Shown here piece after piece: positions 1-64,000 of a stretch of 64,000 nt of DNA. Each line of letters opens with the position of its first letter. Position 1 is the stretch's first letter. The stretch covers positions 124,001-188,000 of the forward strand of contig JAJEIE010000040.1 of NCBI GenBank assembly GCA_022827625.1, read 5' to 3'. The position numbers and the translations under genes were made by a program. This DNA is from Candidatus Poribacteria bacterium (GTDB lineage: Bacteria; Poribacteria; WGA-4E; WGA-3G). The notes beneath the pieces are model-generated. The model made no database searches, was not told where the DNA came from, and worked only from the letters and a program-made list of their open reading frames with translations.

Positions 1-2
1 CT

Positions 3-791
3 ATAAAGATTGTTCCGTTAGGTGTATTCCGAGTCTTGGTTGTTGTGGGCGATAATAGGTCGGGTGAACCCGCTGTATTAGAATCGCTTACCACAATCGA
101 AGGATTAGAATTCCAATTCACGACTGTGCATATCAATGATAATCCTGACAATCATGGGGATGCCAATAATGCCGTCAAACTTTCAAGTATGGTGCTTTCG
201 GACTACGATATCATCTGGTTGACGTGGAATGCTCCCGGACATGACGGCGCATATTTCGTTGAAGATGCGGATGAAGCGATTCAGGATTTTGTACGTAAGG
301 GGGGGATCGTCTGGGCTTCCGCAATGGACAATAACATCATACCCCCTGATGGGGTCCATACCACTGAACCGCAATGGCGTGGAGACTGGCTCCCTGTTGA
401 TCGACACCCGATACGTGTTACGAACTCTCAGGATAGCAACGTACACATTACAGATGACGGGCAGAAAACGGGTATGTTTACTTGGCCCCATAAGGTTAAT
501 GTTGATACGCTCGTAACCGACGACCACTGGGTGACAAACGACAGAAGCTATCGGAAATTAGCAGTCAGAGAGGATAACAGGGATGCCGTGAGTCTACAAT
601 TACAGTGGGGTGAAGGCTATTACGTCACTTTTGCTGTGGACACTCGCGATGCTTACCGAACGACAATAGCGAAACCTCTTATTGAAAATGCACTCTGCTA
701 CTTAGCGAACCTCGCATGGCAGACTTCTCCCCGTCAACCGCTCAAGGGACGTTACCGGACGCACCTCAGCAGCGATACAATCTTCCGGTGA
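3..791 (+). CDS. ThuA/GATase1-like domain protein, 3' part
   Basis: The reading frame is open to the left edge of the window (residues IKIVPLGVFR precede the first possible TTG at 36), so the true start almost certainly lies outside. The visible part begins with a beta-strand-like VLVVVGDN, then has DYDIIWLTWNAPG and an AIQDFVRKGGIVWASA segment. This alternation is typical of ThuA-like/class I glutamine-amidotransferase-like folds, where a trailing glycine-rich loop follows 'DFVRKGG'. The C-terminal part (GYYVTFAVDTRDA...LIENALCYLANLAW) also matches the end of such domains. No catalytic Cys-His pair is evident, so enzymatic activity cannot be claimed. The gene ends 71 bp before the SPFH gene on the same strand. 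Family assignment is tentative. Confidence 0.6.
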   Translation: MKIVPLGVFRVLVVVGDNRSGEPAVLESLTTIEGLEFQFTTVHINDNPDNHGDANNAVKLSSMVLSDYDIIWLTWNAPGHDGAYFVEDADEAIQDFVRKGGIVWASAMDNNIIPPDGVHTTEPQWRGDWLPVDRHPIRVTNSQDSNVHITDDGQKTGMFTWPHKVNVDTLVTDDHWVTNDRSYRKLAVREDNRDAVSLQLQWGEGYYVTFAVDTRDAYRTTIAKPLIENALCYLANLAWQTSPRQPLKGRYRTHLSSDTIFR

Positions 792-862
792 AAATTTGTA
801 GGCACACTCGCACAAGATACATCGGTGCCTCTGTTCTATTCTATACATTATAGGAGAATTGA

Positions 863-3427
863 ATGCGTTTCATTGCTGTTATTGTCTTCTTGATTGCCGT
901 AGCCATCGCTGTTGGATGGTTTGCCTTCAAAAACCTCGACAGTTTTGGGCAGAGCGGAGTGATGCGTGTACTCGGATTTACACTACTCGTATTGCTCGCT
1001 ATCTTGGCAGCATTTGTTGCTATGGTCATCCGATACCGGATACCTAAAGCCGATGTCGCACTCGTGCGAACTGGTGGTTCCAAAGAGAAAATCAGTATTA
1101 CCGGCGGTCTCTGGGTTAACACTATCATCCATGAAATCAAGGAAATTTCTCTTAATACCATGCGAATTGAGGCGATCCGTGAGGGACCAGAGGCGTTGAT
1201 TACCTATGATTTCAACCGTGGTGATGTAGAAGTCGTTTTCTATCTTAAAGTTGAACCGAATCAAACCGATATTTTACGCGCAGCGCAAGCACTCGGTGAT
1301 AAATCTATGACCCCTGAAACCGTGCGCGAATTAATTGAACCTAAACTTGAAGGTGCTTTGCGGAGCGTCGCCGCCGAAAGCGAAATCCAGGATCTCCTCC
1401 AGAAACGTCAAGAGTTTGGTGAGAAAGTTCAAGCAGCGTGCGGTGAGGACTTGCAGACCCAAAACGGTTTGACGCTTGAGACTGTGTCGATTATCCGAGT
1501 GGATCAAACGCCTGTTGAAACCTTGGACGCTGAAAACCGGTTTGATGCTGTCGGTATTCGTGAAATTACCGAAATTACAGCCGAGCAAGAACGAGAAAAA
1601 GAACGTATCGTCCTGGAAAAAGAGGTCGCTATCGTTCAAATTGAAGTCGATGCCCGTATCCAGAAACTCGAAGCAGAACAGCAACAGGCATGGGCTGAAT
1701 CTGACCAGCAGAAGAACATCGCTATCTATGCCGCTGAACGAGAAGCAGAAACGCTCAAATTCCAATTTGAGATGGAACAGGGTGTCCAAGAGCGCGAATA
1801 CGAGATGAAGCAAGAGGTCGAGCGCGCCCGTATTGCCCAAGAACAGATTGTCCAAGAACGCGAAATTGAGATGAATCGCGACATCCAAATCGCCCGCGTC
1901 CAACAAGAGCAAGTCGTCCAAGAACGTGAAATTGAGAAAAACCTCATCGTCGAAACACAACAGATTGAGCAGTCGAAAGTTGTACAACTCGCCGAAATCC
2001 AACAACATCTTACCGTCCAGATGCAGAAAATTGAACAGGAACAGACAATTGCTGTTCGGGAGATTGAGAAGGAACTGGCGGTCGAGACGGCACGTATTGC
2101 GCAAGAAGAGGGTGTGTCTTTACGCGACATCGAACGCGAATTGGCGGTGCAGACAGCACGCTTCAGTCAGGAGCAACAGGTTCAGCAGCGTGAGATTGAG
2201 AAGAACCTCGTTGTGGAAACCGCACAGATTGACCAGATGCGACAAGTTGAACTCGCTGAAATCGCGAAAACATTGGCAGTTGAGGTCACACGCATTGCAC
2301 AGGAACAACAAGTAGAGATTCGTGACGTTGAAAAGCAACTCATGGTAGAAAAGGCACGCATTGCGCAAGAAGAGGGTGTCTCCTTACGGGATATTGAGCG
2401 AGACTTGTTGGTGCAGACGACCCGCTTCAGTCAAGAGCAACAGGTTCAGCAGCGTGAGATTGAAAAGAACCTCGTTGTGGAAACCGCACAGATTGACCAG
2501 ATGCGACAAGTTGAACTCGCTGAAATCGCGAAAACATTGGCAGTCGAGGTCACACGTATCGCCCAGGAACAACAAGTAGAGATTCGTGACGTTGAAAAGC
2601 AACTCATGGTAGAAAAGGCGCGTATTGCGCAAGAAGAGGGTGTCTCCTTACGGGATATTGAGCGAGACTTGTTGGTGCAGACGACCCGCTTCGGTCAAGA
2701 GCAACAGGTTCAGCAGCGTGAGATTGAGAAGAACCTCGTTGTGGAAACCGCACAGATTGACCAGATGCGACAAGTTGAACTCGCTGAAATCGCGAAAACG
2801 TTGACAGTAGAACAGTCCCGAATCAACCAAGAATTACAGGTTGCTATTGTCGATGAAGATCGCAAAATTGATGTTGCTAATAAACAACAAATCACCGCAC
2901 TCGCTGAAAAGGAACAATTAGTTGCCGAAGCCGAGCGTATGGGAGCAGAGGTGAACGTGACTGCCACGGAGCAAGTCAAAGAGGCTGAATGGCAGCGTGA
3001 GGTTGCGGTTATCGGTGCTGAAGCACAAGCACAACCCATTGAGCGTCTCGCCGATGCTGTCCTTGCTGAAGCGAGAGCGAAAGCACAAGGCGAGATGGCT
3101 GAATATGAAGCCCGGAATGTCGCTGAACAGCGCGTCCTCGTCCAAGAAGCGGTTATGGAACTTATCGATGAATTCCCAGATATCGTCGAACAAATGATGC
3201 GACCTGTTGAGAAAATTGATAGCATCAAAATCTTGGATATGGGCAATAATGATGGTCAAGGTGGCATTAACCGAAGCAATATGGGCAGACTCGCAAACGC
3301 ATTACTTGATACAGGTGCGATCTCTCCGATGCTTAAAGAACTCTTTAACTTCGCCGATGTTGATGCGCAGCAGATTACTGATAAAATTGCTGAATATTTG
3401 GCGGATCTCGTTAATCGTCCCGACTAA
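863..3427 (+). CDS. flotillin-like SPFH/band 7 membrane protein with long hendecad coiled coil
   Basis: 854 aa, with a good Shine-Dalgarno (TAGGAGA at 851-857) before ATG 863. Two hydrophobic segments at about residues 3-23 and 35-57 are followed by an SPFH/band 7 domain (about 60-230), then some 500 residues of charged coiled coil and a small C-terminal region with GGINRSNMGRLANALL. Flotillins anchor at the membrane and oligomerise through such regions; here they would scaffold membrane microdomains or stress responses. The coiled coil is unusual. From about residue 412 it is built of 88-residue blocks (264 bp at DNA level, nearly identical at 2099, 2363 and 2627), each made of four 22-residue units, i.e. 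eight hendecads. The total length is well above the usual 450-700 residues of flotillins. SPFH identity is secure; the specific role is unknown. Confidence 0.85.
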   Translation: MRFIAVIVFLIAVAIAVGWFAFKNLDSFGQSGVMRVLGFTLLVLLAILAAFVAMVIRYRIPKADVALVRTGGSKEKISITGGLWVNTIIHEIKEISLNTMRIEAIREGPEALITYDFNRGDVEVVFYLKVEPNQTDILRAAQALGDKSMTPETVRELIEPKLEGALRSVAAESEIQDLLQKRQEFGEKVQAACGEDLQTQNGLTLETVSIIRVDQTPVETLDAENRFDAVGIREITEITAEQEREKERIVLEKEVAIVQIEVDARIQKLEAEQQQAWAESDQQKNIAIYAAEREAETLKFQFEMEQGVQEREYEMKQEVERARIAQEQIVQEREIEMNRDIQIARVQQEQVVQEREIEKNLIVETQQIEQSKVVQLAEIQQHLTVQMQKIEQEQTIAVREIEKELAVETARIAQEEGVSLRDIERELAVQTARFSQEQQVQQREIEKNLVVETAQIDQMRQVELAEIAKTLAVEVTRIAQEQQVEIRDVEKQLMVEKARIAQEEGVSLRDIERDLLVQTTRFSQEQQVQQREIEKNLVVETAQIDQMRQVELAEIAKTLAVEVTRIAQEQQVEIRDVEKQLMVEKARIAQEEGVSLRDIERDLLVQTTRFGQEQQVQQREIEKNLVVETAQIDQMRQVELAEIAKTLTVEQSRINQELQVAIVDEDRKIDVANKQQITALAEKEQLVAEAERMGAEVNVTATEQVKEAEWQREVAVIGAEAQAQPIERLADAVLAEARAKAQGEMAEYEARNVAEQRVLVQEAVMELIDEFPDIVEQMMRPVEKIDSIKILDMGNNDGQGGINRSNMGRLANALLDTGAISPMLKELFNFADVDAQQITDKIAEYLADLVNRPD
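2099..2800 (+). repeat. 264-bp in-frame tandem repeat within the SPFH gene
   Basis: Near-identical copies start at 2099, 2363 and 2627 (spacing exactly 264 bp = 88 codons); the third copy is cut short near 2800. Each copy encodes four 22-residue coiled-coil units such as VQQREIEKNLVVETAQ. Length is a multiple of 3 and of 11 residues, so gain or loss of copies would keep the hendecad register. Confidence 0.9.
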
Positions 3428-3480
3428 TTTTTAGTGCCTATCAATGGACTGCTGATAACTGATCGCTATAGGAAAAAGAC

Positions 3481-4785
3481 ATGCGACATCAGAAACAGTT
3501 GACATCAAGAAGGCGACCCAGACGCCAACGATGTCGCACCTGCCGATCTGATAATGGTAAACGCTTATGCCCGGCACTTAACGGTATGCTAATCTGTCCA
3601 GAATGCTGTAGAGCCAAAAGGGCAAAGATTCCGGGGTGCGACGAGAGATGCCAGTACTATTCACCCCTCCTTGTATCAAGTAAAACAAATCAACCACTGG
3701 ATTTTCCAATCCATCGGTGTCTTGTGAGCCGTTCTCAGGATACTGGCATGCTAATCGTGGTCGGCACGCGGAAACGTCCAGACGGAAATTTAAAGGCGAT
3801 GTTTGTTTTGCTGGATCTCTGGAAAAAAGGGATTCGAGACTGTTTTTTTGATGCCAACCTTTCTGAGAAGCAGTTTGAACGCGTCTCGCGAAAAATCGCA
3901 AAGCACTATAATCTCTTGGAATCCGTTGATCCTGAAGACGCCGATGAACCCGAAGAACTCGTGCGTTTGCCGAAGGATACACTTGTTATTGAAGCGAATA
4001 CGGCAGTTCATTTAGATAAGGGTGTGAAAATCGTGGAGCATGAGGAGGCTTCTGGTGGGTTCGCTATTGACAGTATGCATGGCGCACGCGCGATCCATGA
4101 GATTTACATCCCAAAGGTTGGAAACTGGTACGTCTGGCTTCGGGTGCTCTTTGGAAAAGGCGATGATTCTTATTGGATCGGTATGGACGACGCAGTCGCG
4201 TATCCTTGGGATCGAGATGGAGGTCCGGGGGCAATCAGAATTTGTCCAGAACCAGACGATACGACGAAATGGGGACGTTGGCTCTGGCATACCGGTCTCG
4301 AAAGTGTTGTGAGTCATAGCAACAAGCAAGGGGGCAGCCCAGCCTTTTTTCGAGTTGGACGCACTGGCTACCATCGCCTTTGGTCGAAAGGCAGAGAGAC
4401 CGGTTCACGTCTCGACCAGATTTTGCTCACTCGCGCCCGAGATTTTGAACCTGAAGTCGAAACAGACGGTAGATCGCTCCCCGTTAGGCATTCACAACAA
4501 CTTTACGAACCGGTTTCCATCTATGAATGCCAGAGGTTAATTCGCCACGCCGTCCAAATTGCAACCGTTGTTAAGACCGAATTACCCTGGGAATTCAAAT
4601 ACGCCCTTCACGATGTTTGGGGCGACATTACCCAATTTCCTGAAACAGAAGGATCGCTCTACAAATGTCCGAAGTGCGAAGCGGATCTGCCACAGCAGGC
4701 GGTTGACCTCATGATACAACATGCCCAATCCGATGACATCCAGTTCTATATCTTATGTCGGAAGTGCGGGGGTGAGTTTGATTAA
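3481..4785 (+). CDS. zinc-ribbon / beta-sandwich / zinc-ribbon protein, function unknown
   Basis: 434 aa. The N-terminal 60 residues are basic and rich in cysteines (CRTC at 18-21, then C30, CPECC at 39-43, C53 and C57), suggesting one or two zinc sites. Residues about 165-330 (VIEANTAVHLDKG... IYIPKVGNWYVWLRVLFGKGDDSYWIGMDD...) resemble carbohydrate-binding or GH115-C-terminal-like beta-sandwich modules, usually found in secreted proteins. The C-terminus ends in a second ribbon, CPKC near 400 and CRKC near 428. There is no signal peptide, so the protein looks cytoplasmic although its central module is of an extracellular type. It sits 53 bp after the SPFH gene and 43 bp before the M6 protease. 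No named family was recognised for the whole architecture. Confidence 0.7.
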   Translation: MRHQKQLTSRRRPRRQRCRTCRSDNGKRLCPALNGMLICPECCRAKRAKIPGCDERCQYYSPLLVSSKTNQPLDFPIHRCLVSRSQDTGMLIVVGTRKRPDGNLKAMFVLLDLWKKGIRDCFFDANLSEKQFERVSRKIAKHYNLLESVDPEDADEPEELVRLPKDTLVIEANTAVHLDKGVKIVEHEEASGGFAIDSMHGARAIHEIYIPKVGNWYVWLRVLFGKGDDSYWIGMDDAVAYPWDRDGGPGAIRICPEPDDTTKWGRWLWHTGLESVVSHSNKQGGSPAFFRVGRTGYHRLWSKGRETGSRLDQILLTRARDFEPEVETDGRSLPVRHSQQLYEPVSIYECQRLIRHAVQIATVVKTELPWEFKYALHDVWGDITQFPETEGSLYKCPKCEADLPQQAVDLMIQHAQSDDIQFYILCRKCGGEFD

Positions 4786-4828
4786 GTCTTTTGGGCAGCC
4801 CCTTTGCGTGCCCTTTCCGTTCATACCC

Positions 4829-6931
4829 ATGAAAATTTCTCAGACCTTTATTGTTTGTGTTGCAATCATTATCCTGTTTGCTACGCCAAGTATAGCCGCA
4901 CCACCAAACCCTTATCTCTATTTCGATGAAGATTCCGCAAGCGGTGAGTTAGTCCCTAAAGCACCTCAAAGTAGGGACGAATTTCTTGAAGCACTTGATG
5001 GGTGTTGCTTCGCACGGGAGCAAGGCGTCTTACAATCTGATGGCATAGAATATGTCCTCGCCTTAAAGATAGATTTTGCCGACATGCCCGGCAGTAGAGC
5101 AGGCGCAGCATTCGATATATATCTCTATGCATCAGAAGGCGTTTCCCTGAAAACCTACTATCGAGAGAACTCCTATGGGCAGATGGACATACAACCCGGT
5201 CCTATGGAAGGCGTCGTTCCGACTGGCAACACATGGATTCGGGCTAAGAAGCCGATGACATATTACGGGGAAGGTGCCAGAATCGTGGAACGCTACCGCG
5301 AATTGGTTCGAGAAGCATGCGCAGCGGTGGATTCAATCGTCGATTTTTCGCAGTATGATAGAGATAACGACGGGATTGTTGACCATGTTTTCTTAATTCA
5401 TGCCGGTAATAATCAGGCGGCATCTGGTGTTACCGATGACATCTGGTCTATTCTAACAAAGGATATTAACGGTATTTACGACGGGGTTCGCGTGGATACT
5501 GCTGCCGTCGTCGCCGAGGAACCCGATCTTGAACATCCCCATTTGGGAATCTATTTTCACGAATTTTTCCACGATTTCGGCGCTCCCGATGTTTACGGAT
5601 TTAGTTTCACAGATGCCCGGGACCACAAATGGGGCTTGATGGGTGCCTTCGGACCCTATCAAGGTCCAGACGGTTTAGGGATTAGACCGAGTCATATCAC
5701 GGGGTACCTCAAGTGGGATTTCGATGCCAGACCTGAAAACGGACGTCTCGGCTGGATTCAACCCGTTCAGATAACACAAAATCAGAAAATTGATGTCCCC
5801 AGTTTTGAACTCGCTCCGGGCACCCATAAACTCTTCAAGATTGATATTCAGTCATCAGCTCGGGGGCTTCACGGTGAAGCCACGGAATTCTTTCTCATAG
5901 AAAATAGAAACAAAACCTCAGGCGCAACTTTTGATACCCACCTCCCTGAGTCGGGGCTATTGATCTGGCATATTGATGAAACCGAAGTCTATCCGCTTGG
6001 AAGTTTTGATGCCTCTCAGCAGATATGGCTTGAAGATCCAACCGATCCTGAGCATCTCGGTATCTCTCAGCAGGATGGTGATGCGTTTATAGACGTACAG
6101 GCGATTACCGACGGTGCGGCTTATTCTGCAGACGATGGTCAGACTGCCTTTACGCCGGGGACGCTCCCAAATAGCAATGCTAATGATGGCACTGTTACCG
6201 GCATCTCTATTACGAACATTGGACCGGAAGGGTTGACAATTCCGATCTTAGTTTCCTTCGGTGATACTTACGAACCAAACGATACGCTGGCAAGCGCATT
6301 TCCAATCGCTTATGGGGAGACTTACGAATCCTTTCTCTTCAGTCTAACGGATACACGCGATGTATATAAACTCGAAGCCGTCCACGGCGTTACTATTTTG
6401 GTAACACTCGCTGACATCCCGCCGAACAAAAATTATCGTTTATCCCTCCAGGCAGAGACAGGCGAGGTGCGTGCTGTAGCCGAAAACGCTACCGACATCG
6501 CTGGGTTGAGACTCCTCTATCAGCCGAATACAACAGAAATATTCTATCTTGTTGTGGAATCGGATGGAGGTTTCAGCAGCACTGATTCCTATCGGCTGCG
6601 TGTAGACCAACTTCCGGTAGAACCCTTTGCTCTTAAAGAGATGCGTGTCTACCCAAATCCACTCCGTTCCGGTGAGGACGTGGTGACCTTTGCTTATCGT
6701 TTGTCTGCTTCCCAAGTTGCAGATAACGTCAACCTTGAGATTTTTGTTCCGACGGGTGACCTCGTTTACAGTGAAACGCGCGAAAATGTAACGGCGCAAG
6801 GAAAATTTGAGTGGCGCGTCACAACCCACAATGGCACACCACTTGCATCAGGCATCTATGTTTATCGTGTTTCTGCTCAGCAAGCGGAGCGGCTCGTTCA
6901 AGAAATTGGAAAGTTAAGCATTGTGAAATGA
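4829..6931 (+). CDS. secreted M6-type (immune inhibitor A-like) metalloprotease with C-terminal sorting module
   Basis: 700 aa from ATG 4829, chosen because it begins a clean signal peptide (MKISQTFIVCVAIIILFATPSIAA); an in-frame ATG at 4721 would bury this inside the protein. The zinc motif is HEFFHDFGAPD at about residues 244-254, the HExxHxxGxPD signature of M6 proteases. A calcium-loop-like DRDNDGIVDHVF lies upstream, and the family GLMG segment follows. Around residues 490-600 there is a pre-peptidase-like beta domain (DTYEPNDTLASAFPI), and the last 90 residues form a VYPNPLRSG...GIYVYRV module like FlgD-Ig/T9SS-type C-terminal domains. Expected to be exported and to degrade proteins outside the cell. 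No obvious Shine-Dalgarno precedes 4829, leaving slight doubt about the start. Confidence 0.87.
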   Translation: MKISQTFIVCVAIIILFATPSIAAPPNPYLYFDEDSASGELVPKAPQSRDEFLEALDGCCFAREQGVLQSDGIEYVLALKIDFADMPGSRAGAAFDIYLYASEGVSLKTYYRENSYGQMDIQPGPMEGVVPTGNTWIRAKKPMTYYGEGARIVERYRELVREACAAVDSIVDFSQYDRDNDGIVDHVFLIHAGNNQAASGVTDDIWSILTKDINGIYDGVRVDTAAVVAEEPDLEHPHLGIYFHEFFHDFGAPDVYGFSFTDARDHKWGLMGAFGPYQGPDGLGIRPSHITGYLKWDFDARPENGRLGWIQPVQITQNQKIDVPSFELAPGTHKLFKIDIQSSARGLHGEATEFFLIENRNKTSGATFDTHLPESGLLIWHIDETEVYPLGSFDASQQIWLEDPTDPEHLGISQQDGDAFIDVQAITDGAAYSADDGQTAFTPGTLPNSNANDGTVTGISITNIGPEGLTIPILVSFGDTYEPNDTLASAFPIAYGETYESFLFSLTDTRDVYKLEAVHGVTILVTLADIPPNKNYRLSLQAETGEVRAVAENATDIAGLRLLYQPNTTEIFYLVVESDGGFSSTDSYRLRVDQLPVEPFALKEMRVYPNPLRSGEDVVTFAYRLSASQVADNVNLEIFVPTGDLVYSETRENVTAQGKFEWRVTTHNGTPLASGIYVYRVSAQQAERLVQEIGKLSIVK

Positions 6932-6958
6932 GTATTGCAAATTCTTCGCACATATTTC

Positions 6959-6993
6959 TTGACTAAAAATTGCAGTTGTGCTAATTTAGTCAA
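6959..6993 (+). other. hairpin after the M6 protease gene
   Basis: TTGACTAAA (6959-6967) and TTTAGTCAA (6985-6993) form a 9-bp perfect stem with a 17-nt loop, 28 bp after the stop codon. There is no T tract, so a terminator is not proven; it may stabilise the 3' end. The rest of the 6932-7150 gap shows nothing else recognisable. Confidence 0.45.
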
Positions 6994-7150
6994 TAAAATC
7001 AGTTTTAGGCACATCATCTATTCTTACCGTGATGTGTTTGCAATCAGCTGTAGGTGCTTCGCACGAGAATGACTTGAAGGCGCCGCAGAGTAGGATCTGA
7101 AATATAAACCTGCCATTTATAGGATGGTAGCCCAGGAGGCAATATTATCA

Positions 7151-8203
7151 ATGAAATGGATGAATAAATTCACAGCACTCAATCTCCTCTTGCTATTTGC
7201 TCTCGCATTTAGCGTCGCAGGTTGTGGAACAGCACTTAGCAGCTTGTCACCCATTCAACCCGTCCATAACATAGCGGATGCCATGGCGGAACAAGTCGCA
7301 AAGCCGGACGAAGAGATCGTCGTTCCTGCGGTTCCTTCGGCGGACCTCGCTAAACCTGTGCTGGACAAGTACGGTATGGATACAGTCGGATTCCGTGTTG
7401 GAAAAGCACGCAATGCCAACATGGAAGCGATAACCTACATTTTCGCGTTTGACGAATACGCACACGCCAACGACCAGTGGAGCAATTTCCTCAATGAATG
7501 GACGGAAACCCAAGTCCAAATCGAAACGGGAAGCGGTGAAGATCGGAAGGTTGTTGATATCGTCATGATGTCTGATAAACCGGACCTGTTTGAAGTACAG
7601 TCCAGACAACCCATCCTGACGAAAACACGAGATGGTATTACCGTTTCTATCGCATATTGGCGACGCACGGATCTCGACCGGAAGTACAATCGAGGTAATG
7701 CTTTCTCGCCTTTTTATGAAACGGAGGCGCTTCACCAAGGCGACAAAACTGATGTGTTTTACGTCAAGATTACTAACAATCGAGAACAACACATCATCTT
7801 TGATGTCAAAAAATGCACGATTGTTGACCAAGGGGAGAACATCTATAGCGGGATGAATTATGACGACTTAGAGGAGCGTTTCACATACATGGCGCGCGCG
7901 ACAGGCCTCTATGTAAAAAATGGGCTTGAAATAGCGAGACGGATCTTAATGGAGAAACGAATGCCTATCGTTGAGAAACAGGTGGGAACGCGCCGAACAG
8001 GGGTCCTACCGGGTGAAAGTGCTGAAGGTTTCGTGCCGTTCACGCAAATAAAGTTGAATGCTACTGATTTAAAGGTTATCCTACCGATCGAAAAGGCACC
8101 GCCTCCAGGAGGCGCGCAGCGTTATCAAACGGTAGAATTTGACTTCCCTTTCACGCATGATAGAGGGATTCGCATCGCGCAGCCATCACCGAGACGTTAT
8201 TAA
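7151..8203 (+). CDS. putative lipoprotein, unknown function
   Basis: 350 aa from ATG 7151, preceded by AGGAGG at 7134-7139. The N-terminus is a lipoprotein signal: basic MKWMNKF, a hydrophobic stretch, and the lipobox VAGC, so the mature protein would be lipid-anchored at the Cys. Later features are YIFAFDEYAHANDQWSNFLNEWTE, a beta-rich central region (DVFYVKITNNREQHIIFDVKKCTIVDQG) and a C-terminal VEFDFPFTHDRGIRIA. The central part hints at an immunoglobulin-like fold with a DUF4352-like flavour, but no family was firmly recognised. It stands alone, flanked by a hairpin upstream and a strong terminator downstream. Confidence 0.75.
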   Translation: MKWMNKFTALNLLLLFALAFSVAGCGTALSSLSPIQPVHNIADAMAEQVAKPDEEIVVPAVPSADLAKPVLDKYGMDTVGFRVGKARNANMEAITYIFAFDEYAHANDQWSNFLNEWTETQVQIETGSGEDRKVVDIVMMSDKPDLFEVQSRQPILTKTRDGITVSIAYWRRTDLDRKYNRGNAFSPFYETEALHQGDKTDVFYVKITNNREQHIIFDVKKCTIVDQGENIYSGMNYDDLEERFTYMARATGLYVKNGLEIARRILMEKRMPIVEKQVGTRRTGVLPGESAEGFVPFTQIKLNATDLKVILPIEKAPPPGGAQRYQTVEFDFPFTHDRGIRIAQPSPRRY

Positions 8204-8244
8204 ATCGCTGAGATAAGTTGTGCTACGTGTTATCTACACGCTTT

Positions 8245-8279
8245 AAGATGCCCGCGGTATCCTATGCCGTGGGCATCTT
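8245..8279. terminator. bidirectional intrinsic terminator
   Basis: AAGATGCCCGCGG (8245-8257) pairs with CCGTGGGCATCTT (8267-8279), a 13-bp stem with one G-U pair and a 9-nt loop. T residues follow on the + strand. It lies between the convergent lipoprotein gene and the DinG-type helicase gene, whose stop codon begins directly after it. Confidence 0.85.
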
Positions 8280-10241
8280 TTATTCTTCAACAATTTCGCA
8301 ATTTGGCAGCGAATCTAAAAACTGCTTTCCATAACGCCGCGTCTTAATCCGTGGATCAAGAATGGCGACAATCCCTGTGTCTGTTTGCGTACGGATCAGC
8401 CGTCCAAATCCTTGTTTCAGGCGTAAAATCGCTTCCGGTAAACTAAATTCAAAAAATTCATTGCCGCCGCTCTCCTTAATCTGTTTCACACGTGCCTCCA
8501 TTACCGGATGCGTCGGCACCTCAAACGGAAGTCTTGTAATGATGACATTACTGAGGGCTTCGCCACGGACATCAACGCCTTCCCAGAAACTGGAGGTCCC
8601 AAACAGGACCGAATCCGTATCCTCCCGAAACGCTTGAAGCATATCTGTCCGTGAGAGTTCCCCACCTTGCTTGAAAGTGGCAATCCCAATTTCTTCGAGA
8701 TCCGGCGCGACCGCATCATACACCTCATCCATCATTTTGTAACTTGTAAAAAGAACGAAGGCTTTGCCGTGAGTTAGTTTCAAGTAGTGCTGGATTTTCC
8801 GAATCACCGCCGGTACAAATTCACTACTATTCGGATCTGGCATATACCGCGGGATGTGGATCTGGACCTGCTTCTTAAAATCAAACGGTGAATGCGCAAG
8901 TAGTTCACGACATTCATTTATTCCTATCCGATTTTTAAAGTAAGCAAAATTTCGATTCGTGGAGAGCGTAGCACTCGTCATCACAACGCTATTCTTTATG
9001 CTGAAGAGATGGTCCTCTAATATCTGGTTCACGTTCGCAGGTGTCGCATTCAAGAGAACCCGAGGGGTTCGTCCACGCATCGATATCTCAGCCCAATAAA
9101 CATAGTTTGGATCGTCCTGTCGGATTATCATATCTAATTCGTCGCGAAGTCGTTGGCAGTAACTATGATGCGCTGTGATTTCTTGTTCCTCATCCTCTGT
9201 GGAAGCACTGTCCTGAAGATGTTTCAATGTTCGTTCAATGTCTGTAAGTGGTACGTCGAGTGAATTTCTGACGAAGTTGCTTTCATGGATACGCTGTGTG
9301 AGGGAAGTGCCGCGAGTTTCGTCGATTTCTTGAAGGGCATCAATAATCGTAAGAAAAAGAGTGTTCGCTTGCTCGCGCGCCTCTTCGACTTGAGTCGTCA
9401 GTTGTTTTGACTCGAAGAGTTTCGCCACATTGGCAAGCGAATCGAGAAGCCACTTAACACGGGTGTTACTGAAGTTAACGCTCCCATGGTTAGTTGCTGT
9501 CGCTTCTAAGTGGTGGGCTTCATCAATAATAAGATAGTCGTATTCAGGTAAGACACCGAGTGCTTCCGTGCTCTCTTTACGAATCGCGAGGTCGCTAAAG
9601 AGGAGATGGTGATTCACAATCAGTAAATCCGCATCCTGCATCTCTCTTCGGACATTAAAATAGAAACAGGTATTGTAGGTCTCGCATTGCCTGCCGAGGC
9701 AGTTATCTCTGTCGGAGGCAACTTTATCCCAAACCTGAGGGTTCGGTTGCCACGGCAGATCTGCTGTGCTGCCATCTACTGTCCAATTCACCCATTCCTC
9801 AATTTCTGCAACCTCTTCAACTTCTTCCAATGTATCAAACAAACCCCGTTCATAATTGAGTAGGTTTTTGAGTCGTCTGCGTGAGAGATAATTACGCCGT
9901 CCTTTGGCAAGCACCACATTGAAATCACGGGGGAGTATACGCCGCAGAAATGGAATGTCTTTTGTGACAAGTTGTTCCTGCAGACTGATAGTGTTCGTTG
10001 AAATAACAACTTTCTGTTCCGCTTTAAGGGCAAGAGAAATCGCCGGTATCAGATAAGCGAAGCTTTTACCGACACCCGTTCCGGCTTCAACAATCAGGTG
10101 TTCAGCGTCTATAAACGCCCGAGCTACCTCGTGTGCCATCTGTAGTTGTTCTTGCCGGAACTCATACCCATCAAGGTGTTCTGAGATGAGGCCGCCCGGA
10201 CTAAAGATTTCTCTGAGTGTAAGAGGGGTTGATGATGCCAT
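8280..10241 (-). CDS. dinG: DinG/XPD-type ATP-dependent DNA helicase
   Basis: 653 aa superfamily 2 helicase. Walker A AGTGVGKS lies at about residues 53-60, the DEAH box (IIDEAHHLE) near 239, and motif VI QGFGRLIRTQTDTG near the C-terminus. Cysteines in CLGRQCETYNTC (about 181-192), followed by the family DLLIVNHHLL segment, correspond to the Fe-S cluster region of DinG/XPD enzymes. These helicases unwind DNA 5' to 3' and act on R-loops, forks or recombination intermediates. The start ATG is 8 bp downstream of the HtrA stop codon, so the two are probably cotranscribed. Length is close to bacterial YoaA/DinG proteins; which of the two subfamilies it belongs to is not decided here. Confidence 0.9.
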   Translation of the reverse strand: MASSTPLTLREIFSPGGLISEHLDGYEFRQEQLQMAHEVARAFIDAEHLIVEAGTGVGKSFAYLIPAISLALKAEQKVVISTNTISLQEQLVTKDIPFLRRILPRDFNVVLAKGRRNYLSRRRLKNLLNYERGLFDTLEEVEEVAEIEEWVNWTVDGSTADLPWQPNPQVWDKVASDRDNCLGRQCETYNTCFYFNVRREMQDADLLIVNHHLLFSDLAIRKESTEALGVLPEYDYLIIDEAHHLEATATNHGSVNFSNTRVKWLLDSLANVAKLFESKQLTTQVEEAREQANTLFLTIIDALQEIDETRGTSLTQRIHESNFVRNSLDVPLTDIERTLKHLQDSASTEDEEQEITAHHSYCQRLRDELDMIIRQDDPNYVYWAEISMRGRTPRVLLNATPANVNQILEDHLFSIKNSVVMTSATLSTNRNFAYFKNRIGINECRELLAHSPFDFKKQVQIHIPRYMPDPNSSEFVPAVIRKIQHYLKLTHGKAFVLFTSYKMMDEVYDAVAPDLEEIGIATFKQGGELSRTDMLQAFREDTDSVLFGTSSFWEGVDVRGEALSNVIITRLPFEVPTHPVMEARVKQIKESGGNEFFEFSLPEAILRLKQGFGRLIRTQTDTGIVAILDPRIKTRRYGKQFLDSLPNCEIVEE

Positions 10242-10249
10242 GTGCTGAT

Positions 10250-11593
10250 TTAATCGCTGAGTTTCATTGTTACCATTTCTGTGCCGTGACTACTTTTAAC
10301 TTCAAGGATAACCTGTTCAAGATCGGTACCTACCTTCTGGAGAAATGCATCAAAATCTTGGGCACTCCTAACGTTTTCTCCGTTGACCTTAATGATGAGG
10401 GAGCCTTGTGGAATCGGGCTATTTATCCGAACCCTGTCAACAATAACACCGCGATCCTCGTCGGTTAAATACGTATATCTCTCGAAATCACCGCTTTCCA
10501 GTTTTCGGACTGTTAGACCGAGGCGCCGCCACGCCACCGAATTGTTTTCAATCGGTCTACCGGCTTGTAAAGCGGGCATTTCTGCTATTGTTACGGTAAA
10601 TATCCGCTCATGTCCTTCTCGGAGAACGGTAACCTGCGAACTCTTACCAACTTGCGAGTCAGCGATCCACATTTTGAATTCGTTGATATCCTCGACTTTC
10701 TTTCCGTTGTACCCAACAATGATGTCGTTTCTCTGTAATCCACCAAGGTGTGCGGGCATGTCCCTTAGAACACTCATCACTCGAATGCCTTGTGTTGCCG
10801 GTTGCATGCGAATACCAAGGAAACCTCGAATGATTCTGCCGTTTGCAATCAACTGCATTCCGATCTTTTCAACAAGGTTGCTGGGAATAGCAAATCCTGC
10901 ACCCGCTCTGACCGCATTCGTCGCAGGCGTATCATCAGGTCGGCGTATTAAAGCATTGATCCCAATAACTTCACCGTGGATATTCAGTAATGGACCCCCA
11001 CTGTTTCCGGTATTAATCCAAGCGTCTGTCTGAATAAAATCTTGGTACCGAATAAGACCGCGTTCTGGCAGAATCACACGTTCTTTCCCACTTACAATAC
11101 CGGTTGTCACCGTGTGGTTAAGTTGAAATGGGTTTCCGATAGCAATGGCGAACTGTCCGACCTGCACCTGCTCCGAATTCGCCAATTGAAGGATTGGAAG
11201 TTCTTCCTTTGCATTGATTTTTAAAACAGCGATGTCAGTATTGATATCCGTCCCGATTAATTTGGCTTCAAATTGGCTTCTGTCCAGCAATTGCACGCGA
11301 ATGACGGCTGCATCCCTCACGACATGATCATTCGTCAGAATATAACCGTCTGTACGAAAGATAAATCCCGAACCTTCTTGTTGAACCGTTCCGCTTTCGT
11401 GCCGGCGTTCGACACTCACACCGACAATCGCAGGTTTGCTCTGTTTCGCGATGTTCACAAACGCATTTTCGATTGAACCGAGGAGTTCGACATCTGTCGG
11501 CTGCATGGTGCCACTACTACAAGCAGAGATAATAACACTCACGCTCACAAGGAAAATTATCAAATGAGGAGAGACACAGATATATTTTTTCAT
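10250..11593 (-). CDS. HtrA/DegP-type serine protease, lipoprotein
   Basis: 447 aa from ATG 11593, which has AAGGAGAA just upstream; a longer in-frame start at 11623 lacks this. The N-terminus has a hydrophobic segment ending in IISAC, a lipobox-like site, so the protease is probably membrane-anchored in the periplasm. The trypsin-like triad is visible: His in TNDHVV (about 90), Asp in TDIAVLKI (about 120) and Ser in GNSGGPL (about 198). Two PDZ domains follow (GFLGIRMQPATQGIRVMSVL... and the C-terminal GVIVDRVRINSPIPQGSLI...). Family role: quality control of misfolded envelope proteins. It is first in a two-gene unit with the helicase and has a strong promoter at 11766-11795. Confidence 0.92.
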   Translation of the reverse strand: MKKYICVSPHLIIFLVSVSVIISACSSGTMQPTDVELLGSIENAFVNIAKQSKPAIVGVSVERRHESGTVQQEGSGFIFRTDGYILTNDHVVRDAAVIRVQLLDRSQFEAKLIGTDINTDIAVLKINAKEELPILQLANSEQVQVGQFAIAIGNPFQLNHTVTTGIVSGKERVILPERGLIRYQDFIQTDAWINTGNSGGPLLNIHGEVIGINALIRRPDDTPATNAVRAGAGFAIPSNLVEKIGMQLIANGRIIRGFLGIRMQPATQGIRVMSVLRDMPAHLGGLQRNDIIVGYNGKKVEDINEFKMWIADSQVGKSSQVTVLREGHERIFTVTIAEMPALQAGRPIENNSVAWRRLGLTVRKLESGDFERYTYLTDEDRGVIVDRVRINSPIPQGSLIIKVNGENVRSAQDFDAFLQKVGTDLEQVILEVKSSHGTEMVTMKLSD

Positions 11594-11765
11594 AGAATTC
11601 TCCTTTCGGCGTAGATGATGCATAGCGCGATACTTCGGGTTTGCCCGTAGACCCGTAGCATATTGATATGGTGTGGTTGAAACCGCGCCTACGGCGGATT
11701 TCTTCTGTTCGACATTGACCGATTGAATCCAGGAGTGAGTCTACTGCCTCGTTTCCTCTCAAGCT

Positions 11766-11795
11766 ATTTTAGCACAGTTTCTCGGAATTTGTCAA
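11766..11795 (-). promoter_or_regulatory. sigma70-type promoter for htrA-like gene
   Basis: On the minus strand, TTGACA (11795-11790) is separated by 18 nt from TAAAAT (11771-11766), with TGC directly before the -10 (extended -10). The predicted transcript has about 165 nt of 5' leader before ATG 11593. That leader contains the GAAACCGC...GCGGATTTC inverted repeat near 11678-11702. Confidence 0.75.
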
Positions 11796-11804
11796 GCGTT
11801 TTCA

Positions 11805-13421
11805 CTACCTCAGAATCGCCAATTTCTCCAGATAGGTATAGGTCTCTCCTTTTGATGTAACCGCGATGTGGCAGACATAAATCCCCGGAGATACGGCTAA
11901 TCCATAAGAGGTTTGTTGATTCCACCACGTACGCCATACCCGCGGATCCAACCGATCAGAGACCCCTTCAATTCGTTTGATAAGATTCCCACCTGAATCA
12001 TAAATCAGCACCCGCAGATCTGTTATATCTACATTTGCTTCAACACGGAATTCGGTTAACCCATCTGAATACGCCGGATTGGGAAATACTATCACCTCTT
12101 TCCATACAAACGGTTGGGTTAAGATAACGGATTCTGAGACTGAAACCGCGCCGAGTGGATAGCGTGCTATTGCCTGAAGTGTGTTCACCCCGGGTTGCAG
12201 TGGCACTGTAGCAGTATAGGTTTGCGTTTCTCGATTGAGGGACGCTGCTGCTCGACTCGGATGGATAACGATGTCAATCGGAAAACCTGAATGAAACGTC
12301 CCTGTAACCTCTAATTCACTCTCTTTGGTCATTGTTGGGAGTTGTAGCGTTATCTGTGGAGGCTGTCGCGCTGTATGAAACATATCCGTGAGAAGGCTAT
12401 CCGTTGTAACAAGCACGAGTTGCGTCACCTTTCTCACTAAATTGAAGTTTACTTTATCGGCTGTATCAGCAGATGTATGATAAAAAGGGTTGGCATCGTA
12501 ATTCTGTGAATCCCGCCACGGTGTGGAACTCTCGGTTAAAGTGACCGCATTGTAACCGCTATCCCAAAAAGGTTTATGGGAGGAAATATCGACGAATTCA
12601 TCTTGGGTGCGACGAATCTTCAAGCCAATATCGTACCAAGCATTTGCGATTGTAAGGGCGCGACCTATCCACGCTGAGTCATTGTTGGTGATGATTTCAA
12701 CGAGATCGCTTTTCCAATTGAAACCCAACATGTCTAAGTTAAAAACCCCGACGATGTTTTCACGGGGACGCTCAGTATCTGCTCCGAGAATTCGACCTAT
12801 AGCAGCTACCTCTTGAACATAATGACGGCTGCCAAGAAAGCCGAGTTCCTCACCGCCTAACGCGACGAATCTTAACTCGTGATCGTATTCGTATCGGCTT
12901 AAGAGGTGTGCGATCTCCAGCATCGCCGCAACGCCTGTGCCGTTGTCGTTCGCACCGGGTGCAGTAGAGGCTAACGGGTTCCAATTCGACTCGCGCACTG
13001 CCTGTGTATCGTAATGCGCACAGATGATAAAGATACGATTACTCGACGAGAGTGGGCGTCGAGGTAGGGTAGCCACCACGTTTTTAACGCCACCCCAAAC
13101 CTGTTCCGTGACTTCTATACGTGGTGAACGGCGGAACTCGTTGGTAATGTAACGCGCGATGTTGTCCGTCGCTTCTCGGTGGTGTGCGCTGCGCGTTCGG
13201 AGTGCTTGAAAATTACCTGCTGATACAGTAATGTTCTCCTGTAGTGCTGTCACCCGCGCTTCAAGTTGCTCAGATTGCACAAGGGTGAGTAGTTCATCGC
13301 CTCGCGACAAAAATTGATCGTCCGCCGTGCCGAGCATAGGGCTGCAGATATATAGGAAAAAAAGAAAAATGGTGGATGTGCTTATTTGCGTTTGCCAGGA
13401 ACCTCTTAATTGACTTGACAT
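11805..13421 (-). CDS. secreted M28 family zinc peptidase with C-terminal sorting module
   Basis: 538 aa with a hydrophobic export signal (STIFLFFLYICSPMLGTA). The M28 aminopeptidase metal ligands are seen in order: His and Asp in CAHYDTQ (about 136), the bridging Asp in GANDNGTG, the Glu pair in GGEELGFLGS (about 191), Asp in FNLDMLG, and His in DISSHKPFWDSG. The family splits N-terminal or C-terminal residues from peptides using two zinc ions. The last 100 residues (VFPNPAYSDG ... SPGIYVCHIAVT... LEKLAILR) form the same type of C-terminal module as in the M6 protease at 4829-6931, suggesting both use one export or surface-anchoring route. It has its own promoter at 13461-13489. Confidence 0.9.
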   Translation of the reverse strand: MSSQLRGSWQTQISTSTIFLFFLYICSPMLGTADDQFLSRGDELLTLVQSEQLEARVTALQENITVSAGNFQALRTRSAHHREATDNIARYITNEFRRSPRIEVTEQVWGGVKNVVATLPRRPLSSSNRIFIICAHYDTQAVRESNWNPLASTAPGANDNGTGVAAMLEIAHLLSRYEYDHELRFVALGGEELGFLGSRHYVQEVAAIGRILGADTERPRENIVGVFNLDMLGFNWKSDLVEIITNNDSAWIGRALTIANAWYDIGLKIRRTQDEFVDISSHKPFWDSGYNAVTLTESSTPWRDSQNYDANPFYHTSADTADKVNFNLVRKVTQLVLVTTDSLLTDMFHTARQPPQITLQLPTMTKESELEVTGTFHSGFPIDIVIHPSRAAASLNRETQTYTATVPLQPGVNTLQAIARYPLGAVSVSESVILTQPFVWKEVIVFPNPAYSDGLTEFRVEANVDITDLRVLIYDSGGNLIKRIEGVSDRLDPRVWRTWWNQQTSYGLAVSPGIYVCHIAVTSKGETYTYLEKLAILR

Positions 13422-13460
13422 AAGAACGAAAATCTTGTACCCTATTTAATAGTTTCCCTC

Positions 13461-13489
13461 ATTTTAACAGAATTTACGGTGATTGTAAA
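13461..13489 (-). promoter_or_regulatory. promoter for the M28 peptidase
   Basis: Minus strand TTTACA (13489-13484), 17-nt spacer, TAAAAT (13466-13461), with TGT before the -10 (extended -10). The predicted start is about 33 nt upstream of ATG 13421. Confidence 0.65.
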
Positions 13490-13565
13490 CAACGATAACA
13501 AACGTTGACTGTCATGAACGGAGGCGCGCTAAACCAGTCTCCATCACAATGGAGGTGGACGGAAA

Positions 13566-14519
13566 ATGCCAGCGAATCTACCCCCAACCTACTATAAACT
13601 CAAACACCAGCATGAAGCCGCCAAAACAGATGAAGAACGCCTCAGTATATTAGAGGAGATGCTGCGGATCATCCCTAAACACAAAGGTTCGGAGAAGGTT
13701 GTTTCTGACATACGCCACCGCATCGCGAAAATCAAAAAAGGACCAGCTACAGCGGGGGGTAAGGGGACTGGTAAGAGAAGTTACAGTGAGCATATCCCGA
13801 AGCAAGGTGCAGGACAGGTCGTTCTCCTTGGACCGCCGAATAGTGGTAAATCGCAGATGCTGGCGAACTTTACAAACGCTAAACCGGAAGTTTCGCCGAC
13901 TCCGTATACAACGACAACGCCGATGGTCGGCATGCTGCCTTATGAAAATATACAATTCCAGATCATTGACACACCCTCGATCACGCCAGATTTCGTTTTG
14001 CCAACAGTCCTGACACTCACCCGTAACGCAGATCTCCCTTTGCCCGTCATCAGTCTTGCAAGCGATAATCTATTGGACGATCTGGATATAGTCGTAGCGC
14101 TTCTTGGTGAGGCAGACCGTGAAACGCCGGAGAACGGGACTCTCATTGTTGCCAATCAACTTGACGCAGCAGGAGCAGCAGAAAGGTTGGACATTCTCAA
14201 AGAATTTTACGGAGATGTATTTCGGATTTTCCCAATTTCTGCCGAAACCGGCGAAGGCAAAGATGCCTTATGGCAGGAAATCTATACAGAGTTAGACATC
14301 TTGCGGGTCTATCCGAAGGCACCGGGGAAACCGATAGAACACGATGAACCGATTGTTCTCCCTACAGGTGCAACCGTCCTTGACGCCGCGCGCAGTTTAC
14401 ACAAAGATTTTGCTGAATTTAGGTTCGCACGGATATGGGGACCCGAATGGCACGATGGACAATCTGTCAGTCGCAATGATGTCGTTTACGATGGAGATAT
14501 TGTCGAATTTCATTTGTAG
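13566..14519 (+). CDS. DRG/Obg-like GTPase with TGS domain
   Basis: 317 aa, GGAGGT at 13552-13557 before the ATG. The N-terminal PANLPPTYYKLKHQHEAAKTDEERL...IPKHKG helical segment is typical of the DRG-related small GTPases. Then come the P-loop GPPNSGKS (about 90-97), switch I region with PYTTTTP, DTPS in the G3 position, NQLD (about 196) in the G4 position, and SAETGEG as G5. The last 55 residues are a TGS domain (LPTGATVLDAARSLH...DIVEFHL). Such proteins bind GTP and are linked to ribosome or RNA-related functions. G4 departs from canonical NKxD and G3 from DxxG, so nucleotide binding may be altered. It is followed after 27 bp by the VWA gene, probably one transcript. Confidence 0.85.
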   Translation: MPANLPPTYYKLKHQHEAAKTDEERLSILEEMLRIIPKHKGSEKVVSDIRHRIAKIKKGPATAGGKGTGKRSYSEHIPKQGAGQVVLLGPPNSGKSQMLANFTNAKPEVSPTPYTTTTPMVGMLPYENIQFQIIDTPSITPDFVLPTVLTLTRNADLPLPVISLASDNLLDDLDIVVALLGEADRETPENGTLIVANQLDAAGAAERLDILKEFYGDVFRIFPISAETGEGKDALWQEIYTELDILRVYPKAPGKPIEHDEPIVLPTGATVLDAARSLHKDFAEFRFARIWGPEWHDGQSVSRNDVVYDGDIVEFHL

Positions 14520-14546
14520 TTGTTCGCAAAGAGAAGGAGAGGATAG

Positions 14547-16115
14547 ATGTTGAGACGTAAAACGCCATCCATATATTTCCTCTACTCACTCCTCATCCAT
14601 TTTGTGTTGGTATTGGTCGTATGGTGGTTAATACCCAAACCGGTTCCTGAGGACCCGTTCTATGACAAAATAGAAATTTTCATAGCAAATTTTAAGCCCG
14701 CGCCTATTCCGAAGCCGCGGAAACTTGTCGAACCGCCCACACCTGTTGTTGTAGAAGAAGCGAAACCGCCACCACCTCCGAAACCCAAAGCGGCTTTAAA
14801 TCCAACTTGGCAAACCGGAAGTCAAGACGCAGCGAATATCCCGAATCCTGAAGCACGTAGACAAGAAGGATTGACCCGTTCGCAGGAATCTGTTGGGAAC
14901 GATCTACTGCAGTCCAACGTTGTAGCGGGGAACCCTGTCAATTATGCGGCTGAAAATCGCGTAGCCGTGGATGCTGCCAATCTAACGGTAATTAGACCAT
15001 CGACCCCAGAGACGGACTACGTAGCACCACAAGGCGAAACGCAGCCGATTGCTTTAAGTGCTGAGGATGCTTTAAATGGTAGTTCGCCAACAATTAATGC
15101 ACCAAAAATTCACTACGGCAGTCGTCGCGGGGACGCGCTTCAGGCTACAGCCATGGGCAATTCTTGGGGTGGCGGCAGCTCCACCGGTGGTGGCAGTGTT
15201 GGGGGTGTTTTTGTTCACATGATGAAGGATATTGCCCGAACACTCGCTGACGCGACCACAACGCAAAAAGTTGATGTCATTTTTGTTCTTGATGAAACCG
15301 AGAGCATGCGAGACAATATCCGAGGTATCCGCGCCTATGTTGATTTTCTTTTCGAGGCATTGAATCGCGACGGACGCGATGCTACTTTCGGACTGGTGAC
15401 GTTCACTGATACGGCGCGAAAAATTGGGCAAACCGAGGATCTCGGCACCTTTAAAAACTGGCTATTCCACATCGGCGTTGAGGGCGGCGGAGACATCGCT
15501 GAGGCTGGACTGGACGCACTTATGGCTGCGGTGAATGAAATGAAATTCCGAAATGGAGCACAACGCTTCATTGTTCTGGCGAGTGATGCGGCTTTCCATG
15601 ATGCTGATTATAATGGTAGGTCTGTCTATAGTTTGGATCAAGTTATTGACGTACTACAAAACGCGCAGATTCGGGTTGATGTGATTGGACTCGATTATCT
15701 ACCTATCCAACAGATTGGATTGGCAACAGGCGGAACGTGGCGCGCCATCCCAGGGCGTGGGTACCTTGAGTATATTCCGCCGCTAACCCTAACTGTTAAA
15801 TTGTTCTCGAAGTTAGGGACGCTTAAACTTGAAAGCGAACGGGTTGACGATAAGATTACGGTTTACATCAACAATCCGCCTCGTCCGAGATGGCTTACTT
15901 TAACATGGAAAGTGCTCAATCCTCTCGGCGAACGGGTTTATGGACCCATCACGGAAGAGAAAATTATACCAAGTGACGGTTCAACCGAGGTAGAATTGAC
16001 ACCTAAGATTAACACCGAACTGTTTCAGAGGATGCCGGGGGTTTATACCCTCATCTATCGTCTCGAAAATGAACAAGGGCATCAAAGCATCTTGCGGCGG
16101 ACCTTGACATTCTAA
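14547..16115 (+). CDS. von Willebrand factor A domain protein with TonB-like N-terminus
   Basis: 522 aa; AGGAGAGG lies a few bases before the ATG. The N-terminus has one transmembrane helix (about 8-28) and then a proline-rich stretch (PAPIPKPRKLVEPPTP, PPPPPKPKAA), as in TonB and related envelope-spanning proteins. A VWA domain starts near residue 244; its MIDAS first motif is DETES at about 248-252 (DxTxS instead of the usual DxSxS), with VTFTDTA and a later D in VLASDAAFHDADY. The C-terminal beta-rich part carries PRPRWLTLTWKVLNPLGERVYGP. It is expected to sit in the inner membrane with its VWA domain in the periplasm. Partner and ligand are unknown. Confidence 0.8.
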   Translation: MLRRKTPSIYFLYSLLIHFVLVLVVWWLIPKPVPEDPFYDKIEIFIANFKPAPIPKPRKLVEPPTPVVVEEAKPPPPPKPKAALNPTWQTGSQDAANIPNPEARRQEGLTRSQESVGNDLLQSNVVAGNPVNYAAENRVAVDAANLTVIRPSTPETDYVAPQGETQPIALSAEDALNGSSPTINAPKIHYGSRRGDALQATAMGNSWGGGSSTGGGSVGGVFVHMMKDIARTLADATTTQKVDVIFVLDETESMRDNIRGIRAYVDFLFEALNRDGRDATFGLVTFTDTARKIGQTEDLGTFKNWLFHIGVEGGGDIAEAGLDALMAAVNEMKFRNGAQRFIVLASDAAFHDADYNGRSVYSLDQVIDVLQNAQIRVDVIGLDYLPIQQIGLATGGTWRAIPGRGYLEYIPPLTLTVKLFSKLGTLKLESERVDDKITVYINNPPRPRWLTLTWKVLNPLGERVYGPITEEKIIPSDGSTEVELTPKINTELFQRMPGVYTLIYRLENEQGHQSILRRTLTF

Positions 16116-16245
16116 CTTTAATGCTGAGGCGTGCTATTTAACCTAAATTGTCATTTTAGTAGCATAACCTTTTAGATTGTGCTTCTGCGTACGCAAACTG
16201 AAAGTTTACGCTACAAATTGCATTCATACTGGAAGATCTAAAAAA

Positions 16246-17442
16246 ATGAAAAACCTAATCTTTGAACAGTGTCACCGTCATTTTGATGACATCGTTGCGA
16301 TCCGACGGGACATCCATCAGTACCCTGAGTTAGGGTTTGATGTGCATCGTACTGCTGGTATTGCTGCGGATGCGCTGCGAGCTCTCGAGATTCCCATTAA
16401 AACTGGTATCGGTAGGACGGGGGTCATTGGGGACTTGGAAGTACCAGGGGCATCAAAACGGATCGCGCTTCGAGCAGACATGGACGCGCTCCCGATTCAG
16501 GAGCTTACAGATGTTCCTTATAAGTCGAAGATTAATGGCAAAGCACATTTATGCGGACACGATGCACACACCGCGATGCTGATCGGTGCGGCGCGAATCC
16601 TGTCGGATCTCCGAGACGATCTAAAAACCCACGTTAGGTTTATCTTCCAACCCAGTGAAGAGGTAGCACCCGGCGGCGCACCGGCGATGATAGCCGATGG
16701 TGCCTTGGAGGATGTAGACGAGATTTATGGGATACACGTCTTTCCGCTATTCGCTGTCGGGGAGTACGCTACCTGTGTTGGTCCAATGCTGGCGCAGTCG
16801 GATACTTTCCAAATTACGATCACCGGTAGCGGTGGACATGCCGCATTTCCACACATCACTGTTGATCCAATTGTGATTGGTGCCCAGTTCGTGACAGCCG
16901 TCCAGTCGATTGTCGCCAGAAACGTGAATCCGTTGGATTCAGCTGTGGTCAGTGTCACGCAATTACACGGTGGAGATGCTGACCTTCAGAATGGACTCGT
17001 CGGTGCTGCGCTGAACGTTATTCCGCCTAAAGTCCTCATAGGCGGCACAGTGCGCACGCTCCAAGCAGCTGTCCAGAAAGACGTTAAAGGACAATTGGAA
17101 CGCATCCTCGCTGGGGTGGCAAACGCACACAATGCAAATTACACATTCGACTATCACGAAGGCTACCCAGTTACCTATAACCATGAGCCTTGTGTTGATA
17201 CAGTCTTATCGGCGGCGAAGGAATTAGTCAGTGAGGATAATCTTATATTCCCCATGTCTCCGGCATTAGGCGGCGAGGATTTTAGTTACTACTCACAGAA
17301 GATTCCTGCATGTTTTGTGATGGTCGGTGCAGGGAATGAGGCGAAGGAGATTGTCAATATGTGCCATCATCCGCAATTTGATATTGACGAAAACTGCATG
17401 ATTTACGGTATGGCACTGCTGACGCGCATCGCTCTGTTTTAG
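16246..17442 (+). CDS. M20D family metal-dependent amidohydrolase (N-acyl amino acid hydrolase-like)
   Basis: 398 aa from ATG 16246 (GGAAG nearby); an upstream alternative at 16177 would add a non-conserved 23-residue extension. Family motifs: RRDIHQYPELGFDVHRTA near the N-terminus, RADMDALPIQE, the metal-binding HLCGHDAHTAML (about 101-112), FQPSEEVAPGGAPAMI with the catalytic Glu, GHAAFPH, and GGEDFSYYSQKIPACFVMVG. The family hydrolyses N-acetyl, hippurate or indole-acetyl amino acid conjugates in the cytoplasm using two metal ions; which substrate applies cannot be read from sequence. It is followed within 43 bp by the cyclase-ATPase gene. Confidence 0.92.
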   Translation: MKNLIFEQCHRHFDDIVAIRRDIHQYPELGFDVHRTAGIAADALRALEIPIKTGIGRTGVIGDLEVPGASKRIALRADMDALPIQELTDVPYKSKINGKAHLCGHDAHTAMLIGAARILSDLRDDLKTHVRFIFQPSEEVAPGGAPAMIADGALEDVDEIYGIHVFPLFAVGEYATCVGPMLAQSDTFQITITGSGGHAAFPHITVDPIVIGAQFVTAVQSIVARNVNPLDSAVVSVTQLHGGDADLQNGLVGAALNVIPPKVLIGGTVRTLQAAVQKDVKGQLERILAGVANAHNANYTFDYHEGYPVTYNHEPCVDTVLSAAKELVSEDNLIFPMSPALGGEDFSYYSQKIPACFVMVGAGNEAKEIVNMCHHPQFDIDENCMIYGMALLTRIALF

Positions 17443-17484
17443 GGACCTTTACTACGGAGACCAACGCACGCAAAGGAGGATGCA

Positions 17485-20400
17485 GTGTCACCGTTAAACG
17501 CTTCGGCACATCGCCCCACCGGTACCCTGACCTTGATGTTTACGGACATTGAGAGTTCAACGCTGCTCTGGGAAAAACACGACACTGCTATTATGGCAGC
17601 AGTTATGGAGGCCCATAACACAATTCTCCGTACGGCAAATGCGGCATGGGGCGGGACAGAAATCCGCAGCGAAGGCGATGCCTTCTTCTTCATTTTTCCG
17701 ACTGCAAGCGATGCTGTTACATGTGCACTTGAAATACAGGTGGCACTCAACGTACATCCTTGGCATAAAGACGTAGGGCAATTGCGGGTTCGTATCGGTG
17801 TCCACACGGGGGATATGCTCCTCTTAGACGACGAATATCACGGCATGCCTGCGAACCTTGCTAAACGAATTACTGATGCTGCCCATGGCGGTCAGGTTCT
17901 GCTCTCCGCTGCAACGTATGAACTCGTTAAAACACAGTTTCCCTCTGGCAGTTTTACCAACCTCGGTGAGCATCGTTTAAAAAACATTCAACGCCCAGAA
18001 GCGATCTTTCAGTTTCGCGCCCCGCAAGCCGCTATTCCAAAAATTATCGGTGAAAAGAGGTGGTGTGAAGTGCTTGGAAAAGATGCCGCTACTGACCCAA
18101 CTTGCATACCAGAATTACAAACAGAGTTTCCGCCCCTGAAAACCCTCAACAATCTTCCCAATAACCTGCCTGCTCCAATGAACAGTTTTATCGGTAGAGA
18201 GACCGAAATCCGAAGTATTGTGGAGTATCTCATCCATGGACAGACCCGACTCGTGACGTTAACTGGACCCGGCGGTATTGGTAAAACGCGTCTCGCGTTA
18301 GAGGCAGCAACAGAACTTTTGGATACGTATCCAGATGGCGTGTGGTTTATCCCGTTAGCGGATCTCGTACAACCAGAGCATGTGATCACAGAAATCGCAA
18401 CCGCACTTTCGCTGCCCCTCGAACCGGCACAGGATACCATTAAACAAGTTGTCTCATATCTCTCAGGAAAAGCACTCTTATTGGTATTAGATAACTTTGA
18501 ACATTTGATGGACGCGGGGACCGATGTGAAGACGTTGCTCCTGCAGTGTCCGCAGTTACGTTGCTTGGTCACATCTCGAGAGTTCCTAAGAATTGTTGGT
18601 GAACAGCGGTTTGTGGTCCCCCCATTATCTATTCCATCTGAAGACGCTGCCTATGAAAGCTTTCAGTACTCCGAAAGTGTCCAACTTTTTCTCGATCGCG
18701 CCGCTGCAGTTGCTCCCAATTTCCAATTAACGCAAGCCAATGCCGAAGCGATCGGGACGATCTGTCGTATAGTGGATGGGATCTCCCTCGCGATTGAACT
18801 CGCCGCAGCACGCGTCCGCGGTATGACGCCGCAACATATCCTTGAACGTTTAGAGATGGCACTCAATACCACATCAAAGGATAAATATGCCTCCCTTCTC
18901 TCAGCACAAAATCAGGACATACCGGCAAGACACCAAACCCTTGATGCCATTATCGATTGGTCTTATAGACTTTTAGCACCTGATGAACAACGTCTCCTTT
19001 GCGAACTTTCTCTCTTTTCAGGTGGGTTCTTTTTAGAAGCAGCTGAAACCATCTGTATCGCAACTTCCTTTCAAACAGATACAGAGATTCTTAACCTCAT
19101 CTTTAATTTGTACGATAAATCGTTACTGATCAGTGACGAGCATCTCGGCCGAACCCGCTATCGTCTTTCTGTACCCTTACAGTTGTACCTGCAAGGCAAG
19201 TCGCAGCAGACCGGTTTCAGAAAGGCACACGCACGTTACTATCTCACCTTCGCGCAACAACAAAACGAGAAACTTCAAGGTGCAGAACAGACGACGGCCC
19301 TTTCAGAAATGGCGATCGAACTTGATAACTTTCGCGCTGCCTTCGGATTCGCACAAGGGAACGCCGACTGGCTTGCGTTTGGGCAACTTGCGGCTGCGCT
19401 TTCCCAGTTCTTCTATGTTCGCGGTTTGTGGAGCGAAGGGTTAGCATGGTTGAAACAGACAGAGAGTGCCTTACAGAAGCAGCTCGTTCACTGTCAAGCA
19501 TCGGCAGCTGTTTCTGTAACTGAGACAAATCGCTTTCACCTGACGCTGGCGGAAATTCGCGTAGACCTCGCGCAATTTTATAACGCACGACAAGAATGCC
19601 AGAGGGCGCGACAATTGTGTGAAGATGCCTTGCAAACGTTTAGAACCCTTAAGTATTCACTGGGTATTGTCAAAGCACTAAACCGTCTGGGTATTATCGC
19701 AAGATACCAAGACCAGCTCGAAGAATCTGATACACATTTCACTGAAGCCTTGCAGACGGCGAAACTGTTGGATGATACATGGCAGATCGCCTTCGCACTC
19801 AATAATTTAGGACTCACAGCATATCGCTATGGACATTTTGAGGCAGCAAAGGAACGGTACGCTGCGGGACTTTCGCTCGCTCGCGAATTAGGAGATAAAC
19901 GCGGGATCGCTTACGCACTCAATAATCTTGGGACAACTGCCAGCCGTCAGGGCTTACGTGAGGAAGCGAAACGGTATCATACCGAAAGCTTGGAAATCAG
20001 ACAGGAGCTCGCCGACAAACGCGGGATCGCAACCTCGCTCAACCACCTTGGACTGATCGCTTATCACCAAACCGCCTATGAGGAAGCACACCACTATCAC
20101 ACCAAGAGCCTCCACATTCAACGAGAATTAGGAGATAAACGCGGCAGCTCTTATTCTTTAAGTCATTTAGGGTTAATTGCCTATCAGCAAAACAACGATA
20201 CAGATGCGAGACGCTACTATACGGAGAGTCTGCAGCTTGCCCGGGAACTCCCCGCACCCGGCACGAACCTTCCATACCTATTAGATAGTCTCGGAAAGAT
20301 AGCTCTCCGTCAAGGGGAACACGAAGAAGCGAAACAGTACTACCTCGAAAGTCTCCAGCACCGGCGTAAAAGCGGGAAGCCGCACGAAATTGCTGATTCT

Positions 20401-20646
20401 TTGTACCAATTCGGGCGATTGGCACGCGCTGAAGGTCAATTGGAACGGAGCTTGTACCTCTTCCTTCAAACTGTGCGTATCTACACAGAAACCGGGACAA
20501 TGACGCGGATCTACGCCGAGGCTGTAAAGGCGGCTATCACCGCAGTCGAAGCGGGAATCGGGAATCCTGAGAAAGTTGAAAAACTCAAATCTGAAATAGA
20601 AACCCAAACGCTACAGGAACTTATTAACACACGCTTAATTGTATAA
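17485..20646 (+). CDS. class III nucleotide cyclase domain - NB-ARC ATPase - TPR signalling protein
   Basis: 1053 aa from GTG 17485, preceded by AAGGAGG at 17473-17479. Domain 1 (about 10-180) is a class III adenylyl/guanylyl cyclase homology domain: TDIESST and SEGDAFFFIF carry the two metal aspartates, and GMPANLAKRI matches the conserved Asn/Arg helix. Domain 2 is an NB-ARC/STAND ATPase with Walker A GPGGIGKT (about 262-269) and Walker B LLLVLDNFEH (about 330). Domain 3 (about 600-1000) is a run of TPR units with repeating ALNNLG and RELGDKRGI. STAND proteins switch on ligand binding to the repeats; here the output would be a cyclic nucleotide. The adenine-selecting Lys position reads as Arg/Ser (EIRSEGD), so activity and product remain uncertain. 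Confidence 0.88.
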   Translation: MSPLNASAHRPTGTLTLMFTDIESSTLLWEKHDTAIMAAVMEAHNTILRTANAAWGGTEIRSEGDAFFFIFPTASDAVTCALEIQVALNVHPWHKDVGQLRVRIGVHTGDMLLLDDEYHGMPANLAKRITDAAHGGQVLLSAATYELVKTQFPSGSFTNLGEHRLKNIQRPEAIFQFRAPQAAIPKIIGEKRWCEVLGKDAATDPTCIPELQTEFPPLKTLNNLPNNLPAPMNSFIGRETEIRSIVEYLIHGQTRLVTLTGPGGIGKTRLALEAATELLDTYPDGVWFIPLADLVQPEHVITEIATALSLPLEPAQDTIKQVVSYLSGKALLLVLDNFEHLMDAGTDVKTLLLQCPQLRCLVTSREFLRIVGEQRFVVPPLSIPSEDAAYESFQYSESVQLFLDRAAAVAPNFQLTQANAEAIGTICRIVDGISLAIELAAARVRGMTPQHILERLEMALNTTSKDKYASLLSAQNQDIPARHQTLDAIIDWSYRLLAPDEQRLLCELSLFSGGFFLEAAETICIATSFQTDTEILNLIFNLYDKSLLISDEHLGRTRYRLSVPLQLYLQGKSQQTGFRKAHARYYLTFAQQQNEKLQGAEQTTALSEMAIELDNFRAAFGFAQGNADWLAFGQLAAALSQFFYVRGLWSEGLAWLKQTESALQKQLVHCQASAAVSVTETNRFHLTLAEIRVDLAQFYNARQECQRARQLCEDALQTFRTLKYSLGIVKALNRLGIIARYQDQLEESDTHFTEALQTAKLLDDTWQIAFALNNLGLTAYRYGHFEAAKERYAAGLSLARELGDKRGIAYALNNLGTTASRQGLREEAKRYHTESLEIRQELADKRGIATSLNHLGLIAYHQTAYEEAHHYHTKSLHIQRELGDKRGSSYSLSHLGLIAYQQNNDTDARRYYTESLQLARELPAPGTNLPYLLDSLGKIALRQGEHEEAKQYYLESLQHRRKSGKPHEIADSLYQFGRLARAEGQLERSLYLFLQTVRIYTETGTMTRIYAEAVKAAITAVEAGIGNPEKVEKLKSEIETQTLQELINTRLIV

Positions 20647-20673
20647 ACTGACGGATATTTCAAGGAGACCTTT

Positions 20674-22968
20674 ATGCAACGTTGTGTGCGTTTTCTATTA
20701 CTTTTCACACTGTTGTTCCTTACAACAAGCATCCGCATGCCACTGATCTTGGCACAAGTGCCATCAACAACCGGTTTCATGGGAGACCCCATTGAAGCTG
20801 CACACGACCATTTCCATGAGCGACGATATGCGGAAGCGATTAAAGCCTATGAGGAATTGCTTGAGAACGGTATTCCGAAGGGTGGGAACACTTATGCACC
20901 ACTTCGGCAGAGCCAAAAGGATTCTATCCGATTAATGCTCGGACAGAGCTACAGTAAAGTCGGAGAGGATCCTGCTGCACAGCGCATCTTCAGAGAGATC
21001 ATTGACGAAAACCCCGATGGATCTTATGCGACACAGGCGGTACATCGTTTAGGAAACCTCTATTGGCAACGCTATCAGTTCCGACAGGCGGTTTTACAAT
21101 GTCAACAGATTTTGAAACAATATCCTAACACGGCTGCTGCTTCGACAGCCGCCTATCTCGTTGGGCAATACCAACACACAGAGGGCAAGACCGAGGAAGC
21201 GATGCAAAGTTACAAATACTTCCTTGACAATTTCCCTGGATCGCCGTATCACACGAGCGCAGTGAACAGTCTGATTCGGCTTTATATTGCTAACGCACGC
21301 TATACAGAAGCCGAAGCACTCATTCAAAAGCGGTTGCAAAGATACCCAGAAGATTTGATGTTGTTAGAACAGTTAGCAGAACTCTACCAGCAGCAAGGGG
21401 TGCATCCGAGAGCAATCGAACTCTATCGTCAAGCGATTGAGAGAGACCCCGGCAATACCAGCCTTCGCAGAAAATTGGGGGATCTCTACGCGAAGACCGG
21501 TAAGACAACGCAAGCCATAAATGAATGGAAAAAAATAGTAGCAGATGAGACGAACCAAGCAGATCAGCATCAACGACTCGGGGCGATCTATCTCTCTCAT
21601 AAAATGTATCAAGAGGCGATTGCAGCGTATCAGCAAGCGATCCGCTTGAATCCTCAAAACGGCTACCTCTATACGCAGTTAGCAGCAGCATACAAAATTC
21701 AGGGGCAAAATGAGAGTGCCGCCGATGTCTATATTGACGGGTTGCAACGTGTCGGACTCGCCGAGAGTCAGCGTGAACCAATTTGGGAGGCAATGCTTGA
21801 GATTTATGAGGGCACGCGCCATAAAGCACTGCAAAGCAAACTAATCGCGCAGCTCCAAAAACAGCATCTACGCCAACCACAGAACCCCAACGTCACTATG
21901 ACACTCGGAGAACTCCTTTTTCATGCTGGTAGCGTATCACAAGCACTTGAAACGTTTAGGAAACTCCACCAAAGTCATCCGACTCACACGGACCTGGCAT
22001 TGGAGAGATACGCCGAGGTGTTAGCGCGCAATGTCAGCCCGCGGGCTGCCGATTTCTACAAAGCACTCATAAACGGTTCTTCAAATAGGACGCGCATCAG
22101 AAATGCCTATTCCAAACTCGCGATGCTCTATCAAAAGATGGAAAAATGGGAAGATGCTGTTGCTGTGTTAAAAGAACTCGTCAAAAATCGCCAGGCTTCT
22201 ATCCAGAATAGAATCCTACTCGGGCAGCTGCAATTGCACGGCACACGTGAACCAAAAGCCGCTCAGATAACCTTTCAACCCTTGATGACGCAACGCTTGG
22301 TTCCCCGCCAATTGACGGAAGTGCAGTTGGGTTTAGGAGAGTGCCATATTTTACTTAAACGCTATACGCTCGCCAGAGAAGTCCTTGAACCTATTGCTAA
22401 TAGGACGAACCGTTATCGCGCGACGGCTCGAAAACTGGTGGGGGATTCCTATTTTTTCGCTGCGGATTTCGATCAAGCCCTCAAGGCGTACAATCAAGTC
22501 ATCCAGATATCAAAATCCGACCAACTCACGAACGATGCGCTTGAGAAGATTGTCCTTATTCAGAACCATCAGGACTATCTCAAAATCCCGCTCACAGATT
22601 ACGCAGCAGCCCTGCAGCTTTACCTTAGTGGTAAAACAGAAGAAGCACTACAGCAGGGCGATGGGATATTTGAACTTTACCCCCAATCGAATATCATTGA
22701 TGATATTTGGTTTCTCATGGGTAATATCTATCGTGAAGCGGCGAAAAATACCGAAGCGCTCAACGCCTACCAGCAAGTTATTGCCAGCGAAAGCCCTATC
22801 GCCGCAAAAGCACTCGTAAATATTGCCGAAATTTATAGACAGCAAGACGATTTCGAGAATGCCGCGGCTACCTACGCGACGCTTATTACAGACTACCCTG
22901 AGAGTGTCATTGTTGTTTACGCACGCCAGCAGCTTGACGAGATCAACAAACGCCAACAAAAAAGGTAA
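20674..22968 (+). CDS. exported TPR-repeat protein
   Basis: 764 aa, AAGGAGA before ATG 20674, 27 bp after the cyclase-STAND gene, so probably cotranscribed. It has a signal peptide (MQRCVRFLLLFTLLFLTTS...). The rest is nearly all tetratricopeptide repeats, with canonical spacing of A and G/Y positions, e.g. HFHERRYAEAIKAYEELLENG and YQEAIAAYQQAIRLNPQNG. Early repeats resemble the BamD/YbgF outer-membrane-lipoprotein type (FREIIDENPDGSYATQAVHRLG). This suggests a periplasmic scaffold. No enzymatic domain is visible. Partner unknown. Confidence 0.85.
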   Translation: MQRCVRFLLLFTLLFLTTSIRMPLILAQVPSTTGFMGDPIEAAHDHFHERRYAEAIKAYEELLENGIPKGGNTYAPLRQSQKDSIRLMLGQSYSKVGEDPAAQRIFREIIDENPDGSYATQAVHRLGNLYWQRYQFRQAVLQCQQILKQYPNTAAASTAAYLVGQYQHTEGKTEEAMQSYKYFLDNFPGSPYHTSAVNSLIRLYIANARYTEAEALIQKRLQRYPEDLMLLEQLAELYQQQGVHPRAIELYRQAIERDPGNTSLRRKLGDLYAKTGKTTQAINEWKKIVADETNQADQHQRLGAIYLSHKMYQEAIAAYQQAIRLNPQNGYLYTQLAAAYKIQGQNESAADVYIDGLQRVGLAESQREPIWEAMLEIYEGTRHKALQSKLIAQLQKQHLRQPQNPNVTMTLGELLFHAGSVSQALETFRKLHQSHPTHTDLALERYAEVLARNVSPRAADFYKALINGSSNRTRIRNAYSKLAMLYQKMEKWEDAVAVLKELVKNRQASIQNRILLGQLQLHGTREPKAAQITFQPLMTQRLVPRQLTEVQLGLGECHILLKRYTLAREVLEPIANRTNRYRATARKLVGDSYFFAADFDQALKAYNQVIQISKSDQLTNDALEKIVLIQNHQDYLKIPLTDYAAALQLYLSGKTEEALQQGDGIFELYPQSNIIDDIWFLMGNIYREAAKNTEALNAYQQVIASESPIAAKALVNIAEIYRQQDDFENAAATYATLITDYPESVIVVYARQQLDEINKRQQKR

Positions 22969-22983
22969 GCTTTGCGTTTTTTC

Positions 22984-23012
22984 TTGCCCATTTATCCTGA
23001 GTATGCTAAACT
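22984..23012 (+). promoter_or_regulatory. probable promoter for the radical SAM gene
   Basis: TTGCCC (22984-22989), 17-nt spacer, TAAACT (23007-23012) with TGC just before it (extended -10). A second TGTTAAAAT lies at 23035-23043 but lacks a matching -35. Either would start transcription 30-70 nt before ATG 23086. Confidence 0.5.
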
Positions 23013-23085
23013 TAACCAAGGTCGAATGATATACTGTTAAAATAGGAAACCTGTATCAGTTCAATATTGTCGAGAGGACAATCAA

Positions 23086-24375
23086 ATGGTTCAACCCAAC
23101 ACACCGCGCGTGTTTCATGTAATGACCAAGCCGATTGGTCCGATATGCAACCTTGATTGCGAGTATTGCTTCTATTTGGATAAAGAAAAGCTCTATCCCG
23201 AAACACGCTCTTTCCGCATGACGGACGCAATTCTGGAGAACTACGTCAAGCAATACATCGAAGCGCAGGAGAGCAACGAAGTCACGTTCGCATGGCAGGG
23301 TGGTGAACCTACGCTCATGGGTGTGGACTTCTTCCGAAAAGCCGTTCGGTATCAGCAGAAATATAGACGTCCCGGCATGCAGATTCAGAATTCGTTCCAG
23401 ACGAACGCGACGCTCCTTGACGACGAATGGGGAGAGTTTTTCAAGCGAAACAAATTCTTGATTGGCGTAAGCATTGACGGACCACCAGAAATCCACGACA
23501 AATATCGCTACGATAAACGCGGGAGATCCTCTTCCGAACAGGTAATCCAGGGACTGCGTATCTTACAGAAGCACAAGGTCGATTACAATGTGCTGTGTGT
23601 CGTCAATAAACATAACGCCGAATATCCAAAAGAGGTTTATAACTACTTCAAAGGACTCGGCGTAGAGTTTATGCAGTTTATTCCTGCTGTCGAGCATTTC
23701 GGTGGTAAAAATGTTTCCCCGCGCTCTGTTACAGCGCGGCAATACGGTAAATTTCTTTGCACAATTTTTGATGAATGGGTCGTAAACGACATCGGAAAAA
23801 TTTTCGTCCAGATTTTCGATGTCGCGCTTGAGGCGTGGTTAGGTTATAACCCCAGTCTCTGTGTGTTCAATGAAACTTGCGGTGATGCCCTCGCAATTGA
23901 GCATAATGGAGATCTCTACTCCTGTGACCATTTCGTTACGCCTGACTATCATATCGGGAACATCGCAGATAGCACCATCGCCGAGATGGTAGATTCACCC
24001 TTCCAGCGCAAATTCGGGACTGATAAACGGGACACCCTCCCAGAATACTGTCGATCCTGCGAAGTGAAGTTCGCCTGCAATGGCGGCTGCCCGAAAAACC
24101 GCTTTATCAAGACGCCTACCGGTGAGGACGGATTAAATTACCTCTGTGCCGGCTATAAACAGTTTTTCAATCACATTGATGAACCGATGAAGATGATGGC
24201 TTCCGCGCTACAGATGGGACGACCGGCGAATAGCATTATACCGCTCATGCGCCAGCGTCAGCAGCAAAAGAAACGCACGCTTCCCTCAGCAACTTCGCAA
24301 AAAGTCGGACGCAACTCACCGTGCCCATGTGGAAGTGGACGGAAATATAAGCAGTGCTGTTTAAACAAAAAGTGA
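23086..24375 (+). CDS. radical SAM enzyme, anaerobic sulfatase maturase (anSME)-like, with C-terminal SEC-C zinc motif
   Basis: 429 aa. The radical SAM signature is CNLDCEYC at about residues 20-27 (CxxxCxxC). The FQTNATLLDDEW and GVSIDGPPEIHD segments and the SPASM region (CDHFVTPDYHIGN ... CRSCEVKFACNGGCPKNR) match anSME proteins, which convert a Cys or Ser in sulfatases to formylglycine. Residues 406-425 form a SEC-C motif (CPCGSGRKYKQCC), a zinc-binding tail seen on SecA and on some anSMEs. No sulfatase gene is present in this window, so it must act in trans. GAGAGG lies about 10 nt before the ATG. The gene stands alone, with a structured repeat element downstream. Confidence 0.9.
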   Translation: MVQPNTPRVFHVMTKPIGPICNLDCEYCFYLDKEKLYPETRSFRMTDAILENYVKQYIEAQESNEVTFAWQGGEPTLMGVDFFRKAVRYQQKYRRPGMQIQNSFQTNATLLDDEWGEFFKRNKFLIGVSIDGPPEIHDKYRYDKRGRSSSEQVIQGLRILQKHKVDYNVLCVVNKHNAEYPKEVYNYFKGLGVEFMQFIPAVEHFGGKNVSPRSVTARQYGKFLCTIFDEWVVNDIGKIFVQIFDVALEAWLGYNPSLCVFNETCGDALAIEHNGDLYSCDHFVTPDYHIGNIADSTIAEMVDSPFQRKFGTDKRDTLPEYCRSCEVKFACNGGCPKNRFIKTPTGEDGLNYLCAGYKQFFNHIDEPMKMMASALQMGRPANSIIPLMRQRQQQKKRTLPSATSQKVGRNSPCPCGSGRKYKQCCLNKK

Positions 24376-24414
24376 CTCAATATTGTATCCATTTTCAAAT
24401 TAACGGCGGCTTTT

Positions 24415-24475
24415 GTTTGTAGTAGGGCAATTCATTGCCCGTTCCGAACGTGCGATAAATCACACGACTACAAAC
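24415..24475. repeat. 61-bp intergenic element folding as a three-way junction
   Basis: Outer arms GTTTGTAGT (24415-24423) and ACTACAAAC (24467-24475) are perfect complements. Inside them lie two hairpins: GGGCAAT/ATTGCCC (24425-24440, 2-nt loop) and CGTGCGAT/ATCACACG (24449-24466, one mismatch). The whole element folds as a cloverleaf-like three-way junction. It lies between the anSME gene and a toxin relic and may be a copy of a REP/MITE-type family. Confidence 0.65.
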
Positions 24476-24532
24476 CTATTCCAAAATTTAGGTAGACAAA
24501 GTGCCAATCTCCTGAGTTAGACGGATAAAATC

Positions 24533-24857
24533 TTGTCAAAAAATGTAATAATCATTGCTGGTCCAAACGGATCCGGCAAAACGACTTTTGTGTCCGAAGA
24601 CAAGCGTCGCTCGTGTACGAAATCGGGTGAGTGCAGGCGGACATCATGTGCCGACAGAAGATGTCGTGCGCCGCTTTTATCGAAGCAAACGTAACTTTTG
24701 GTATACCTATAGAAATCTGGTGGATCGGTGGCATCTATACTACAATTCTGCAACGTCCTTTCAGGAGGTCGCTGTTGGTAAGATCGATGATGTTACGATA
24801 ATAAACGAAGGTTTATTTGAACTTTTTATGCAAGACATTAATAGTGGAGGCACCTAA
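24533..24857 (+). pseudogene. zeta-toxin-like kinase, broken by an internal deletion and frameshift
   Basis: From TTG 24533 the frame reads VIIIAGPNGSGKTTFVSE, the start and P-loop of zeta-toxin/AAA_33 kinases. Near 24600-24608 the homology jumps to another frame, which reads VARVRNRVSAGGHHVP, EDVVRRFYRSKRNFW, and YRNLVDRWHLYYNSA to 24857, matching the C-terminal third of the same family. About 90 residues between the P-loop and the R-GGH motif are missing. The kinase is therefore inactive. Zeta toxins phosphorylate UDP-N-acetylglucosamine or related targets. The gene directly overlaps the small protein at 24857, its likely partner. Confidence 0.75.
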
Positions 24858-25087
24858 TGCATCAAGACAAATCAGACTCCGTTGATATCTATGAAGAAAC
24901 GCTCAATTTTTTGCGCATCGGTAACCGGGCAGTCAAAAGAGCGCAAGAAGAAAATCGCAAAAAAGGAATTCCAAACGTATACGATTTTAACGGACACCTT
25001 TACTACGAACTGCCGAATGGCGAATTGACACGAGAAGATCCTTATCCGTTATCCAAAGAAACCGATGAAGAAGAGGAAAAATGTTAA
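24857..25087 (+). CDS. small antitoxin-like partner of the zeta-toxin relic
   Basis: 76 aa, acidic C-terminus (TDEEEEKC). The sequence IYEETLNFLRIGNRAVKRAQEEN followed by GIPNVYDFNGHLYYELPNGE is a pattern I associate with small proteins encoded next to zeta-toxin-like kinases, hence a probable antitoxin or partner. Its start overlaps the end of the toxin relic, the usual sign of translational coupling. It remains intact although the toxin is broken. Its stop overlaps the next gene's start (ATGTTAA at 25081). Assignment rests on context and recalled family pattern. Confidence 0.65.
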   Translation: MHQDKSDSVDIYEETLNFLRIGNRAVKRAQEENRKKGIPNVYDFNGHLYYELPNGELTREDPYPLSKETDEEEEKC

Positions 25088-25854
25088 CTATCTGTTATGA
25101 TCCGTACGCTGGCACATTAGGCAGATTTACACGCGCAGAAATTTTCGATCTCGTCGCTGAGGCAGGCTACGAAGGCATCAACATCCCTGTGAATGCTAAC
25201 TTCCTCGGTGAACTCTCAACCGCTGAGATCGACGATGCCCTCCGTCTCGCAGAGAAGCATAATCTCGTTGCCCCAACAATCGGCTTCGGCAACCATATCT
25301 TGACAACCTCCGCTCGGAAAACTGAGGCACTACAGCACTTCGAGATTGTACTCAAAGTCGCACGCGGGTTCGACGCTGAGGTTATCGGGGTCTGGGTGAA
25401 CCCGTCAGAGGGTGTGTCGCGACAGGAATCTCTGGAGGCACTCGCCGATAACCTCTCACAAATGATACCTCCTTGCAATGAGAACGGCATGAAAATCGCG
25501 CTTGAGTTTGAGAAGGGATGCCCATTGGATAACTATCGCGAAGGCGTTGCATTTATTGAGGACACAGGCTTGTCCGTCTATTTGACGTGTGATACCTATC
25601 ACCTTTTCAACGACGGCGCGGAACCGAAGACAGCGGCACACGCCATGAAAGCGTGTCTCGGTGATGTACACGTATCGGGAAGCAATCGCGGCGAACCCGG
25701 TGGCGGCGTTTTCGATTTTGAGACGTTTGCACAAGGCTTGAAAGAGGTTGACTTTTCCGGTCCGCTGGTCGTCCAGTACAAAATGGAAGATGTGGCAAGC
25801 ATCGCGCGGAGCTGCGAATTTACCAAGAAGTTTCGGACAATGATACAAACATAG
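25081..25854 (+). CDS. xylose isomerase-like TIM-barrel sugar isomerase/epimerase
   Basis: 257 aa. The sequence has the AP endonuclease 2/xylose-isomerase-like TIM-barrel pattern: IFDLVAEAGYEGINIPVN, an EFEKGCPLDN strand with a metal-binding Glu (about 142), VYLTCDTYHLFNDGAEP with Asp/His, then DVHVSGSNRGEPGGGVFDF with His, and a final VVQYKM. These residues hold a divalent metal in the family. Likely reaction: isomerisation or epimerisation of a sugar or inositol derivative; the exact substrate is unknown. The start overlaps the antitoxin-like gene by 7 nt, with GAGGAA just before. It is followed 15 bp later by the secreted propeller protein. Confidence 0.85.
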   Translation: MLTICYDPYAGTLGRFTRAEIFDLVAEAGYEGINIPVNANFLGELSTAEIDDALRLAEKHNLVAPTIGFGNHILTTSARKTEALQHFEIVLKVARGFDAEVIGVWVNPSEGVSRQESLEALADNLSQMIPPCNENGMKIALEFEKGCPLDNYREGVAFIEDTGLSVYLTCDTYHLFNDGAEPKTAAHAMKACLGDVHVSGSNRGEPGGGVFDFETFAQGLKEVDFSGPLVVQYKMEDVASIARSCEFTKKFRTMIQT

Positions 25855-25869
25855 AGAGGAGATACCGGA

Positions 25870-26976
25870 ATGAGGCAGATTGTCTATTTAATCTTCATCG
25901 TTACTTTTATGATAGTTGGGCATACCTACGCGCATGTGTCAGAACATCATTCAGGAACAAGTGGGTTCCAATTTGTAGCAGACCATAAAGCACCTGACAC
26001 AAAACTCACCAGCGGACAAGGCGCGCTTAAGTTCAAAGTCCTCTATACACGCGATCATTTCCCCACAGAGGTTGTTGCCGCAATTGATAAAGCACACGGG
26101 GGCTTTGATGTAGACCGCCGGGACGGAAAAGGCGAAACTTACTTCCAACTACCCGGGGTCGGTATCATCCAAATTAGTGCCGACCTAAAAACGACACGGC
26201 TCATTGAGACCCCCGCAGCGTTGAAAAAAGCCAACGCCCACTATACCACCGTCTGGTCAACTTCCGAAGGGACACCCTATCTCTCTTTCCCCGCAAACGA
26301 TGTCGGGAAAATCTTCACAACCACATTAGACGGAAAACTGGTGCATACCCTGGAAGCCCCAGATGCAATGACTGACTTCAAACATCAGGCAGTCAATACC
26401 TATTTTAGTGAAGGTGGAGCGTTCGTCCCTACCGGCGTGACACACATTGAAGGAATGCTTTACGTTACCACCGGTTATTCCGATTTGGACTATATTTTGG
26501 GCGCGAAACTCACGAGTCTTGAACCGCTTGAAGCGAGTTGGTATCCGTTGGCGTTTGGGGGTAAAGGCGATGAACCCGGACAATTCGGCACAGGACATCA
26601 CATTATAGTGCCTTATGGAACAAACCGATTGGACGCCTCTGACCGAGCGAACGCAGAAATCGAACGCTATTCCCCGGACGGCACCTATTTAGAGACGCTT
26701 CCGCTTATCAAAGGCTCATTCCCGTGTAGCATTGATTACGAAGCAGGATACGCCGTTGTTGCGTGTCTCTATGGACCTAATAAAGAGAAAGGCGCGCCGC
26801 TCTATATTCTGGAAGGAAACAACCTTGTCTCAACGGTTATGTTGAAGGAAGAACTCGGTGTGAAGACTTTCCAACATCTACACGGCGCAGCCATTCGCAA
26901 GATTGATGGCAAACTTTACATCATCGCACAATCGTGGAATCCTGGAGATATTGTCATTTTAGAGCAAGTGATGTAA
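25870..26976 (+). CDS. secreted beta-propeller-like protein, unknown function
   Basis: 368 aa, AGAGGAGA upstream of the ATG. A signal peptide (MRQIVYLIFIVTFMIVGHTYAH) precedes repeated short beta-strand motifs typical of six-bladed propellers (NHL/SMP-30 style): GVGIIQISADLKTTRLIE, GKIFTTTLDGKLVHTLEAPD, GMLYVTTGYSDLDYI, AEIERYSPDGTYLETLP, GKLYIIAQSWNPGDIVILE. This kind of protein often accompanies sugar-isomerase genes in carbohydrate-degrading clusters. It probably forms an operon with the TIM-barrel gene 15 bp upstream. Substrate and enzymatic activity are unknown. Confidence 0.75.
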   Translation: MRQIVYLIFIVTFMIVGHTYAHVSEHHSGTSGFQFVADHKAPDTKLTSGQGALKFKVLYTRDHFPTEVVAAIDKAHGGFDVDRRDGKGETYFQLPGVGIIQISADLKTTRLIETPAALKKANAHYTTVWSTSEGTPYLSFPANDVGKIFTTTLDGKLVHTLEAPDAMTDFKHQAVNTYFSEGGAFVPTGVTHIEGMLYVTTGYSDLDYILGAKLTSLEPLEASWYPLAFGGKGDEPGQFGTGHHIIVPYGTNRLDASDRANAEIERYSPDGTYLETLPLIKGSFPCSIDYEAGYAVVACLYGPNKEKGAPLYILEGNNLVSTVMLKEELGVKTFQHLHGAAIRKIDGKLYIIAQSWNPGDIVILEQVM

Positions 26977-27190
26977 AATACAATTAATTGATAGGGGAAT
27001 GAATTGCGTTTGAACTATTCGTTGATGGTGATATGCGTACGAACACGAGAAGGTTTTTTAGTCATTTCTGAAGTGTGCAAGGAAACTTATAAACCCCTAT
27101 ACTGCTTATTGCGTTAATTTAAAAGAACCTTGGTGAATACGTACTGTAAGTTAAAATTAAACTTAAAGTTATTTGAATAGGATAATTATC

Positions 27191-28546
27191 ATGAAACAGG
27201 AACGATTGAACAGAAAGGAACTGGACCTGCAGGATCCAGAACAGTATTATTTATGGTTAACGGCGAATGATGATACATCATCCGCGAGCAAGGTTCCCCC
27301 TTCAAATGATGACACATCGTCCGCGACTGATGTCCTACATCCATACCTGCATAAGATATTTGAGGTGAGTGATAAATATCTGAAGCGTGTGTTCAATGAA
27401 AAACTGTTGAACGAATTTAAAATGGACTGCTTTCGTTATATTCGAGGTAATAGGAATTCGACCATAGAACAGTTTGTCAAAGCCTACTATGACTTGGTAA
27501 AAAGAGAATATCAAAAACAATACACTGGTGCTGATTCGGATCTGAATCAATCTGTTTTTTCTGAACCTCATGCTCCAAAAGCGTTATGGGGTAACTGTCT
27601 TGATTTTTTGCGGCGAATGGACAGTGAGAGCGTTCAACTAATGGTCACTTCACCTCCATATTACAACGCCAGAGATTATTCTCAGTGGCAAACTCTGGAT
27701 GATTACTTGGATGAGATGTCCAGTATTATCAAGGAGTGTTATCGGGTCTTGGACAATCATCGTCCCTTCGTTTTCAATGTTGGAGACATATTTGACAACG
27801 ACAATAGACATACGAAATCGTCTTGGGGAAAACGCCGGATACCGTTAGGGGCATATTTCACTATGATATTTGAGGAACACGGTTTCCAATTTGTGGACGA
27901 CTTCATCTGGGACAAAGGCGAGGTCCAGACCCAACGACACAAAAATGGAAACAAGCCTTATCCGTTATACCAATATCCAGTCAACTGCTATGAGCATATT
28001 TTTGTTTTCTATAAACATCGGTTGGATAAAACGCCTTACCCGTGTCCAATCTGTGGGTGTTTGAAAGTTAATGGGAACGCGTATTCGAGAGTAGGGGTCA
28101 AATCTTGGGAATGCAAGAATTTAAAATGCTTTGAGCGATCGGCAGGCAATCGCGGTAAACGTTTTTCAGCCCGAACGCAATTAATGACCGACTTACAACA
28201 ATCCGAAAACCTTGTTGAGGAAGATTTGCTGCGTAAGTGGAGACGCGACGTGGTCAAGCTCGCACCCGTGATAAAGATAAACAGCAAGGGACAGAACACC
28301 CTGGGACATACAGCACCCTTTCCGAAGGAAATCCCTGAATATGCAGTGCGAGTGTTTACCGGTGTGAATGAATCAGTGCTTGATCCTTTTGCAGGTGCGT
28401 TCACGACAACAATAGAAGCATTTCGTCAAAAACGGAATGGCATTGGAATAGAGCTAAATCGAACAATGTTTAGAGATGCCGTGTTGACCCGGTTCTCCAA
28501 TACTCTCGGTACAAGACCGAAAGAGGTGGAACGTGAATGGATCTGA
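27191..28546 (+). CDS. beta-class DNA methyltransferase of a restriction-modification system (N4-cytosine type likely)
   Basis: 451 aa from ATG 27191 (an in-frame TTG at 27173 would overlap the likely ribosome site AGGATAA). Catalytic motif IV, TSPPYY, lies at about residues 153-158. The SAM-binding motif DPFAG lies near 397, followed by the GIGIELN strand. This motif order (IV before I) defines the beta class; S/T-PPY fits N4-cytosine better than N6-adenine methylation. A zinc-finger-like cluster lies between (CPICGC at about 284 and ECKNLKC at about 307), within the region that usually recognises the target site. The partner endonuclease overlaps its stop codon. Base composition is more AT-rich than the flanks, consistent with acquired DNA. 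Confidence 0.88.
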   Translation: MKQERLNRKELDLQDPEQYYLWLTANDDTSSASKVPPSNDDTSSATDVLHPYLHKIFEVSDKYLKRVFNEKLLNEFKMDCFRYIRGNRNSTIEQFVKAYYDLVKREYQKQYTGADSDLNQSVFSEPHAPKALWGNCLDFLRRMDSESVQLMVTSPPYYNARDYSQWQTLDDYLDEMSSIIKECYRVLDNHRPFVFNVGDIFDNDNRHTKSSWGKRRIPLGAYFTMIFEEHGFQFVDDFIWDKGEVQTQRHKNGNKPYPLYQYPVNCYEHIFVFYKHRLDKTPYPCPICGCLKVNGNAYSRVGVKSWECKNLKCFERSAGNRGKRFSARTQLMTDLQQSENLVEEDLLRKWRRDVVKLAPVIKINSKGQNTLGHTAPFPKEIPEYAVRVFTGVNESVLDPFAGAFTTTIEAFRQKRNGIGIELNRTMFRDAVLTRFSNTLGTRPKEVEREWI

Positions 28547-29177
28547 AAGCGACAAACTCGTAATTGGGCTTTATGGAGAAATGCGTTTGGCAATGGAACT
28601 CCATAAACGAGGATGGCAAGTTTATAGGGCGTATATAGATGAGAAGTTTGATTTTGTCATTCTAAAAAGTTACTGCGAATCCTGCAAATCGTTCAAAAAT
28701 GCATTAACGCGTGAAGAATTTTATAAGGGACAAAACCGTAAAGCTGTAACTCCGCTTTGTGAAACATGCGAACAAGACAGTCTGAAGATGCTCGTTCGAT
28801 TTATTCAGGTGAAGACATCAGAGGGAACTAACCTAAGGACGACAAGATCGGGGGAAGAAACCAAAAAGTTTAGTTTCCACCCCAAAATCCGTTATCACTT
28901 GAAGGATTCCAGAGTGTTTTACGCGTGGATACAGGTATGGGACCAAGACACGCATGACATCAATTACTACATTTTTAAAACTTCGGATGTCGAGCGTTTT
29001 GATAACTTAGAACTGGATACCTATCAAGTAACCGACAATCAGAAAACTGAACTGCCGATAAACAGAGAAGGACATGTGCTAAAGAAGAGCAGGAAATACG
29101 ATTACAGCGCGTTTGAAGATTTTCACAACAATTTTGACTGTCTGGAAGAACTAATAGATGGCGATTCTTGGAAGTGA
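28533..29177 (+). CDS. PD-(D/E)xK restriction endonuclease with inserted zinc-binding cysteines
   Basis: 214 aa from GTG 28533, overlapping the methyltransferase by 14 nt, with AAGAGG about 8 nt before. IGLYGEMRLAMELHKRGWQV is the N-terminal helix with the family Glu (E16). The active site is probably D40 in FDFVIL and Q92-x-K94 in FIQVKTSEG. Between them lies an insertion with CESC (48-51) and CETC (76-79), which looks like a zinc ribbon. The pattern resembles PDDEXK_5-type endonucleases, where Q may replace the acid. Together with the methyltransferase it forms a complete type II-like system. The recognition sequence cannot be predicted. Confidence 0.78.
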   Translation: MNGSESDKLVIGLYGEMRLAMELHKRGWQVYRAYIDEKFDFVILKSYCESCKSFKNALTREEFYKGQNRKAVTPLCETCEQDSLKMLVRFIQVKTSEGTNLRTTRSGEETKKFSFHPKIRYHLKDSRVFYAWIQVWDQDTHDINYYIFKTSDVERFDNLELDTYQVTDNQKTELPINREGHVLKKSRKYDYSAFEDFHNNFDCLEELIDGDSWK

Positions 29178-29339
29178 CCGCGTTTAGTCAAGAGGTCGGT
29201 TCAATAGAATACTCCTCGGTATGCTTTGGGATTGCCATAGTGCTACAAGAAGTAGCCAGTGGTCAGGTCTAGGAAACCAGCGGTGGTTGATGGACCACCT
29301 TATATTTTTTCCTCCAGCGAAAAAATAAAATAACCTATC

Positions 29340-30152
29340 ATGGCAAAACAAAGAACAACAATTCCTGAAGATATAGCATCTCATGTGCATTGGTTATCTA
29401 ACGACACATGCTGTATATGTAACTAAAGAGGAAAAGGCATCCAACTTCATCATATTGATGAAGACCCGCAGAATCACAGTATTAAAAACCTCGCTGTTCT
29501 CTGCCTTGAATGTCACAACAAAACACAAAAGAAGGGGGCTTTACACGAGGGCTAAATCCCAATTACGTCACCAAGTGTCGTGATGAATGGCTTGCGACTG
29601 TAGATTTGCGCCGTGAAGAAGCAAATAAAAGTGATGTTAAAAGGCGAACTGGGGAAAAAAGTAGTGGTAATCAACCGAAGGATAAACGCCAGAGCAGATT
29701 GGATTTCCTACAAGAAACCAGTTTTGAATTTGAAGTAATTTTTATTAAATCACTCCCAAAATTCAAAACAGAATTGTCATAGCAACTTCAGGAAAAGATT
29801 TCGGGGAAAGTAACAACCATTGACATACTAAATGCAAGGGACGAATATATTAATGCCCTTATATCTATTCTCGTAAAGCTTGCAAATTTCTATCATCCAG
29901 AGTACTTTGAAGACCAATCCCCGAAAGAGTTTTTTTTAAATAATATCTGAACGTTGTCCCCTCTATACTATGGTAACCGAACCGTATGGAAAGGGAACTG
30001 GGGGAACTATAAGAAGTATTGTTTTTTCAAATTTTTACACCGCAGATGTTGAAAACCTTATTGAAACTATGGTTAAAGGATTGGTGTATTTTAGTGAGTT
30101 TGAGTACGATGATTGGCAACAGTTATGGCGAAATGCGGGAATATTCCAATAA
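29340..30152 (+). pseudogene. decayed HNH endonuclease gene
   Basis: ATG 29340 starts MAKQRTTIPEDIASHVHWLSNDTCCICN, then a TAA stop at 29424-29426 where a sense codon is expected. The same frame then continues with IQLHHIDEDPQNHSIKN and VLCLECHN, a full HNH zinc-nuclease motif. A frameshift follows near 29540-29555 (continuing as GGFTRGLNPNYVTKCRDEW), a TAG stop occurs at 29780-29782, and another frame change occurs around 29945. The last intact piece ends at 30152 (WQQLWRNAGIFQ). An intact ancestor would have had about 270 residues. At least four lesions make it non-functional. It follows the restriction-modification pair and is equally AT-rich. Confidence 0.75.
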
Positions 30153-30321
30153 AGAATTTTAATTCTAAAACTACTTATTGCATTCGTAAATCAAAAATTA
30201 ACCAATCCCCAAATTACTAATAGCGTATTTTTCTTCTCAGACTCATGCGATCCCTGTCTCAGATGGCTTAAGCTGCACAAAAACGGGCAGTTTTTCGCAA
30301 CCGTGTGCACCGAAATTGGAC

Positions 30322-31575
30322 TTATGGGGCTTTGTCTGCATCTGTCGAAAAGAAGCGACCCGCCTCTTTAAGCCGCGGTTTGCCTTTGTGGAAACCAAAG
30401 ATGCCGAGGTTGTTTTCCGTGCTGCTATCCAACTCGTGAATCTTCCAGCCATCCTTGGCTTCTTTGACTAAATAGAGATGCGTTTCACCGGGGAACGCGC
30501 CTTTGTAACAATTGTAGCCTATGGCACTGGCTTCAATTTTGCTGCCTTTATAGCGAATCCAAAAATCTGACAACTGGTCATTCTGTCCCCACTTGGAGCC
30601 CTTTGTGCCGATACCGATCCATAAACCTTCGATAGCGATTTCAACATTCCGCCAACCGAAGGCGATTGGCACGGGTTCATTTCCGGCAAAGATTGTTCCG
30701 AAGGCAGCCTTGGCGTCACTTGTCCGAAAGGTTTCGCTAATGGCTTTCATATCGTTGTCGTTGAAGCCTTTGTAGAAGGCACTATACACCTCTTGAATCG
30801 CTGCTTTTTCCGCAGCAAAGTCAATAGGGGGTTTCGCAGCAACTGCGAGTTCTGCGGGAGTGCTTTCTTCGGGATTAGCGGGAATTATCCTGACATCAAG
30901 TTCTTCCGTATTGCCTCCAGCGTCAAGGTGTTGGGCAACCAATACTAGATCTAATACATTAACTATTTTATCTCCATTGATATCAACGCGTGGATTCGCT
31001 GGAACAGGAGCCATAAGATTACTTGCTACCAGGGTCAGGTCCAGGATGTTCACCTTTCTATCTTCATTGACATCCCAGATTGCAGGCAATTGAGTTGCCT
31101 CAAGCCGCCCATCTAAAGTCGTCACTGCCAACGGCATACCGCCATTATCAGAGAGCGTTACGTCTATCAGTTTAATAGTAGAATTTTTTACCATGACTAC
31201 CTCAAATGTTAGCGTAGCAAGCGTCCCGTGGTTGGCAGAAGCGGATCCTGCCAGAGATGTCGCCGCAATGTAGACAGTTTTTGCAGAAACGATAGGTGGG
31301 ACTGCAAAAGCACCTACGGGAAGGTAATCTGCATTTGACCCTTCAATATAGCGAAGCGCCGTTGGATCAAATCCGACGGTTAGTTCATATCCTGATACAT
31401 CTTGCCCGCCTGTTATCTGGATACGCACTTGTAATTGTTCACTGGCAGTAAGGGATCTCGTTTCAACGAATTCAACAGAAACGCGTGCTAACGCGTAAGT
31501 CCTCACTGAAAATCCAACGCACATTACAATGGATAGTAAGAGTAAAATAATGGTCTTCCTAAGACTTTTTCTCAT
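30322..31575 (-). CDS. secreted cohesin - type I dockerin - NTF2/SnoaL-like protein
   Basis: 417 aa, preceded by GAAAGAAG. A signal peptide (about 1-29) is followed by a cohesin-like beta domain (about 32-160: VSGYELTVGFDPTALRYIEGS ... GTLATLTFEVV). A dockerin follows with two calcium loops, DVNEDRKVNILD (about 167) and DINGDKIVNVLD (about 198), both with the D-x-N-x-D-xxx-N-xx-D pattern. After a linker comes an NTF2/SnoaL-like domain (about 248-395: AIQEVYSAFYKGFNDNDMKAISETF ... KDGWKIHEL). In cellulosome-type systems cohesin and dockerin bind each other to assemble extracellular complexes. Having both in one chain could allow self-assembly. The NTF2-like part suggests ligand binding; no catalytic residues were identified. 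Confidence 0.8.
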   Translation of the reverse strand: MRKSLRKTIILLLLSIVMCVGFSVRTYALARVSVEFVETRSLTASEQLQVRIQITGGQDVSGYELTVGFDPTALRYIEGSNADYLPVGAFAVPPIVSAKTVYIAATSLAGSASANHGTLATLTFEVVMVKNSTIKLIDVTLSDNGGMPLAVTTLDGRLEATQLPAIWDVNEDRKVNILDLTLVASNLMAPVPANPRVDINGDKIVNVLDLVLVAQHLDAGGNTEELDVRIIPANPEESTPAELAVAAKPPIDFAAEKAAIQEVYSAFYKGFNDNDMKAISETFRTSDAKAAFGTIFAGNEPVPIAFGWRNVEIAIEGLWIGIGTKGSKWGQNDQLSDFWIRYKGSKIEASAIGYNCYKGAFPGETHLYLVKEAKDGWKIHELDSSTENNLGIFGFHKGKPRLKEAGRFFSTDADKAP

Positions 31576-31649
31576 AAATTATCTTCTTTCATCGTAGATT
31601 AGTTTTGAAAGTTGTAGACTTAAAACCGCGATCAGACAAGTAATATCCT

Positions 31650-33278
31650 CTACGGCTCAATGGACAAAGGTGTTAGGCTGTTCTCACGCGGGACATACAG
31701 ATACGCACTTCTACCCGTAAAATACTGCGAATACACATTTTCCCAATCGCTATTTGTCAGTTTCCAACGCGGTGCGGGACCGAGTTTAAAATAGACAATA
31801 TCTGCTTCTTCAAGACGCCGGAATGGATAATCCCCAATCGGGGCACCGCGATGTTGAGAGACAAATATAACAGCGTTGTGAATGTTCTGCTTCGCTACCA
31901 TAGGCGGTAGCTTCTGATAGACAGGACTCCAATTCTGGTATACCTTCCCGATGCGGACGTAACTCCATACAATATTAACGCTGAGTAACAAAAAGCAGAT
32001 GCCAACACCAACCACAAGTCCGCGCCTCTCAGGTAATTTAAACCCCTTATAGAGGATAATCATCCCCCGTGCTACCAACGGAATAAAACCGAGGAACGTC
32101 GATTCAGTATAATAGCGCGCGTTGACCGGTGTGAATCCCCACGTTGAACCCTCAAAATAGAAAAATGCATAAAGCAGCAGATTGCCAATGAGCAGCGCGA
32201 GGCATAGCACATCATACCTATTGCGCGAGGTATGGAAGAAAGGTATCAGCACGAGACACCACGGCAGAATTAACGGCACAAAGGCAACAAACCACCCCAA
32301 GGACAATTCAACTTCTTTCAGCAGCTCGTGATGATAACTCCCCCAACCGAGCGCATTGAAGCTGATACACGGGAGAATGTGTCGCCACGTCCGTTCTATT
32401 GCCCATGCCGGTGTAAAAATAAATGCTCTCTCAAGATCGGGGACATAGCCTTCTGTTCTCGGACCGAATCCGATTTTGTCATAAGGTTGTGCAACCGTGT
32501 GTGTGAACATGAACGGATCTTCAGTGAAATGCGCGTTCCACGACATACACACACCCAGCATCACGACAAAAGGGAGAAAAAAGAAACCAAAGCGTTTTAT
32601 TGTATCCAAAAATGTTGGTCGATCCTGCCATTGGGTGAAGAGATGATAGACCGTTAATCCGCCACCAACGACGCCAAACACTACTGCAGAGAGCGGGCGC
32701 GTATTAAACGCATACCCCAACGCAAATCCTGAAAGCAGTGGATAGCCGATACGAGCAAGACGGGAAGCATCGTTTTTGCAGTTCAAAGTTTTGAGGAGCG
32801 CGAATAGGTAAACGGAAAGGTAGAAACGACTCACAGGTTCGCTGAACCACGTTGACCCCATACCGAGTGTTGCTGGTGAAATAAGCGCGAGCACCGCGGC
32901 GATAAGCGCAAGTCCGCTATGGATGTCTCCATATATCTCTTTTACAAACAGATAGAGGAATAGCAGCGCCCCCCCGGTTGCAAGCGCAGGAATCAGCCAA
33001 GGTGCGTTGATAAATACGCCGAACATCAGCATCAAGGCATTTCCGAATGGATATTTTGAATACCATTTGCCGTTGAGGATATTAATATGGGGCGAGGAAG
33101 AGAAACCGTGTTCCGGCGGTGCCGGGAACGAGAGTTTGCCTTCCGTGAACAACTTCGCTTGGAACAGATACGAGACGGTATCCGGCTCGAAGTATGAGAA
33201 CTGGAAGTAGATACCGCACAGAATCACTGATAGCAGCACACCGAGTATAGAGATAATAAAAATAGGTTTGGCTTTCAT
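31650..33278 (-). CDS. GT-C family membrane glycosyltransferase-like protein
   Basis: 542 aa with about ten to twelve predicted transmembrane helices. After the first helix come FEPDTVSYLFQAKLFTEGK, with an acidic D in the first periplasmic loop, and GKWYSKYPFGNALML, as in GT-C enzymes of the PMT/ArnT type (GT39/GT83) that transfer sugars from polyprenyl phosphate. The C-terminal soluble part (ADIVYFKLGPAPRWKLTNSDWENVYSQYF) is not diagnostic. The acceptor is unknown: envelope glycan or protein are both possible. The gene is divergent from the his operon and 42 bp from its promoter. Fold assignment is good, specificity is not. Confidence 0.7.
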   Translation of the reverse strand: MKAKPIFIISILGVLLSVILCGIYFQFSYFEPDTVSYLFQAKLFTEGKLSFPAPPEHGFSSSPHINILNGKWYSKYPFGNALMLMFGVFINAPWLIPALATGGALLFLYLFVKEIYGDIHSGLALIAAVLALISPATLGMGSTWFSEPVSRFYLSVYLFALLKTLNCKNDASRLARIGYPLLSGFALGYAFNTRPLSAVVFGVVGGGLTVYHLFTQWQDRPTFLDTIKRFGFFFLPFVVMLGVCMSWNAHFTEDPFMFTHTVAQPYDKIGFGPRTEGYVPDLERAFIFTPAWAIERTWRHILPCISFNALGWGSYHHELLKEVELSLGWFVAFVPLILPWCLVLIPFFHTSRNRYDVLCLALLIGNLLLYAFFYFEGSTWGFTPVNARYYTESTFLGFIPLVARGMIILYKGFKLPERRGLVVGVGICFLLLSVNIVWSYVRIGKVYQNWSPVYQKLPPMVAKQNIHNAVIFVSQHRGAPIGDYPFRRLEEADIVYFKLGPAPRWKLTNSDWENVYSQYFTGRSAYLYVPRENSLTPLSIEP

Positions 33279-33320
33279 TGTTATAATGTAAGACGGATTT
33301 GTAATCCCGACTAAAAAAAT

Positions 33321-33349
33321 TTGACATTCGTTTCTTGATTGGGTATAAT
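33321..33349 (+). promoter_or_regulatory. consensus sigma70 promoter of the his operon
   Basis: TTGACA (33321-33326), exactly 17 nt, TATAAT (33344-33349): a perfect match to both hexamers. Transcription should begin near 33356, giving a 340-nt leader before hisZ. It faces away from the GT-C gene. Confidence 0.85.
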
Positions 33350-33384
33350 ATCATTAAGTCTAATTAAAATCACGACTTTTTAAG

Positions 33385-33399
33385 AGCAAGTCCATCTTG
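33385..33399 (+). other. small hairpin in the his leader RNA
   Basis: GCAAG (33385-33389) pairs with CTTGC (33395-33399) with a TCCAT loop. A similar element, CAAG/CTTG with TCTAA loop, lies at 33512-33524. Both are in the transcribed leader and may pace the polymerase or belong to a genome-wide short repeat. Confidence 0.45.
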
Positions 33400-33416
33400 C
33401 AAGCGACATTCAAAAA

Positions 33417-33467
33417 ATGTTTTATACGAATACTTTCAATATGCATCACCATCATTCGCACTTCTGA
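33417..33467 (+). CDS. hisL: histidine-rich leader peptide of the his operon attenuator
   Basis: Sixteen codons, MFYTNTFNMHHHHSHF then TGA (33465-33467). An internal ATG at 33441 in the same frame would give MHHHHSHF. Five of the last seven codons are His, including four in a row. This is the hallmark of a his attenuator, where scarcity of charged histidine-tRNA stalls the ribosome; the length equals that of the enterobacterial HisL. It is too short for ordinary gene finding. No clear Shine-Dalgarno precedes either ATG, which is the weakest point. The position, after a perfect promoter and before a terminator and hisZ-hisG-hisS, strongly supports the call. Confidence 0.85.
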   Translation: MFYTNTFNMHHHHSHF

Positions 33468-33469
33468 GT

Positions 33470-33551
33470 AGAGCGGATGAGGGAATATGTATAAACATCA
33501 TTGATACGAAGCAAGTCTAACTTGTTAGGACCCCAGTAAACGAGCCGCTCT
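33470..33551 (+). promoter_or_regulatory. candidate antiterminator pairing
   Basis: AGAGCGG (33470-33476), three nt after the leader stop codon, is complementary over 7 bp to CCGCTCT (33545-33551), which overlaps the GCTCT arm of the terminator. A ribosome stalled on the His codons would leave it free to pair and block the terminator; one reaching the stop codon would cover it. This is a model built from complementarity. Confidence 0.6.
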
Positions 33552-33613
33552 CCTTAGTGCTGTGCTATTAGTGCACGTGAGATACAGAGCACCCTGTTTA
33601 CTGGTTTTTTTTT
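33533..33613 (+). terminator. attenuator terminator of the his leader
   Basis: CCAGTAAAC (33533-33541) pairs perfectly with GTTTACTGG (33596-33604). An inner stem GCTCT (33547-33551)/AGAGC (33586-33590) extends it. Nine consecutive T (33605-33613) follow immediately. It stands about 80 nt before hisZ and after the leader peptide, as expected for a regulated terminator. Confidence 0.85.
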
Positions 33614-33666
33614 GACTTTTTCACTTTGAACTTAAAATTGGAGTTATTTAGGAACAACACACGGAG

Positions 33667-33687
33667 CATGTACCACTCGGGTACATG
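33667..33687 (+). promoter_or_regulatory. hairpin between GGAG and the hisZ start codon
   Basis: CATGTACC (33667-33674) and GGTACATG (33680-33687) form a perfect 8-bp stem with a 5-nt loop. GGAG (33663-33666) abuts it upstream and ATG 33696 lies 8 nt downstream. If folded, the hairpin would bring GGAG to an effective spacing of about 8 nt, which would explain the absence of a normal Shine-Dalgarno. Confidence 0.5.
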
Positions 33688-33695
33688 AACAAGAA

Positions 33696-35138
33696 ATGGA
33701 AAAATTTGATAAACCTGCTGGAACAAGCGATTTTTTACCTGAACAAATGGTTCAGCGGAATTTCGTCGAAAAGATTGTTCGCGAGACTTTTGAAAATTAC
33801 GGATACGCACAAGTTCAGACACCGCTATTTGAATCTTTTGCCCTTTTATCTGCCCAATCTGGTGAGGAAATCCGGCACAAGATGTTCACCTTTGTCGGTT
33901 CAGATCGAGTGGATTACGCCTTGAGGCCTGAGATGACCGCACCCGTTTGCCGCCTCATCGCTAACGGACAACTTGGGCACCTTTCTTATCCGTACAAACT
34001 CTACTATATCGGGCAATGTGTCCGACAAGAACCCGTTACAGATGGTGCCGAAGTAAAAAGAGAATTTCGACAGGCTGGTGTTGAACTCATTGGACCGGCT
34101 TCTGCCTACGCCGATGCAGAAATTATTGCGATCCCCGTCCGTATCCTCGAAAAACTCAACATTTCACACACGAAGTTAAAAATCGGCAATACTGGAATTT
34201 TCCGAGAGATTTTCAAACAGGTCTCATTGGATACACAGGATCACGCTGAAATTATATGGGACCTCGACTATCTCGCACGTTTGCGTACCGAAGCACGATT
34301 TTGGGATCTGGAAACACTCCGCGACGCGCTGAATATGTTGCGGCGAGCACAGGGAACTGACTACGAAGGAAAATATAAGATTGAAGCCTTCACGGTTCAA
34401 AAATTAACTGACAGTAATGCTCTCGCGATTGCTGAGCAATTGCCGGAGATTGCTGAGGAAACCTATAAAGCGCGGTGGCAACGCTATTTCAATATCTCTG
34501 AAGAAACCGCTCGATGTTGCATAGAGATCTCGAAAATTTCCGGCGACAAAGATACTGTCATGAAGGTATGGGAAACACGCTTCGGTAATACGGCACAAGC
34601 CGCACGTCAGGAGCTACTTGCCCTTTGTGAGTGCTTGGAGAGCTATGATATTACAGATTTTGAAATCAATTTGGGCATCACGCGTGGGTTCGATTTCTAT
34701 ACCGGCACAGTCTTTCAGATTGAATTGCCTGAGACACACCGACCGCTCTGTGGCGGTGGGAGATACGACAAACTAATTGAGTCTTTCGGTGGCGCACCAA
34801 CACCAGGGGCTGGCTTCGCATTCCAATTTGATGCACTTGTGGAAGCGTTTATTGGCACAGAAAAGACGACTGTCAACGGAAGAAATGACTATTTCATCGC
34901 AGCAGAAACACCAGAACGGATTGTGGAGGCACAGCGACTCGCTGAAACATTACGGAAAAAGGGTAAGAACGTGGAGGTCGATTTGATGGAACGCGACTTA
35001 CAAGCGCAGCAGGATTACGCCAGCCAAGCAAACTATGATTACCTAATCCGTTTGGTTTCTGATGAACCCATCCGCCGAATTCAAATCAAAACGGGTGATA
35101 CACAAGTCGTCACTGTTAGTGACCTCATAAACGTATAG
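33696..35138 (+). CDS. hisZ: ATP phosphoribosyltransferase regulatory subunit, long form
   Basis: 480 aa, class II aminoacyl-tRNA-synthetase fold. DKPAGTSDFLPEQM begins it, followed by YALRPEMTAPVCRLIA, REFRQAGVELIG (the HisZ version of motif 2, differing from RYRQFFQ of the true HisRS downstream), GITRGFDFYTG and GGGRYDKLIESFG. HisZ binds short-form HisG and provides its regulation by histidine. The next gene is a short hisG, confirming the role. It is longer than typical HisZ (about 330-400 aa) because it keeps a C-terminal region (about 395-480: NDYFIAAETPERIVEAQRLAETLR) resembling the HisRS anticodon-binding domain. A second true histidyl-tRNA synthetase was considered and rejected. Confidence 0.85.
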   Translation: MEKFDKPAGTSDFLPEQMVQRNFVEKIVRETFENYGYAQVQTPLFESFALLSAQSGEEIRHKMFTFVGSDRVDYALRPEMTAPVCRLIANGQLGHLSYPYKLYYIGQCVRQEPVTDGAEVKREFRQAGVELIGPASAYADAEIIAIPVRILEKLNISHTKLKIGNTGIFREIFKQVSLDTQDHAEIIWDLDYLARLRTEARFWDLETLRDALNMLRRAQGTDYEGKYKIEAFTVQKLTDSNALAIAEQLPEIAEETYKARWQRYFNISEETARCCIEISKISGDKDTVMKVWETRFGNTAQAARQELLALCECLESYDITDFEINLGITRGFDFYTGTVFQIELPETHRPLCGGGRYDKLIESFGGAPTPGAGFAFQFDALVEAFIGTEKTTVNGRNDYFIAAETPERIVEAQRLAETLRKKGKNVEVDLMERDLQAQQDYASQANYDYLIRLVSDEPIRRIQIKTGDTQVVTVSDLINV

Positions 35139-35169
35139 ACTTCTACGTTATAGATGAAGGAGAAGATAG

Positions 35170-35949
35170 ATGCAAACGGAAGCACAACGGACGCTGAATC
35201 TGCTTTTACCAAAGGGAAGTCTGCAGCCAGAGACCCTTGAGATGTTTCAGCGTGCCGGTTACGAACTTAACGGTTATACCGCAACTGACCGATCCTATCG
35301 GGCAACCTTCCAAAACGATAGCAATTTTCAAATCAAAATTTCACGTCCGCAGGAGATACCCGTCTACGTCGGTATGGATGATTTTTACGACGTAGGGATT
35401 ACTGGGCAAGATTGGGTCGAGGAAACCGATGCTGATGTCGAAGAAATCTTGCCTTTAGCGTATGGACACATTGATATTATCCTCGCTGTTCGTGAGGAAC
35501 AAGAGGGCATCAACACATTTGAGGATTTGATAAATCTCGCTGATAGGGACATCCGTATCTCCACCGAATACCTGAACATTGCTGAGAAATATATCCTCGA
35601 AAAGACGGAAAATAAGATCGCACCGGCGATTTTAACACCGTGGAAACGGCTGAATACGACAGGTTCTTATCAGTCCCCGATCACGCTTATGTTGTCTTTC
35701 GGCGCGACTGAGGGGAAACCGCCGGAGGAAGCCGACGCTATTATTGACAATTCGACGGCGTCTCGGCGGACAATCAAGGCAAATGCCCTCAAGCAGATTG
35801 AACTCTTACGTGAATCCGAATCCACCCTCATTGCGAACCCGAAGGCACTCACGGACGCTTGGAAACGTGAAAAGATTGAAGAACTTAAGCAGACCTTACA
35901 AAAAGGGCTGCGGAGACGTCGGAGTCAAGCACTCCCTGGACACATTTAA
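35170..35949 (+). CDS. hisG: ATP phosphoribosyltransferase, short form (first step of histidine biosynthesis)
   Basis: 259 aa, preceded by AAGGAGAAGATAG. LLLPKGSLQPETLEMFQRAGYEL at the N-terminus, the central DVGITGQDWVEE segment and DAIIDNSTASRRTIKANALKQIE near 195-215 match HisG catalytic domains. The last 35 residues are basic. It lacks the C-terminal ACT-like histidine-sensing domain of the long form, so it needs HisZ, encoded 31 bp upstream. It catalyses ATP plus PRPP to phosphoribosyl-ATP in the cytoplasm. Feedback is through HisZ; expression is probably controlled by the upstream leader. Confidence 0.93.
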   Translation: MQTEAQRTLNLLLPKGSLQPETLEMFQRAGYELNGYTATDRSYRATFQNDSNFQIKISRPQEIPVYVGMDDFYDVGITGQDWVEETDADVEEILPLAYGHIDIILAVREEQEGINTFEDLINLADRDIRISTEYLNIAEKYILEKTENKIAPAILTPWKRLNTTGSYQSPITLMLSFGATEGKPPEEADAIIDNSTASRRTIKANALKQIELLRESESTLIANPKALTDAWKREKIEELKQTLQKGLRRRRSQALPGHI

Positions 35950-36068
35950 GATCTTTTGTCTATCGGACTTCGCCACGGTCTTCCGTTGTCAGATCGTTGG
36001 TTTCTGGTGAAGTCGGCGTGTTCTTACGTGGAACCGAGGTTCCTAAAAAATTTAAGAGGAGAAAATTT

Positions 36069-37400
36069 ATGGCAGCCCCATTCATTAAACCGCGCGTTCC
36101 GCGAGGGATGCGGGATATTTTACCTGAACAGATGATCCGCAGGCAATACGTTATAGATGTGATCCGTGGCGTGTTCGAGGAGTTTGGGTTTGAGCCTTTA
36201 CAAACACCCGCTTTGGAACTATCTGAAGTACTCACAGGGAAATACGGACCAGACGCTGAGAAACTTATCTATCAGGCGGGACATGTCGGTGGTAAAGAAG
36301 ACATCTCCCTCCGTTACGATCTTTCGGTACCGCTCTGTCGCGTTGTTGCTATGCACCCACAACTGCCGAAACCCTTTAAGCGTTACCAGATTGACCCCGT
36401 CTGGCGAGCAGAACGCCCACAAAAGGGACGCTACCGCCAATTCTTCCAGTGCGATGCGGATACCGTTGGAACCGAGAGCATGCTCGCCGATGCTGAGAAC
36501 GTCAATCTCATCTATCAGGTGTTGACTCGACTCGGCTTCAAGCAGTTTGAGATTAATATCAACGACCGAAAACTTATCACCGGGATTGGGCAATTTGCCG
36601 GTGTATCTACGGAACAACTTAGCGGACTTTATCGCTCCATTGATAAATTAGATAAGATTGGACTATCGGGAGTCAGAGCGGAATTAGCAGAAAACCAGAT
36701 TCCGGAACCCGTTATTGAGAAACTCCTCTCGCTCCTTCAAATTGAAGGCGATGCAGAAACAGTCCTGAATGCCCTCTCTGAACGACTCGGTGATTCTGAA
36801 GTCGCAAACGAAGGGATTTCGGAATTGGAAGAACTCAGCGGTTACCTCACGATACTCGGTGTTCCAGAGGAATTTTATAGGATAAACGTCTCAATGGTCC
36901 GTGGGTTAGAATACTACACGGGTCCGATCTATGAAACAGTCGTTGAGGAACCGAAAATTGGAAGTATCACTGGTGGTGGAAGGTACGATGAACTCATCGG
37001 AAGTTTCAGCAAACAGAGTTATCCGGCAACAGGCACCAGTTTCGGAATTGAGCGGATTATTGACGTGATGGAAGAATTTGATATGTTCCCATCGGCTGTA
37101 GGTAAGACAGTTACACAAGTGTTAGTGACTGTTTTTGATGCAGATCTCGCCCAAGCGTCTCTGAAGTTAGCGACGCTCCTGCGCAGCAGCGGCATCCGGA
37201 CAGAGGTCTACTGTCGTCCAACACGCATCAGCACACAGATGAAATACGCCGATAACAAAGGTATACCGTATGCCGTTATCCTCGGATCTGATGAGGTAGA
37301 AACTGGCACGGTCGCAGTTCGAGACCTCGCGAGTAGAGAGCAGCAAGTTATCCCACGAGAGAAACTTGTCGAACACATCCAAGGATTCGTAGGCGTGTAA
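36069..37400 (+). CDS. hisS: histidyl-tRNA synthetase
   Basis: 443 aa from ATG 36069, preceded by AAGAGGAGAAAATTT; an upstream in-frame start at 35997 is disfavoured. KPRVPRGMRDILPEQM, ISLRYDLSVPLCRV, WRAERPQKGRYRQFFQCDADTVG (motif 2), SMVRGLEYYTGPIYE (histidine A motif) and TGGGRYDELIGSF are HisRS signatures; FGIERI near 350 is motif 3. The C-terminal anticodon-binding domain starts near 357. It charges tRNA-His, so placing it under the same His leader as hisZG ties tRNA charging to amino acid supply. The 119-bp gap after hisG contains a GACTTCGCCA/TGGTGAAGTC hairpin (35966-36014) without a T tract. Confidence 0.93.
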   Translation: MAAPFIKPRVPRGMRDILPEQMIRRQYVIDVIRGVFEEFGFEPLQTPALELSEVLTGKYGPDAEKLIYQAGHVGGKEDISLRYDLSVPLCRVVAMHPQLPKPFKRYQIDPVWRAERPQKGRYRQFFQCDADTVGTESMLADAENVNLIYQVLTRLGFKQFEININDRKLITGIGQFAGVSTEQLSGLYRSIDKLDKIGLSGVRAELAENQIPEPVIEKLLSLLQIEGDAETVLNALSERLGDSEVANEGISELEELSGYLTILGVPEEFYRINVSMVRGLEYYTGPIYETVVEEPKIGSITGGGRYDELIGSFSKQSYPATGTSFGIERIIDVMEEFDMFPSAVGKTVTQVLVTVFDADLAQASLKLATLLRSSGIRTEVYCRPTRISTQMKYADNKGIPYAVILGSDEVETGTVAVRDLASREQQVIPREKLVEHIQGFVGV

Positions 37401-37421
37401 AAAGTTTATTCGGTTAAAAAA

Positions 37422-38609
37422 ATGAGGCAGTTCTACCAACACCCTAATTTCACCCGTTATATCCTTCTGCTCTTTTGCATCGTTCAGGCGGTGCAATTGA
37501 CCAGTGCAGGGTGTAGTCACACCAAACCGTATTATCATCCTGACATCCCTGAAATCGAGAGACACGATAGTGAAACAGAGAGTGTTCTTCACTATCGCCT
37601 TTTACTACTCGGTGATGGGGGAGAGCCGAAACAAGGTGAACCTGTCTTGGAAACGCTCCGCGAATGGGGAAAGAAAGACGCTGCGAAAACAAGCATTGTC
37701 TTTTTAGGAGATAATATGTATCCAGAAGGGATGACGGAACGCAGAAAACATGAAGCAGCAGAACGACTTGCCCCACAACTCTCGGTTGTTAAGACCGCTG
37801 GTGTACACGGACTGTTCATTCCCGGCAATCACGATTGGGCAGGTGGGAAGGCTGAGGGATATAGCGGACTTCTCGCACAAGAGCAATTTATTAACGATGC
37901 CTTATCGGGAGAGCTGAACTTCCTACCGTCGGGAGGATCACCGGGTCCAGTTGCGCTTGAATTCCCCAAAGCCAACCCCGCAGTCCGGCTTATTGTTCTG
38001 GATACACACTGGTGGCTCCATCAACACAACAAGCCGGAAAAGTCGCCTGAAAAAATTATAGAAGAACTTGTTGCACTCTTAGATACCGAGTTACCTGTTA
38101 TCGTTGTCGGGCATCATCCACTGGAAACTTACGGACCACATGGAGGTTTCTTTGATTGGAAGTCCCATCTTTTTCCTGCCAGAGATATAAAAAGGTGGCT
38201 CTGGGTTCCGGTCCCTATATTCGGAGCCGCATATCCTTATTGGCGGAAATACTGGTATAAATCCGATCAAGATATAAGAGGCGCGCGAAACAAGAATATG
38301 GTGACTCAGCTGAACAGCGCATTGTCCACCGGGAAGTCCACCAACCGAAACCCGCCGCTTTTAATTTATGTTTCCGGACATGAACATTCTCTGCAAGTCT
38401 TGAAAGATGATATAATCGATTATCTGCTCGTCAGTGGAGCTGCTGCGGCTCGGAAGGTTACGGAAGTGACATCTGGAGAGAATACACTGTTCGCACATCA
38501 ACATACCGGTTTCATGGCAATAGATTTTTTCACCGATGGAAAGATTTTGCTGCGCGTCGTTGAACCCGAGGGAAAAGGTGTCGTATTTCACCGATGGCTG
38601 ACTTTTTAG
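37422..38609 (+). CDS. calcineurin-like metallophosphoesterase lipoprotein
   Basis: 395 aa. The N-terminal signal ends in LTSAGC, a lipobox-like site, predicting an outer or inner membrane lipoprotein. The five metallophosphoesterase motifs appear in order: LLGDGGE, FLGDNMYP, PGNHDWAGG, VGHHPLETYG and SGHEHSLQ. These hold two metal ions in the family. Physiological substrate unknown. It follows hisS by 21 bp but seems functionally unrelated; it may be cotranscribed with the his genes. A strong terminator lies 150 bp downstream. Confidence 0.88.
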   Translation: MRQFYQHPNFTRYILLLFCIVQAVQLTSAGCSHTKPYYHPDIPEIERHDSETESVLHYRLLLLGDGGEPKQGEPVLETLREWGKKDAAKTSIVFLGDNMYPEGMTERRKHEAAERLAPQLSVVKTAGVHGLFIPGNHDWAGGKAEGYSGLLAQEQFINDALSGELNFLPSGGSPGPVALEFPKANPAVRLIVLDTHWWLHQHNKPEKSPEKIIEELVALLDTELPVIVVGHHPLETYGPHGGFFDWKSHLFPARDIKRWLWVPVPIFGAAYPYWRKYWYKSDQDIRGARNKNMVTQLNSALSTGKSTNRNPPLLIYVSGHEHSLQVLKDDIIDYLLVSGAAAARKVTEVTSGENTLFAHQHTGFMAIDFFTDGKILLRVVEPEGKGVVFHRWLTF

Positions 38610-38760
38610 GCTTTAATCTAAAGTTTATAAAATTACGCAAAAAAAGGCTTTCGAGAATGCCCCTAAAACGCGTTTTTGAGACAGCCCCTGTGTAAGAACA
38701 CTCCAGATTTGCACAATCGGCGAATTATTGCTGCAATATATCACATGTCTCGGCAGGCAA

Positions 38761-38788
38761 TAGGCAGGACACGGATATGTCCTGCCTA
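38761..38788 (+). terminator. intrinsic terminator after the metallophosphoesterase gene
   Basis: TAGGCAGGACA (38761-38771) pairs with TGTCCTGCCTA (38778-38788), an 11-bp perfect stem with a 6-nt loop, followed by ATTTTT. It lies between convergent genes. Confidence 0.8.
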
Positions 38789-38814
38789 ATTTTTCGCATT
38801 CTTTGCTTTGTGAA

Positions 38815-39147
38815 CTAATTATCTGTTTTGGAGTCCTGGCGAGCGTACCTTAAAAATTCCACATCTCGTAGATACGGTTCCGCTTCCGCTAATTCAAAAC
38901 GAATTTCTTGCAAATCTCCAACAATCTGTTTTAAATCCGAATCCACCTGCTGGTAGGTTTTTTCGGCTTTGTCAGGTTTATATCCGGATGCTCTCAGGTA
39001 ATATGAAGTTCCCAACCAAACGCACGCGAGTGTGGTGATTGTTGTCGTACCCACAATAATTGCCACAACAGCGGTAACCGCAATCGTAAACTTGATGACG
39101 AAGAAGAACGCCAGTCCGATAAAGATGAGTAGTAGTAACATCCCCAT
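38815..39147 (-). CDS. small membrane protein with C-terminal coiled coil (paralogue of upstream gene)
   Basis: 110 aa, AAGGAG 7 nt before the ATG. It has an N-terminal hydrophobic region spanning about residues 3-50 (probably two helices), then VVAIIVGTTTITTLACVWLGTSYYLRAS, which aligns clearly with its neighbour 39162-39398, and a charged coiled-coil tail (AEKTYQQVDSDLKQIVGDLQEIRFELAEAEP). The architecture resembles PspB/PspC-like envelope-stress proteins, but identity is not proven. The pair lies 14 bp apart on one transcript. Confidence 0.7.
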   Translation of the reverse strand: MGMLLLLIFIGLAFFFVIKFTIAVTAVVAIIVGTTTITTLACVWLGTSYYLRASGYKPDKAEKTYQQVDSDLKQIVGDLQEIRFELAEAEPYLRDVEFLRYARQDSKTDN

Positions 39148-39161
39148 ATTTGTTCTCCTTG

Positions 39162-39398
39162 TTATAGGTCTACGCCTTTAGCGATGTTGATGAGTCGTTT
39201 GACTTCTGTTTTGAGAGCCGCGATTTCTTGCTGGGCATCATTGACTTTCTGCTGCAGCATTTCTATTTCCCGTTGTGTCGCGCCTGTTTTCAAGCCCTTT
39301 TTCTTTGCCGCGTAGGAGGTACCCATCCAGACGCATCCAAGTGCTGTTACCGTGATACTTCCAAATATAATGGCAACAATTACAACGACTTGTCCCAT
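39162..39398 (-). CDS. small membrane protein with C-terminal coiled coil (PspB-like layout)
   Basis: 78 aa from ATG 39398, preceded by GGAGG 8 nt away; the TTG five codons earlier overlaps that site and is disfavoured. One transmembrane helix (about 4-28, VVVIVAIIFGSITVTALGCVWMG) is followed by a short basic loop (AAKKKGLKTG) and a heptad coiled coil (EIEMLQQKVNDAQQEIAALK). This is the layout of phage-shock PspB, although sequence similarity is not established. The GCVWMGTSY segment is shared with the downstream gene, showing a tandem duplication. Confidence 0.7.
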   Translation of the reverse strand: MGQVVVIVAIIFGSITVTALGCVWMGTSYAAKKKGLKTGATQREIEMLQQKVNDAQQEIAALKTEVKRLINIAKGVDL

Positions 39399-39494
39399 TT
39401 CCAAATCCTCCAACTTTAAAATAAAATATAGTCTTATGTATTAGAGTCAGCAAGCGCGGAAAAAGATAGAAAAAAAATGCGGGAGCGAATGGAT

Positions 39495-40346
39495 TTAGAC
39501 AAATTTTGGTGGCGTTGTCTCGTCGTTTAGTGGCGTTGTCTCGTCGTTTAGTGGCGTTGTCTCGTCGTTTAGTAGCGTTGTCTCGTCGTTTAGTGGCGTT
39601 GTCTCGTCGGAGGATTGCAAAAGTTGCATTGATTCGTCTTTCTCAAGGAGTTTTGTAACGTCATAACCTCTGCGGAGCAATTCCATTAAAAGCACGTCAT
39701 CCGGGGCTTCATTTACTGAAGGTGACGTTTTCGTACTTATGTCACCTTCGCTGGACACCGACATCGCCTCCGATGCTTCACGCACACTCGCGTAATTCAC
39801 ACCGAGATACCGTTGCGTTGTTATGACACTTTTGTGACCTAACATCTCTTGGACAGCGTAAATATCGTTCGTCTGTTCGTAGAGACGCTGCGCATACGAC
39901 TTCCGCAGCGAGTGGGTGCCGAGTTTACCATTCAGACCTGCCCCCTCAAAGGCATCCTTGAGTACATCGTATGCCGCTTTACGAGTCATCCGCTGCGAAC
40001 CTTGTCCGTTCCGAGACGTAAACAGCGAGCGGGTCGGGTCGGTGTTGCCATAGAGTTCAGTCTGCCAAGTGATAAGATCCTCAATTGCCTCTCTGCCGTC
40101 TATATTCACAGGCACGGCTCTGGACATCTCACGACCTTTCACAATGTTCAGATCAAACAATAAATCTGTGACAGGCTTGCCGTTCTGCCATACATCGTTC
40201 ACTTTTAACGCCAGTAGTTCACTAATCCGTCCGCCAACGGATACCCCCAACATAAATAGACTCCGATTTCGAACGGCGAAGATACCTTCGAAGGCATCCG
40301 ATACTTTTCGGATTTCAGCATTATTTAAAGGTCTTGTACCTTTCAT
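39495..40346 (-). CDS. minimal tyrosine recombinase with repeat-bearing C-terminal tail
   Basis: 283 aa, AGAGG before the ATG. The catalytic domain carries Arg in GGRISELL (R40), HSLRKSYAQ (about 144-152), LGHKSVITTQRYLG with His and the nucleophilic Tyr (about 178). The protein begins directly at the catalytic domain (RPLNNAEIRKVSDAF), so the usual N-terminal core-binding (SAM-like) domain is missing although the start has a good ribosome site. Residues about 190-245 are linker, and the tail is a five-copy DETTPLN heptapeptide repeat ending in PPKFV. It may be a stand-alone recombinase or a remnant. No att site or tRNA was recognised nearby. Confidence 0.8.
   Translation of the reverse strand: MKGTRPLNNAEIRKVSDAFEGIFAVRNRSLFMLGVSVGGRISELLALKVNDVWQNGKPVTDLLFDLNIVKGREMSRAVPVNIDGREAIEDLITWQTELYGNTDPTRSLFTSRNGQGSQRMTRKAAYDVLKDAFEGAGLNGKLGTHSLRKSYAQRLYEQTNDIYAVQEMLGHKSVITTQRYLGVNYASVREASEAMSVSSEGDISTKTSPSVNEAPDDVLLMELLRRGYDVTKLLEKDESMQLLQSSDETTPLNDETTLLNDETTPLNDETTPLNDETTPPKFV
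39509..39613 (-). repeat. 21-bp tandem repeat (five copies) encoding the integrase tail
   Basis: The + strand unit GTGGCGTTGTCTCGTCGTTTA is repeated at 39509, 39530, 39551, 39572 (one G to A change) and 39593 (end divergent). In frame it encodes DETTPLN or DETTLLN. Near-identity at DNA level points to recent slippage expansion, so copy number may vary between strains. Confidence 0.92.
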
Positions 40347-40420
40347 TCAAAGAACCTCTTTTCTTTATGAGTATATATTTTTTAAAACGGAATAAGTGCC
40401 TCGTTGGTTTCTAAGCCGTA

Positions 40421-41866
40421 TTAGGACACGCCAAACCTTCTTGTTTGTCGGTTATCGCACAGTTCGTACACTAACTGCTCCAGTGTACATGTTGCGTCCG
40501 TCTGACTCGTTTTCAGTTCGGTATCTACTGCTAAGGTTTTCTCGAGTGCAATCGCGAGTTCTTCAGCCGTGAAGGCGTGGAGCGTCTGAAAGATTTTGTA
40601 AGCAACATAAGGGTTCTGTTTCAGGATGTTATGAGTAGCAGATTTGGGTAAGAGGTTCCCTACTTCTTCGGCAATTGGTTGGAAGATGTTGCTTATAAAA
40701 TCCTTGAGTGGCATCCGACCCCGGAAGGGTCGAAGTTCCTTTTTCTCAGCGATTAACTTGGCTTGAAGTGCAAATCGGAATTGGCGGGCTATCGTGGAAT
40801 TAACAGGAATCGGTTCTTGACCACTTGACAACACGTCGTGGAGACTCTTCAACGCCTGTTTCGCTGAACGTTTCCCGATAGCGTCGGTTAAGTCAAAGAT
40901 ACTGTCATAAGTGTTCTGGGTTACAACGTTCCGAATATCTTGTTCATCTACCTGACGTTTATCACCAACAAAATTGATAATCTTATTGAGGGCTTCAGCA
41001 ATAGTGTGCATATCACCGCCAGTGCGGTTCCGAAGCTGCATGAAGGCGCGAGGCGTTATCTGTTTTTCGTATTCAGCGAGTTTTTCTGATACTTTTATAT
41101 ATAATGGATCTCGATTCACAGATGGGCCGGCTTCTACTGGCGCAAAGGGCCTGTAGCGTCCGACATCATCAATGGCTCTAACGAGCCTATTCCGTTCGTT
41201 CACAGCACCTCTTACCGTGAATATCAGCACACTGTTCTTCGGTAAATCGCCTTGAAGCCACTCAAGCATTAATGCGACATCATCAACGGCACTAACTTCC
41301 GTGGAATATAGGTCCAGTTCTTGGGCAATTTGCGGTAGACGTTCTAAGAACTGACGTTCTTCAGTAGTTAATCTCGTTTCCAGCTCGGCAATAAGGGCAT
41401 CAACCGAATTTATGAAGTCAAGATGCCGTTCGGCAACCTGTTGTGGCGTAACGTCCAAAAGTTTTGCCAATGTAGAGATACATTTTGAGGCGTTCGAGGT
41501 CTCAATTTTAAACGCGTTTCGGACGACTGTTATTGGTGTTGAACGTTGTTGGGCTTTAAATAAAGTTGCATCCCGGACGACAACAACCCGCCATTCTGAC
41601 ATGACAGGATAGGTATCTACCTGACTGAGGATCTCTTGGGTTGTGACCTCGGGACCTTCTAAGAAAGAGAGGTTGAAGTCCCGTGTCTCAGGCGTAAGCA
41701 GATGGTCGAGCATCTGTTTAAGGGTGCCTTCAACAAGAAAACTCTCCTCACCACAGAGCAGATACACCGGGAAAACTTTATTCGATTGAATTTCACGAAG
41801 AATATTAGGTAGGGGTTTCCGTTGTTGTCTCATGCGGACAAACTGCCGCTGATTGGGATCGCTCAC
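40421..41866 (-). CDS. holA: DNA polymerase III delta subunit with large insertion
   Basis: 481 aa from GTG 41866, overlapping the FmdB stop by four nt (GTGA). VFPVYLLCGEESFLVEGTLKQML and MSEWRVVVVRDATLFKAQQ match the N-terminal AAA-like part of HolA, NSVLIFTVRGAVNERNRLVRAI the second strand region, and the rest (LRNRTGGDMHTIAEALNKII... FDLTDAIGKRSAKQALKSL...) the lid and C-terminal domains. HolA opens the sliding clamp within the clamp loader. Typical length is about 340; here some 90 residues (about 115-205) are inserted in the ATPase-like domain and include ERHLDFINSVDALIAELETRL, which looks helical. Identity is good, the role of the insertion unknown. Confidence 0.87.
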   Translation of the reverse strand: MSDPNQRQFVRMRQQRKPLPNILREIQSNKVFPVYLLCGEESFLVEGTLKQMLDHLLTPETRDFNLSFLEGPEVTTQEILSQVDTYPVMSEWRVVVVRDATLFKAQQRSTPITVVRNAFKIETSNASKCISTLAKLLDVTPQQVAERHLDFINSVDALIAELETRLTTEERQFLERLPQIAQELDLYSTEVSAVDDVALMLEWLQGDLPKNSVLIFTVRGAVNERNRLVRAIDDVGRYRPFAPVEAGPSVNRDPLYIKVSEKLAEYEKQITPRAFMQLRNRTGGDMHTIAEALNKIINFVGDKRQVDEQDIRNVVTQNTYDSIFDLTDAIGKRSAKQALKSLHDVLSSGQEPIPVNSTIARQFRFALQAKLIAEKKELRPFRGRMPLKDFISNIFQPIAEEVGNLLPKSATHNILKQNPYVAYKIFQTLHAFTAEELAIALEKTLAVDTELKTSQTDATCTLEQLVYELCDNRQTRRFGVS

Positions 41867-42048
41867 GTCGCGTTATCGCCAACAGCCTCCTGTTGAGTCC
41901 CAGTGGTCGCAAACGCCGAGAAGCGTTTTGTCGCATCTTCTGCGCCGCAACGCGGGCATTTTGTTGTAGGTGTATCCGTATCACTCGCACGTTGAAGCAC
42001 TTCAAAATCAGTTGTGCAATCGTTGCAGCGGTATTCAAAAATTGGCAT
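41863..42048 (-). CDS. FmdB-family zinc ribbon protein
   Basis: 61 aa from ATG 42048, preceded by GAGGAGGCACG. MPIFEYRCNDC followed by TKCPRCG is the FmdB/Zn-ribbon_8 signature with four zinc-binding cysteines. These small cytoplasmic proteins are widespread and mostly uncharacterised. It lies 16 bp after the CARDB protein gene and is translationally coupled to holA. An alternative start at 42075 would add nine residues without its own ribosome site. Confidence 0.9.
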   Translation of the reverse strand: MPIFEYRCNDCTTDFEVLQRASDTDTPTTKCPRCGAEDATKRFSAFATTGTQQEAVGDNAT

Positions 42049-42064
42049 CGTGCCTCCTCTCCCT

Positions 42065-44500
42065 TCAAGCGACAACGGGACGGATAATTAACTTTATCTT
42101 TGTCCCTTTAGGTGGAATCACGTCGGTGTTGACGCGGTATGTCCGATCATCCGTACCCGTTGGTAACGGGTGATTAAAAAGTGAGTCAGGGTCTCGATAG
42201 ACAGCAATGATATTATGGAAGAGTTGAGCAGTGAACTGATTGTTGCGCAGCCGTCCACCGTTGAAAATCCACGATGTCTCTTGCATCGGCCGCTCTGTGA
42301 AAGCGTTCCATATTAACTCTCGCGCCCGATGTGAAACGACCTCGTCACCACGATACCATTCCACCCAGATTTCAACAGGCGACCCTGTTGGTGGGCGTGG
42401 ATCACCTTCAACTGTGAGATTCATACCCGGTTCATAATCCAAGGCACCGAGTGCCGCAAATATATGAATGGGTTCTGCATCAACAATCAAAATACTCTCA
42501 TGTGTTTTCCCAAGTTCGCCACACGCAAAGAATTCGATATTTATGTCCCCGCCTACAATGTTGATTTCCCCGGGAACCCTTACTTCGCGCTTACCCGTGT
42601 CAAAGAGGACATTGCCGAGTTGGTAAACAGTTTCACTAACTTTTATCGGGTCCACCAATCGGGCATCCGTCGCTCCAGTAGACTGCGGATAGACAGTGAG
42701 TTTCTCTGAAGCAGTATTATCCTTTTCATTAGCATCCACGACATCTATACGCGCCACAATTTCTATTTCACCTTCCGTGGTTGGCACCCAGTCTGTTGAA
42801 ACCACAGTCTCTTCCAGTTTCGGTGTCCAAAGCACTTCAGTGGTAGCGACCTTTTCGCCTTCTACAGAAAATTCGACATTTAGAATTTCATTGAAGGGTG
42901 TCCCCGTGTTCTGAAGCGTTGCACTCAGTCTAACAGGTTCGCCGACCCGCGGCGAAGGTGGAGAAAATCGGAGGCTCTGCGGCACAATCCCGATACTCGG
43001 TCCCGTTGGTCCCACCAGCGCATGGCTCAAAGCCATCACCGAGAAACAGGTCGATAAAAAATCGCTCTCAGAACCGCGCCATCTCCCATCAGGCTCCTGT
43101 TGAGCGACCATCATCTGTGCGATCTCATCATACCAGTTGTAGCCAGCGAGTGTGTCTAAAGTCGGTGGAATATCACAGAACCGTTGCAATGAGAGTAGAT
43201 AATAGTAAAGCCAAGAATTAGACCCTGGATTCCGAGTGAGCGTCCAGTGCTTTTTCACCCATGTGATGCCTTTCTGAATCTGTGGATCATCAACAGGGAC
43301 ACCACATGCCCGGAGTGCCCACAACCCAGTCGCCGTCATGCTTCCATAGACCCCTATCGCCCAAGGCGAACCCTCATCGACTAAGTTATAGAGCCAACCT
43401 CCCGTTTCAGTTTGATTGCGGCGCACCCATTTTTCAGCGCGTGCCCAAGTGTCTGCTGGAATATCAAGTCCCCACTGTTTCGCGGTATACAGCGCATAGA
43501 TGACCATGTTCATGTGTGCACCGTCCGCAGAGAAACCATATCCCCAACCGCCGTCGTCCCGTTCATCGGCGAACTCACTACCCTTGATAGGAAGTTGTTT
43601 CTTAACCAATTGGTTAACAGCGAATTGGGCGCGATCCTTATACGCTGGATTTTGAGTGGCAACTAACACGGGAATAATTACTGCAAATTGGTAGACAGCG
43701 AATTCGTTCCAATCCTGCTCAAACAGGAATTCTAAACCTTTCTGAACTGCTGGATCCGATGGTGTATGTCCTGTCGCGAACAGCGTTTGCAGTGCTAAAG
43801 CCGTTTCTTGTGTCTGATCTTCACCAAAATTCCAAGAGGTACCAGGGATGAAATTTTCTGCCAACCCTTTCAGACTTGCACCACAAGTGATGCAGATTAA
43901 GATGAGTTGGTTTTCAGTGCCGCACTGTAAACAGGTCCGGCTATGTTTGCCTTGTTGTGTTTTTATCCAAGTAATCCCTTTTCCGATTGTTTCTTGGATT
44001 TGATCTGATGTAACAGCAGGGAACGTGTATTTTTCTGCGACAATTGTCGCGTGCGTGCTGTTGTTTTCTGCGTTCGTTTCCTTAATATGTTCATCGCCTG
44101 TAGGGTTAACGACAGCATAAATCTCTGTCTGACCGGGTGGCGGTTGCCACCTCGCTTCTACCCGATCTGTCCTGCCCGCTTTTAACTCTAAAATAACATC
44201 ACTACAGAGAATTTGGAGCGGTTGTGTCGCGGGATCCCCCTCGTAAAGGTCAACGACCAAATCTTCGTTCATTGTTGGCGTGCCTTCACCGATGTTCTGC
44301 ACTTCAACCCAGATGGTAATTTCTTCGCCTTCAATCGGATTCGGGTTAGAAAAGGTGATGCTTTCAGCATTGACATAGAAATCTGGCAAATCCGCAAATC
44401 CACTCGTGGCAAACAAACCGGCAACGAGAACGCCGATTGTTAATTTTAATAGAAAGTTCGGAAAACTTGCATGCTGTGCTAAAACTACATACCTAATCAT
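42065..44500 (-). CDS. exported CARDB - prenyltransferase/squalene-cyclase-fold protein with internal zinc ribbon
   Basis: 811 aa from ATG 44500 (GAGGTG upstream). The signal peptide ends near FATSGFA. A CARDB adhesion-like domain follows (about 35-150: NPNPIEGEEITIWVEVQNIG). Next comes an alpha-alpha toroid with prenyltransferase/squalene-cyclase repeats (GITWIKTQQGKH, GGWGYGFSADGAHMNMVIYALYTAKQWG, TGGWLYNL, PDGRWRG). It includes a CLQC...CITCG zinc ribbon near 205-225. A second CARDB-like domain (SPPSPRVGEPVRLSATLQNTG, about 520-640) and a C-terminal beta region end it. No DxDD cyclase motif was seen, so it is probably a binding or structural protein. It is first in a unit with fmdB and holA. 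Confidence 0.75.
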   Translation of the reverse strand: MIRYVVLAQHASFPNFLLKLTIGVLVAGLFATSGFADLPDFYVNAESITFSNPNPIEGEEITIWVEVQNIGEGTPTMNEDLVVDLYEGDPATQPLQILCSDVILELKAGRTDRVEARWQPPPGQTEIYAVVNPTGDEHIKETNAENNSTHATIVAEKYTFPAVTSDQIQETIGKGITWIKTQQGKHSRTCLQCGTENQLILICITCGASLKGLAENFIPGTSWNFGEDQTQETALALQTLFATGHTPSDPAVQKGLEFLFEQDWNEFAVYQFAVIIPVLVATQNPAYKDRAQFAVNQLVKKQLPIKGSEFADERDDGGWGYGFSADGAHMNMVIYALYTAKQWGLDIPADTWARAEKWVRRNQTETGGWLYNLVDEGSPWAIGVYGSMTATGLWALRACGVPVDDPQIQKGITWVKKHWTLTRNPGSNSWLYYYLLSLQRFCDIPPTLDTLAGYNWYDEIAQMMVAQQEPDGRWRGSESDFLSTCFSVMALSHALVGPTGPSIGIVPQSLRFSPPSPRVGEPVRLSATLQNTGTPFNEILNVEFSVEGEKVATTEVLWTPKLEETVVSTDWVPTTEGEIEIVARIDVVDANEKDNTASEKLTVYPQSTGATDARLVDPIKVSETVYQLGNVLFDTGKREVRVPGEINIVGGDINIEFFACGELGKTHESILIVDAEPIHIFAALGALDYEPGMNLTVEGDPRPPTGSPVEIWVEWYRGDEVVSHRARELIWNAFTERPMQETSWIFNGGRLRNNQFTAQLFHNIIAVYRDPDSLFNHPLPTGTDDRTYRVNTDVIPPKGTKIKLIIRPVVA

Positions 44501-44586
44501 GCTGCACCTCATATATGTCTATCAGACCAGATTTATACCTATCCCCAACCCGCAACGAGACGAATATCGCGACACACTCCGGCAAT

Positions 44587-45519
44587 TTAGTTGCCTGTCC
44601 AATATCCAACGGAAAGGGAAGACGGCTGTGGAATAGGGTTCTTGAAGAGGGCTTGACCTGAGGCGTTCCATTTACTGATCTCGCCTTGGAAGGTCTCACC
44701 GAGCAGGTCTGCTATCCAAATACCATCATCCGCCGGTGAAAGTGCTATCGCCACGATTGCCATTCCCGCCAGAAATTCATTCTTTTTCGTTCCATCTGAT
44801 GCCAAGTTTATGAGCATAGATTGTTGGGAAACGACCCAGAGACTTCCATCTATTGGATTGATACGTGGAGAGGTCGGATTCGGGATATCTGTAATCTCTA
44901 CGAGTTTTGCGCCAGTCGGCGATACCCGCATAAGCACACTGTGTTGGCTATCAGCGATCCATGCGTTGCCTTCATAGTCAACGCTTACGCCTTTTGGTTC
45001 ACCCATTGCCGGGGCATCTGCGATTTTATTCCCAGTCGCATCGTAACGCGCGATAGGACCCCGGGCATTGGTAATCCACGCCGATCCGTCCTTAGGATTT
45101 ACTGCCACAGCCGGTTCGTGCGCTGCTATTGTCGCAATAACTTGCGTTCCATCTCCTGATACTTTCTTAACAGCATCAAGTCCAGCAATCCACGCTGAAC
45201 CATCGGCAGGGTTAATAGCTATCTGGTTCGGGCGCGTAATGTCCGGTATCTCGCTAAAAGCACCACTGTTCGGATCATAACGATAGACGGTATTTGCAGC
45301 TGAAACCGCAATCCAGACGACACCATCTGCTGGGTTCACTTCTGCAGCACTCGCTTGGGTTAAATTCGGGATGACTGTCGGATCTGCCTGTCCATTCGCA
45401 TATAACTTATAAATTGTCTCCCCGCCACTGACAACCCAACATTCACCGTTATATTGTCCATAGCTGGTAGCAACCGCCAGTCCCAATAACATTACTACCA
45501 AAAACAACTTCTTCATCAT
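44587..45519 (-). CDS. secreted NHL/Vgb-type beta-propeller protein
   Basis: 310 aa from ATG 45519; AGGAG lies 6 nt before. A signal peptide (MMKKLFLVVMLLGLAVATSYG) precedes repeated blades with the pattern (V/I)NPADGxxWIA, e.g. AEVNPADGVVWIAVSAANTVYRYD, IAINPADGSAWIAGLDAVKKV, VAVNPKDGSAWITNARGPIARYD. This is the six-bladed propeller layout of NHL/streptogramin-lyase-like proteins. No catalytic residues were identified. It is 86 bp upstream of the CARDB gene and has its own promoter at 45612-45640. Confidence 0.8.
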   Translation of the reverse strand: MMKKLFLVVMLLGLAVATSYGQYNGECWVVSGGETIYKLYANGQADPTVIPNLTQASAAEVNPADGVVWIAVSAANTVYRYDPNSGAFSEIPDITRPNQIAINPADGSAWIAGLDAVKKVSGDGTQVIATIAAHEPAVAVNPKDGSAWITNARGPIARYDATGNKIADAPAMGEPKGVSVDYEGNAWIADSQHSVLMRVSPTGAKLVEITDIPNPTSPRINPIDGSLWVVSQQSMLINLASDGTKKNEFLAGMAIVAIALSPADDGIWIADLLGETFQGEISKWNASGQALFKNPIPQPSSLSVGYWTGN

Positions 45520-45611
45520 TCCTATCTCCTCTTTTTCTTTATGTGCGCTCCATAAGCGCGCAGTGTATAATTTCGTTAAGTGCGCGCGATACGCGCCGCT
45601 TCTATTTATAA

Positions 45612-45640
45612 ATCTTAACACAGTTTCCCTTAATTCGCAA
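45612..45640 (-). promoter_or_regulatory. promoter for the NHL protein
   Basis: Minus strand TTGCGA (45640-45635), 17-nt spacer, TAAGAT (45617-45612), with TGT before the -10. The core GAAACTGTGTTAAGAT nearly matches that of the htrA promoter (GAAACTGTGCTAAAAT). Confidence 0.6.
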
Positions 45641-45671
45641 GGAATATAATTTCGATTTTTTTTCTATACCC

Positions 45672-45701
45672 CGCTTCTTGTAGAAGCGAGCTCCCACTCG
45701 C
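45672..45701. repeat. overlapping hairpin element in the divergent region
   Basis: CGCTTC/GAAGCG (45672-45688) and GCGAG/CTCGC (45686-45701) overlap and are mutually exclusive. The 45520-45827 gap otherwise holds the two divergent promoters. The GCGAGCTCCCACTCGC form resembles the GCAAG-TCCAT-CTTGC hairpin at 33385. Confidence 0.45.
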
Positions 45702-45740
45702 GACTCTTACCAACCGCTAACGACTTATTGTTAATTTTTC

Positions 45741-45769
45741 TTGAAATCTTTGAGAGAATTAGGTATACT
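45741..45769 (+). promoter_or_regulatory. promoter of the metal efflux operon
   Basis: TTGAAA (45741-45746), 17-nt spacer, TATACT (45764-45769). Transcription should start about 50 nt before ATG 45828. No clear dyad for a metal-responsive regulator was found between the -35 and -10. Confidence 0.65.
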
Positions 45770-45827
45770 ATAATGTAAAGTCGTTTGGACTTGTGATAGA
45801 AAACACTCACTTTTTGGAAGCGTAAAG

Positions 45828-46274
45828 ATGAAATTTATTTTGAGAAAAAGGAAGCGGACTGTCATTCCTTTAGTTTGTTTACTCATTTACCTTTCCATAA
45901 TTCCGATGCAGCTGTCCAGCTATGTGTTGTGTATCGGCACAGATGGACATGTCGAATTTGAAATCGGACGTGACGGACGTTGCATTGATACACGCGATTT
46001 CCACAAAGCACACACAGAGGTTGTAATTACCACAGTCCCTGTCGGAGAAAATCACTGTGGTTCGTGCATAGATCTCGCAATCTTTGTTCCGTTGAATACT
46101 GAGTCCTCTCTTGTTCCTGTCCAAAATGTGTTAGCACCTATCCCTGCTTTTGTAGTTGCTTTTGTAAGATACCCAACAAGTGATGCTACAATCCTAACAT
46201 ATACCCTTCTTCAAATGCCGTCGGTAGCAGACCCAACGCTCATCTCCCTTCAGAGCACGATACTCCTTATTTAA
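45828..46274 (+). CDS. small exported protein at the head of a metal-efflux operon
   Basis: 148 aa. Basic N-terminus (MKFILRKRKRTV) followed by a hydrophobic stretch, then VLCIGTDGHVEFEIGRDGRC, and ENHCGSCIDLAIF with a CxxC. The C-terminal half is hydrophobic (VQNVLAPIPAFVVAFVRYP). I associate short proteins starting 'CIG.DGHV' with heavy-metal RND clusters, but no function is known. Its cysteines could bind metal in the periplasm. It lies 221 bp before the TolC gene on the same strand and downstream of the operon's only clear promoter. Confidence 0.65.
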   Translation: MKFILRKRKRTVIPLVCLLIYLSIIPMQLSSYVLCIGTDGHVEFEIGRDGRCIDTRDFHKAHTEVVITTVPVGENHCGSCIDLAIFVPLNTESSLVPVQNVLAPIPAFVVAFVRYPTSDATILTYTLLQMPSVADPTLISLQSTILLI

Positions 46275-46495
46275 ACCTTGACCTGTCCAATCTATGTGCA
46301 GTCTTCATCGCGCCTTGCGTAATTGAGAAGTAAGCACTGATTCCCCTTAATTTGAAATTATTTTAGTCTCGCATCCATTCTTTGGAAGCGCGTATAACCC
46401 TGTTTGGACGGAAAAGTAGCCGGTTTTGACAAGATACATAACCGAGCGCAGCTGCTGTATTCATAAAGATTATTGATTTTATATGGAGGAGAGCA

Positions 46496-47758
46496 TTGTA
46501 TACAAAACGCAAATTCAACAACATCTTCGTGACAGTCTGGATTTGCTTGCTAACAAACGTGGTGCAGATACCGTCTGCTGTTTCAAGTGAAAAAGATACA
46601 ATTTCGCTTGAGATCGCCGTTCGGACGGCACTGCGTGAAAATCCAGAGCTGAACGCCTTTAGGGAAAAAGTTAAAGTTGCCCGCGCCAGCGTTGACGGTA
46701 TCGCGCTGCTTGACAATCCTGAGTTGGAAACCGAGTTTGCTAAGGGGACGAACTTTGAACAAGGTTTTGAACTCACCCAAACTTTCCAACTTGGTGGACA
46801 ACGCCGGCATCGGAGAAAAATCGCACAGAACCATCTTGAGAAAGCGAACACCGAGCTTGCTGAAGCCATCCGCTTACGCACGAAATCGGTAACACTCGCC
46901 TTTTATGAGTTAGCACTTGCCCAAGAAAAACTTAAGTTAGCTGAAAAGATTGTCCAGTATAACGAACAGATGCATGATATTGCGCAATTCCAGTTTGAAA
47001 CTGGCGATATTTCAATAACACAAGCAAATCTCGCGAACATTCAACTACAATCGGCACAACGCGAGGCAGCAACGTTAGAAAGTGAATTGCGCTTGGCACA
47101 ACTTGAGTTAAATGGGTTAATGGGCATCTCGCTTGAGATGGAACATAGTGTTATCAGCGGTCTACCTGAAGAAATACCGACAGATTTGAACCCTAAATTA
47201 ACATCTGACGTGTTGAAAACACACGCCCTCGCGCATCGTACAGACCTGAAATCGCTCCGATTGGACGCACAATTAACTGAGAATCAACTCCTACTCGCAA
47301 AAGCAGCGAACATCCCTGACTTGAGTGTCGGGGCAATTGGGCAGCGTGGTACAGATGAGAATATGTTTGGCGTACAAATTTCTATTCCATTGCCACTCTT
47401 TGATCGGAATCGCGCTGAAATTGATGCTGTAAAAGCCCAACAACAAGTGGACGCGGTGCGAATTGACGGTACGGAGCAGAAAATTATTCGCGAAGTCATG
47501 TCGGCATTTTTGTCCTTGAATATGGCACGAAAAACAATCGCGTCTTACAAAGACAACTCTCTGGAATTGCTCAACGAGAACCTTGACTTAACACGCGCTG
47601 CCTATGAACTCGGAGAGGCAGTGCTTTTGGAAGTTATTTTGATGCAGAACGAGTTCATCAAAACCCGATTCGCTTATCTTGAAGCACTTGCAACCTACTA
47701 TAAAGCGTTGGCTCGACTTGAAGCCGCTATAGGTACATCGATCGAATTACTGCAATAA
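46496..47758 (+). CDS. TolC-like outer membrane efflux protein
   Basis: 420 aa from TTG 46496; GGAGGAG directly upstream supports this rare start. Signal peptide MYTKRKFNNIFVTVWICLLTNVVQIPSAVS. Two outer-membrane efflux repeats follow, with long helices: LEIAVRTALRENPELNAFREKVKVARASV and HALAHRTDLKSLRLDAQLTENQLLLAKAANIPDLSVG, and strands FGVQISIPLPLFDRNRAEIDAVKAQ. It would form the trimeric outer-membrane channel of the tripartite pump with the HlyD adaptor and RND protein encoded next. Confidence 0.9.
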   Translation: MYTKRKFNNIFVTVWICLLTNVVQIPSAVSSEKDTISLEIAVRTALRENPELNAFREKVKVARASVDGIALLDNPELETEFAKGTNFEQGFELTQTFQLGGQRRHRRKIAQNHLEKANTELAEAIRLRTKSVTLAFYELALAQEKLKLAEKIVQYNEQMHDIAQFQFETGDISITQANLANIQLQSAQREAATLESELRLAQLELNGLMGISLEMEHSVISGLPEEIPTDLNPKLTSDVLKTHALAHRTDLKSLRLDAQLTENQLLLAKAANIPDLSVGAIGQRGTDENMFGVQISIPLPLFDRNRAEIDAVKAQQQVDAVRIDGTEQKIIREVMSAFLSLNMARKTIASYKDNSLELLNENLDLTRAAYELGEAVLLEVILMQNEFIKTRFAYLEALATYYKALARLEAAIGTSIELLQ

Positions 47759-47803
47759 CCGCGTAATATTATTTACTCCAAACGGTATTAAGGAGGTAGA
47801 AAA

Positions 47804-49759
47804 ATGCTACGTCCCTCTCATCTCACACTATTTTTGGCAATTTTCGTCATGCTGATACAAAGTTTGATTGTCGCGGACTTCACTTCTATATCAACTTGGG
47901 CAGAAGACGGACATGTCCACGATGACGACACAAGTCATCCTCACGAGGATGATGGACATGCTCACGACGATGACACCAATCATTCACACAACGGAAATAC
48001 TGGACCCTCTCACAATAATCAATCAGACCATTCGCATAGCGATAAAAACGTGGTAACGCTCACAAACCAAGCAAAAGCGAATATCGGTCTACGGACCGCC
48101 GAAGTTGATACTCGACCGATTGAGACAATCGTGTCTGTTCACGGTAATGTGATAGCGCATCCCGAAAGGCAGGCAATTGTCACACCTCGGATCAGTGGCA
48201 TCGTAAAGCGTGTCCATTTCAGTATAGGCGAATCTGTGAAAAGCGGCGATCTACTACTTGAATTGGAGAGTCTCGACTTGCAAATGGCACAGATTGAAAT
48301 GATTGAAGCCGTTGCCCAAAAGAAGTCCTTAGCGTCCAAATTAGCGAGACTCACAGAAGTTTTCGCAAAGCAAATCCGACGGGAATTGCAAACACGTCAA
48401 ATCGACTATTTGCAATCGCTTTCTGAGTTAAAAGAACTACAAGCAGCCATTAGGAAACGTAAAACGCTTGCTGTAGCGATGGTTATTTCCGGACTCGAAC
48501 AGCTGCGGTTTAGATTGATTAAAGCCGATGTTGAATGCCGACTTTCAGAAACCACGCTCAAAAGGACTGAAATGCTCGCAGAAAAGAAGATTTCAGCACA
48601 AAAGGAACTTCTTACGCAGCAGGCAGCATACGCGAAAGGGCAGAATGAGCTGATAGACGCGAAACGACAATTCCAAATTGTGGGTATCAGCGAACAGATG
48701 CTGGAACAGATCCTTCAGGATGGCGGCGAAACACCCATTCTTTCACTCCTGAATGCTGATAAATTAGACCCAGAGGCACTACTGGAAAAATACGCAATCC
48801 TAAGCACGGAAAGCATAGCATTGGTGGAGGCAGAAGTCGCATACAAAATCGCAGCGATCAAGGTCGCAGCAAACAAACAGCGTGCACTCGCGGCGGGACT
48901 CACTGAACCTCTTCTTGAAAACCTCGCTAAAACCAAAGTTATCGTTCCCTTTAACGATTTCTCCACTGATGAATTGATTGAGAACCACCTCGCCTTTGTA
49001 GAGAGTTCAGAGGCACTTGAAGGTGTGCTGCAACTTGAAGAATTGTTGCGCAATGCTGTTATCACTTTGAATAAGGTCCAACAGAAACTTCGGGTCTCTG
49101 GACTGACTTCTGCTGATATAGAAAAGATCGTTCAAACAGGAGAACCCGCTCCAATGTTCTATGTCAGGGCACCCGCTTCTGGACAGATCATTCAGCAATA
49201 CGTGACGCTCGGAACGACGGTTGAAAAAAGTGACATGCTTTTCTCGATACTTGATACCGATGTCGTCTGGGTTGAAGGTGAGGCACTTGAGGACACGCTT
49301 GCAGACATCCAAGACAGGTGGCAGATAGGCAGTGAGGTTCGCGTTCGTGTCCCTGCTTACCCGGAACAGATTTTCATTGGCAAAATCTCGCACATTTCAG
49401 TGGCCATGGATGCTGAGAAACGGACTGTTCACTTCTGGACAGAAATTAACAACCCGAGGCATAAACTCAAACCCGGGATGTTTACTGAACAGACGATTGT
49501 CCTTGAAAAAGGCACTGAGGTTTTGAGTGTTCCGTTGCGTGCTGTTTTTGAAGACGCGGGAGGCCGTTTTGTTTTTGTTGAATACGGAGATGCTTACGTC
49601 AAGCAAGAAGTCGTCGTTGGCACAAAAGATGACCGATATATTGAAGTCAGAGAGGGTTTGGTTCAGGGAGACTACGTGGTGACCCAAGGACAACATCAGT
49701 TGTTGAGAGCAGCAGCGAATGTTTCTGATGCACTCGGAGAACATGGACATCCACACTAA
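47804..49759 (+). CDS. HlyD-family periplasmic adaptor with N-terminal His/Asp-rich metal-binding segment
   Basis: 651 aa; AAGGAGGT before ATG 47804. After the signal peptide, residues about 33-85 are rich in His and Asp (GHVHDDDTSHPHEDDGHAHDD, HSHNG, DHSHSDK), a probable metal-chelating segment. The lipoyl/barrel-sandwich halves are VIAHPERQAIVTPRISGIVKRVHFSIGESVKSGDLLLEL and APASGQIIQQYVTLGTTVEKSDMLFSI, and the beta-barrel and membrane-proximal parts follow (EVRVRVPAYPEQIFIGKI, KPGMFTEQTIVL). The central helical hairpin is long (about 150-430), which accounts for the size above the usual 400 residues. It links RND pump and TolC channel. Confidence 0.9.
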   Translation: MLRPSHLTLFLAIFVMLIQSLIVADFTSISTWAEDGHVHDDDTSHPHEDDGHAHDDDTNHSHNGNTGPSHNNQSDHSHSDKNVVTLTNQAKANIGLRTAEVDTRPIETIVSVHGNVIAHPERQAIVTPRISGIVKRVHFSIGESVKSGDLLLELESLDLQMAQIEMIEAVAQKKSLASKLARLTEVFAKQIRRELQTRQIDYLQSLSELKELQAAIRKRKTLAVAMVISGLEQLRFRLIKADVECRLSETTLKRTEMLAEKKISAQKELLTQQAAYAKGQNELIDAKRQFQIVGISEQMLEQILQDGGETPILSLLNADKLDPEALLEKYAILSTESIALVEAEVAYKIAAIKVAANKQRALAAGLTEPLLENLAKTKVIVPFNDFSTDELIENHLAFVESSEALEGVLQLEELLRNAVITLNKVQQKLRVSGLTSADIEKIVQTGEPAPMFYVRAPASGQIIQQYVTLGTTVEKSDMLFSILDTDVVWVEGEALEDTLADIQDRWQIGSEVRVRVPAYPEQIFIGKISHISVAMDAEKRTVHFWTEINNPRHKLKPGMFTEQTIVLEKGTEVLSVPLRAVFEDAGGRFVFVEYGDAYVKQEVVVGTKDDRYIEVREGLVQGDYVVTQGQHQLLRAAANVSDALGEHGHPH

Positions 49760-49805
49760 AGGGGTGGTCAGTTGTCAGGGCGGTTTTTCTACGAAAAACC
49801 TTTCA

Positions 49806-49906
49806 GTTGTCAGTTAAGAGACTTCGGTAACAATTCGCCTTGTTTGAACGCTTCAAGTGGGATTCAATTTGTTACAAAATCTCGCTTTAACTGAAAGCGT
49901 AGCGAC
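49806..49906. repeat. intergenic repeat, copy A
   Basis: Starts with GTTAAGAGACTTCGG-TAACAATT (49813-49835) and ends with an imperfect inverted partner (TTGTTAC...TTTAACTGA, 49869-49893). The core reappears on the minus strand at 54032-54055 (copy B). It sits between the HlyD and RND genes. Confidence 0.55.
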
Positions 49907-49947
49907 CTGACCGTTGATAGCCATTAAAAATGGAGGTAAAATCAAGA

Positions 49948-52900
49948 ATGTGGTCAAAAATTACTGAGGTCTCCTTGAAAAATAGACTCCTGACGCTGGC
50001 GTGTATGGTTGCTGTCGTTATTATCGGCTTCAGAATGTTTCAATCGGCACCGATTGATGTTTATCCAGATATCAATCCGCCGCGTATTACCATCTTAACC
50101 GAGGCACACGGCTGGTCACCTGAAGAGATGGAGACCTTAGTTACGCTACCTATCGAAAGTTCGATGAACGGTGCACCCTATGTCGCAAGGGTGCGTTCTT
50201 CCTCTGCAATCGGTCTGTCGCTCGTGTTCGTTGAATTTGATTGGGGTATGGATGTATTCCTCGCGCGGCAGATGGTCTCTGAACGGCTTCAAATTGTTGC
50301 GCCGAACCTGCCAGAAGGTGTTGATGCCCCGATTATCTTACCGACTTCCTCCCTTTTAGGTGAAATCATCGAATATGCCCTCATTGATGAAACCGGAGAA
50401 TTCGACGAGATGGAAATGAGAGACCTTGCCGATTGGGTCATTCGATATCAACTGCAATCACAGGGAGGCATTGCCAATGTTATTAACATCGGCGGCTATC
50501 CGAAACAATTCCAAGTTTTCGTCAATCCTGAACGCTTGATACGATATCAACTCTCGCTTGAAGATGTTGCTTATGCGCTCACGAAGGGCAACGAAAACTC
50601 CGCTGGCGGTTTTCTCATTAAAGAGGCACGCGAATTGATGATCCGCGGATTAGGACGGATTTCGACCGTATCCGACATTGAAGACATCGTTATTGATGTC
50701 CGAGAACACAGCCACCCTATTTTCATTAAGGATGTTGCTACAGTAAAAATCGGATCGTTGCCTGAGATTCGGCGTGGCGCAGGAAGCCACAACGGTAAAG
50801 AAACCGTGTTGGGTAAGATCATCAAGCAGCCCGGCATTAATACGATGAATCTTAACGACAAAGTGACATCCGTGTTGAGATCGTTGGAGCAATCAATGCC
50901 TGAGGGCATCAAAATCAGAGTCGAGTACGCCCAAGCGGACTTAATTCGTCGTGCAGTGGATACAGTCAAAGAGGCTTTACGCGACGGGGCGATTCTCGTT
51001 GTTATCATTCTCGGTATTTTCCTCTTCAATATCCGCACCGCACTCATTACGTTGACTGCGATCCCACTTTCGCTCATCATAGCAGTTATCGCACTGCTCT
51101 CCCAGGGTGGAACCCTAAATATCATGACACTCGCGGGTTTAGCAATTGCTGTCGGAATGGTGGTTGATGATGCAATCGTCTATGTTGAAAACATTTTCCG
51201 CAGACTGCAGGAATATTTCCGCCGCCGTCATAAAGGCGAGACATCCGACGAAACGCCGGCAGAAGTTGTAACGCGCGCCAGTGACGAGATCCGAGCCTCA
51301 ATCGTTTTTGCAACGTTGATTATCATCCTCGTTTTCGTACCACTGTTTAGCCTGAGTGGTATGGAAGGCAGAATGTTCCGTCCGCTGGGTTGGGCAGTTG
51401 TCATATCAATGGCAGCGTCGCTGCTCGTTGCCCTTACAGTTGTTCCTGTACTCAGTGACTTACTATTGACGCGTTTCCGAAGAACGCGTATGACAGCAGG
51501 AGAACATTCGGAACCCCCACCGCCAAAAGAGAGTCCGGTGGTTGTGTGGATTAAGGGGGCTTACCGTCCTGTTCTCGCCTGCGTCATGCGGTTGCGTTGG
51601 GCTGTCGTCGTGCTGGCACTGTTGTTGGTCGCTTTGACTGTCGCAGCAATTCCCCGTTTGGGACGTGAATTTTTACCCGTTATGGACGAAGCCACGTTTA
51701 TCATCAGTGTCTTTTCACCACCAGGAACCTCGTTGGGAGAATCCATGCGTATCGGTAGGGAGATGGAAACCAGACTCCTAACGATTGAAGAAGTAACCAG
51801 CGTGAGCAGTCGCACCGGACGCGCAGAAGCCGATGAGCACGCTCACGATGTGAATACACATGAGATCCTTGTAAACTTCATTCCGCCCGATGCGCGCGAA
51901 AAAACCCGCGAAGCACTCCTCTCTGAAGTTCGAGAATTGCTATCGCCTGAAAACTTTCCCGGCGTGCTGGTATCCGTCGGTCAGCCGATCCAACACCGTC
52001 TTGATCACCTGCTATCTGGTGTTAACGCGCAAGTCGCGCTGAAATTGTTCGGACCTGACCTTGATGTGCTTCGACAGAAAGCAGAGGAAATCCGATCTGT
52101 TGTCTCAGTGATTGATGGGGTCGCCGATTTACAGGTGGAGCAACAGGTACAGGTGGAGCAGCTTCAGATTCGCGTTAAACGTCATGAAGCGGCACGCCAC
52201 GGTCTAAAAGTTGAGGATATAACACATTTCGCTGAAAGTGCATTCAAAGGTGAAGCCATCAGCCAAGTTATCCAAGGACAACGCCAGTATCCGCTCCTCA
52301 TTCGCATGGATCCAACACTCGTTAACACCGTTGCGTCTATCGGTAACCTGAGACTCCGAACACCTTTAGGTGCGTATGTTCCGCTAAAACAGGTCGCTGA
52401 TGTCGGTTTCGGGTACGGACCGAACACCATCAATCGCGAGAACGTTTCCCGCCGAATTGTTATTCAGTGTAACGTCCAAGATCGGGACCTCGGTAACTTT
52501 ATTGCCGAAGTCCAGCAAGAAATTGCTGAACGTATTGATCTGCCCGAATCTTATTTCCTGACTTATGGTGGTCAGTTTGAGAGCCAACAGATAGCACAAA
52601 GGAAAATCCTGATTCAGACAGGTTTTGTGCTTGTCGGTATCTGTGTGTTGCTGTTTCTGGCGATGGGTTCATTTCGGTTGTCGTTATTGGTGATGCTGAA
52701 TTTACCCTTAGCACTCATCGGCGGCGTTATTAGCATTTTCCTTACGGGGGGTGTACTGAGTATTCCGTCAATGGTGGGTTTCATTCTGCTGTTTGGGATC
52801 GCTGTGCGAAACGGTATCATCCTGGTAACCCATATCAACACCCTACGTTCAGATGGAATGCCACTTTACGATGCCATCCTAAAGGGCGCGGAGGAACGGA

Positions 52901-53121
52901 TTAGCCCAGTCCTAATGACGGCTCTGACAACAGGATTAGGTATGCTACCATTAGCACTCGCGCACGGTTCAGGCGCAGAACTCCAGAAACCGCTGGCAAT
53001 CGTCATCAGCGGCGGTATGATAACTGCAACGCTCTTGACGCTTGTTGTGTTACCCGTTTTGTATTACATCGTCGAATTAAGTTGGTTGGCAAGTTTCCAA
53101 AGACAAAGCGCAAAATTATAG
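49948..53121 (+). CDS. CusA/CzcA-type heavy-metal RND efflux pump
   Basis: 1057 aa from ATG 49948, with GGAGGT 10 nt upstream; an ATG at 49930 overlaps that site and adds six residues. About 12 transmembrane helices in the RND arrangement, two large periplasmic loops. NRLLTLACMVAVVIIGF, DVYPDINPPRITILTEAHGWSPEEMETLVTLPIE and AGLAIAVGMVVDDAIVYVENIF (proton-relay Asp at about 408-409) are HME-RND signatures. Around residue 630, GRAEADEHAHDVNTHE carries three His. Exports monovalent or divalent metal ions in antiport with protons. Which ion (Cu/Ag or Zn/Co/Cd) is not determined. Confidence 0.93.
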   Translation: MWSKITEVSLKNRLLTLACMVAVVIIGFRMFQSAPIDVYPDINPPRITILTEAHGWSPEEMETLVTLPIESSMNGAPYVARVRSSSAIGLSLVFVEFDWGMDVFLARQMVSERLQIVAPNLPEGVDAPIILPTSSLLGEIIEYALIDETGEFDEMEMRDLADWVIRYQLQSQGGIANVINIGGYPKQFQVFVNPERLIRYQLSLEDVAYALTKGNENSAGGFLIKEARELMIRGLGRISTVSDIEDIVIDVREHSHPIFIKDVATVKIGSLPEIRRGAGSHNGKETVLGKIIKQPGINTMNLNDKVTSVLRSLEQSMPEGIKIRVEYAQADLIRRAVDTVKEALRDGAILVVIILGIFLFNIRTALITLTAIPLSLIIAVIALLSQGGTLNIMTLAGLAIAVGMVVDDAIVYVENIFRRLQEYFRRRHKGETSDETPAEVVTRASDEIRASIVFATLIIILVFVPLFSLSGMEGRMFRPLGWAVVISMAASLLVALTVVPVLSDLLLTRFRRTRMTAGEHSEPPPPKESPVVVWIKGAYRPVLACVMRLRWAVVVLALLLVALTVAAIPRLGREFLPVMDEATFIISVFSPPGTSLGESMRIGREMETRLLTIEEVTSVSSRTGRAEADEHAHDVNTHEILVNFIPPDAREKTREALLSEVRELLSPENFPGVLVSVGQPIQHRLDHLLSGVNAQVALKLFGPDLDVLRQKAEEIRSVVSVIDGVADLQVEQQVQVEQLQIRVKRHEAARHGLKVEDITHFAESAFKGEAISQVIQGQRQYPLLIRMDPTLVNTVASIGNLRLRTPLGAYVPLKQVADVGFGYGPNTINRENVSRRIVIQCNVQDRDLGNFIAEVQQEIAERIDLPESYFLTYGGQFESQQIAQRKILIQTGFVLVGICVLLFLAMGSFRLSLLVMLNLPLALIGGVISIFLTGGVLSIPSMVGFILLFGIAVRNGIILVTHINTLRSDGMPLYDAILKGAEERISPVLMTALTTGLGMLPLALAHGSGAELQKPLAIVISGGMITATLLTLVVLPVLYYIVELSWLASFQRQSAKL

Positions 53122-53211
53122 AGGCATGTAAACTTTTTTGAAACTTTTTGCGTTGAAAGGTGTCTAATAGGGTAAGAAAGCAAAACTGATAAATTAAGCG
53201 AGGGAGTCAAG

Positions 53212-53949
53212 ATGAAACGCATGCATTTCTATTGTCTAACTTTAGTGGTAGTCCTTCTATTTGTTGGCATTAGTATGGTAAGCATGGCTGAAGTGGCTGT
53301 CTTACAGATAGAAATTTCGGATGTCGTCAGCAACAGGGATGCACACCAGATTCGACGTTTGTTAGAACCGTGGGCCGATGCGAAAGACATCACCTTTGAG
53401 ATACCTGTCGATAAGAATGGAAGAAAACGGATTTTCAGTACTCTTGTGAAGATTAAACCCCGACAAGGGGTCTCTAAATACAGTGAAACACATACGTTTG
53501 ATGTCTATGACATCATGCGTCAACTCAACGACTCGCGTTTTCGAGGCAGACATGGGATCGGGTTTTCTCGCGTCCTTAAAAGCGAAGCGACGATTCGGGG
53601 GGATCTATTCGCACATCCAGGTTTCGCTCGGAGCTACCTCCGAAACGTGCCGTCGTGGCGACGCTGGCGACCGGATACCTCGAATATCCATCACGCAATG
53701 ACAGCCGGTAATGAAGAACAAAAGTTCGTCTTCAGTGCAAATCCTGAATTCGATCAACTGCGGCTTGATGCAGCGGATAACGATAAACCCGTTGAGGTAC
53801 AGGGTGTAATCACTGGGTTTGATGGTCCTTACCCGATTGTATCGGTACGTAAGTATGAGGTAGGCTATCACTTGAGGAATGGCGCATCTGAAGCATCTGG
53901 AACAGAGACAACGGGGAAACCCACTTACGACTATCTTGAGAGACGGTAG
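53212..53949 (+). CDS. exported protein of unknown function after the RND pump
   Basis: 245 aa; GAGGGAG before ATG 53212. The signal peptide (MKRMHFYCLTLVVVLLFVGISMVSMA) is followed by VAVLQIEISDVVSNRDAHQIRRLLEPWADAKDITFEIPVDKNG ... SRFRGRHGIGFSRVL, whose beta-alpha spacing hints at a ferredoxin-like (HMA-like) fold but without its CxxC. A later VQGVITGFDGPYPIVSVRKYEVGYHLR looks like a small OB-like barrel. It follows the pump by 90 bp and is probably the last gene of the operon; a role in metal handling is only inferred from context. Copy B of an intergenic repeat follows. Confidence 0.6.
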   Translation: MKRMHFYCLTLVVVLLFVGISMVSMAEVAVLQIEISDVVSNRDAHQIRRLLEPWADAKDITFEIPVDKNGRKRIFSTLVKIKPRQGVSKYSETHTFDVYDIMRQLNDSRFRGRHGIGFSRVLKSEATIRGDLFAHPGFARSYLRNVPSWRRWRPDTSNIHHAMTAGNEEQKFVFSANPEFDQLRLDAADNDKPVEVQGVITGFDGPYPIVSVRKYEVGYHLRNGASEASGTETTGKPTYDYLERR

Positions 53950-53956
53950 GAATAGT

Positions 53957-54080
53957 TTTTGGTTATAAGTTGTAAGTTAAGAGGTTTTCCTGTAACGATT
54001 TACCTTTCATTGGCAGGCACCAAGTTGCATCAATTGTTACGGAATGTCTCTTAACCAAAAACCAACAACTGACAGCCAAT
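53957..54080. repeat. intergenic repeat, copy B
   Basis: Inverted arms: left GTTAAGAG...CCTGTAAC (53975-53995) and right GTTACGG...CTCTTAAC (54036-54055), extended by TTTTTGGTTA and its partner TTAACCAAAAACC. The right arm on the minus strand reproduces the 23-nt core of copy A. Lies between the efflux operon and the convergent threonine-synthase-like gene. Confidence 0.6.
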
Positions 54081-54086
54081 AACTAC

Positions 54087-55247
54087 TTACGATTGATAGC
54101 CACCTGTGTTGAATAGGACAACGCGCTCGGAAGGTTCAATCATGCCTTTTGAGACGAGTTGTTTAAGTGCTGCGACTGTCGCTGCACCTTCAGGACACGT
54201 CAGAAGCCCTTCGGTTGTTGGAAGTAATTGCATTGCCTCGCCGATGGCTCCGTCCGTGACGGCAATCGCGGCACCGTTACTTTTACGAATCGCCTCTAAA
54301 ATCAGGAAATCCCCGATCGCTTGTGGTACACGCAGACCACTCGCAACCGTCCGGGCATCACGCCACGGCGTTGCCTCCGTTGCCCCTTCTTTCCATGCCT
54401 TGACAATCGGGGCACATCCCGTCGATTGCACCGAAATGAACCGGGGTCTTTTCTCGCCAATCCAACCGATCGCTTCTAACTCCGCAAAGCCTTTCCACAT
54501 TCCGACGATCCCAGTGCCGCCACCTGTAGGATAGATGATAACATCTGGCAATTCCCAATTGCACTGCTCCGCAAGTTCAAACCCCATCGTCTTTTTCCCT
54601 TCCACGCGGTACGGCTCTTTCAGGGTTGACACGTCAAACCAACCCTCCTGTTCCTTCCGCTCCGCCACAATTCTGCCGGCATCCGTAATTAAACCGTCAA
54701 TCAGTGTAACGTTTGCACCGGCGAGTTGACACGTCTGCTTGTTGAAGGCAGGTGTATCTTGTGGCATGAAGATATGTGCGGCGATCCCAGCAGCGGCGGC
54801 ATAAACCGCAAGTGCCGTCGCAGCGTTGCCAGCGGAAGGGATCGCTAATGCCTTGAGTCCGAGCGACTTCGCTTTGGAGACCGCCATCGCCAACCCACGT
54901 GCCTTGAAGCTACCGGTGGGCAGCCGCGATTCATCTTTTACCCAGACTTCTGTGAGTCCAAACGTCTCGCCTAACCGCTTCGCATGGACGAGCGGCGTTA
55001 TTGTCTCTCCGAGCGTCACGATGTCTTCAGGGTTTGATATAGGTAAGAGTTCCTTGTAACGCCAGAGCGAAGCAGGACGCGATAGCAGCGTGTCGCGTTG
55101 CCATGTGCCTGCTAACGCTTCAAGGGCGTAACGGGCAAGCAGCGGTTTCCCGCAAGCCTCACAAACGTTCTGTGGCTCCGTGTGTGGATAGATTTCGCCA
55201 CACTTACTACACTCAAGATTTTTTAGCGTTTCGTCGTGAATATTCAT
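54087..55247 (-). CDS. threonine synthase-like PLP enzyme
   Basis: 386 aa from ATG 55247. An N-terminal zinc ribbon (CSKCGEIYP ... CEACGKPLL) precedes the fold-type II PLP domain. The cofactor lysine is in PTGSFKARG (about 120), PSAGNAATALAVYAAAAGI is the substrate loop, and YPTGGGTGIVGMWKG binds the PLP phosphate. These fit archaeal/actinobacterial-type threonine synthases (ThrC), which convert O-phosphohomoserine to threonine. Related enzymes with other substrates share the fold, so the call stays at family level. The start lies 17 bp after the carbamoyltransferase stop, implying one operon. Confidence 0.85.
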   Translation of the reverse strand: MNIHDETLKNLECSKCGEIYPHTEPQNVCEACGKPLLARYALEALAGTWQRDTLLSRPASLWRYKELLPISNPEDIVTLGETITPLVHAKRLGETFGLTEVWVKDESRLPTGSFKARGLAMAVSKAKSLGLKALAIPSAGNAATALAVYAAAAGIAAHIFMPQDTPAFNKQTCQLAGANVTLIDGLITDAGRIVAERKEQEGWFDVSTLKEPYRVEGKKTMGFELAEQCNWELPDVIIYPTGGGTGIVGMWKGFAELEAIGWIGEKRPRFISVQSTGCAPIVKAWKEGATEATPWRDARTVASGLRVPQAIGDFLILEAIRKSNGAAIAVTDGAIGEAMQLLPTTEGLLTCPEGAATVAALKQLVSKGMIEPSERVVLFNTGGYQS

Positions 55248-55264
55248 CAAATTTCGGTTGTGGA

Positions 55265-56203
55265 TTAGGATTCTTCAAGCAATTTGAGACAGATGGCTTT
55301 CATGCTATGGAGACGGTTCTCCGACTGGTCAAAGATAATGGAACGTTCATCGTTGACGAGTTCACCCGAAATTTCATAGCCATGATGCGCGGGAAGGCAG
55401 TGCATAACCCGACAGGCATGATCTTGTAAAAGTTTAGCGTTCAACTGATACGGCATCATCTTTTCCAATCGCCGTTTCCGTTCCTTTTCAAAAGCAGGAT
55501 CGGTAAAGAATTCCATGTCTACCCATGTATCCGTGTAGACAATATCGCTTTCAGCGGTGACTTGCTCCAGTGAACGTTCAATACCTATAGTATCGGTATC
55601 AATCGGTTTATAGAGTCCTTTCCGCGAAGCCTCTTCCCACAATTCTTTATCAACAGCAGCGGGATTTACCTCCGGTGCGACGACTGAGACCTCAACGCCG
55701 ACCTTCATGCCAGCAGCGATCAACGAATTACAGACGTTGTTATGTACACCGATAAAACACAATTTGACCCCTTCGAGTCTACCGAGGTGTTCCTGTATTG
55801 TCATTAGATCGCCGAGCGCCTGTGTTGGATGGTATCTGTCACAGCATCCGTTAATTACAGGGACGGTTGCAGCGGCAGCGGCTTCAACGAGTTCGGCATG
55901 TTTCAAGAAACGGGCTAAGATAATATCAACATACGCTGAGAGGACGCGCATTTCATCGCCGAGATCGGCTAACGCAAAGTTGGTCGTCCGCCAATCGAGG
56001 TAGTGTGCATGCCCACCGAGTTGTGTGATGCCAACCTCACCTGCACATCGCGTCCGCGTGGAGGTCTTTTGGAAAAGTAGACAGAGACTTTTCCCACCGA
56101 CAGCGTGTCTGTATTTTTCGGGATGGTTTTTAATCTTCAGGCTCTCTTCAACGGTTTCAAGAATATCTGTTTCTGACCAAGGTTTCAGCGTAATCAGGTG
56201 CAT
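55265..56203 (-). CDS. ornithine carbamoyltransferase-like enzyme with altered ornithine-loop motif
   Basis: 312 aa from ATG 56203, with GGAGG 5 nt upstream. The carbamoyl phosphate site is intact: FQKTSTRTR (about 44-52), HPTQALGD (about 122) and HCLPAH (about 265). Where OTCases have DxWxSMG for ornithine, this protein reads DTWVDMEF, so the amino acid substrate may differ; N-acetylornithine, putrescine and other variants are known in the family. The C-terminal ENRLHSMKA helix fits the family. Neighbours are a threonine-synthase-like enzyme and, further, an Ldh2 dehydrogenase. The symbol argF is withheld for this reason. Confidence 0.82.
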   Translation of the reverse strand: MHLITLKPWSETDILETVEESLKIKNHPEKYRHAVGGKSLCLLFQKTSTRTRCAGEVGITQLGGHAHYLDWRTTNFALADLGDEMRVLSAYVDIILARFLKHAELVEAAAAATVPVINGCCDRYHPTQALGDLMTIQEHLGRLEGVKLCFIGVHNNVCNSLIAAGMKVGVEVSVVAPEVNPAAVDKELWEEASRKGLYKPIDTDTIGIERSLEQVTAESDIVYTDTWVDMEFFTDPAFEKERKRRLEKMMPYQLNAKLLQDHACRVMHCLPAHHGYEISGELVNDERSIIFDQSENRLHSMKAICLKLLEES

Positions 56204-56339
56204 AATTACCTCCACAGTCGGGTTTCTAAAATTAGAAACTATAATTATACACAACGCATTCAGAAATGTCAAATGTTTTTTACTGTTGGTCCAGAAACAT
56301 TTAATTGTTGGTTTTTCGATCAGATTTCACCCCAGGCCC

Positions 56340-56477
56340 GGTAGTGCGGTTTTGCGGCGTACTCGACCCGGTTCATGCCATACGGAGAACCTGAATACCG
56401 TTGATTGAAGTGCATAAGCACTTCATACCGTTGATTCTGATTCTGATTCATGCGATGTGCATTCTAACCGCACTACC
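56340..56477. repeat. 138-bp element with 12-bp terminal inverted repeats
   Basis: GGTAGTGCGGTT (56340-56351) and AACCGCACTACC (56466-56477) are perfect inverted repeats. Inside, a palindrome GAAGTGCATAAGCACTTC (56407-56424) is flanked by direct repeats ATACCGTTGATT at 56395-56406 and 56425-56436. The 56204-56560 gap has no gene; this element is its main content. Confidence 0.65.
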
Positions 56478-56560
56478 AGCGATTAGTCGTCGGGGACAGA
56501 ATTTCAGAGTTTTCAGAACCAGCGTCACAAGCTAATAGCTTATGCTACAATACAACGGTC

Positions 56561-57631
56561 TTATTGTCTATCCCACGGAATGTCAACATCCAATTCATCA
56601 GCAAGTTGTTCGAGTTCTCGCACGGGTTCTCGGTGGAGTGGTATCCCATTTTCACGGCGTTCTTGGGTGAGTTCCCACTCAATCTCACCGGGAAGCGTAA
56701 CCCGCGTAAATCCACTGCGTGGCGTGGCTTGTCGCGTCATTTGAATCTGTCGGTCAATCTCGGTTTTAAAATCCGAAACAGCGGTGAAACTGGCGATGTT
56801 AATCGCAAAGAAAAAGTGTGAAGATACGCGTTTCTCAAGGGGCGCGTCTCCGGGCTGATAGTGCTTATTGATACCCATCAACCCACCACTCAACGGACCG
56901 CATAAGACATCCATCACGATCGCAAGCGCAGAGCCTTTAGGACCCGCAGCGGGTAGGATAGCAGCGACCTTGCTGGGATCATCGGTTTCATTGCCATCGG
57001 CATCAAGTCCCCACCCCAATGGAATTTTCTCCTGATACAGGCGCGCCGTCCCAATCCTTCCAGCAGCAGCTGCACCGCACGCCATATCCAAGACGATGGG
57101 TGGCTCTTCACCGGCGGGTATCGCGAAGGAGAGCGCATTGTTCCCAATCGAGGTGCTTCTGGCACCGAAAACAGCGACATTCACACCGAGTCCATTCGTC
57201 GTCGCGAAACCGATCATATCGTGTGCAACAGCGCGCATCGCGTGACTCGAAGCCGCCCCAAAGTGGTTACTGTTCCGAGCGATAGCCACGCCGATTGAAG
57301 CAGATTTCGCTTTTTCAATCGCCATATTCATTGCTCGAACACCGACAAGATGCCCTAACCCTCGATCGCCGTTTAGTAAAACGGAAGCGGCATTATCTTC
57401 AAGCACCTGTAGTTCTGGGGTAGGGTTTATATCGCCGTTGATGATACCGCGAACATAGCGCGGTACTGCACGTGTGGCGTGTGAGTGAACACCCCGTAAG
57501 TCCATCAGTACTTGCATTTCAGCGACGGTCTCTGCATCCGATTCAGCAACGCCAACTTTCTGATAAAGCTGACTACAGACGCTTTGCAACGCCGATGCCT
57601 CCACAATTACCTCTTGTTCGTGTTGATTCAT
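56561..57631 (-). CDS. Ldh2/malate-ureidoglycolate dehydrogenase family oxidoreductase
   Basis: 356 aa. MDLRGVHSHATRAVPRYVRGI is the family's substrate/NAD motif (usual DxRGVxSHG; Gly is replaced by Ala). ARNSNHFGAASSHAMRAV carries the conserved NHFG, and TNGLGVNVAVFGARSTSIGNNALSFAIPAG, LDMACGAAAAGRI and PAAGPKGSALAIVMDVLCGPLSG follow. The family reduces or oxidises 2-hydroxy acids (malate, ureidoglycolate, sulfolactate, 2,3-diketogulonate) with NAD(P). The substrate cannot be read from sequence. It has its own promoter (57677-57705). Confidence 0.9.
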   Translation of the reverse strand: MNQHEQEVIVEASALQSVCSQLYQKVGVAESDAETVAEMQVLMDLRGVHSHATRAVPRYVRGIINGDINPTPELQVLEDNAASVLLNGDRGLGHLVGVRAMNMAIEKAKSASIGVAIARNSNHFGAASSHAMRAVAHDMIGFATTNGLGVNVAVFGARSTSIGNNALSFAIPAGEEPPIVLDMACGAAAAGRIGTARLYQEKIPLGWGLDADGNETDDPSKVAAILPAAGPKGSALAIVMDVLCGPLSGGLMGINKHYQPGDAPLEKRVSSHFFFAINIASFTAVSDFKTEIDRQIQMTRQATPRSGFTRVTLPGEIEWELTQERRENGIPLHREPVRELEQLADELDVDIPWDRQ

Positions 57632-57676
57632 GGCTAAAGTCCTCCGGCAGCATTTTAAACTCGGTCTGGTGCCGCT

Positions 57677-57705
57677 ATTTTAGCAAAACTGACCTAAAAA
57701 CGCAA
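57677..57705 (-). promoter_or_regulatory. promoter for the Ldh2 gene
   Basis: Minus strand TTGCGT (57705-57700), 17-nt spacer, TAAAAT (57682-57677) with TGC directly upstream. About 40 nt before ATG 57631. Confidence 0.6.
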
Positions 57706-57741
57706 ATTTATTGAACGCCTCTACATCGACTGGCTTTTCAT

Positions 57742-57771
57742 TTGACTTTGTGTTCTGTGCTATGGTATTAT
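57742..57771 (+). promoter_or_regulatory. promoter for the DUF1592 gene
   Basis: TTGACT (57742-57747), 18-nt spacer, TATTAT (57766-57771). About 85 nt before ATG 57861. Confidence 0.55.
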
Positions 57772-57860
57772 AACCATAAAGAAGGACGCTTATAATAGTC
57801 AATACACACTGTTGTCTATAGAAAGCACGATCTAACCCTTTTCGCACAGGGAGCAGATCC

Positions 57861-60302
57861 ATGATTTTGCCCAACTATATTCTACGATGCCTTTGTCTGA
57901 TTTTGATACTGGTATTCGTTGCTTTTACTGCCAATCCGGGTGAAAAGGATACCACCGATTTTTCTAAAAATGGCGCGCTGTTTTTAGAACAGTACTGTTT
58001 CAGTTGCCACGCCGGTGACCAACCCGCCGCTGAACTCTCCTTGGATTCATATACAGATAACCATTCCTTGATTAAGGATCGTGAGGTTTGGGATCGGGTG
58101 CTGGATATGGTAGAAACAACTCAGATGCCCCCCGAAGATAACGAACAGCCATCACTGGAAGAATCGGAGGCGTTTGTTGCGCATATCGAAGCAATCTTTG
58201 AACACGCAGACCGCACAGCGAAGCCGGATCCCGGACGCGTCACAGTCCGCCGACTCAATCGAGTCGAATATAAAAATACCGTCCGCGACCTACTGGGTGC
58301 CGATTTCAATCCTACCGAAAATTTTCCCGCAGATGATGTCGGGCACGGATTTGATAACATCGGTGATGTGTTGACAATGTCCCCGCTCCTGATGGAACGT
58401 TACCTTGAAGCCGCCGAGGCAATTGTTTCGCGTGTAATCGTATTGGATCCACTGCCACCCTCCAGGTCCTACCGAAACGGAAAAATTCTTGATCCGCTCC
58501 ACGATGATGTTCCTGATGAACGCTACCGACTGCTCGATCCAACCGCTACAGAGCCGTGGAAATCCGGACCCTTTACAACAGGCGCGGACAATTTCAACAT
58601 AGCCCCCGACGCAGAAATTATCTACTATGCCTCGCTTTATGCCGAGACGGAGAGTGACACCCCCGTAGAGGTTGTTTTATTCATTCAAGGCGATGAATTA
58701 GAGCACGTAACCCCACCGGAGCAACTCGCACGTTTAGTAGGGGTAGATCCGACGGCAGACAATAATATCAAGGTTCTGAAGGCTTTTGAAATTACCGCTC
58801 GCAGTCCCGAAAAAAACCAGACGATTAAATTCTTTATTACCGGTATTCCCAACATTGAAAACGTCGGCATTGCAATGCTTAAGCCGAAGGAAGGTGAACC
58901 AGACGCTAAACTGCAGGTTCGCCTGCTCTGGTCAAAAGGTCCATTAGAAACCAGACCTAACTCTCATTTCGAGATTCTGGCATGTACACCGGATATCCCG
59001 CAAACAGAACAGACCCGTGAGGTGCTAACACGCCTGCTACGCCGAGGCTACCGTCGTCCACCGACCGAAAATGAAGTTGAGCAACTCGCAGAATTTGTAG
59101 CGTCCGTTCAAGCTGACGGCACGTCGTGGGAAGCAAGTATCCAAGCGGCGATTAAAGTCATTCTCTGTTCACCCAAATTCCTATTTCGATTGGAACTTGA
59201 CGACCGTCCACAAACACCAGAGGCGTATCCGATTGATGAATTCCAACTCGCCTCGCGGCTCTCTTACTTCCTATGGAGCAGCATGCCGGACGACGCGCTC
59301 CTTGAGCTCGCTGAGAAAAAACAACTGACTGTCAATCTGGAGTCCCAGGTTAAACGCATGTTGGCTGACCCAAAAGCATCTGAATTAGGGAGCAATTTTG
59401 GGTCCCAATGGCTTCAGATTCAGCGATTGGCAACGGTTGCGCCGGATCTCGAAAAATTTCCGTATTTCACTGGCGGCTTGCGCTTGGCTATGCAAAAGGA
59501 GACCGAACTTTTTGTTGGATCGATCTTTCGCGAAGACAGGAGTCTGCTTGATCTAATTGATGCCGATTATACCTTCCTTAATCAGCCCATAGCGAGCCAC
59601 TATGGTATCGTTGATACACAAGGAAACTGGCGGAACCACAAGAACCCCGTACCGGGTGGTGAGAGGATTAGGGGCAGATCGTTCCGTCGCGTCAAGTTAC
59701 AAGGCACCTCACGCGGCGGAATACTGAGCCATGCCAGTGTGTTGACGGTGACCTCTAACCCAACGCGGACTTCTCCTGTCAAAAGGGGACGCTGGGTGCT
59801 GGAACAGATACTCGGTACACCGCCGCCACCGCCGCCACCAGATGTCCCGGAATTGGAAGAAGAGGGTGAGATTGCTCACGGTACGACCTTACGAGAACGT
59901 CTCGAACAACACCGGGCAGACCCGGCATGTGCGAATTGCCACGCGAAAATGGACCCCATTGGGTTCGCACTCGAAAACTTCAACGCAATCGGGGCGTTTC
60001 GGTGGAAAGATGGCGAATTGGATATTGATACAACGGCGGAATTGCCCGACGGAACGGTGCTACAACACGGCATAGTAGACCTGAGACAGGTCATCTTGGA
60101 TAGAAAACAGCAGTTCGCACGTTGTTTGACGGAAAAATTGTTAACATACGCTTTAGGGAGAGGCTTGGAATATTACGACCGACCGACTGTTGAACGTATC
60201 GTCGCACAGCTCGAAGCTCAGGACTACAGAAGTTCGGTCCTGATTACAGAAATCGTCAAAAGTGATCCGTTCCGGTTGCGACGTGGCACAGAGAGTAAGT
60301 GA
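57861..60302 (+). CDS. exported cytochrome-like DUF1587/DUF1592/DUF1588/DUF1585 protein
   Basis: 813 aa with a signal peptide (LCLILILVFVAFTANP). A c-type haem motif CFSCH lies at about 46-50. Then VRRLNRVEYKNTVRDLLGADFNP (DUF1587), RRGYRRPPTENEVEQLAEFV (DUF1595), LASRLSYFLWSSMPDDALLELA (DUF1592), RGGILSHASVLTVTSNPTRTSPVKRG with CANCHAKMDPIGFALENFNAIG (DUF1588, second CxxCH at about 690), and a C-terminal ALGRGLEYYDRPTVERIV (DUF1585). This architecture is abundant in planctomycetes and relatives, usually paired with DUF1552, as at 62619 here. Function unproven, a periplasmic redox role is presumed. Its stop overlaps the next start. Confidence 0.9.
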   Translation: MILPNYILRCLCLILILVFVAFTANPGEKDTTDFSKNGALFLEQYCFSCHAGDQPAAELSLDSYTDNHSLIKDREVWDRVLDMVETTQMPPEDNEQPSLEESEAFVAHIEAIFEHADRTAKPDPGRVTVRRLNRVEYKNTVRDLLGADFNPTENFPADDVGHGFDNIGDVLTMSPLLMERYLEAAEAIVSRVIVLDPLPPSRSYRNGKILDPLHDDVPDERYRLLDPTATEPWKSGPFTTGADNFNIAPDAEIIYYASLYAETESDTPVEVVLFIQGDELEHVTPPEQLARLVGVDPTADNNIKVLKAFEITARSPEKNQTIKFFITGIPNIENVGIAMLKPKEGEPDAKLQVRLLWSKGPLETRPNSHFEILACTPDIPQTEQTREVLTRLLRRGYRRPPTENEVEQLAEFVASVQADGTSWEASIQAAIKVILCSPKFLFRLELDDRPQTPEAYPIDEFQLASRLSYFLWSSMPDDALLELAEKKQLTVNLESQVKRMLADPKASELGSNFGSQWLQIQRLATVAPDLEKFPYFTGGLRLAMQKETELFVGSIFREDRSLLDLIDADYTFLNQPIASHYGIVDTQGNWRNHKNPVPGGERIRGRSFRRVKLQGTSRGGILSHASVLTVTSNPTRTSPVKRGRWVLEQILGTPPPPPPPDVPELEEEGEIAHGTTLRERLEQHRADPACANCHAKMDPIGFALENFNAIGAFRWKDGELDIDTTAELPDGTVLQHGIVDLRQVILDRKQQFARCLTEKLLTYALGRGLEYYDRPTVERIVAQLEAQDYRSSVLITEIVKSDPFRLRRGTESK

Positions 60303-61330
60303 TGATACGTATTACAACCCATATAATTCTTTTTCTTATCATAATTCTCCAATCCGGTTGTTATGCCGTTCATTATGAGACACCAAATCAAAGTTCTATT
60401 TTACAGTTAGAGGAAAAATACTCTGTCTACTTAGATTCTACATGGACGACAAAACAGGCAGACGCGCTGCTAAACGTCTTTGACTCCATATCCGGAGTGC
60501 TGAACCTACGTTTTTCTCAATGGTGCATAAGTGATACTGACTTAGAAGATGGTATTAAGATTGAATCTAAAGATAAGTTAAAATTCGTTACGATTAGTAG
60601 ATATATCTTTCCGGTTGAAGGGGATCAAGAGGCGTTGTCACCCGGAAAGGAATTATATTATGCTGTCGTTCAGTTCCTAACAGAGAACGGAACGAACAGA
60701 CCTATTATAGAATTAATATTGCAAAAAAGGTATGGGATATACGTACCCGCTTACGATTCATTAACCGAGGACACGCCAAGCAAAACATCAAAACGCTATT
60801 CAAATTTTGAAAATGAAGACCTGATGCTCATTATATCCGTATTTGAGGAATTTCCTCAGACACTCCATAAAATACCGAGATTAGAATATATAGTGCGTAG
60901 AATTGATAAAGGTGAAGAAGAAGATGAGAGAGGCATGAGTTATGCTCGGACAGGTCGGGGTCACATAGAGTTTGCTGAGTCCATTTTTCGCCGCCGTAAT
61001 TCTAATACAACTCGGCGCGTCATTGCCCATGAAAAGGCACATTTTTTATGGGCTTTCGTTCTCAGCAGAGAACAGAGGGCAGATTGGGCGAAACTTGGGG
61101 GATGGCGGCGAGATTCAAGCGAATTAGGTTGGTCAACAACCAAAGAACGGTCAGCGTTTGTATCGGATTACGCTTCTGAAAAAAATCCAAATGAGGATAT
61201 GGCGGAAAGTATCGCACATTATCTTATATCGCCCGTTAGACTCCGTTCCTGTTGCCCTGAGAAATATGAATTTATTCATCGGATTATGCTTATGTATACC
61301 GAGGGATATGAACCGTCTAATGTTATGTAA
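60302..61330 (+). CDS. HExxH zinc metallopeptidase-like lipoprotein
   Basis: 342 aa. The ATG at 60302 shares its A with the upstream TGA stop (TGATG), so translation is coupled; a GTG at 60299 is the alternative. Signal ends in LQSGC, a lipobox. IAHEKAHFLWAF (about 243) is a HExxH zinc motif, and NEDMAESIAHYL (about 298) supplies a plausible third ligand. The remainder (YSVYLDSTWTTKQADALLNVFDSI, RRIDKGEEEDERGMSYARTGRGHIEFAES) has no family I can name; the layout recalls anthrax-lethal-factor-like metallopeptidases. AT-richer than the preceding gene. Substrate unknown. Confidence 0.72.
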   Translation: MIRITTHIILFLIIILQSGCYAVHYETPNQSSILQLEEKYSVYLDSTWTTKQADALLNVFDSISGVLNLRFSQWCISDTDLEDGIKIESKDKLKFVTISRYIFPVEGDQEALSPGKELYYAVVQFLTENGTNRPIIELILQKRYGIYVPAYDSLTEDTPSKTSKRYSNFENEDLMLIISVFEEFPQTLHKIPRLEYIVRRIDKGEEEDERGMSYARTGRGHIEFAESIFRRRNSNTTRRVIAHEKAHFLWAFVLSREQRADWAKLGGWRRDSSELGWSTTKERSAFVSDYASEKNPNEDMAESIAHYLISPVRLRSCCPEKYEFIHRIMLMYTEGYEPSNVM

Positions 61331-61373
61331 ATCGCTCGTTTGGTTGGATTAACCTGTATTGAGAAAAATCACG

Positions 61374-61402
61374 TTAAATAATAATACAGGCTATGCTAAA
61401 CT
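61374..61402 (+). promoter_or_regulatory. weak promoter for the SMP-30 gene
   Basis: TTAAAT (61374-61379), 17-nt spacer, TAAACT (61397-61402) with TGC before the -10 (extended). It overlaps a CCTGTATT/AATACAGG inverted repeat (61353-61390) that could terminate the previous transcript. Confidence 0.45.
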
Positions 61403-61426
61403 GAGCACCAAGGATCAGAAATACTC

Positions 61427-62476
61427 ATGAGCACATCAAAACAATTTTCTCGTCGATCATTTTTAAGTGGTTTAGCGGTTGGTGCTGCCCTACCGTGGCT
61501 GGAAACGGTCAGTTCACTTACAGCTTGGGCGGATACGTCCATGAATGGGAAAACGATTACCCGTTACCCCGATCCTGCTGTTGAAGTGATAGACCCACGT
61601 TTCGAGAAATATAAAATCGGCAACGCTGTTGTGGAACGGCTGTGGACAGGGGCGCGCTGGTCGGAGGGACCTGTCTGGTTCGGGGACGGCGGATTCCTGC
61701 TCTGGAGTGACATTCCTAATAACCGTATCCTGAAATGGCAGGAAGCCACCGGTGAAGTAAGCGTCTATCGCAAACCCTCTAATTACACTAACGGTCACAC
61801 ACGCGATCGACAGGGCAGACTCATCAGTTGTGAACACGGCACACGGCGTGTCACACGCACTGAATATGACGGAACAGTCACTGTTCTCATAGATAACTTT
61901 AACGAGAAACGCTTCAATGCACCCAACGATGTTGTCGTCCATCCCGACGGACATATCTGGTTTACGGATCCGGGATACGGTATCCTCTCCAATTATGAAG
62001 GACACAAAGCAGAATTTGAATTACCGACTTCCGTTTATCACCTGAATCCAGACACTGGCGAAGCAATCGTTGTAAGCGAAGAGATCGAAAGACCCAACGG
62101 TCTCTGTTTTTCACCCGATTACAACAAACTTTACGTTGCTGATACCGGTCCGCCGAAAAATATCGTTGCCTATGAGGTCGTGAACGGTGAACAATTGGCT
62201 AACAAACAGGTGTTCGCTGATATGGCACCCGGTGCCGCTGACGGACTTCGGTGCGATACAGATGGAAACCTATGGGCAGGCACAGGTTGGGTCGGCGAAG
62301 GCTACGACGGTGTACACATCTTCGCACCAGATGGAACGCTGATCGGTAAGATTCATCTTCCAGAGATTTGTGCAAATATCTGTTTCGGTGGTGTAAAACG
62401 AAACAGACTCTTTATGGCGGGTAGCCAATCTCTCTATTCAGTTTATGTCAATGCCCAAGGGGTACCGTACTTTTAA
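61427..62476 (+). CDS. Tat-exported SMP-30/gluconolactonase-like protein
   Basis: 349 aa. N-terminal twin-arginine signal SRRSFLSGLAVGAALPWLE with hydrophobic core. The six-bladed propeller motifs SEGPVWFGDGGFLLWSDIPNNRILKW, NGHTRDRQGRLISCEHGTRRVTR, NAPNDVVVHPDGHIWFTDPGYG (metal-binding Asn/Asp) and NGLCFSPDYNKLYVADTG match SMP-30 lactonases, with the Glu and Asn/Asp metal ligands in place. Family function: Ca2+ or Zn2+-dependent hydrolysis of sugar lactones, here in the periplasm. The signal is strikingly similar to that of the DUF1552 protein that follows. Confidence 0.9.
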   Translation: MSTSKQFSRRSFLSGLAVGAALPWLETVSSLTAWADTSMNGKTITRYPDPAVEVIDPRFEKYKIGNAVVERLWTGARWSEGPVWFGDGGFLLWSDIPNNRILKWQEATGEVSVYRKPSNYTNGHTRDRQGRLISCEHGTRRVTRTEYDGTVTVLIDNFNEKRFNAPNDVVVHPDGHIWFTDPGYGILSNYEGHKAEFELPTSVYHLNPDTGEAIVVSEEIERPNGLCFSPDYNKLYVADTGPPKNIVAYEVVNGEQLANKQVFADMAPGAADGLRCDTDGNLWAGTGWVGEGYDGVHIFAPDGTLIGKIHLPEICANICFGGVKRNRLFMAGSQSLYSVYVNAQGVPYF

Positions 62477-62491
62477 ATGCGCCATAAGCAC

Positions 62492-62520
62492 TTGACAAGT
62501 CATGAAAAATAAGGTACAAT
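62492..62520 (+). promoter_or_regulatory. promoter for the DUF1552 gene
   Basis: TTGACA (62492-62497), 17-nt spacer, TACAAT (62515-62520). It lies about 100 nt before ATG 62619 and after the SMP-30 stop, so the two genes may be transcribed separately. Confidence 0.7.
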
Positions 62521-62618
62521 TGTGTTATAGACGTTATGGAACGAAAAATCGGACAGTGACAGTAGCGGCTTTTCGCAAGTTTTCTGCTGTTTTAACTGTG
62601 AGGAGTTGACGAAGGATT

Positions 62619-63959
62619 ATGAACACTTCAAAACAACTTTCACGTCGAACATTTTTACGAGGCTTGGGAGTGAGTATTGCCCTACCGTGGCTGGAAGTCA
62701 TGGGACCCGTCACATCGTGGGCGAATACGCCTGCGGGCGCGCAGACAGTGCCGAATCGGATGGCTTTCCTTTACGTGCCTAACGGAAAAATCATGGAGGA
62801 TTGGACTCCGAAGCAGATCGGTGCTGACTATGAACTCACCCATATCTTGAAACCACTGGAAAATGTAAAGGACAAGATGCTGGTACTCAGCGGATTGACC
62901 GCTGATAAAGCGCGTGCGAACGGTGATGGCGGTGGTGATCACGCCCGCGCAATGGCAGCCTTCCTGACGGGTGCGCAGCCCCGTAAAACCGATGGTGCTG
63001 ACATTCACGCCGGTGTTTCTGTTGATCAGGTCGCAGCGTTGCATGCCAGCAACCGGACCCGGATGCCTTCGCTTGAACTCGGAATTGATCCAGGGAGAAG
63101 GGCGGGTAATTGCGACTCCGGTTATAGCTGCGTCTATTCATCAACACTCTCGTGGCGTTCTGCTACGCAGCCACTTCCCAAAGAGGTGAATCCAAAACTC
63201 GCTTTTGAGCGTCTCTTCTCGACCCTCCCCGATACAGAACGGGCGGAACGCGACCAACAGCGAAAAAGTATTCTCGACTTCGTGATGCAGGACTCAAGAG
63301 ATCTCCGCCGACAAGTCACAGGGAACGATGTTCGTAAACTCGATGAGTACTTCTCTGCTATCCGAGACATTGAGTTGAGAATCGAAGCCGCTGAAAAGTT
63401 TCCACCCATCGAAAGTCCAGGCTATACTGTACCAGAGGAAATTCCAGAAGATTATCAGGAACACTTACGCCTCATGATGGACCTGATGGTACTCGCATTT
63501 CAGGCAGACGTAACCCGTGTTACAACCTTCGTCCTCGCAAATGAGGGAAGTAACAGACCGTATCCGTTTGTTGATGTCCCGGATGGGCACCACTACTTGT
63601 CACATCACAGCGGTGATGAAGAAAAAATAGAAAAAATCAAACGGATTGATGTCTTCCATTCCGAGCAGTTAGCGTACTTCTTGGAAAAACTCAACGCAAC
63701 GGCTGAGGGCGACGGATCGCTGCTGGATCACTCGATGATTCTATATGGCAGTGGGAACGCAGACGGCAATCGACACAGCCACCACGATCTCCCCATCATA
63801 CTCGCAGGCGGCGGTTGCGGGACGCTAAAAACGGGTCGTCACATCCGCTATCCGAAAGAGACCCCACTCAATAATCTATGGCTGTCGATGCTCAATCGTA
63901 TGGATGTTGAGGTCGCACAATTAGGCGATAGTACTGGCAGTTTGTCAAACCTCTCTTAA
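62619..63959 (+). CDS. Tat-exported DUF1552 protein
   Basis: 446 aa; GAGGAG about 15 nt before ATG 62619. The signal SRRTFLRGLGVSIALPWLEV is a twin-arginine type. PNRMAFLYVPNGKIMEDWTP, LVLSGLTADKARANGDGGGDHARAMAAFLTGAQPRKT, SLELGIDPGRRAGNCDSGYSCVYSSTLSWRS and DHSMILYGSGNADGNRHSHHDLPIILAGGG are hallmarks of DUF1552, related to the alkaline-phosphatase-like DUF1501 group. These proteins usually lie next to DUF1592 proteins, as here, 2.3 kb downstream. Biochemical role unknown. Confidence 0.93.
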   Translation: MNTSKQLSRRTFLRGLGVSIALPWLEVMGPVTSWANTPAGAQTVPNRMAFLYVPNGKIMEDWTPKQIGADYELTHILKPLENVKDKMLVLSGLTADKARANGDGGGDHARAMAAFLTGAQPRKTDGADIHAGVSVDQVAALHASNRTRMPSLELGIDPGRRAGNCDSGYSCVYSSTLSWRSATQPLPKEVNPKLAFERLFSTLPDTERAERDQQRKSILDFVMQDSRDLRRQVTGNDVRKLDEYFSAIRDIELRIEAAEKFPPIESPGYTVPEEIPEDYQEHLRLMMDLMVLAFQADVTRVTTFVLANEGSNRPYPFVDVPDGHHYLSHHSGDEEKIEKIKRIDVFHSEQLAYFLEKLNATAEGDGSLLDHSMILYGSGNADGNRHSHHDLPIILAGGGCGTLKTGRHIRYPKETPLNNLWLSMLNRMDVEVAQLGDSTGSLSNLS

Positions 63960-63968
63960 ATCATAAGT

Positions 63969-63992
63969 TAGGCACGTTTGCAAGCGTGCCTA
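63969..63992. repeat. hairpin after the DUF1552 gene
   Basis: TAGGCACG (63969-63976) and CGTGCCTA (63985-63992) form an 8-bp perfect stem with an 8-nt loop. No T tract is visible before the window ends. It may be a short interspersed repeat or a terminator whose tail is outside. Confidence 0.5.
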
Positions 63993-64000
63993 CTGCCTTC

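What the first reader, a model, noticed from the sequence alone, without database searches (positions are those of the whole stretch)
33321..33613. Histidine attenuator controlling hisZ-hisG-hisS
A perfect sigma70 promoter (TTGACA-17-TATAAT) leads into a 16-codon leader peptide with four consecutive His plus one more (MFYTNTFNMHHHHSHF), then a terminator (CCAGTAAAC/GTTTACTGG and nine T). AGAGCGG (33470-33476) just after the stop codon pairs over 7 bp with CCGCTCT (33545-33551), an arm of the terminator: a classical antiterminator design. Unlike the enterobacterial system, it would control a regulatory-subunit HisZG enzyme together with histidyl-tRNA synthetase. A His leader in a Poribacteria-like lineage is, to my knowledge, not well described.
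Basis: partly seen in the sequence, partly recalled or inferred. Interest (0 to 1): 0.88.

Follow-up and report, generated by a model that had tools for sequence, protein, structure and literature searches.

The report
Conserved histidine attenuator before Poribacterial hisZ-hisG-hisS
An RNA switch at the start of a histidine gene cluster in sponge-associated Poribacteria appears to read a short run of histidine codons and let transcription through only when charged histidine tRNA is scarce; it is a well-supported new example of a classical control mechanism in a phylum where I found none reported.

Summary
The promoter (33321-33349), the 16-codon leader MFYTNTFNMHHHHSHF (33417-33467), AGAGCGG/CCGCTCT and the terminator with nine T are all there. 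The element is deeply conserved. A covariance model finds it in 56 of 59 genomes of the family; the three without it also lack a full hisZ match. It finds none in 26 genomes of other families of the phylum. All 49 leaders aligned carry a run of three or four His codons, and the stop codon is 2-6 nt before the antiterminator core in 48 of 49. In folding models the antiterminator is shut without a ribosome (median probability 0.001), opens when a ribosome sits on the last His of the run (0.99), and is blocked by a ribosome at the stop codon. The genes downstream are hisZ-hisG-hisS, in that order in 46 of 48 loci; hisS is the only histidyl-tRNA synthetase gene found. This is a ribosome-mediated histidine attenuator: a known kind, absent from Rfam and, as far as I could find, unreported in this phylum. 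His leaders before hisZ and a hisS paralogue were already predicted in Bacillus. No experiment exists.

The parts
33321..33349 (+). Sigma70-type promoter TTGACA-17-TATAAT
   Evidence: 12/12 match; 11 or 12 of 12 in the 45 of 49 leaders where it was found; three of the other four are contig ends
33417..33467 (+). Leader ORF MFYTNTFNMHHHHSHF, stop UGA 33465-33467; His codons 33444-33455 and 33459-33461
   Evidence: ATG exactly 9 codons before the His run, with the frame open, in 30/30 leaders of the 4-His group; run of 3 or 4 His in 49 leaders
33441..33492 (+). Protector hairpin: regulatory codons (33441-33462) pair with the antiterminator 5' strand and the bases after it (33470-33492)
   Evidence: 95.3% of cells paired in the 4-His group, 93.6% in the 3-His group with double-sided changes
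33470..33476 (+). Antiterminator 5' strand AGAGCGG, just after the stop codon
   Evidence: Core helix 99.6% paired in 36 non-redundant sequences; spacing to the stop conserved
33511..33525 (+). Small stand-alone hairpin GCAAG-UCUAA-CUUGU
   Evidence: 99.4% paired in relatives, one pair with a double-sided change
33533..33541 (+). Terminator 5' arm CCAGTAAAC
   Evidence: outer helix 98.1% paired, two pairs with double-sided changes
33545..33551 (+). Antiterminator 3' strand CCGCTCT; in the terminator fold GCTCT (33547-33551) pairs with AGAGC 33586-33590
   Evidence: always 3 nt after the terminator 5' arm in 49/49
33596..33613 (+). Terminator 3' arm GTTTACTGG and T9 tract
33696..35138 (+). hisZ, ATP phosphoribosyltransferase regulatory subunit
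   Evidence: Best solved-structure match 3od1, ATP-PRT regulatory subunit; TIGR00442 and TIGR00443 both below cut-off; identity rests partly on the adjacent HisG, which matches PF01634 only
35170..35949 (+). hisG, 259 aa
   Evidence: TIGR00070 over cut-off; PF01634 only, no C-terminal regulatory domain match
36069..37400 (+). hisS, histidyl-tRNA synthetase, likely start ATG 36069 after AGAGGAG
   Evidence: TIGR00442 399.5 bits, over cut-off; start and ribosome-binding site; only HisRS-like gene besides hisZ found in the genome

Best explanation
This is a ribosome-mediated transcription attenuator that senses histidyl-tRNA and controls hisZ-hisG-hisS. The promoter makes a leader RNA that encodes a His-run peptide. 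With enough charged tRNA-His, the ribosome reaches the stop codon and covers AGAGCGG, so the terminator forms and transcription stops at about 33613. With no translation, the His codons fold back on AGAGCGG (protector hairpin) and termination also wins. When charged tRNA-His is scarce, the ribosome stalls on the His run, opens the protector and leaves AGAGCGG free. It then pairs with CCGCTCT before the terminator 3' arm is made, and RNA polymerase reads through. Shown by sequence and comparison: the parts, their conservation, spacing and pairing. Inferred: ribosome occupancy, the kinetic race and the response in the cell.
For: A strong covariance-model match in 56/59 family genomes, co-occurring with hisZ, and none in 26 other genomes of the phylum. 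Leader reading frame, ATG position and His run conserved. Antiterminator core 99.6% paired, terminator 98.1% paired with compensatory pairs. Protector hairpin with compensatory changes in His and Ser/Pro codons. Folding of the transcript up to CCGCTC: antiterminator median probability 0.001 without a ribosome, 0.99 with a ribosome on the last His of the run (48/49 above 0.5), 0 with a ribosome at the stop. The result holds for an assumed ribosome reach of 9-18 nt; shuffling the leader raises the no-ribosome value to 0.57, so the closed state depends on the leader sequence. Promoter and gene order conserved.
Against: No transcript, termination or starvation data. The antiterminator core is too invariant to show compensatory change, so its pairing rests on complementarity, spacing and one-sided changes. 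At full-length equilibrium the terminator wins in most sequences even with a stalled ribosome, so the mechanism needs a kinetic race. The leader ATG has no evident Shine-Dalgarno sequence. One sequence (L066) has a mismatch in the antiterminator and fails the model; L014 has lost the stop codon at the usual place.
Confidence: 0.93

Rival explanations
1. A fixed transcription terminator that only lowers expression of hisZGS; the His-rich ORF and the complementarity play no regulatory part.
For: The terminator is strong and dominates full-length equilibrium folding.
Against: It leaves unexplained the conserved His run, reading frame, stop-to-antiterminator spacing, antiterminator complementarity and the protector covariation.
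Confidence: 0.03
2. The element senses something other than stalled ribosomes: a T-box-like tRNA sensor, a riboswitch or a protein-bound leader.
For: The antiterminator core and the GCAAG hairpin are almost invariant in sequence, as a binding site would be.
Against: No Rfam family, T-box included, gives a meaningful match even at E up to 10. The geometry fits ribosome positions and the closed state depends on the leader codons.
Confidence: 0.03
3. The attenuator acts mainly on hisZ-hisG; hisS is expressed largely from a promoter of its own. (This can be true alongside the best explanation.)
For: HisRS is essential, and in the window the hisG-hisS gap is about 120 nt.
Against: The hisG-hisS gap is below 25 nt in 34 of 46 loci. 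The simple promoter scan finds no + strand site between 33614 and hisS.
Confidence: 0.2

Closest known systems
Enterobacterial his operon leader (Rfam RF00514 His_leader)
   Same: His-run leader peptide, antiterminator, intrinsic terminator, control of histidine genes
   Different: No covariance match at E up to 10. The target here is hisZ-hisG-hisS, not the whole his operon. The antiterminator strand lies inside the terminator hairpin.
His leader peptides before hisZ and the hisS paralogue in bacilli (PMC2965389) and his attenuators in the B. cereus group, Peptostreptococcaceae and Erysipelotrichales (PMC9413887)
   Same: Short peptide with a run of His codons ahead of hisZ or his genes, with terminator and antiterminator
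   Different: Different phylum; here one leader precedes hisZ, hisG and the only hisS. I did not align the sequences with each other.
Classical attenuators of aminoacyl-tRNA synthetase genes (pheST in gamma-proteobacteria; trpS and leuS in Streptomyces, PMC1262725)
   Same: A synthetase gene under leader-peptide attenuation by its own amino acid
   Different: Different amino acid and leader; here the synthetase gene follows two biosynthetic genes in one apparent operon
Histidine T-boxes of Firmicutes (hisS, his operons)
   Same: Sense tRNA-His charging and control hisS or his genes
   Different: T-boxes bind the tRNA directly; no T-box match here

Membership tests
Ribosome-mediated amino-acid transcription attenuators | Short translated leader with tandem codons for the amino acid of the controlled pathway | tested here: met
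   HHHH or HHH run, frame and ATG conserved; translation itself not shown
Ribosome-mediated amino-acid transcription attenuators | Intrinsic terminator between leader and first structural gene | tested here: met
Ribosome-mediated amino-acid transcription attenuators | Alternative antiterminator pairing that competes with the terminator | tested here: met
   Core 99.6% paired; its 3' strand is paired differently in the terminator fold. It does not use the outer terminator arm.
Ribosome-mediated amino-acid transcription attenuators | Ribosome position (stalled at regulatory codons or at stop) selects the fold | tested here: met
   In silico only
Ribosome-mediated amino-acid transcription attenuators | Readthrough rises when the charged tRNA is scarce | not testable with these tools
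   Needs an experiment
Rfam RF00514 His_leader | Match to the covariance model | tested here: not met
   No match at E up to 10
T-box riboswitch (histidine) | Match to the T-box covariance model | tested here: not met
   No match at E up to 10

The most novel reading that the evidence does not exclude
The antiterminator leaves the outer terminator stem unpaired and lies only 3 nt inside it. Antiterminator and terminator could then even coexist as a pseudoknot, so antitermination would work by topology and timing rather than by taking over a terminator arm. Together with a protector built from the regulatory codons themselves, and with the only HisRS gene in the same operon, this would be a distinct attenuator architecture with feedback through HisRS supply.
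Probability: 0.3. Interest if true: 0.55.

Novelty: new member of a known kind. Interest (0 to 1): 0.45.

Why it matters
It extends histidine leader-peptide attenuation, with a well-resolved comparative alignment, to an uncultured phylum of sponge symbionts. It gives a new RNA family absent from Rfam. It also suggests that coupled transcription and translation is used for regulation in Poribacteria, and that supply of histidine and of HisRS is set by one sensor. It appears to go with the hisZ-type enzyme: related families with a longer HisG and no full hisZ match lack it.

Tried and rejected
Rfam scan at E up to 10 for His_leader, T-box and others: no meaningful match. Searched other families of the phylum with the covariance model: none. 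Searched for His-run leaders near hisG and hisS in other families and near hisD within the family: none followed by a T tract. Tested whether any leader sequence would keep the antiterminator shut: shuffled leaders do not. The second element copy in one draft genome lies at a contig end. A first version of the folding script stopped on a pattern error and was rerun.

Full report
Check of the observation. The sequence at 33321-33613 is as described. The promoter is a 12-of-12 match. The leader ORF is 33417-33467 and encodes MFYTNTFNMHHHHSHF. AGAGCGG is 33470-33476, CCGCTCT 33545-33551, the terminator arms 33533-33541 and 33596-33604, and nine T follow (33605-33613). The run of four His codons is the only one in the window. 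The upstream neighbour (31650-33278) is on the other strand, so the terminator belongs to the leader transcript.

Genes. Downstream lie a HisRS-like gene (33696), hisG (35170) and hisS (about 36069). The first gene scores below the curated cut-offs of both the hisS and the hisZ model. Its best solved-structure match is an ATP phosphoribosyltransferase regulatory subunit, 3od1. The neighbouring HisG is 259 aa and matches only PF01634, the short type that by general knowledge needs HisZ. I therefore call the first gene hisZ. In the genome the only other match to it is hisS, so one HisRS gene is found.

Conservation. Nearly all carry a short ORF with HHHHSVHF or HHHS[IV]H and the like; the exceptions checked are contig ends or an insertion that moves the leader further upstream. 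After removing duplicates, 49 leaders were aligned. Two groups appear: 4 His codons (genus of the window) and 3 His codons (other genera of the family). In the first group the ATG is exactly nine codons before the His run and the frame is open in 30 of 30, whereas one of the other frames is closed in 29 of 30. The promoter reaches 11 or 12 of 12 in 45 of 49; three of the other four are contig ends. The gene order hisZ-hisG-hisS holds in 46 of 48 loci, with hisG-hisS gaps mostly under 25 nt.

Distribution. A covariance model finds the element in 56 of 59 genomes of the window's family and in none of 26 genomes of other families of the phylum. It is single-copy, except that one draft genome has a second copy at a contig end. 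The three family genomes without it also gave no full hisZ match; in one of them (G023) hisG lies 170 bases from a contig end, so a cut is likely. Other families mostly have HisG frames of 292-343 aa, no full-length hisZ match and no His-run leader by hisG or hisS. Within the family, hisD lies elsewhere and has no such leader. The attenuator therefore goes with the hisZ-hisG-hisS operon.

Structure. On 36 non-redundant sequences the antiterminator core pairs in 99.6% of cells, the outer terminator helix in 98.1% with two pairs changed on both sides, and the GCAAG hairpin in 99.4%. The antiterminator core itself hardly varies, so covariation cannot prove it; all but one of its differences keep the pairing. 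In the 3-His group it shows compensatory changes: a CAT to CAC change in L063 is matched by A to G opposite, and a Ser to Pro codon change in L075 and L078 is likewise matched. In the 4-His group 95.3% of cells pair, and one pair has three types although it is unpaired in 12 of 28 sequences.

Mechanism test. Transcripts ending just after CCGCTC were folded with a ribosome footprint forbidden to pair. Median antiterminator probability is 0.001 with no ribosome, 0.99 with a ribosome on the last His of the run (48 of 49 above 0.5), and 0 at the stop codon. The outcome is unchanged for footprints reaching 9 to 18 nt downstream. Shuffling the leader raises the no-ribosome value to a median of 0.57, so the closed state depends on the leader sequence. 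The result at the stop codon follows directly from the spacing: the antiterminator core begins 2-6 nt from the start of the stop codon in 48 of 49. In full-length equilibrium folds the terminator wins in most sequences even with a stalled ribosome, so the switch must act before the terminator 3' arm is made; this timing is inferred, not shown.

Known relatives. Leader-peptide attenuation of his genes is classical in enterobacteria. His leaders before hisZ and a hisS paralogue were predicted in bacilli in 2010 (PMC2965389), and his attenuators in three Firmicutes lineages in 2022 (PMC9413887). Attenuation of synthetase genes is known for pheST, trpS and leuS (PMC1262725). Paper searches gave nothing for Poribacteria, within an open-access library only. 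No Rfam family matches. I therefore class it as a new member of a known kind, with an architecture that differs in detail: the antiterminator strand lies inside the terminator, and a protector is built from the regulatory codons.

Limits. No experiment has been done. Absence of a Shine-Dalgarno sequence before the leader ATG leaves translation initiation unexplained. Whether hisS depends wholly on this leader is not shown. That the window is from Candidatus Poribacteria is inferred from the titles of its closest relatives.

Noticed in passing
window 33663-33698: A hairpin (CAUGUACC-ACUC-GGGUACAUG region) lies between GGAG and the hisZ ATG, which are about 28 nt apart. It recurs with changed but still pairing stems in about 12 relatives and could bring the ribosome-binding site near the start codon.
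   Followed up: partly
window 33384-33403: A second GCAAG...CTTGC hairpin stands before the leader ORF, similar to the one at 33511-33525; seen in many relatives of the 4-His group.
   Followed up: no
window 33696-35138: The hisZ product (480 aa) scores higher with the hisS model than with the hisZ model and below both cut-offs; the hisS model match extends to residue 466, into what may be a relic of the synthetase C-terminal domain.
   Followed up: partly
window 33614-33695, and the same gap in relatives: The distance from terminator to hisZ varies from about 25 to over 500 nt among relatives, with inserted repeat-like segments.
   Followed up: no
loci L127-L152: Within the same order, some families have a HisRS 46-48% identical to this one and others a much more distant one (about 30%), so the synthetase type changed within the group.
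   Followed up: no
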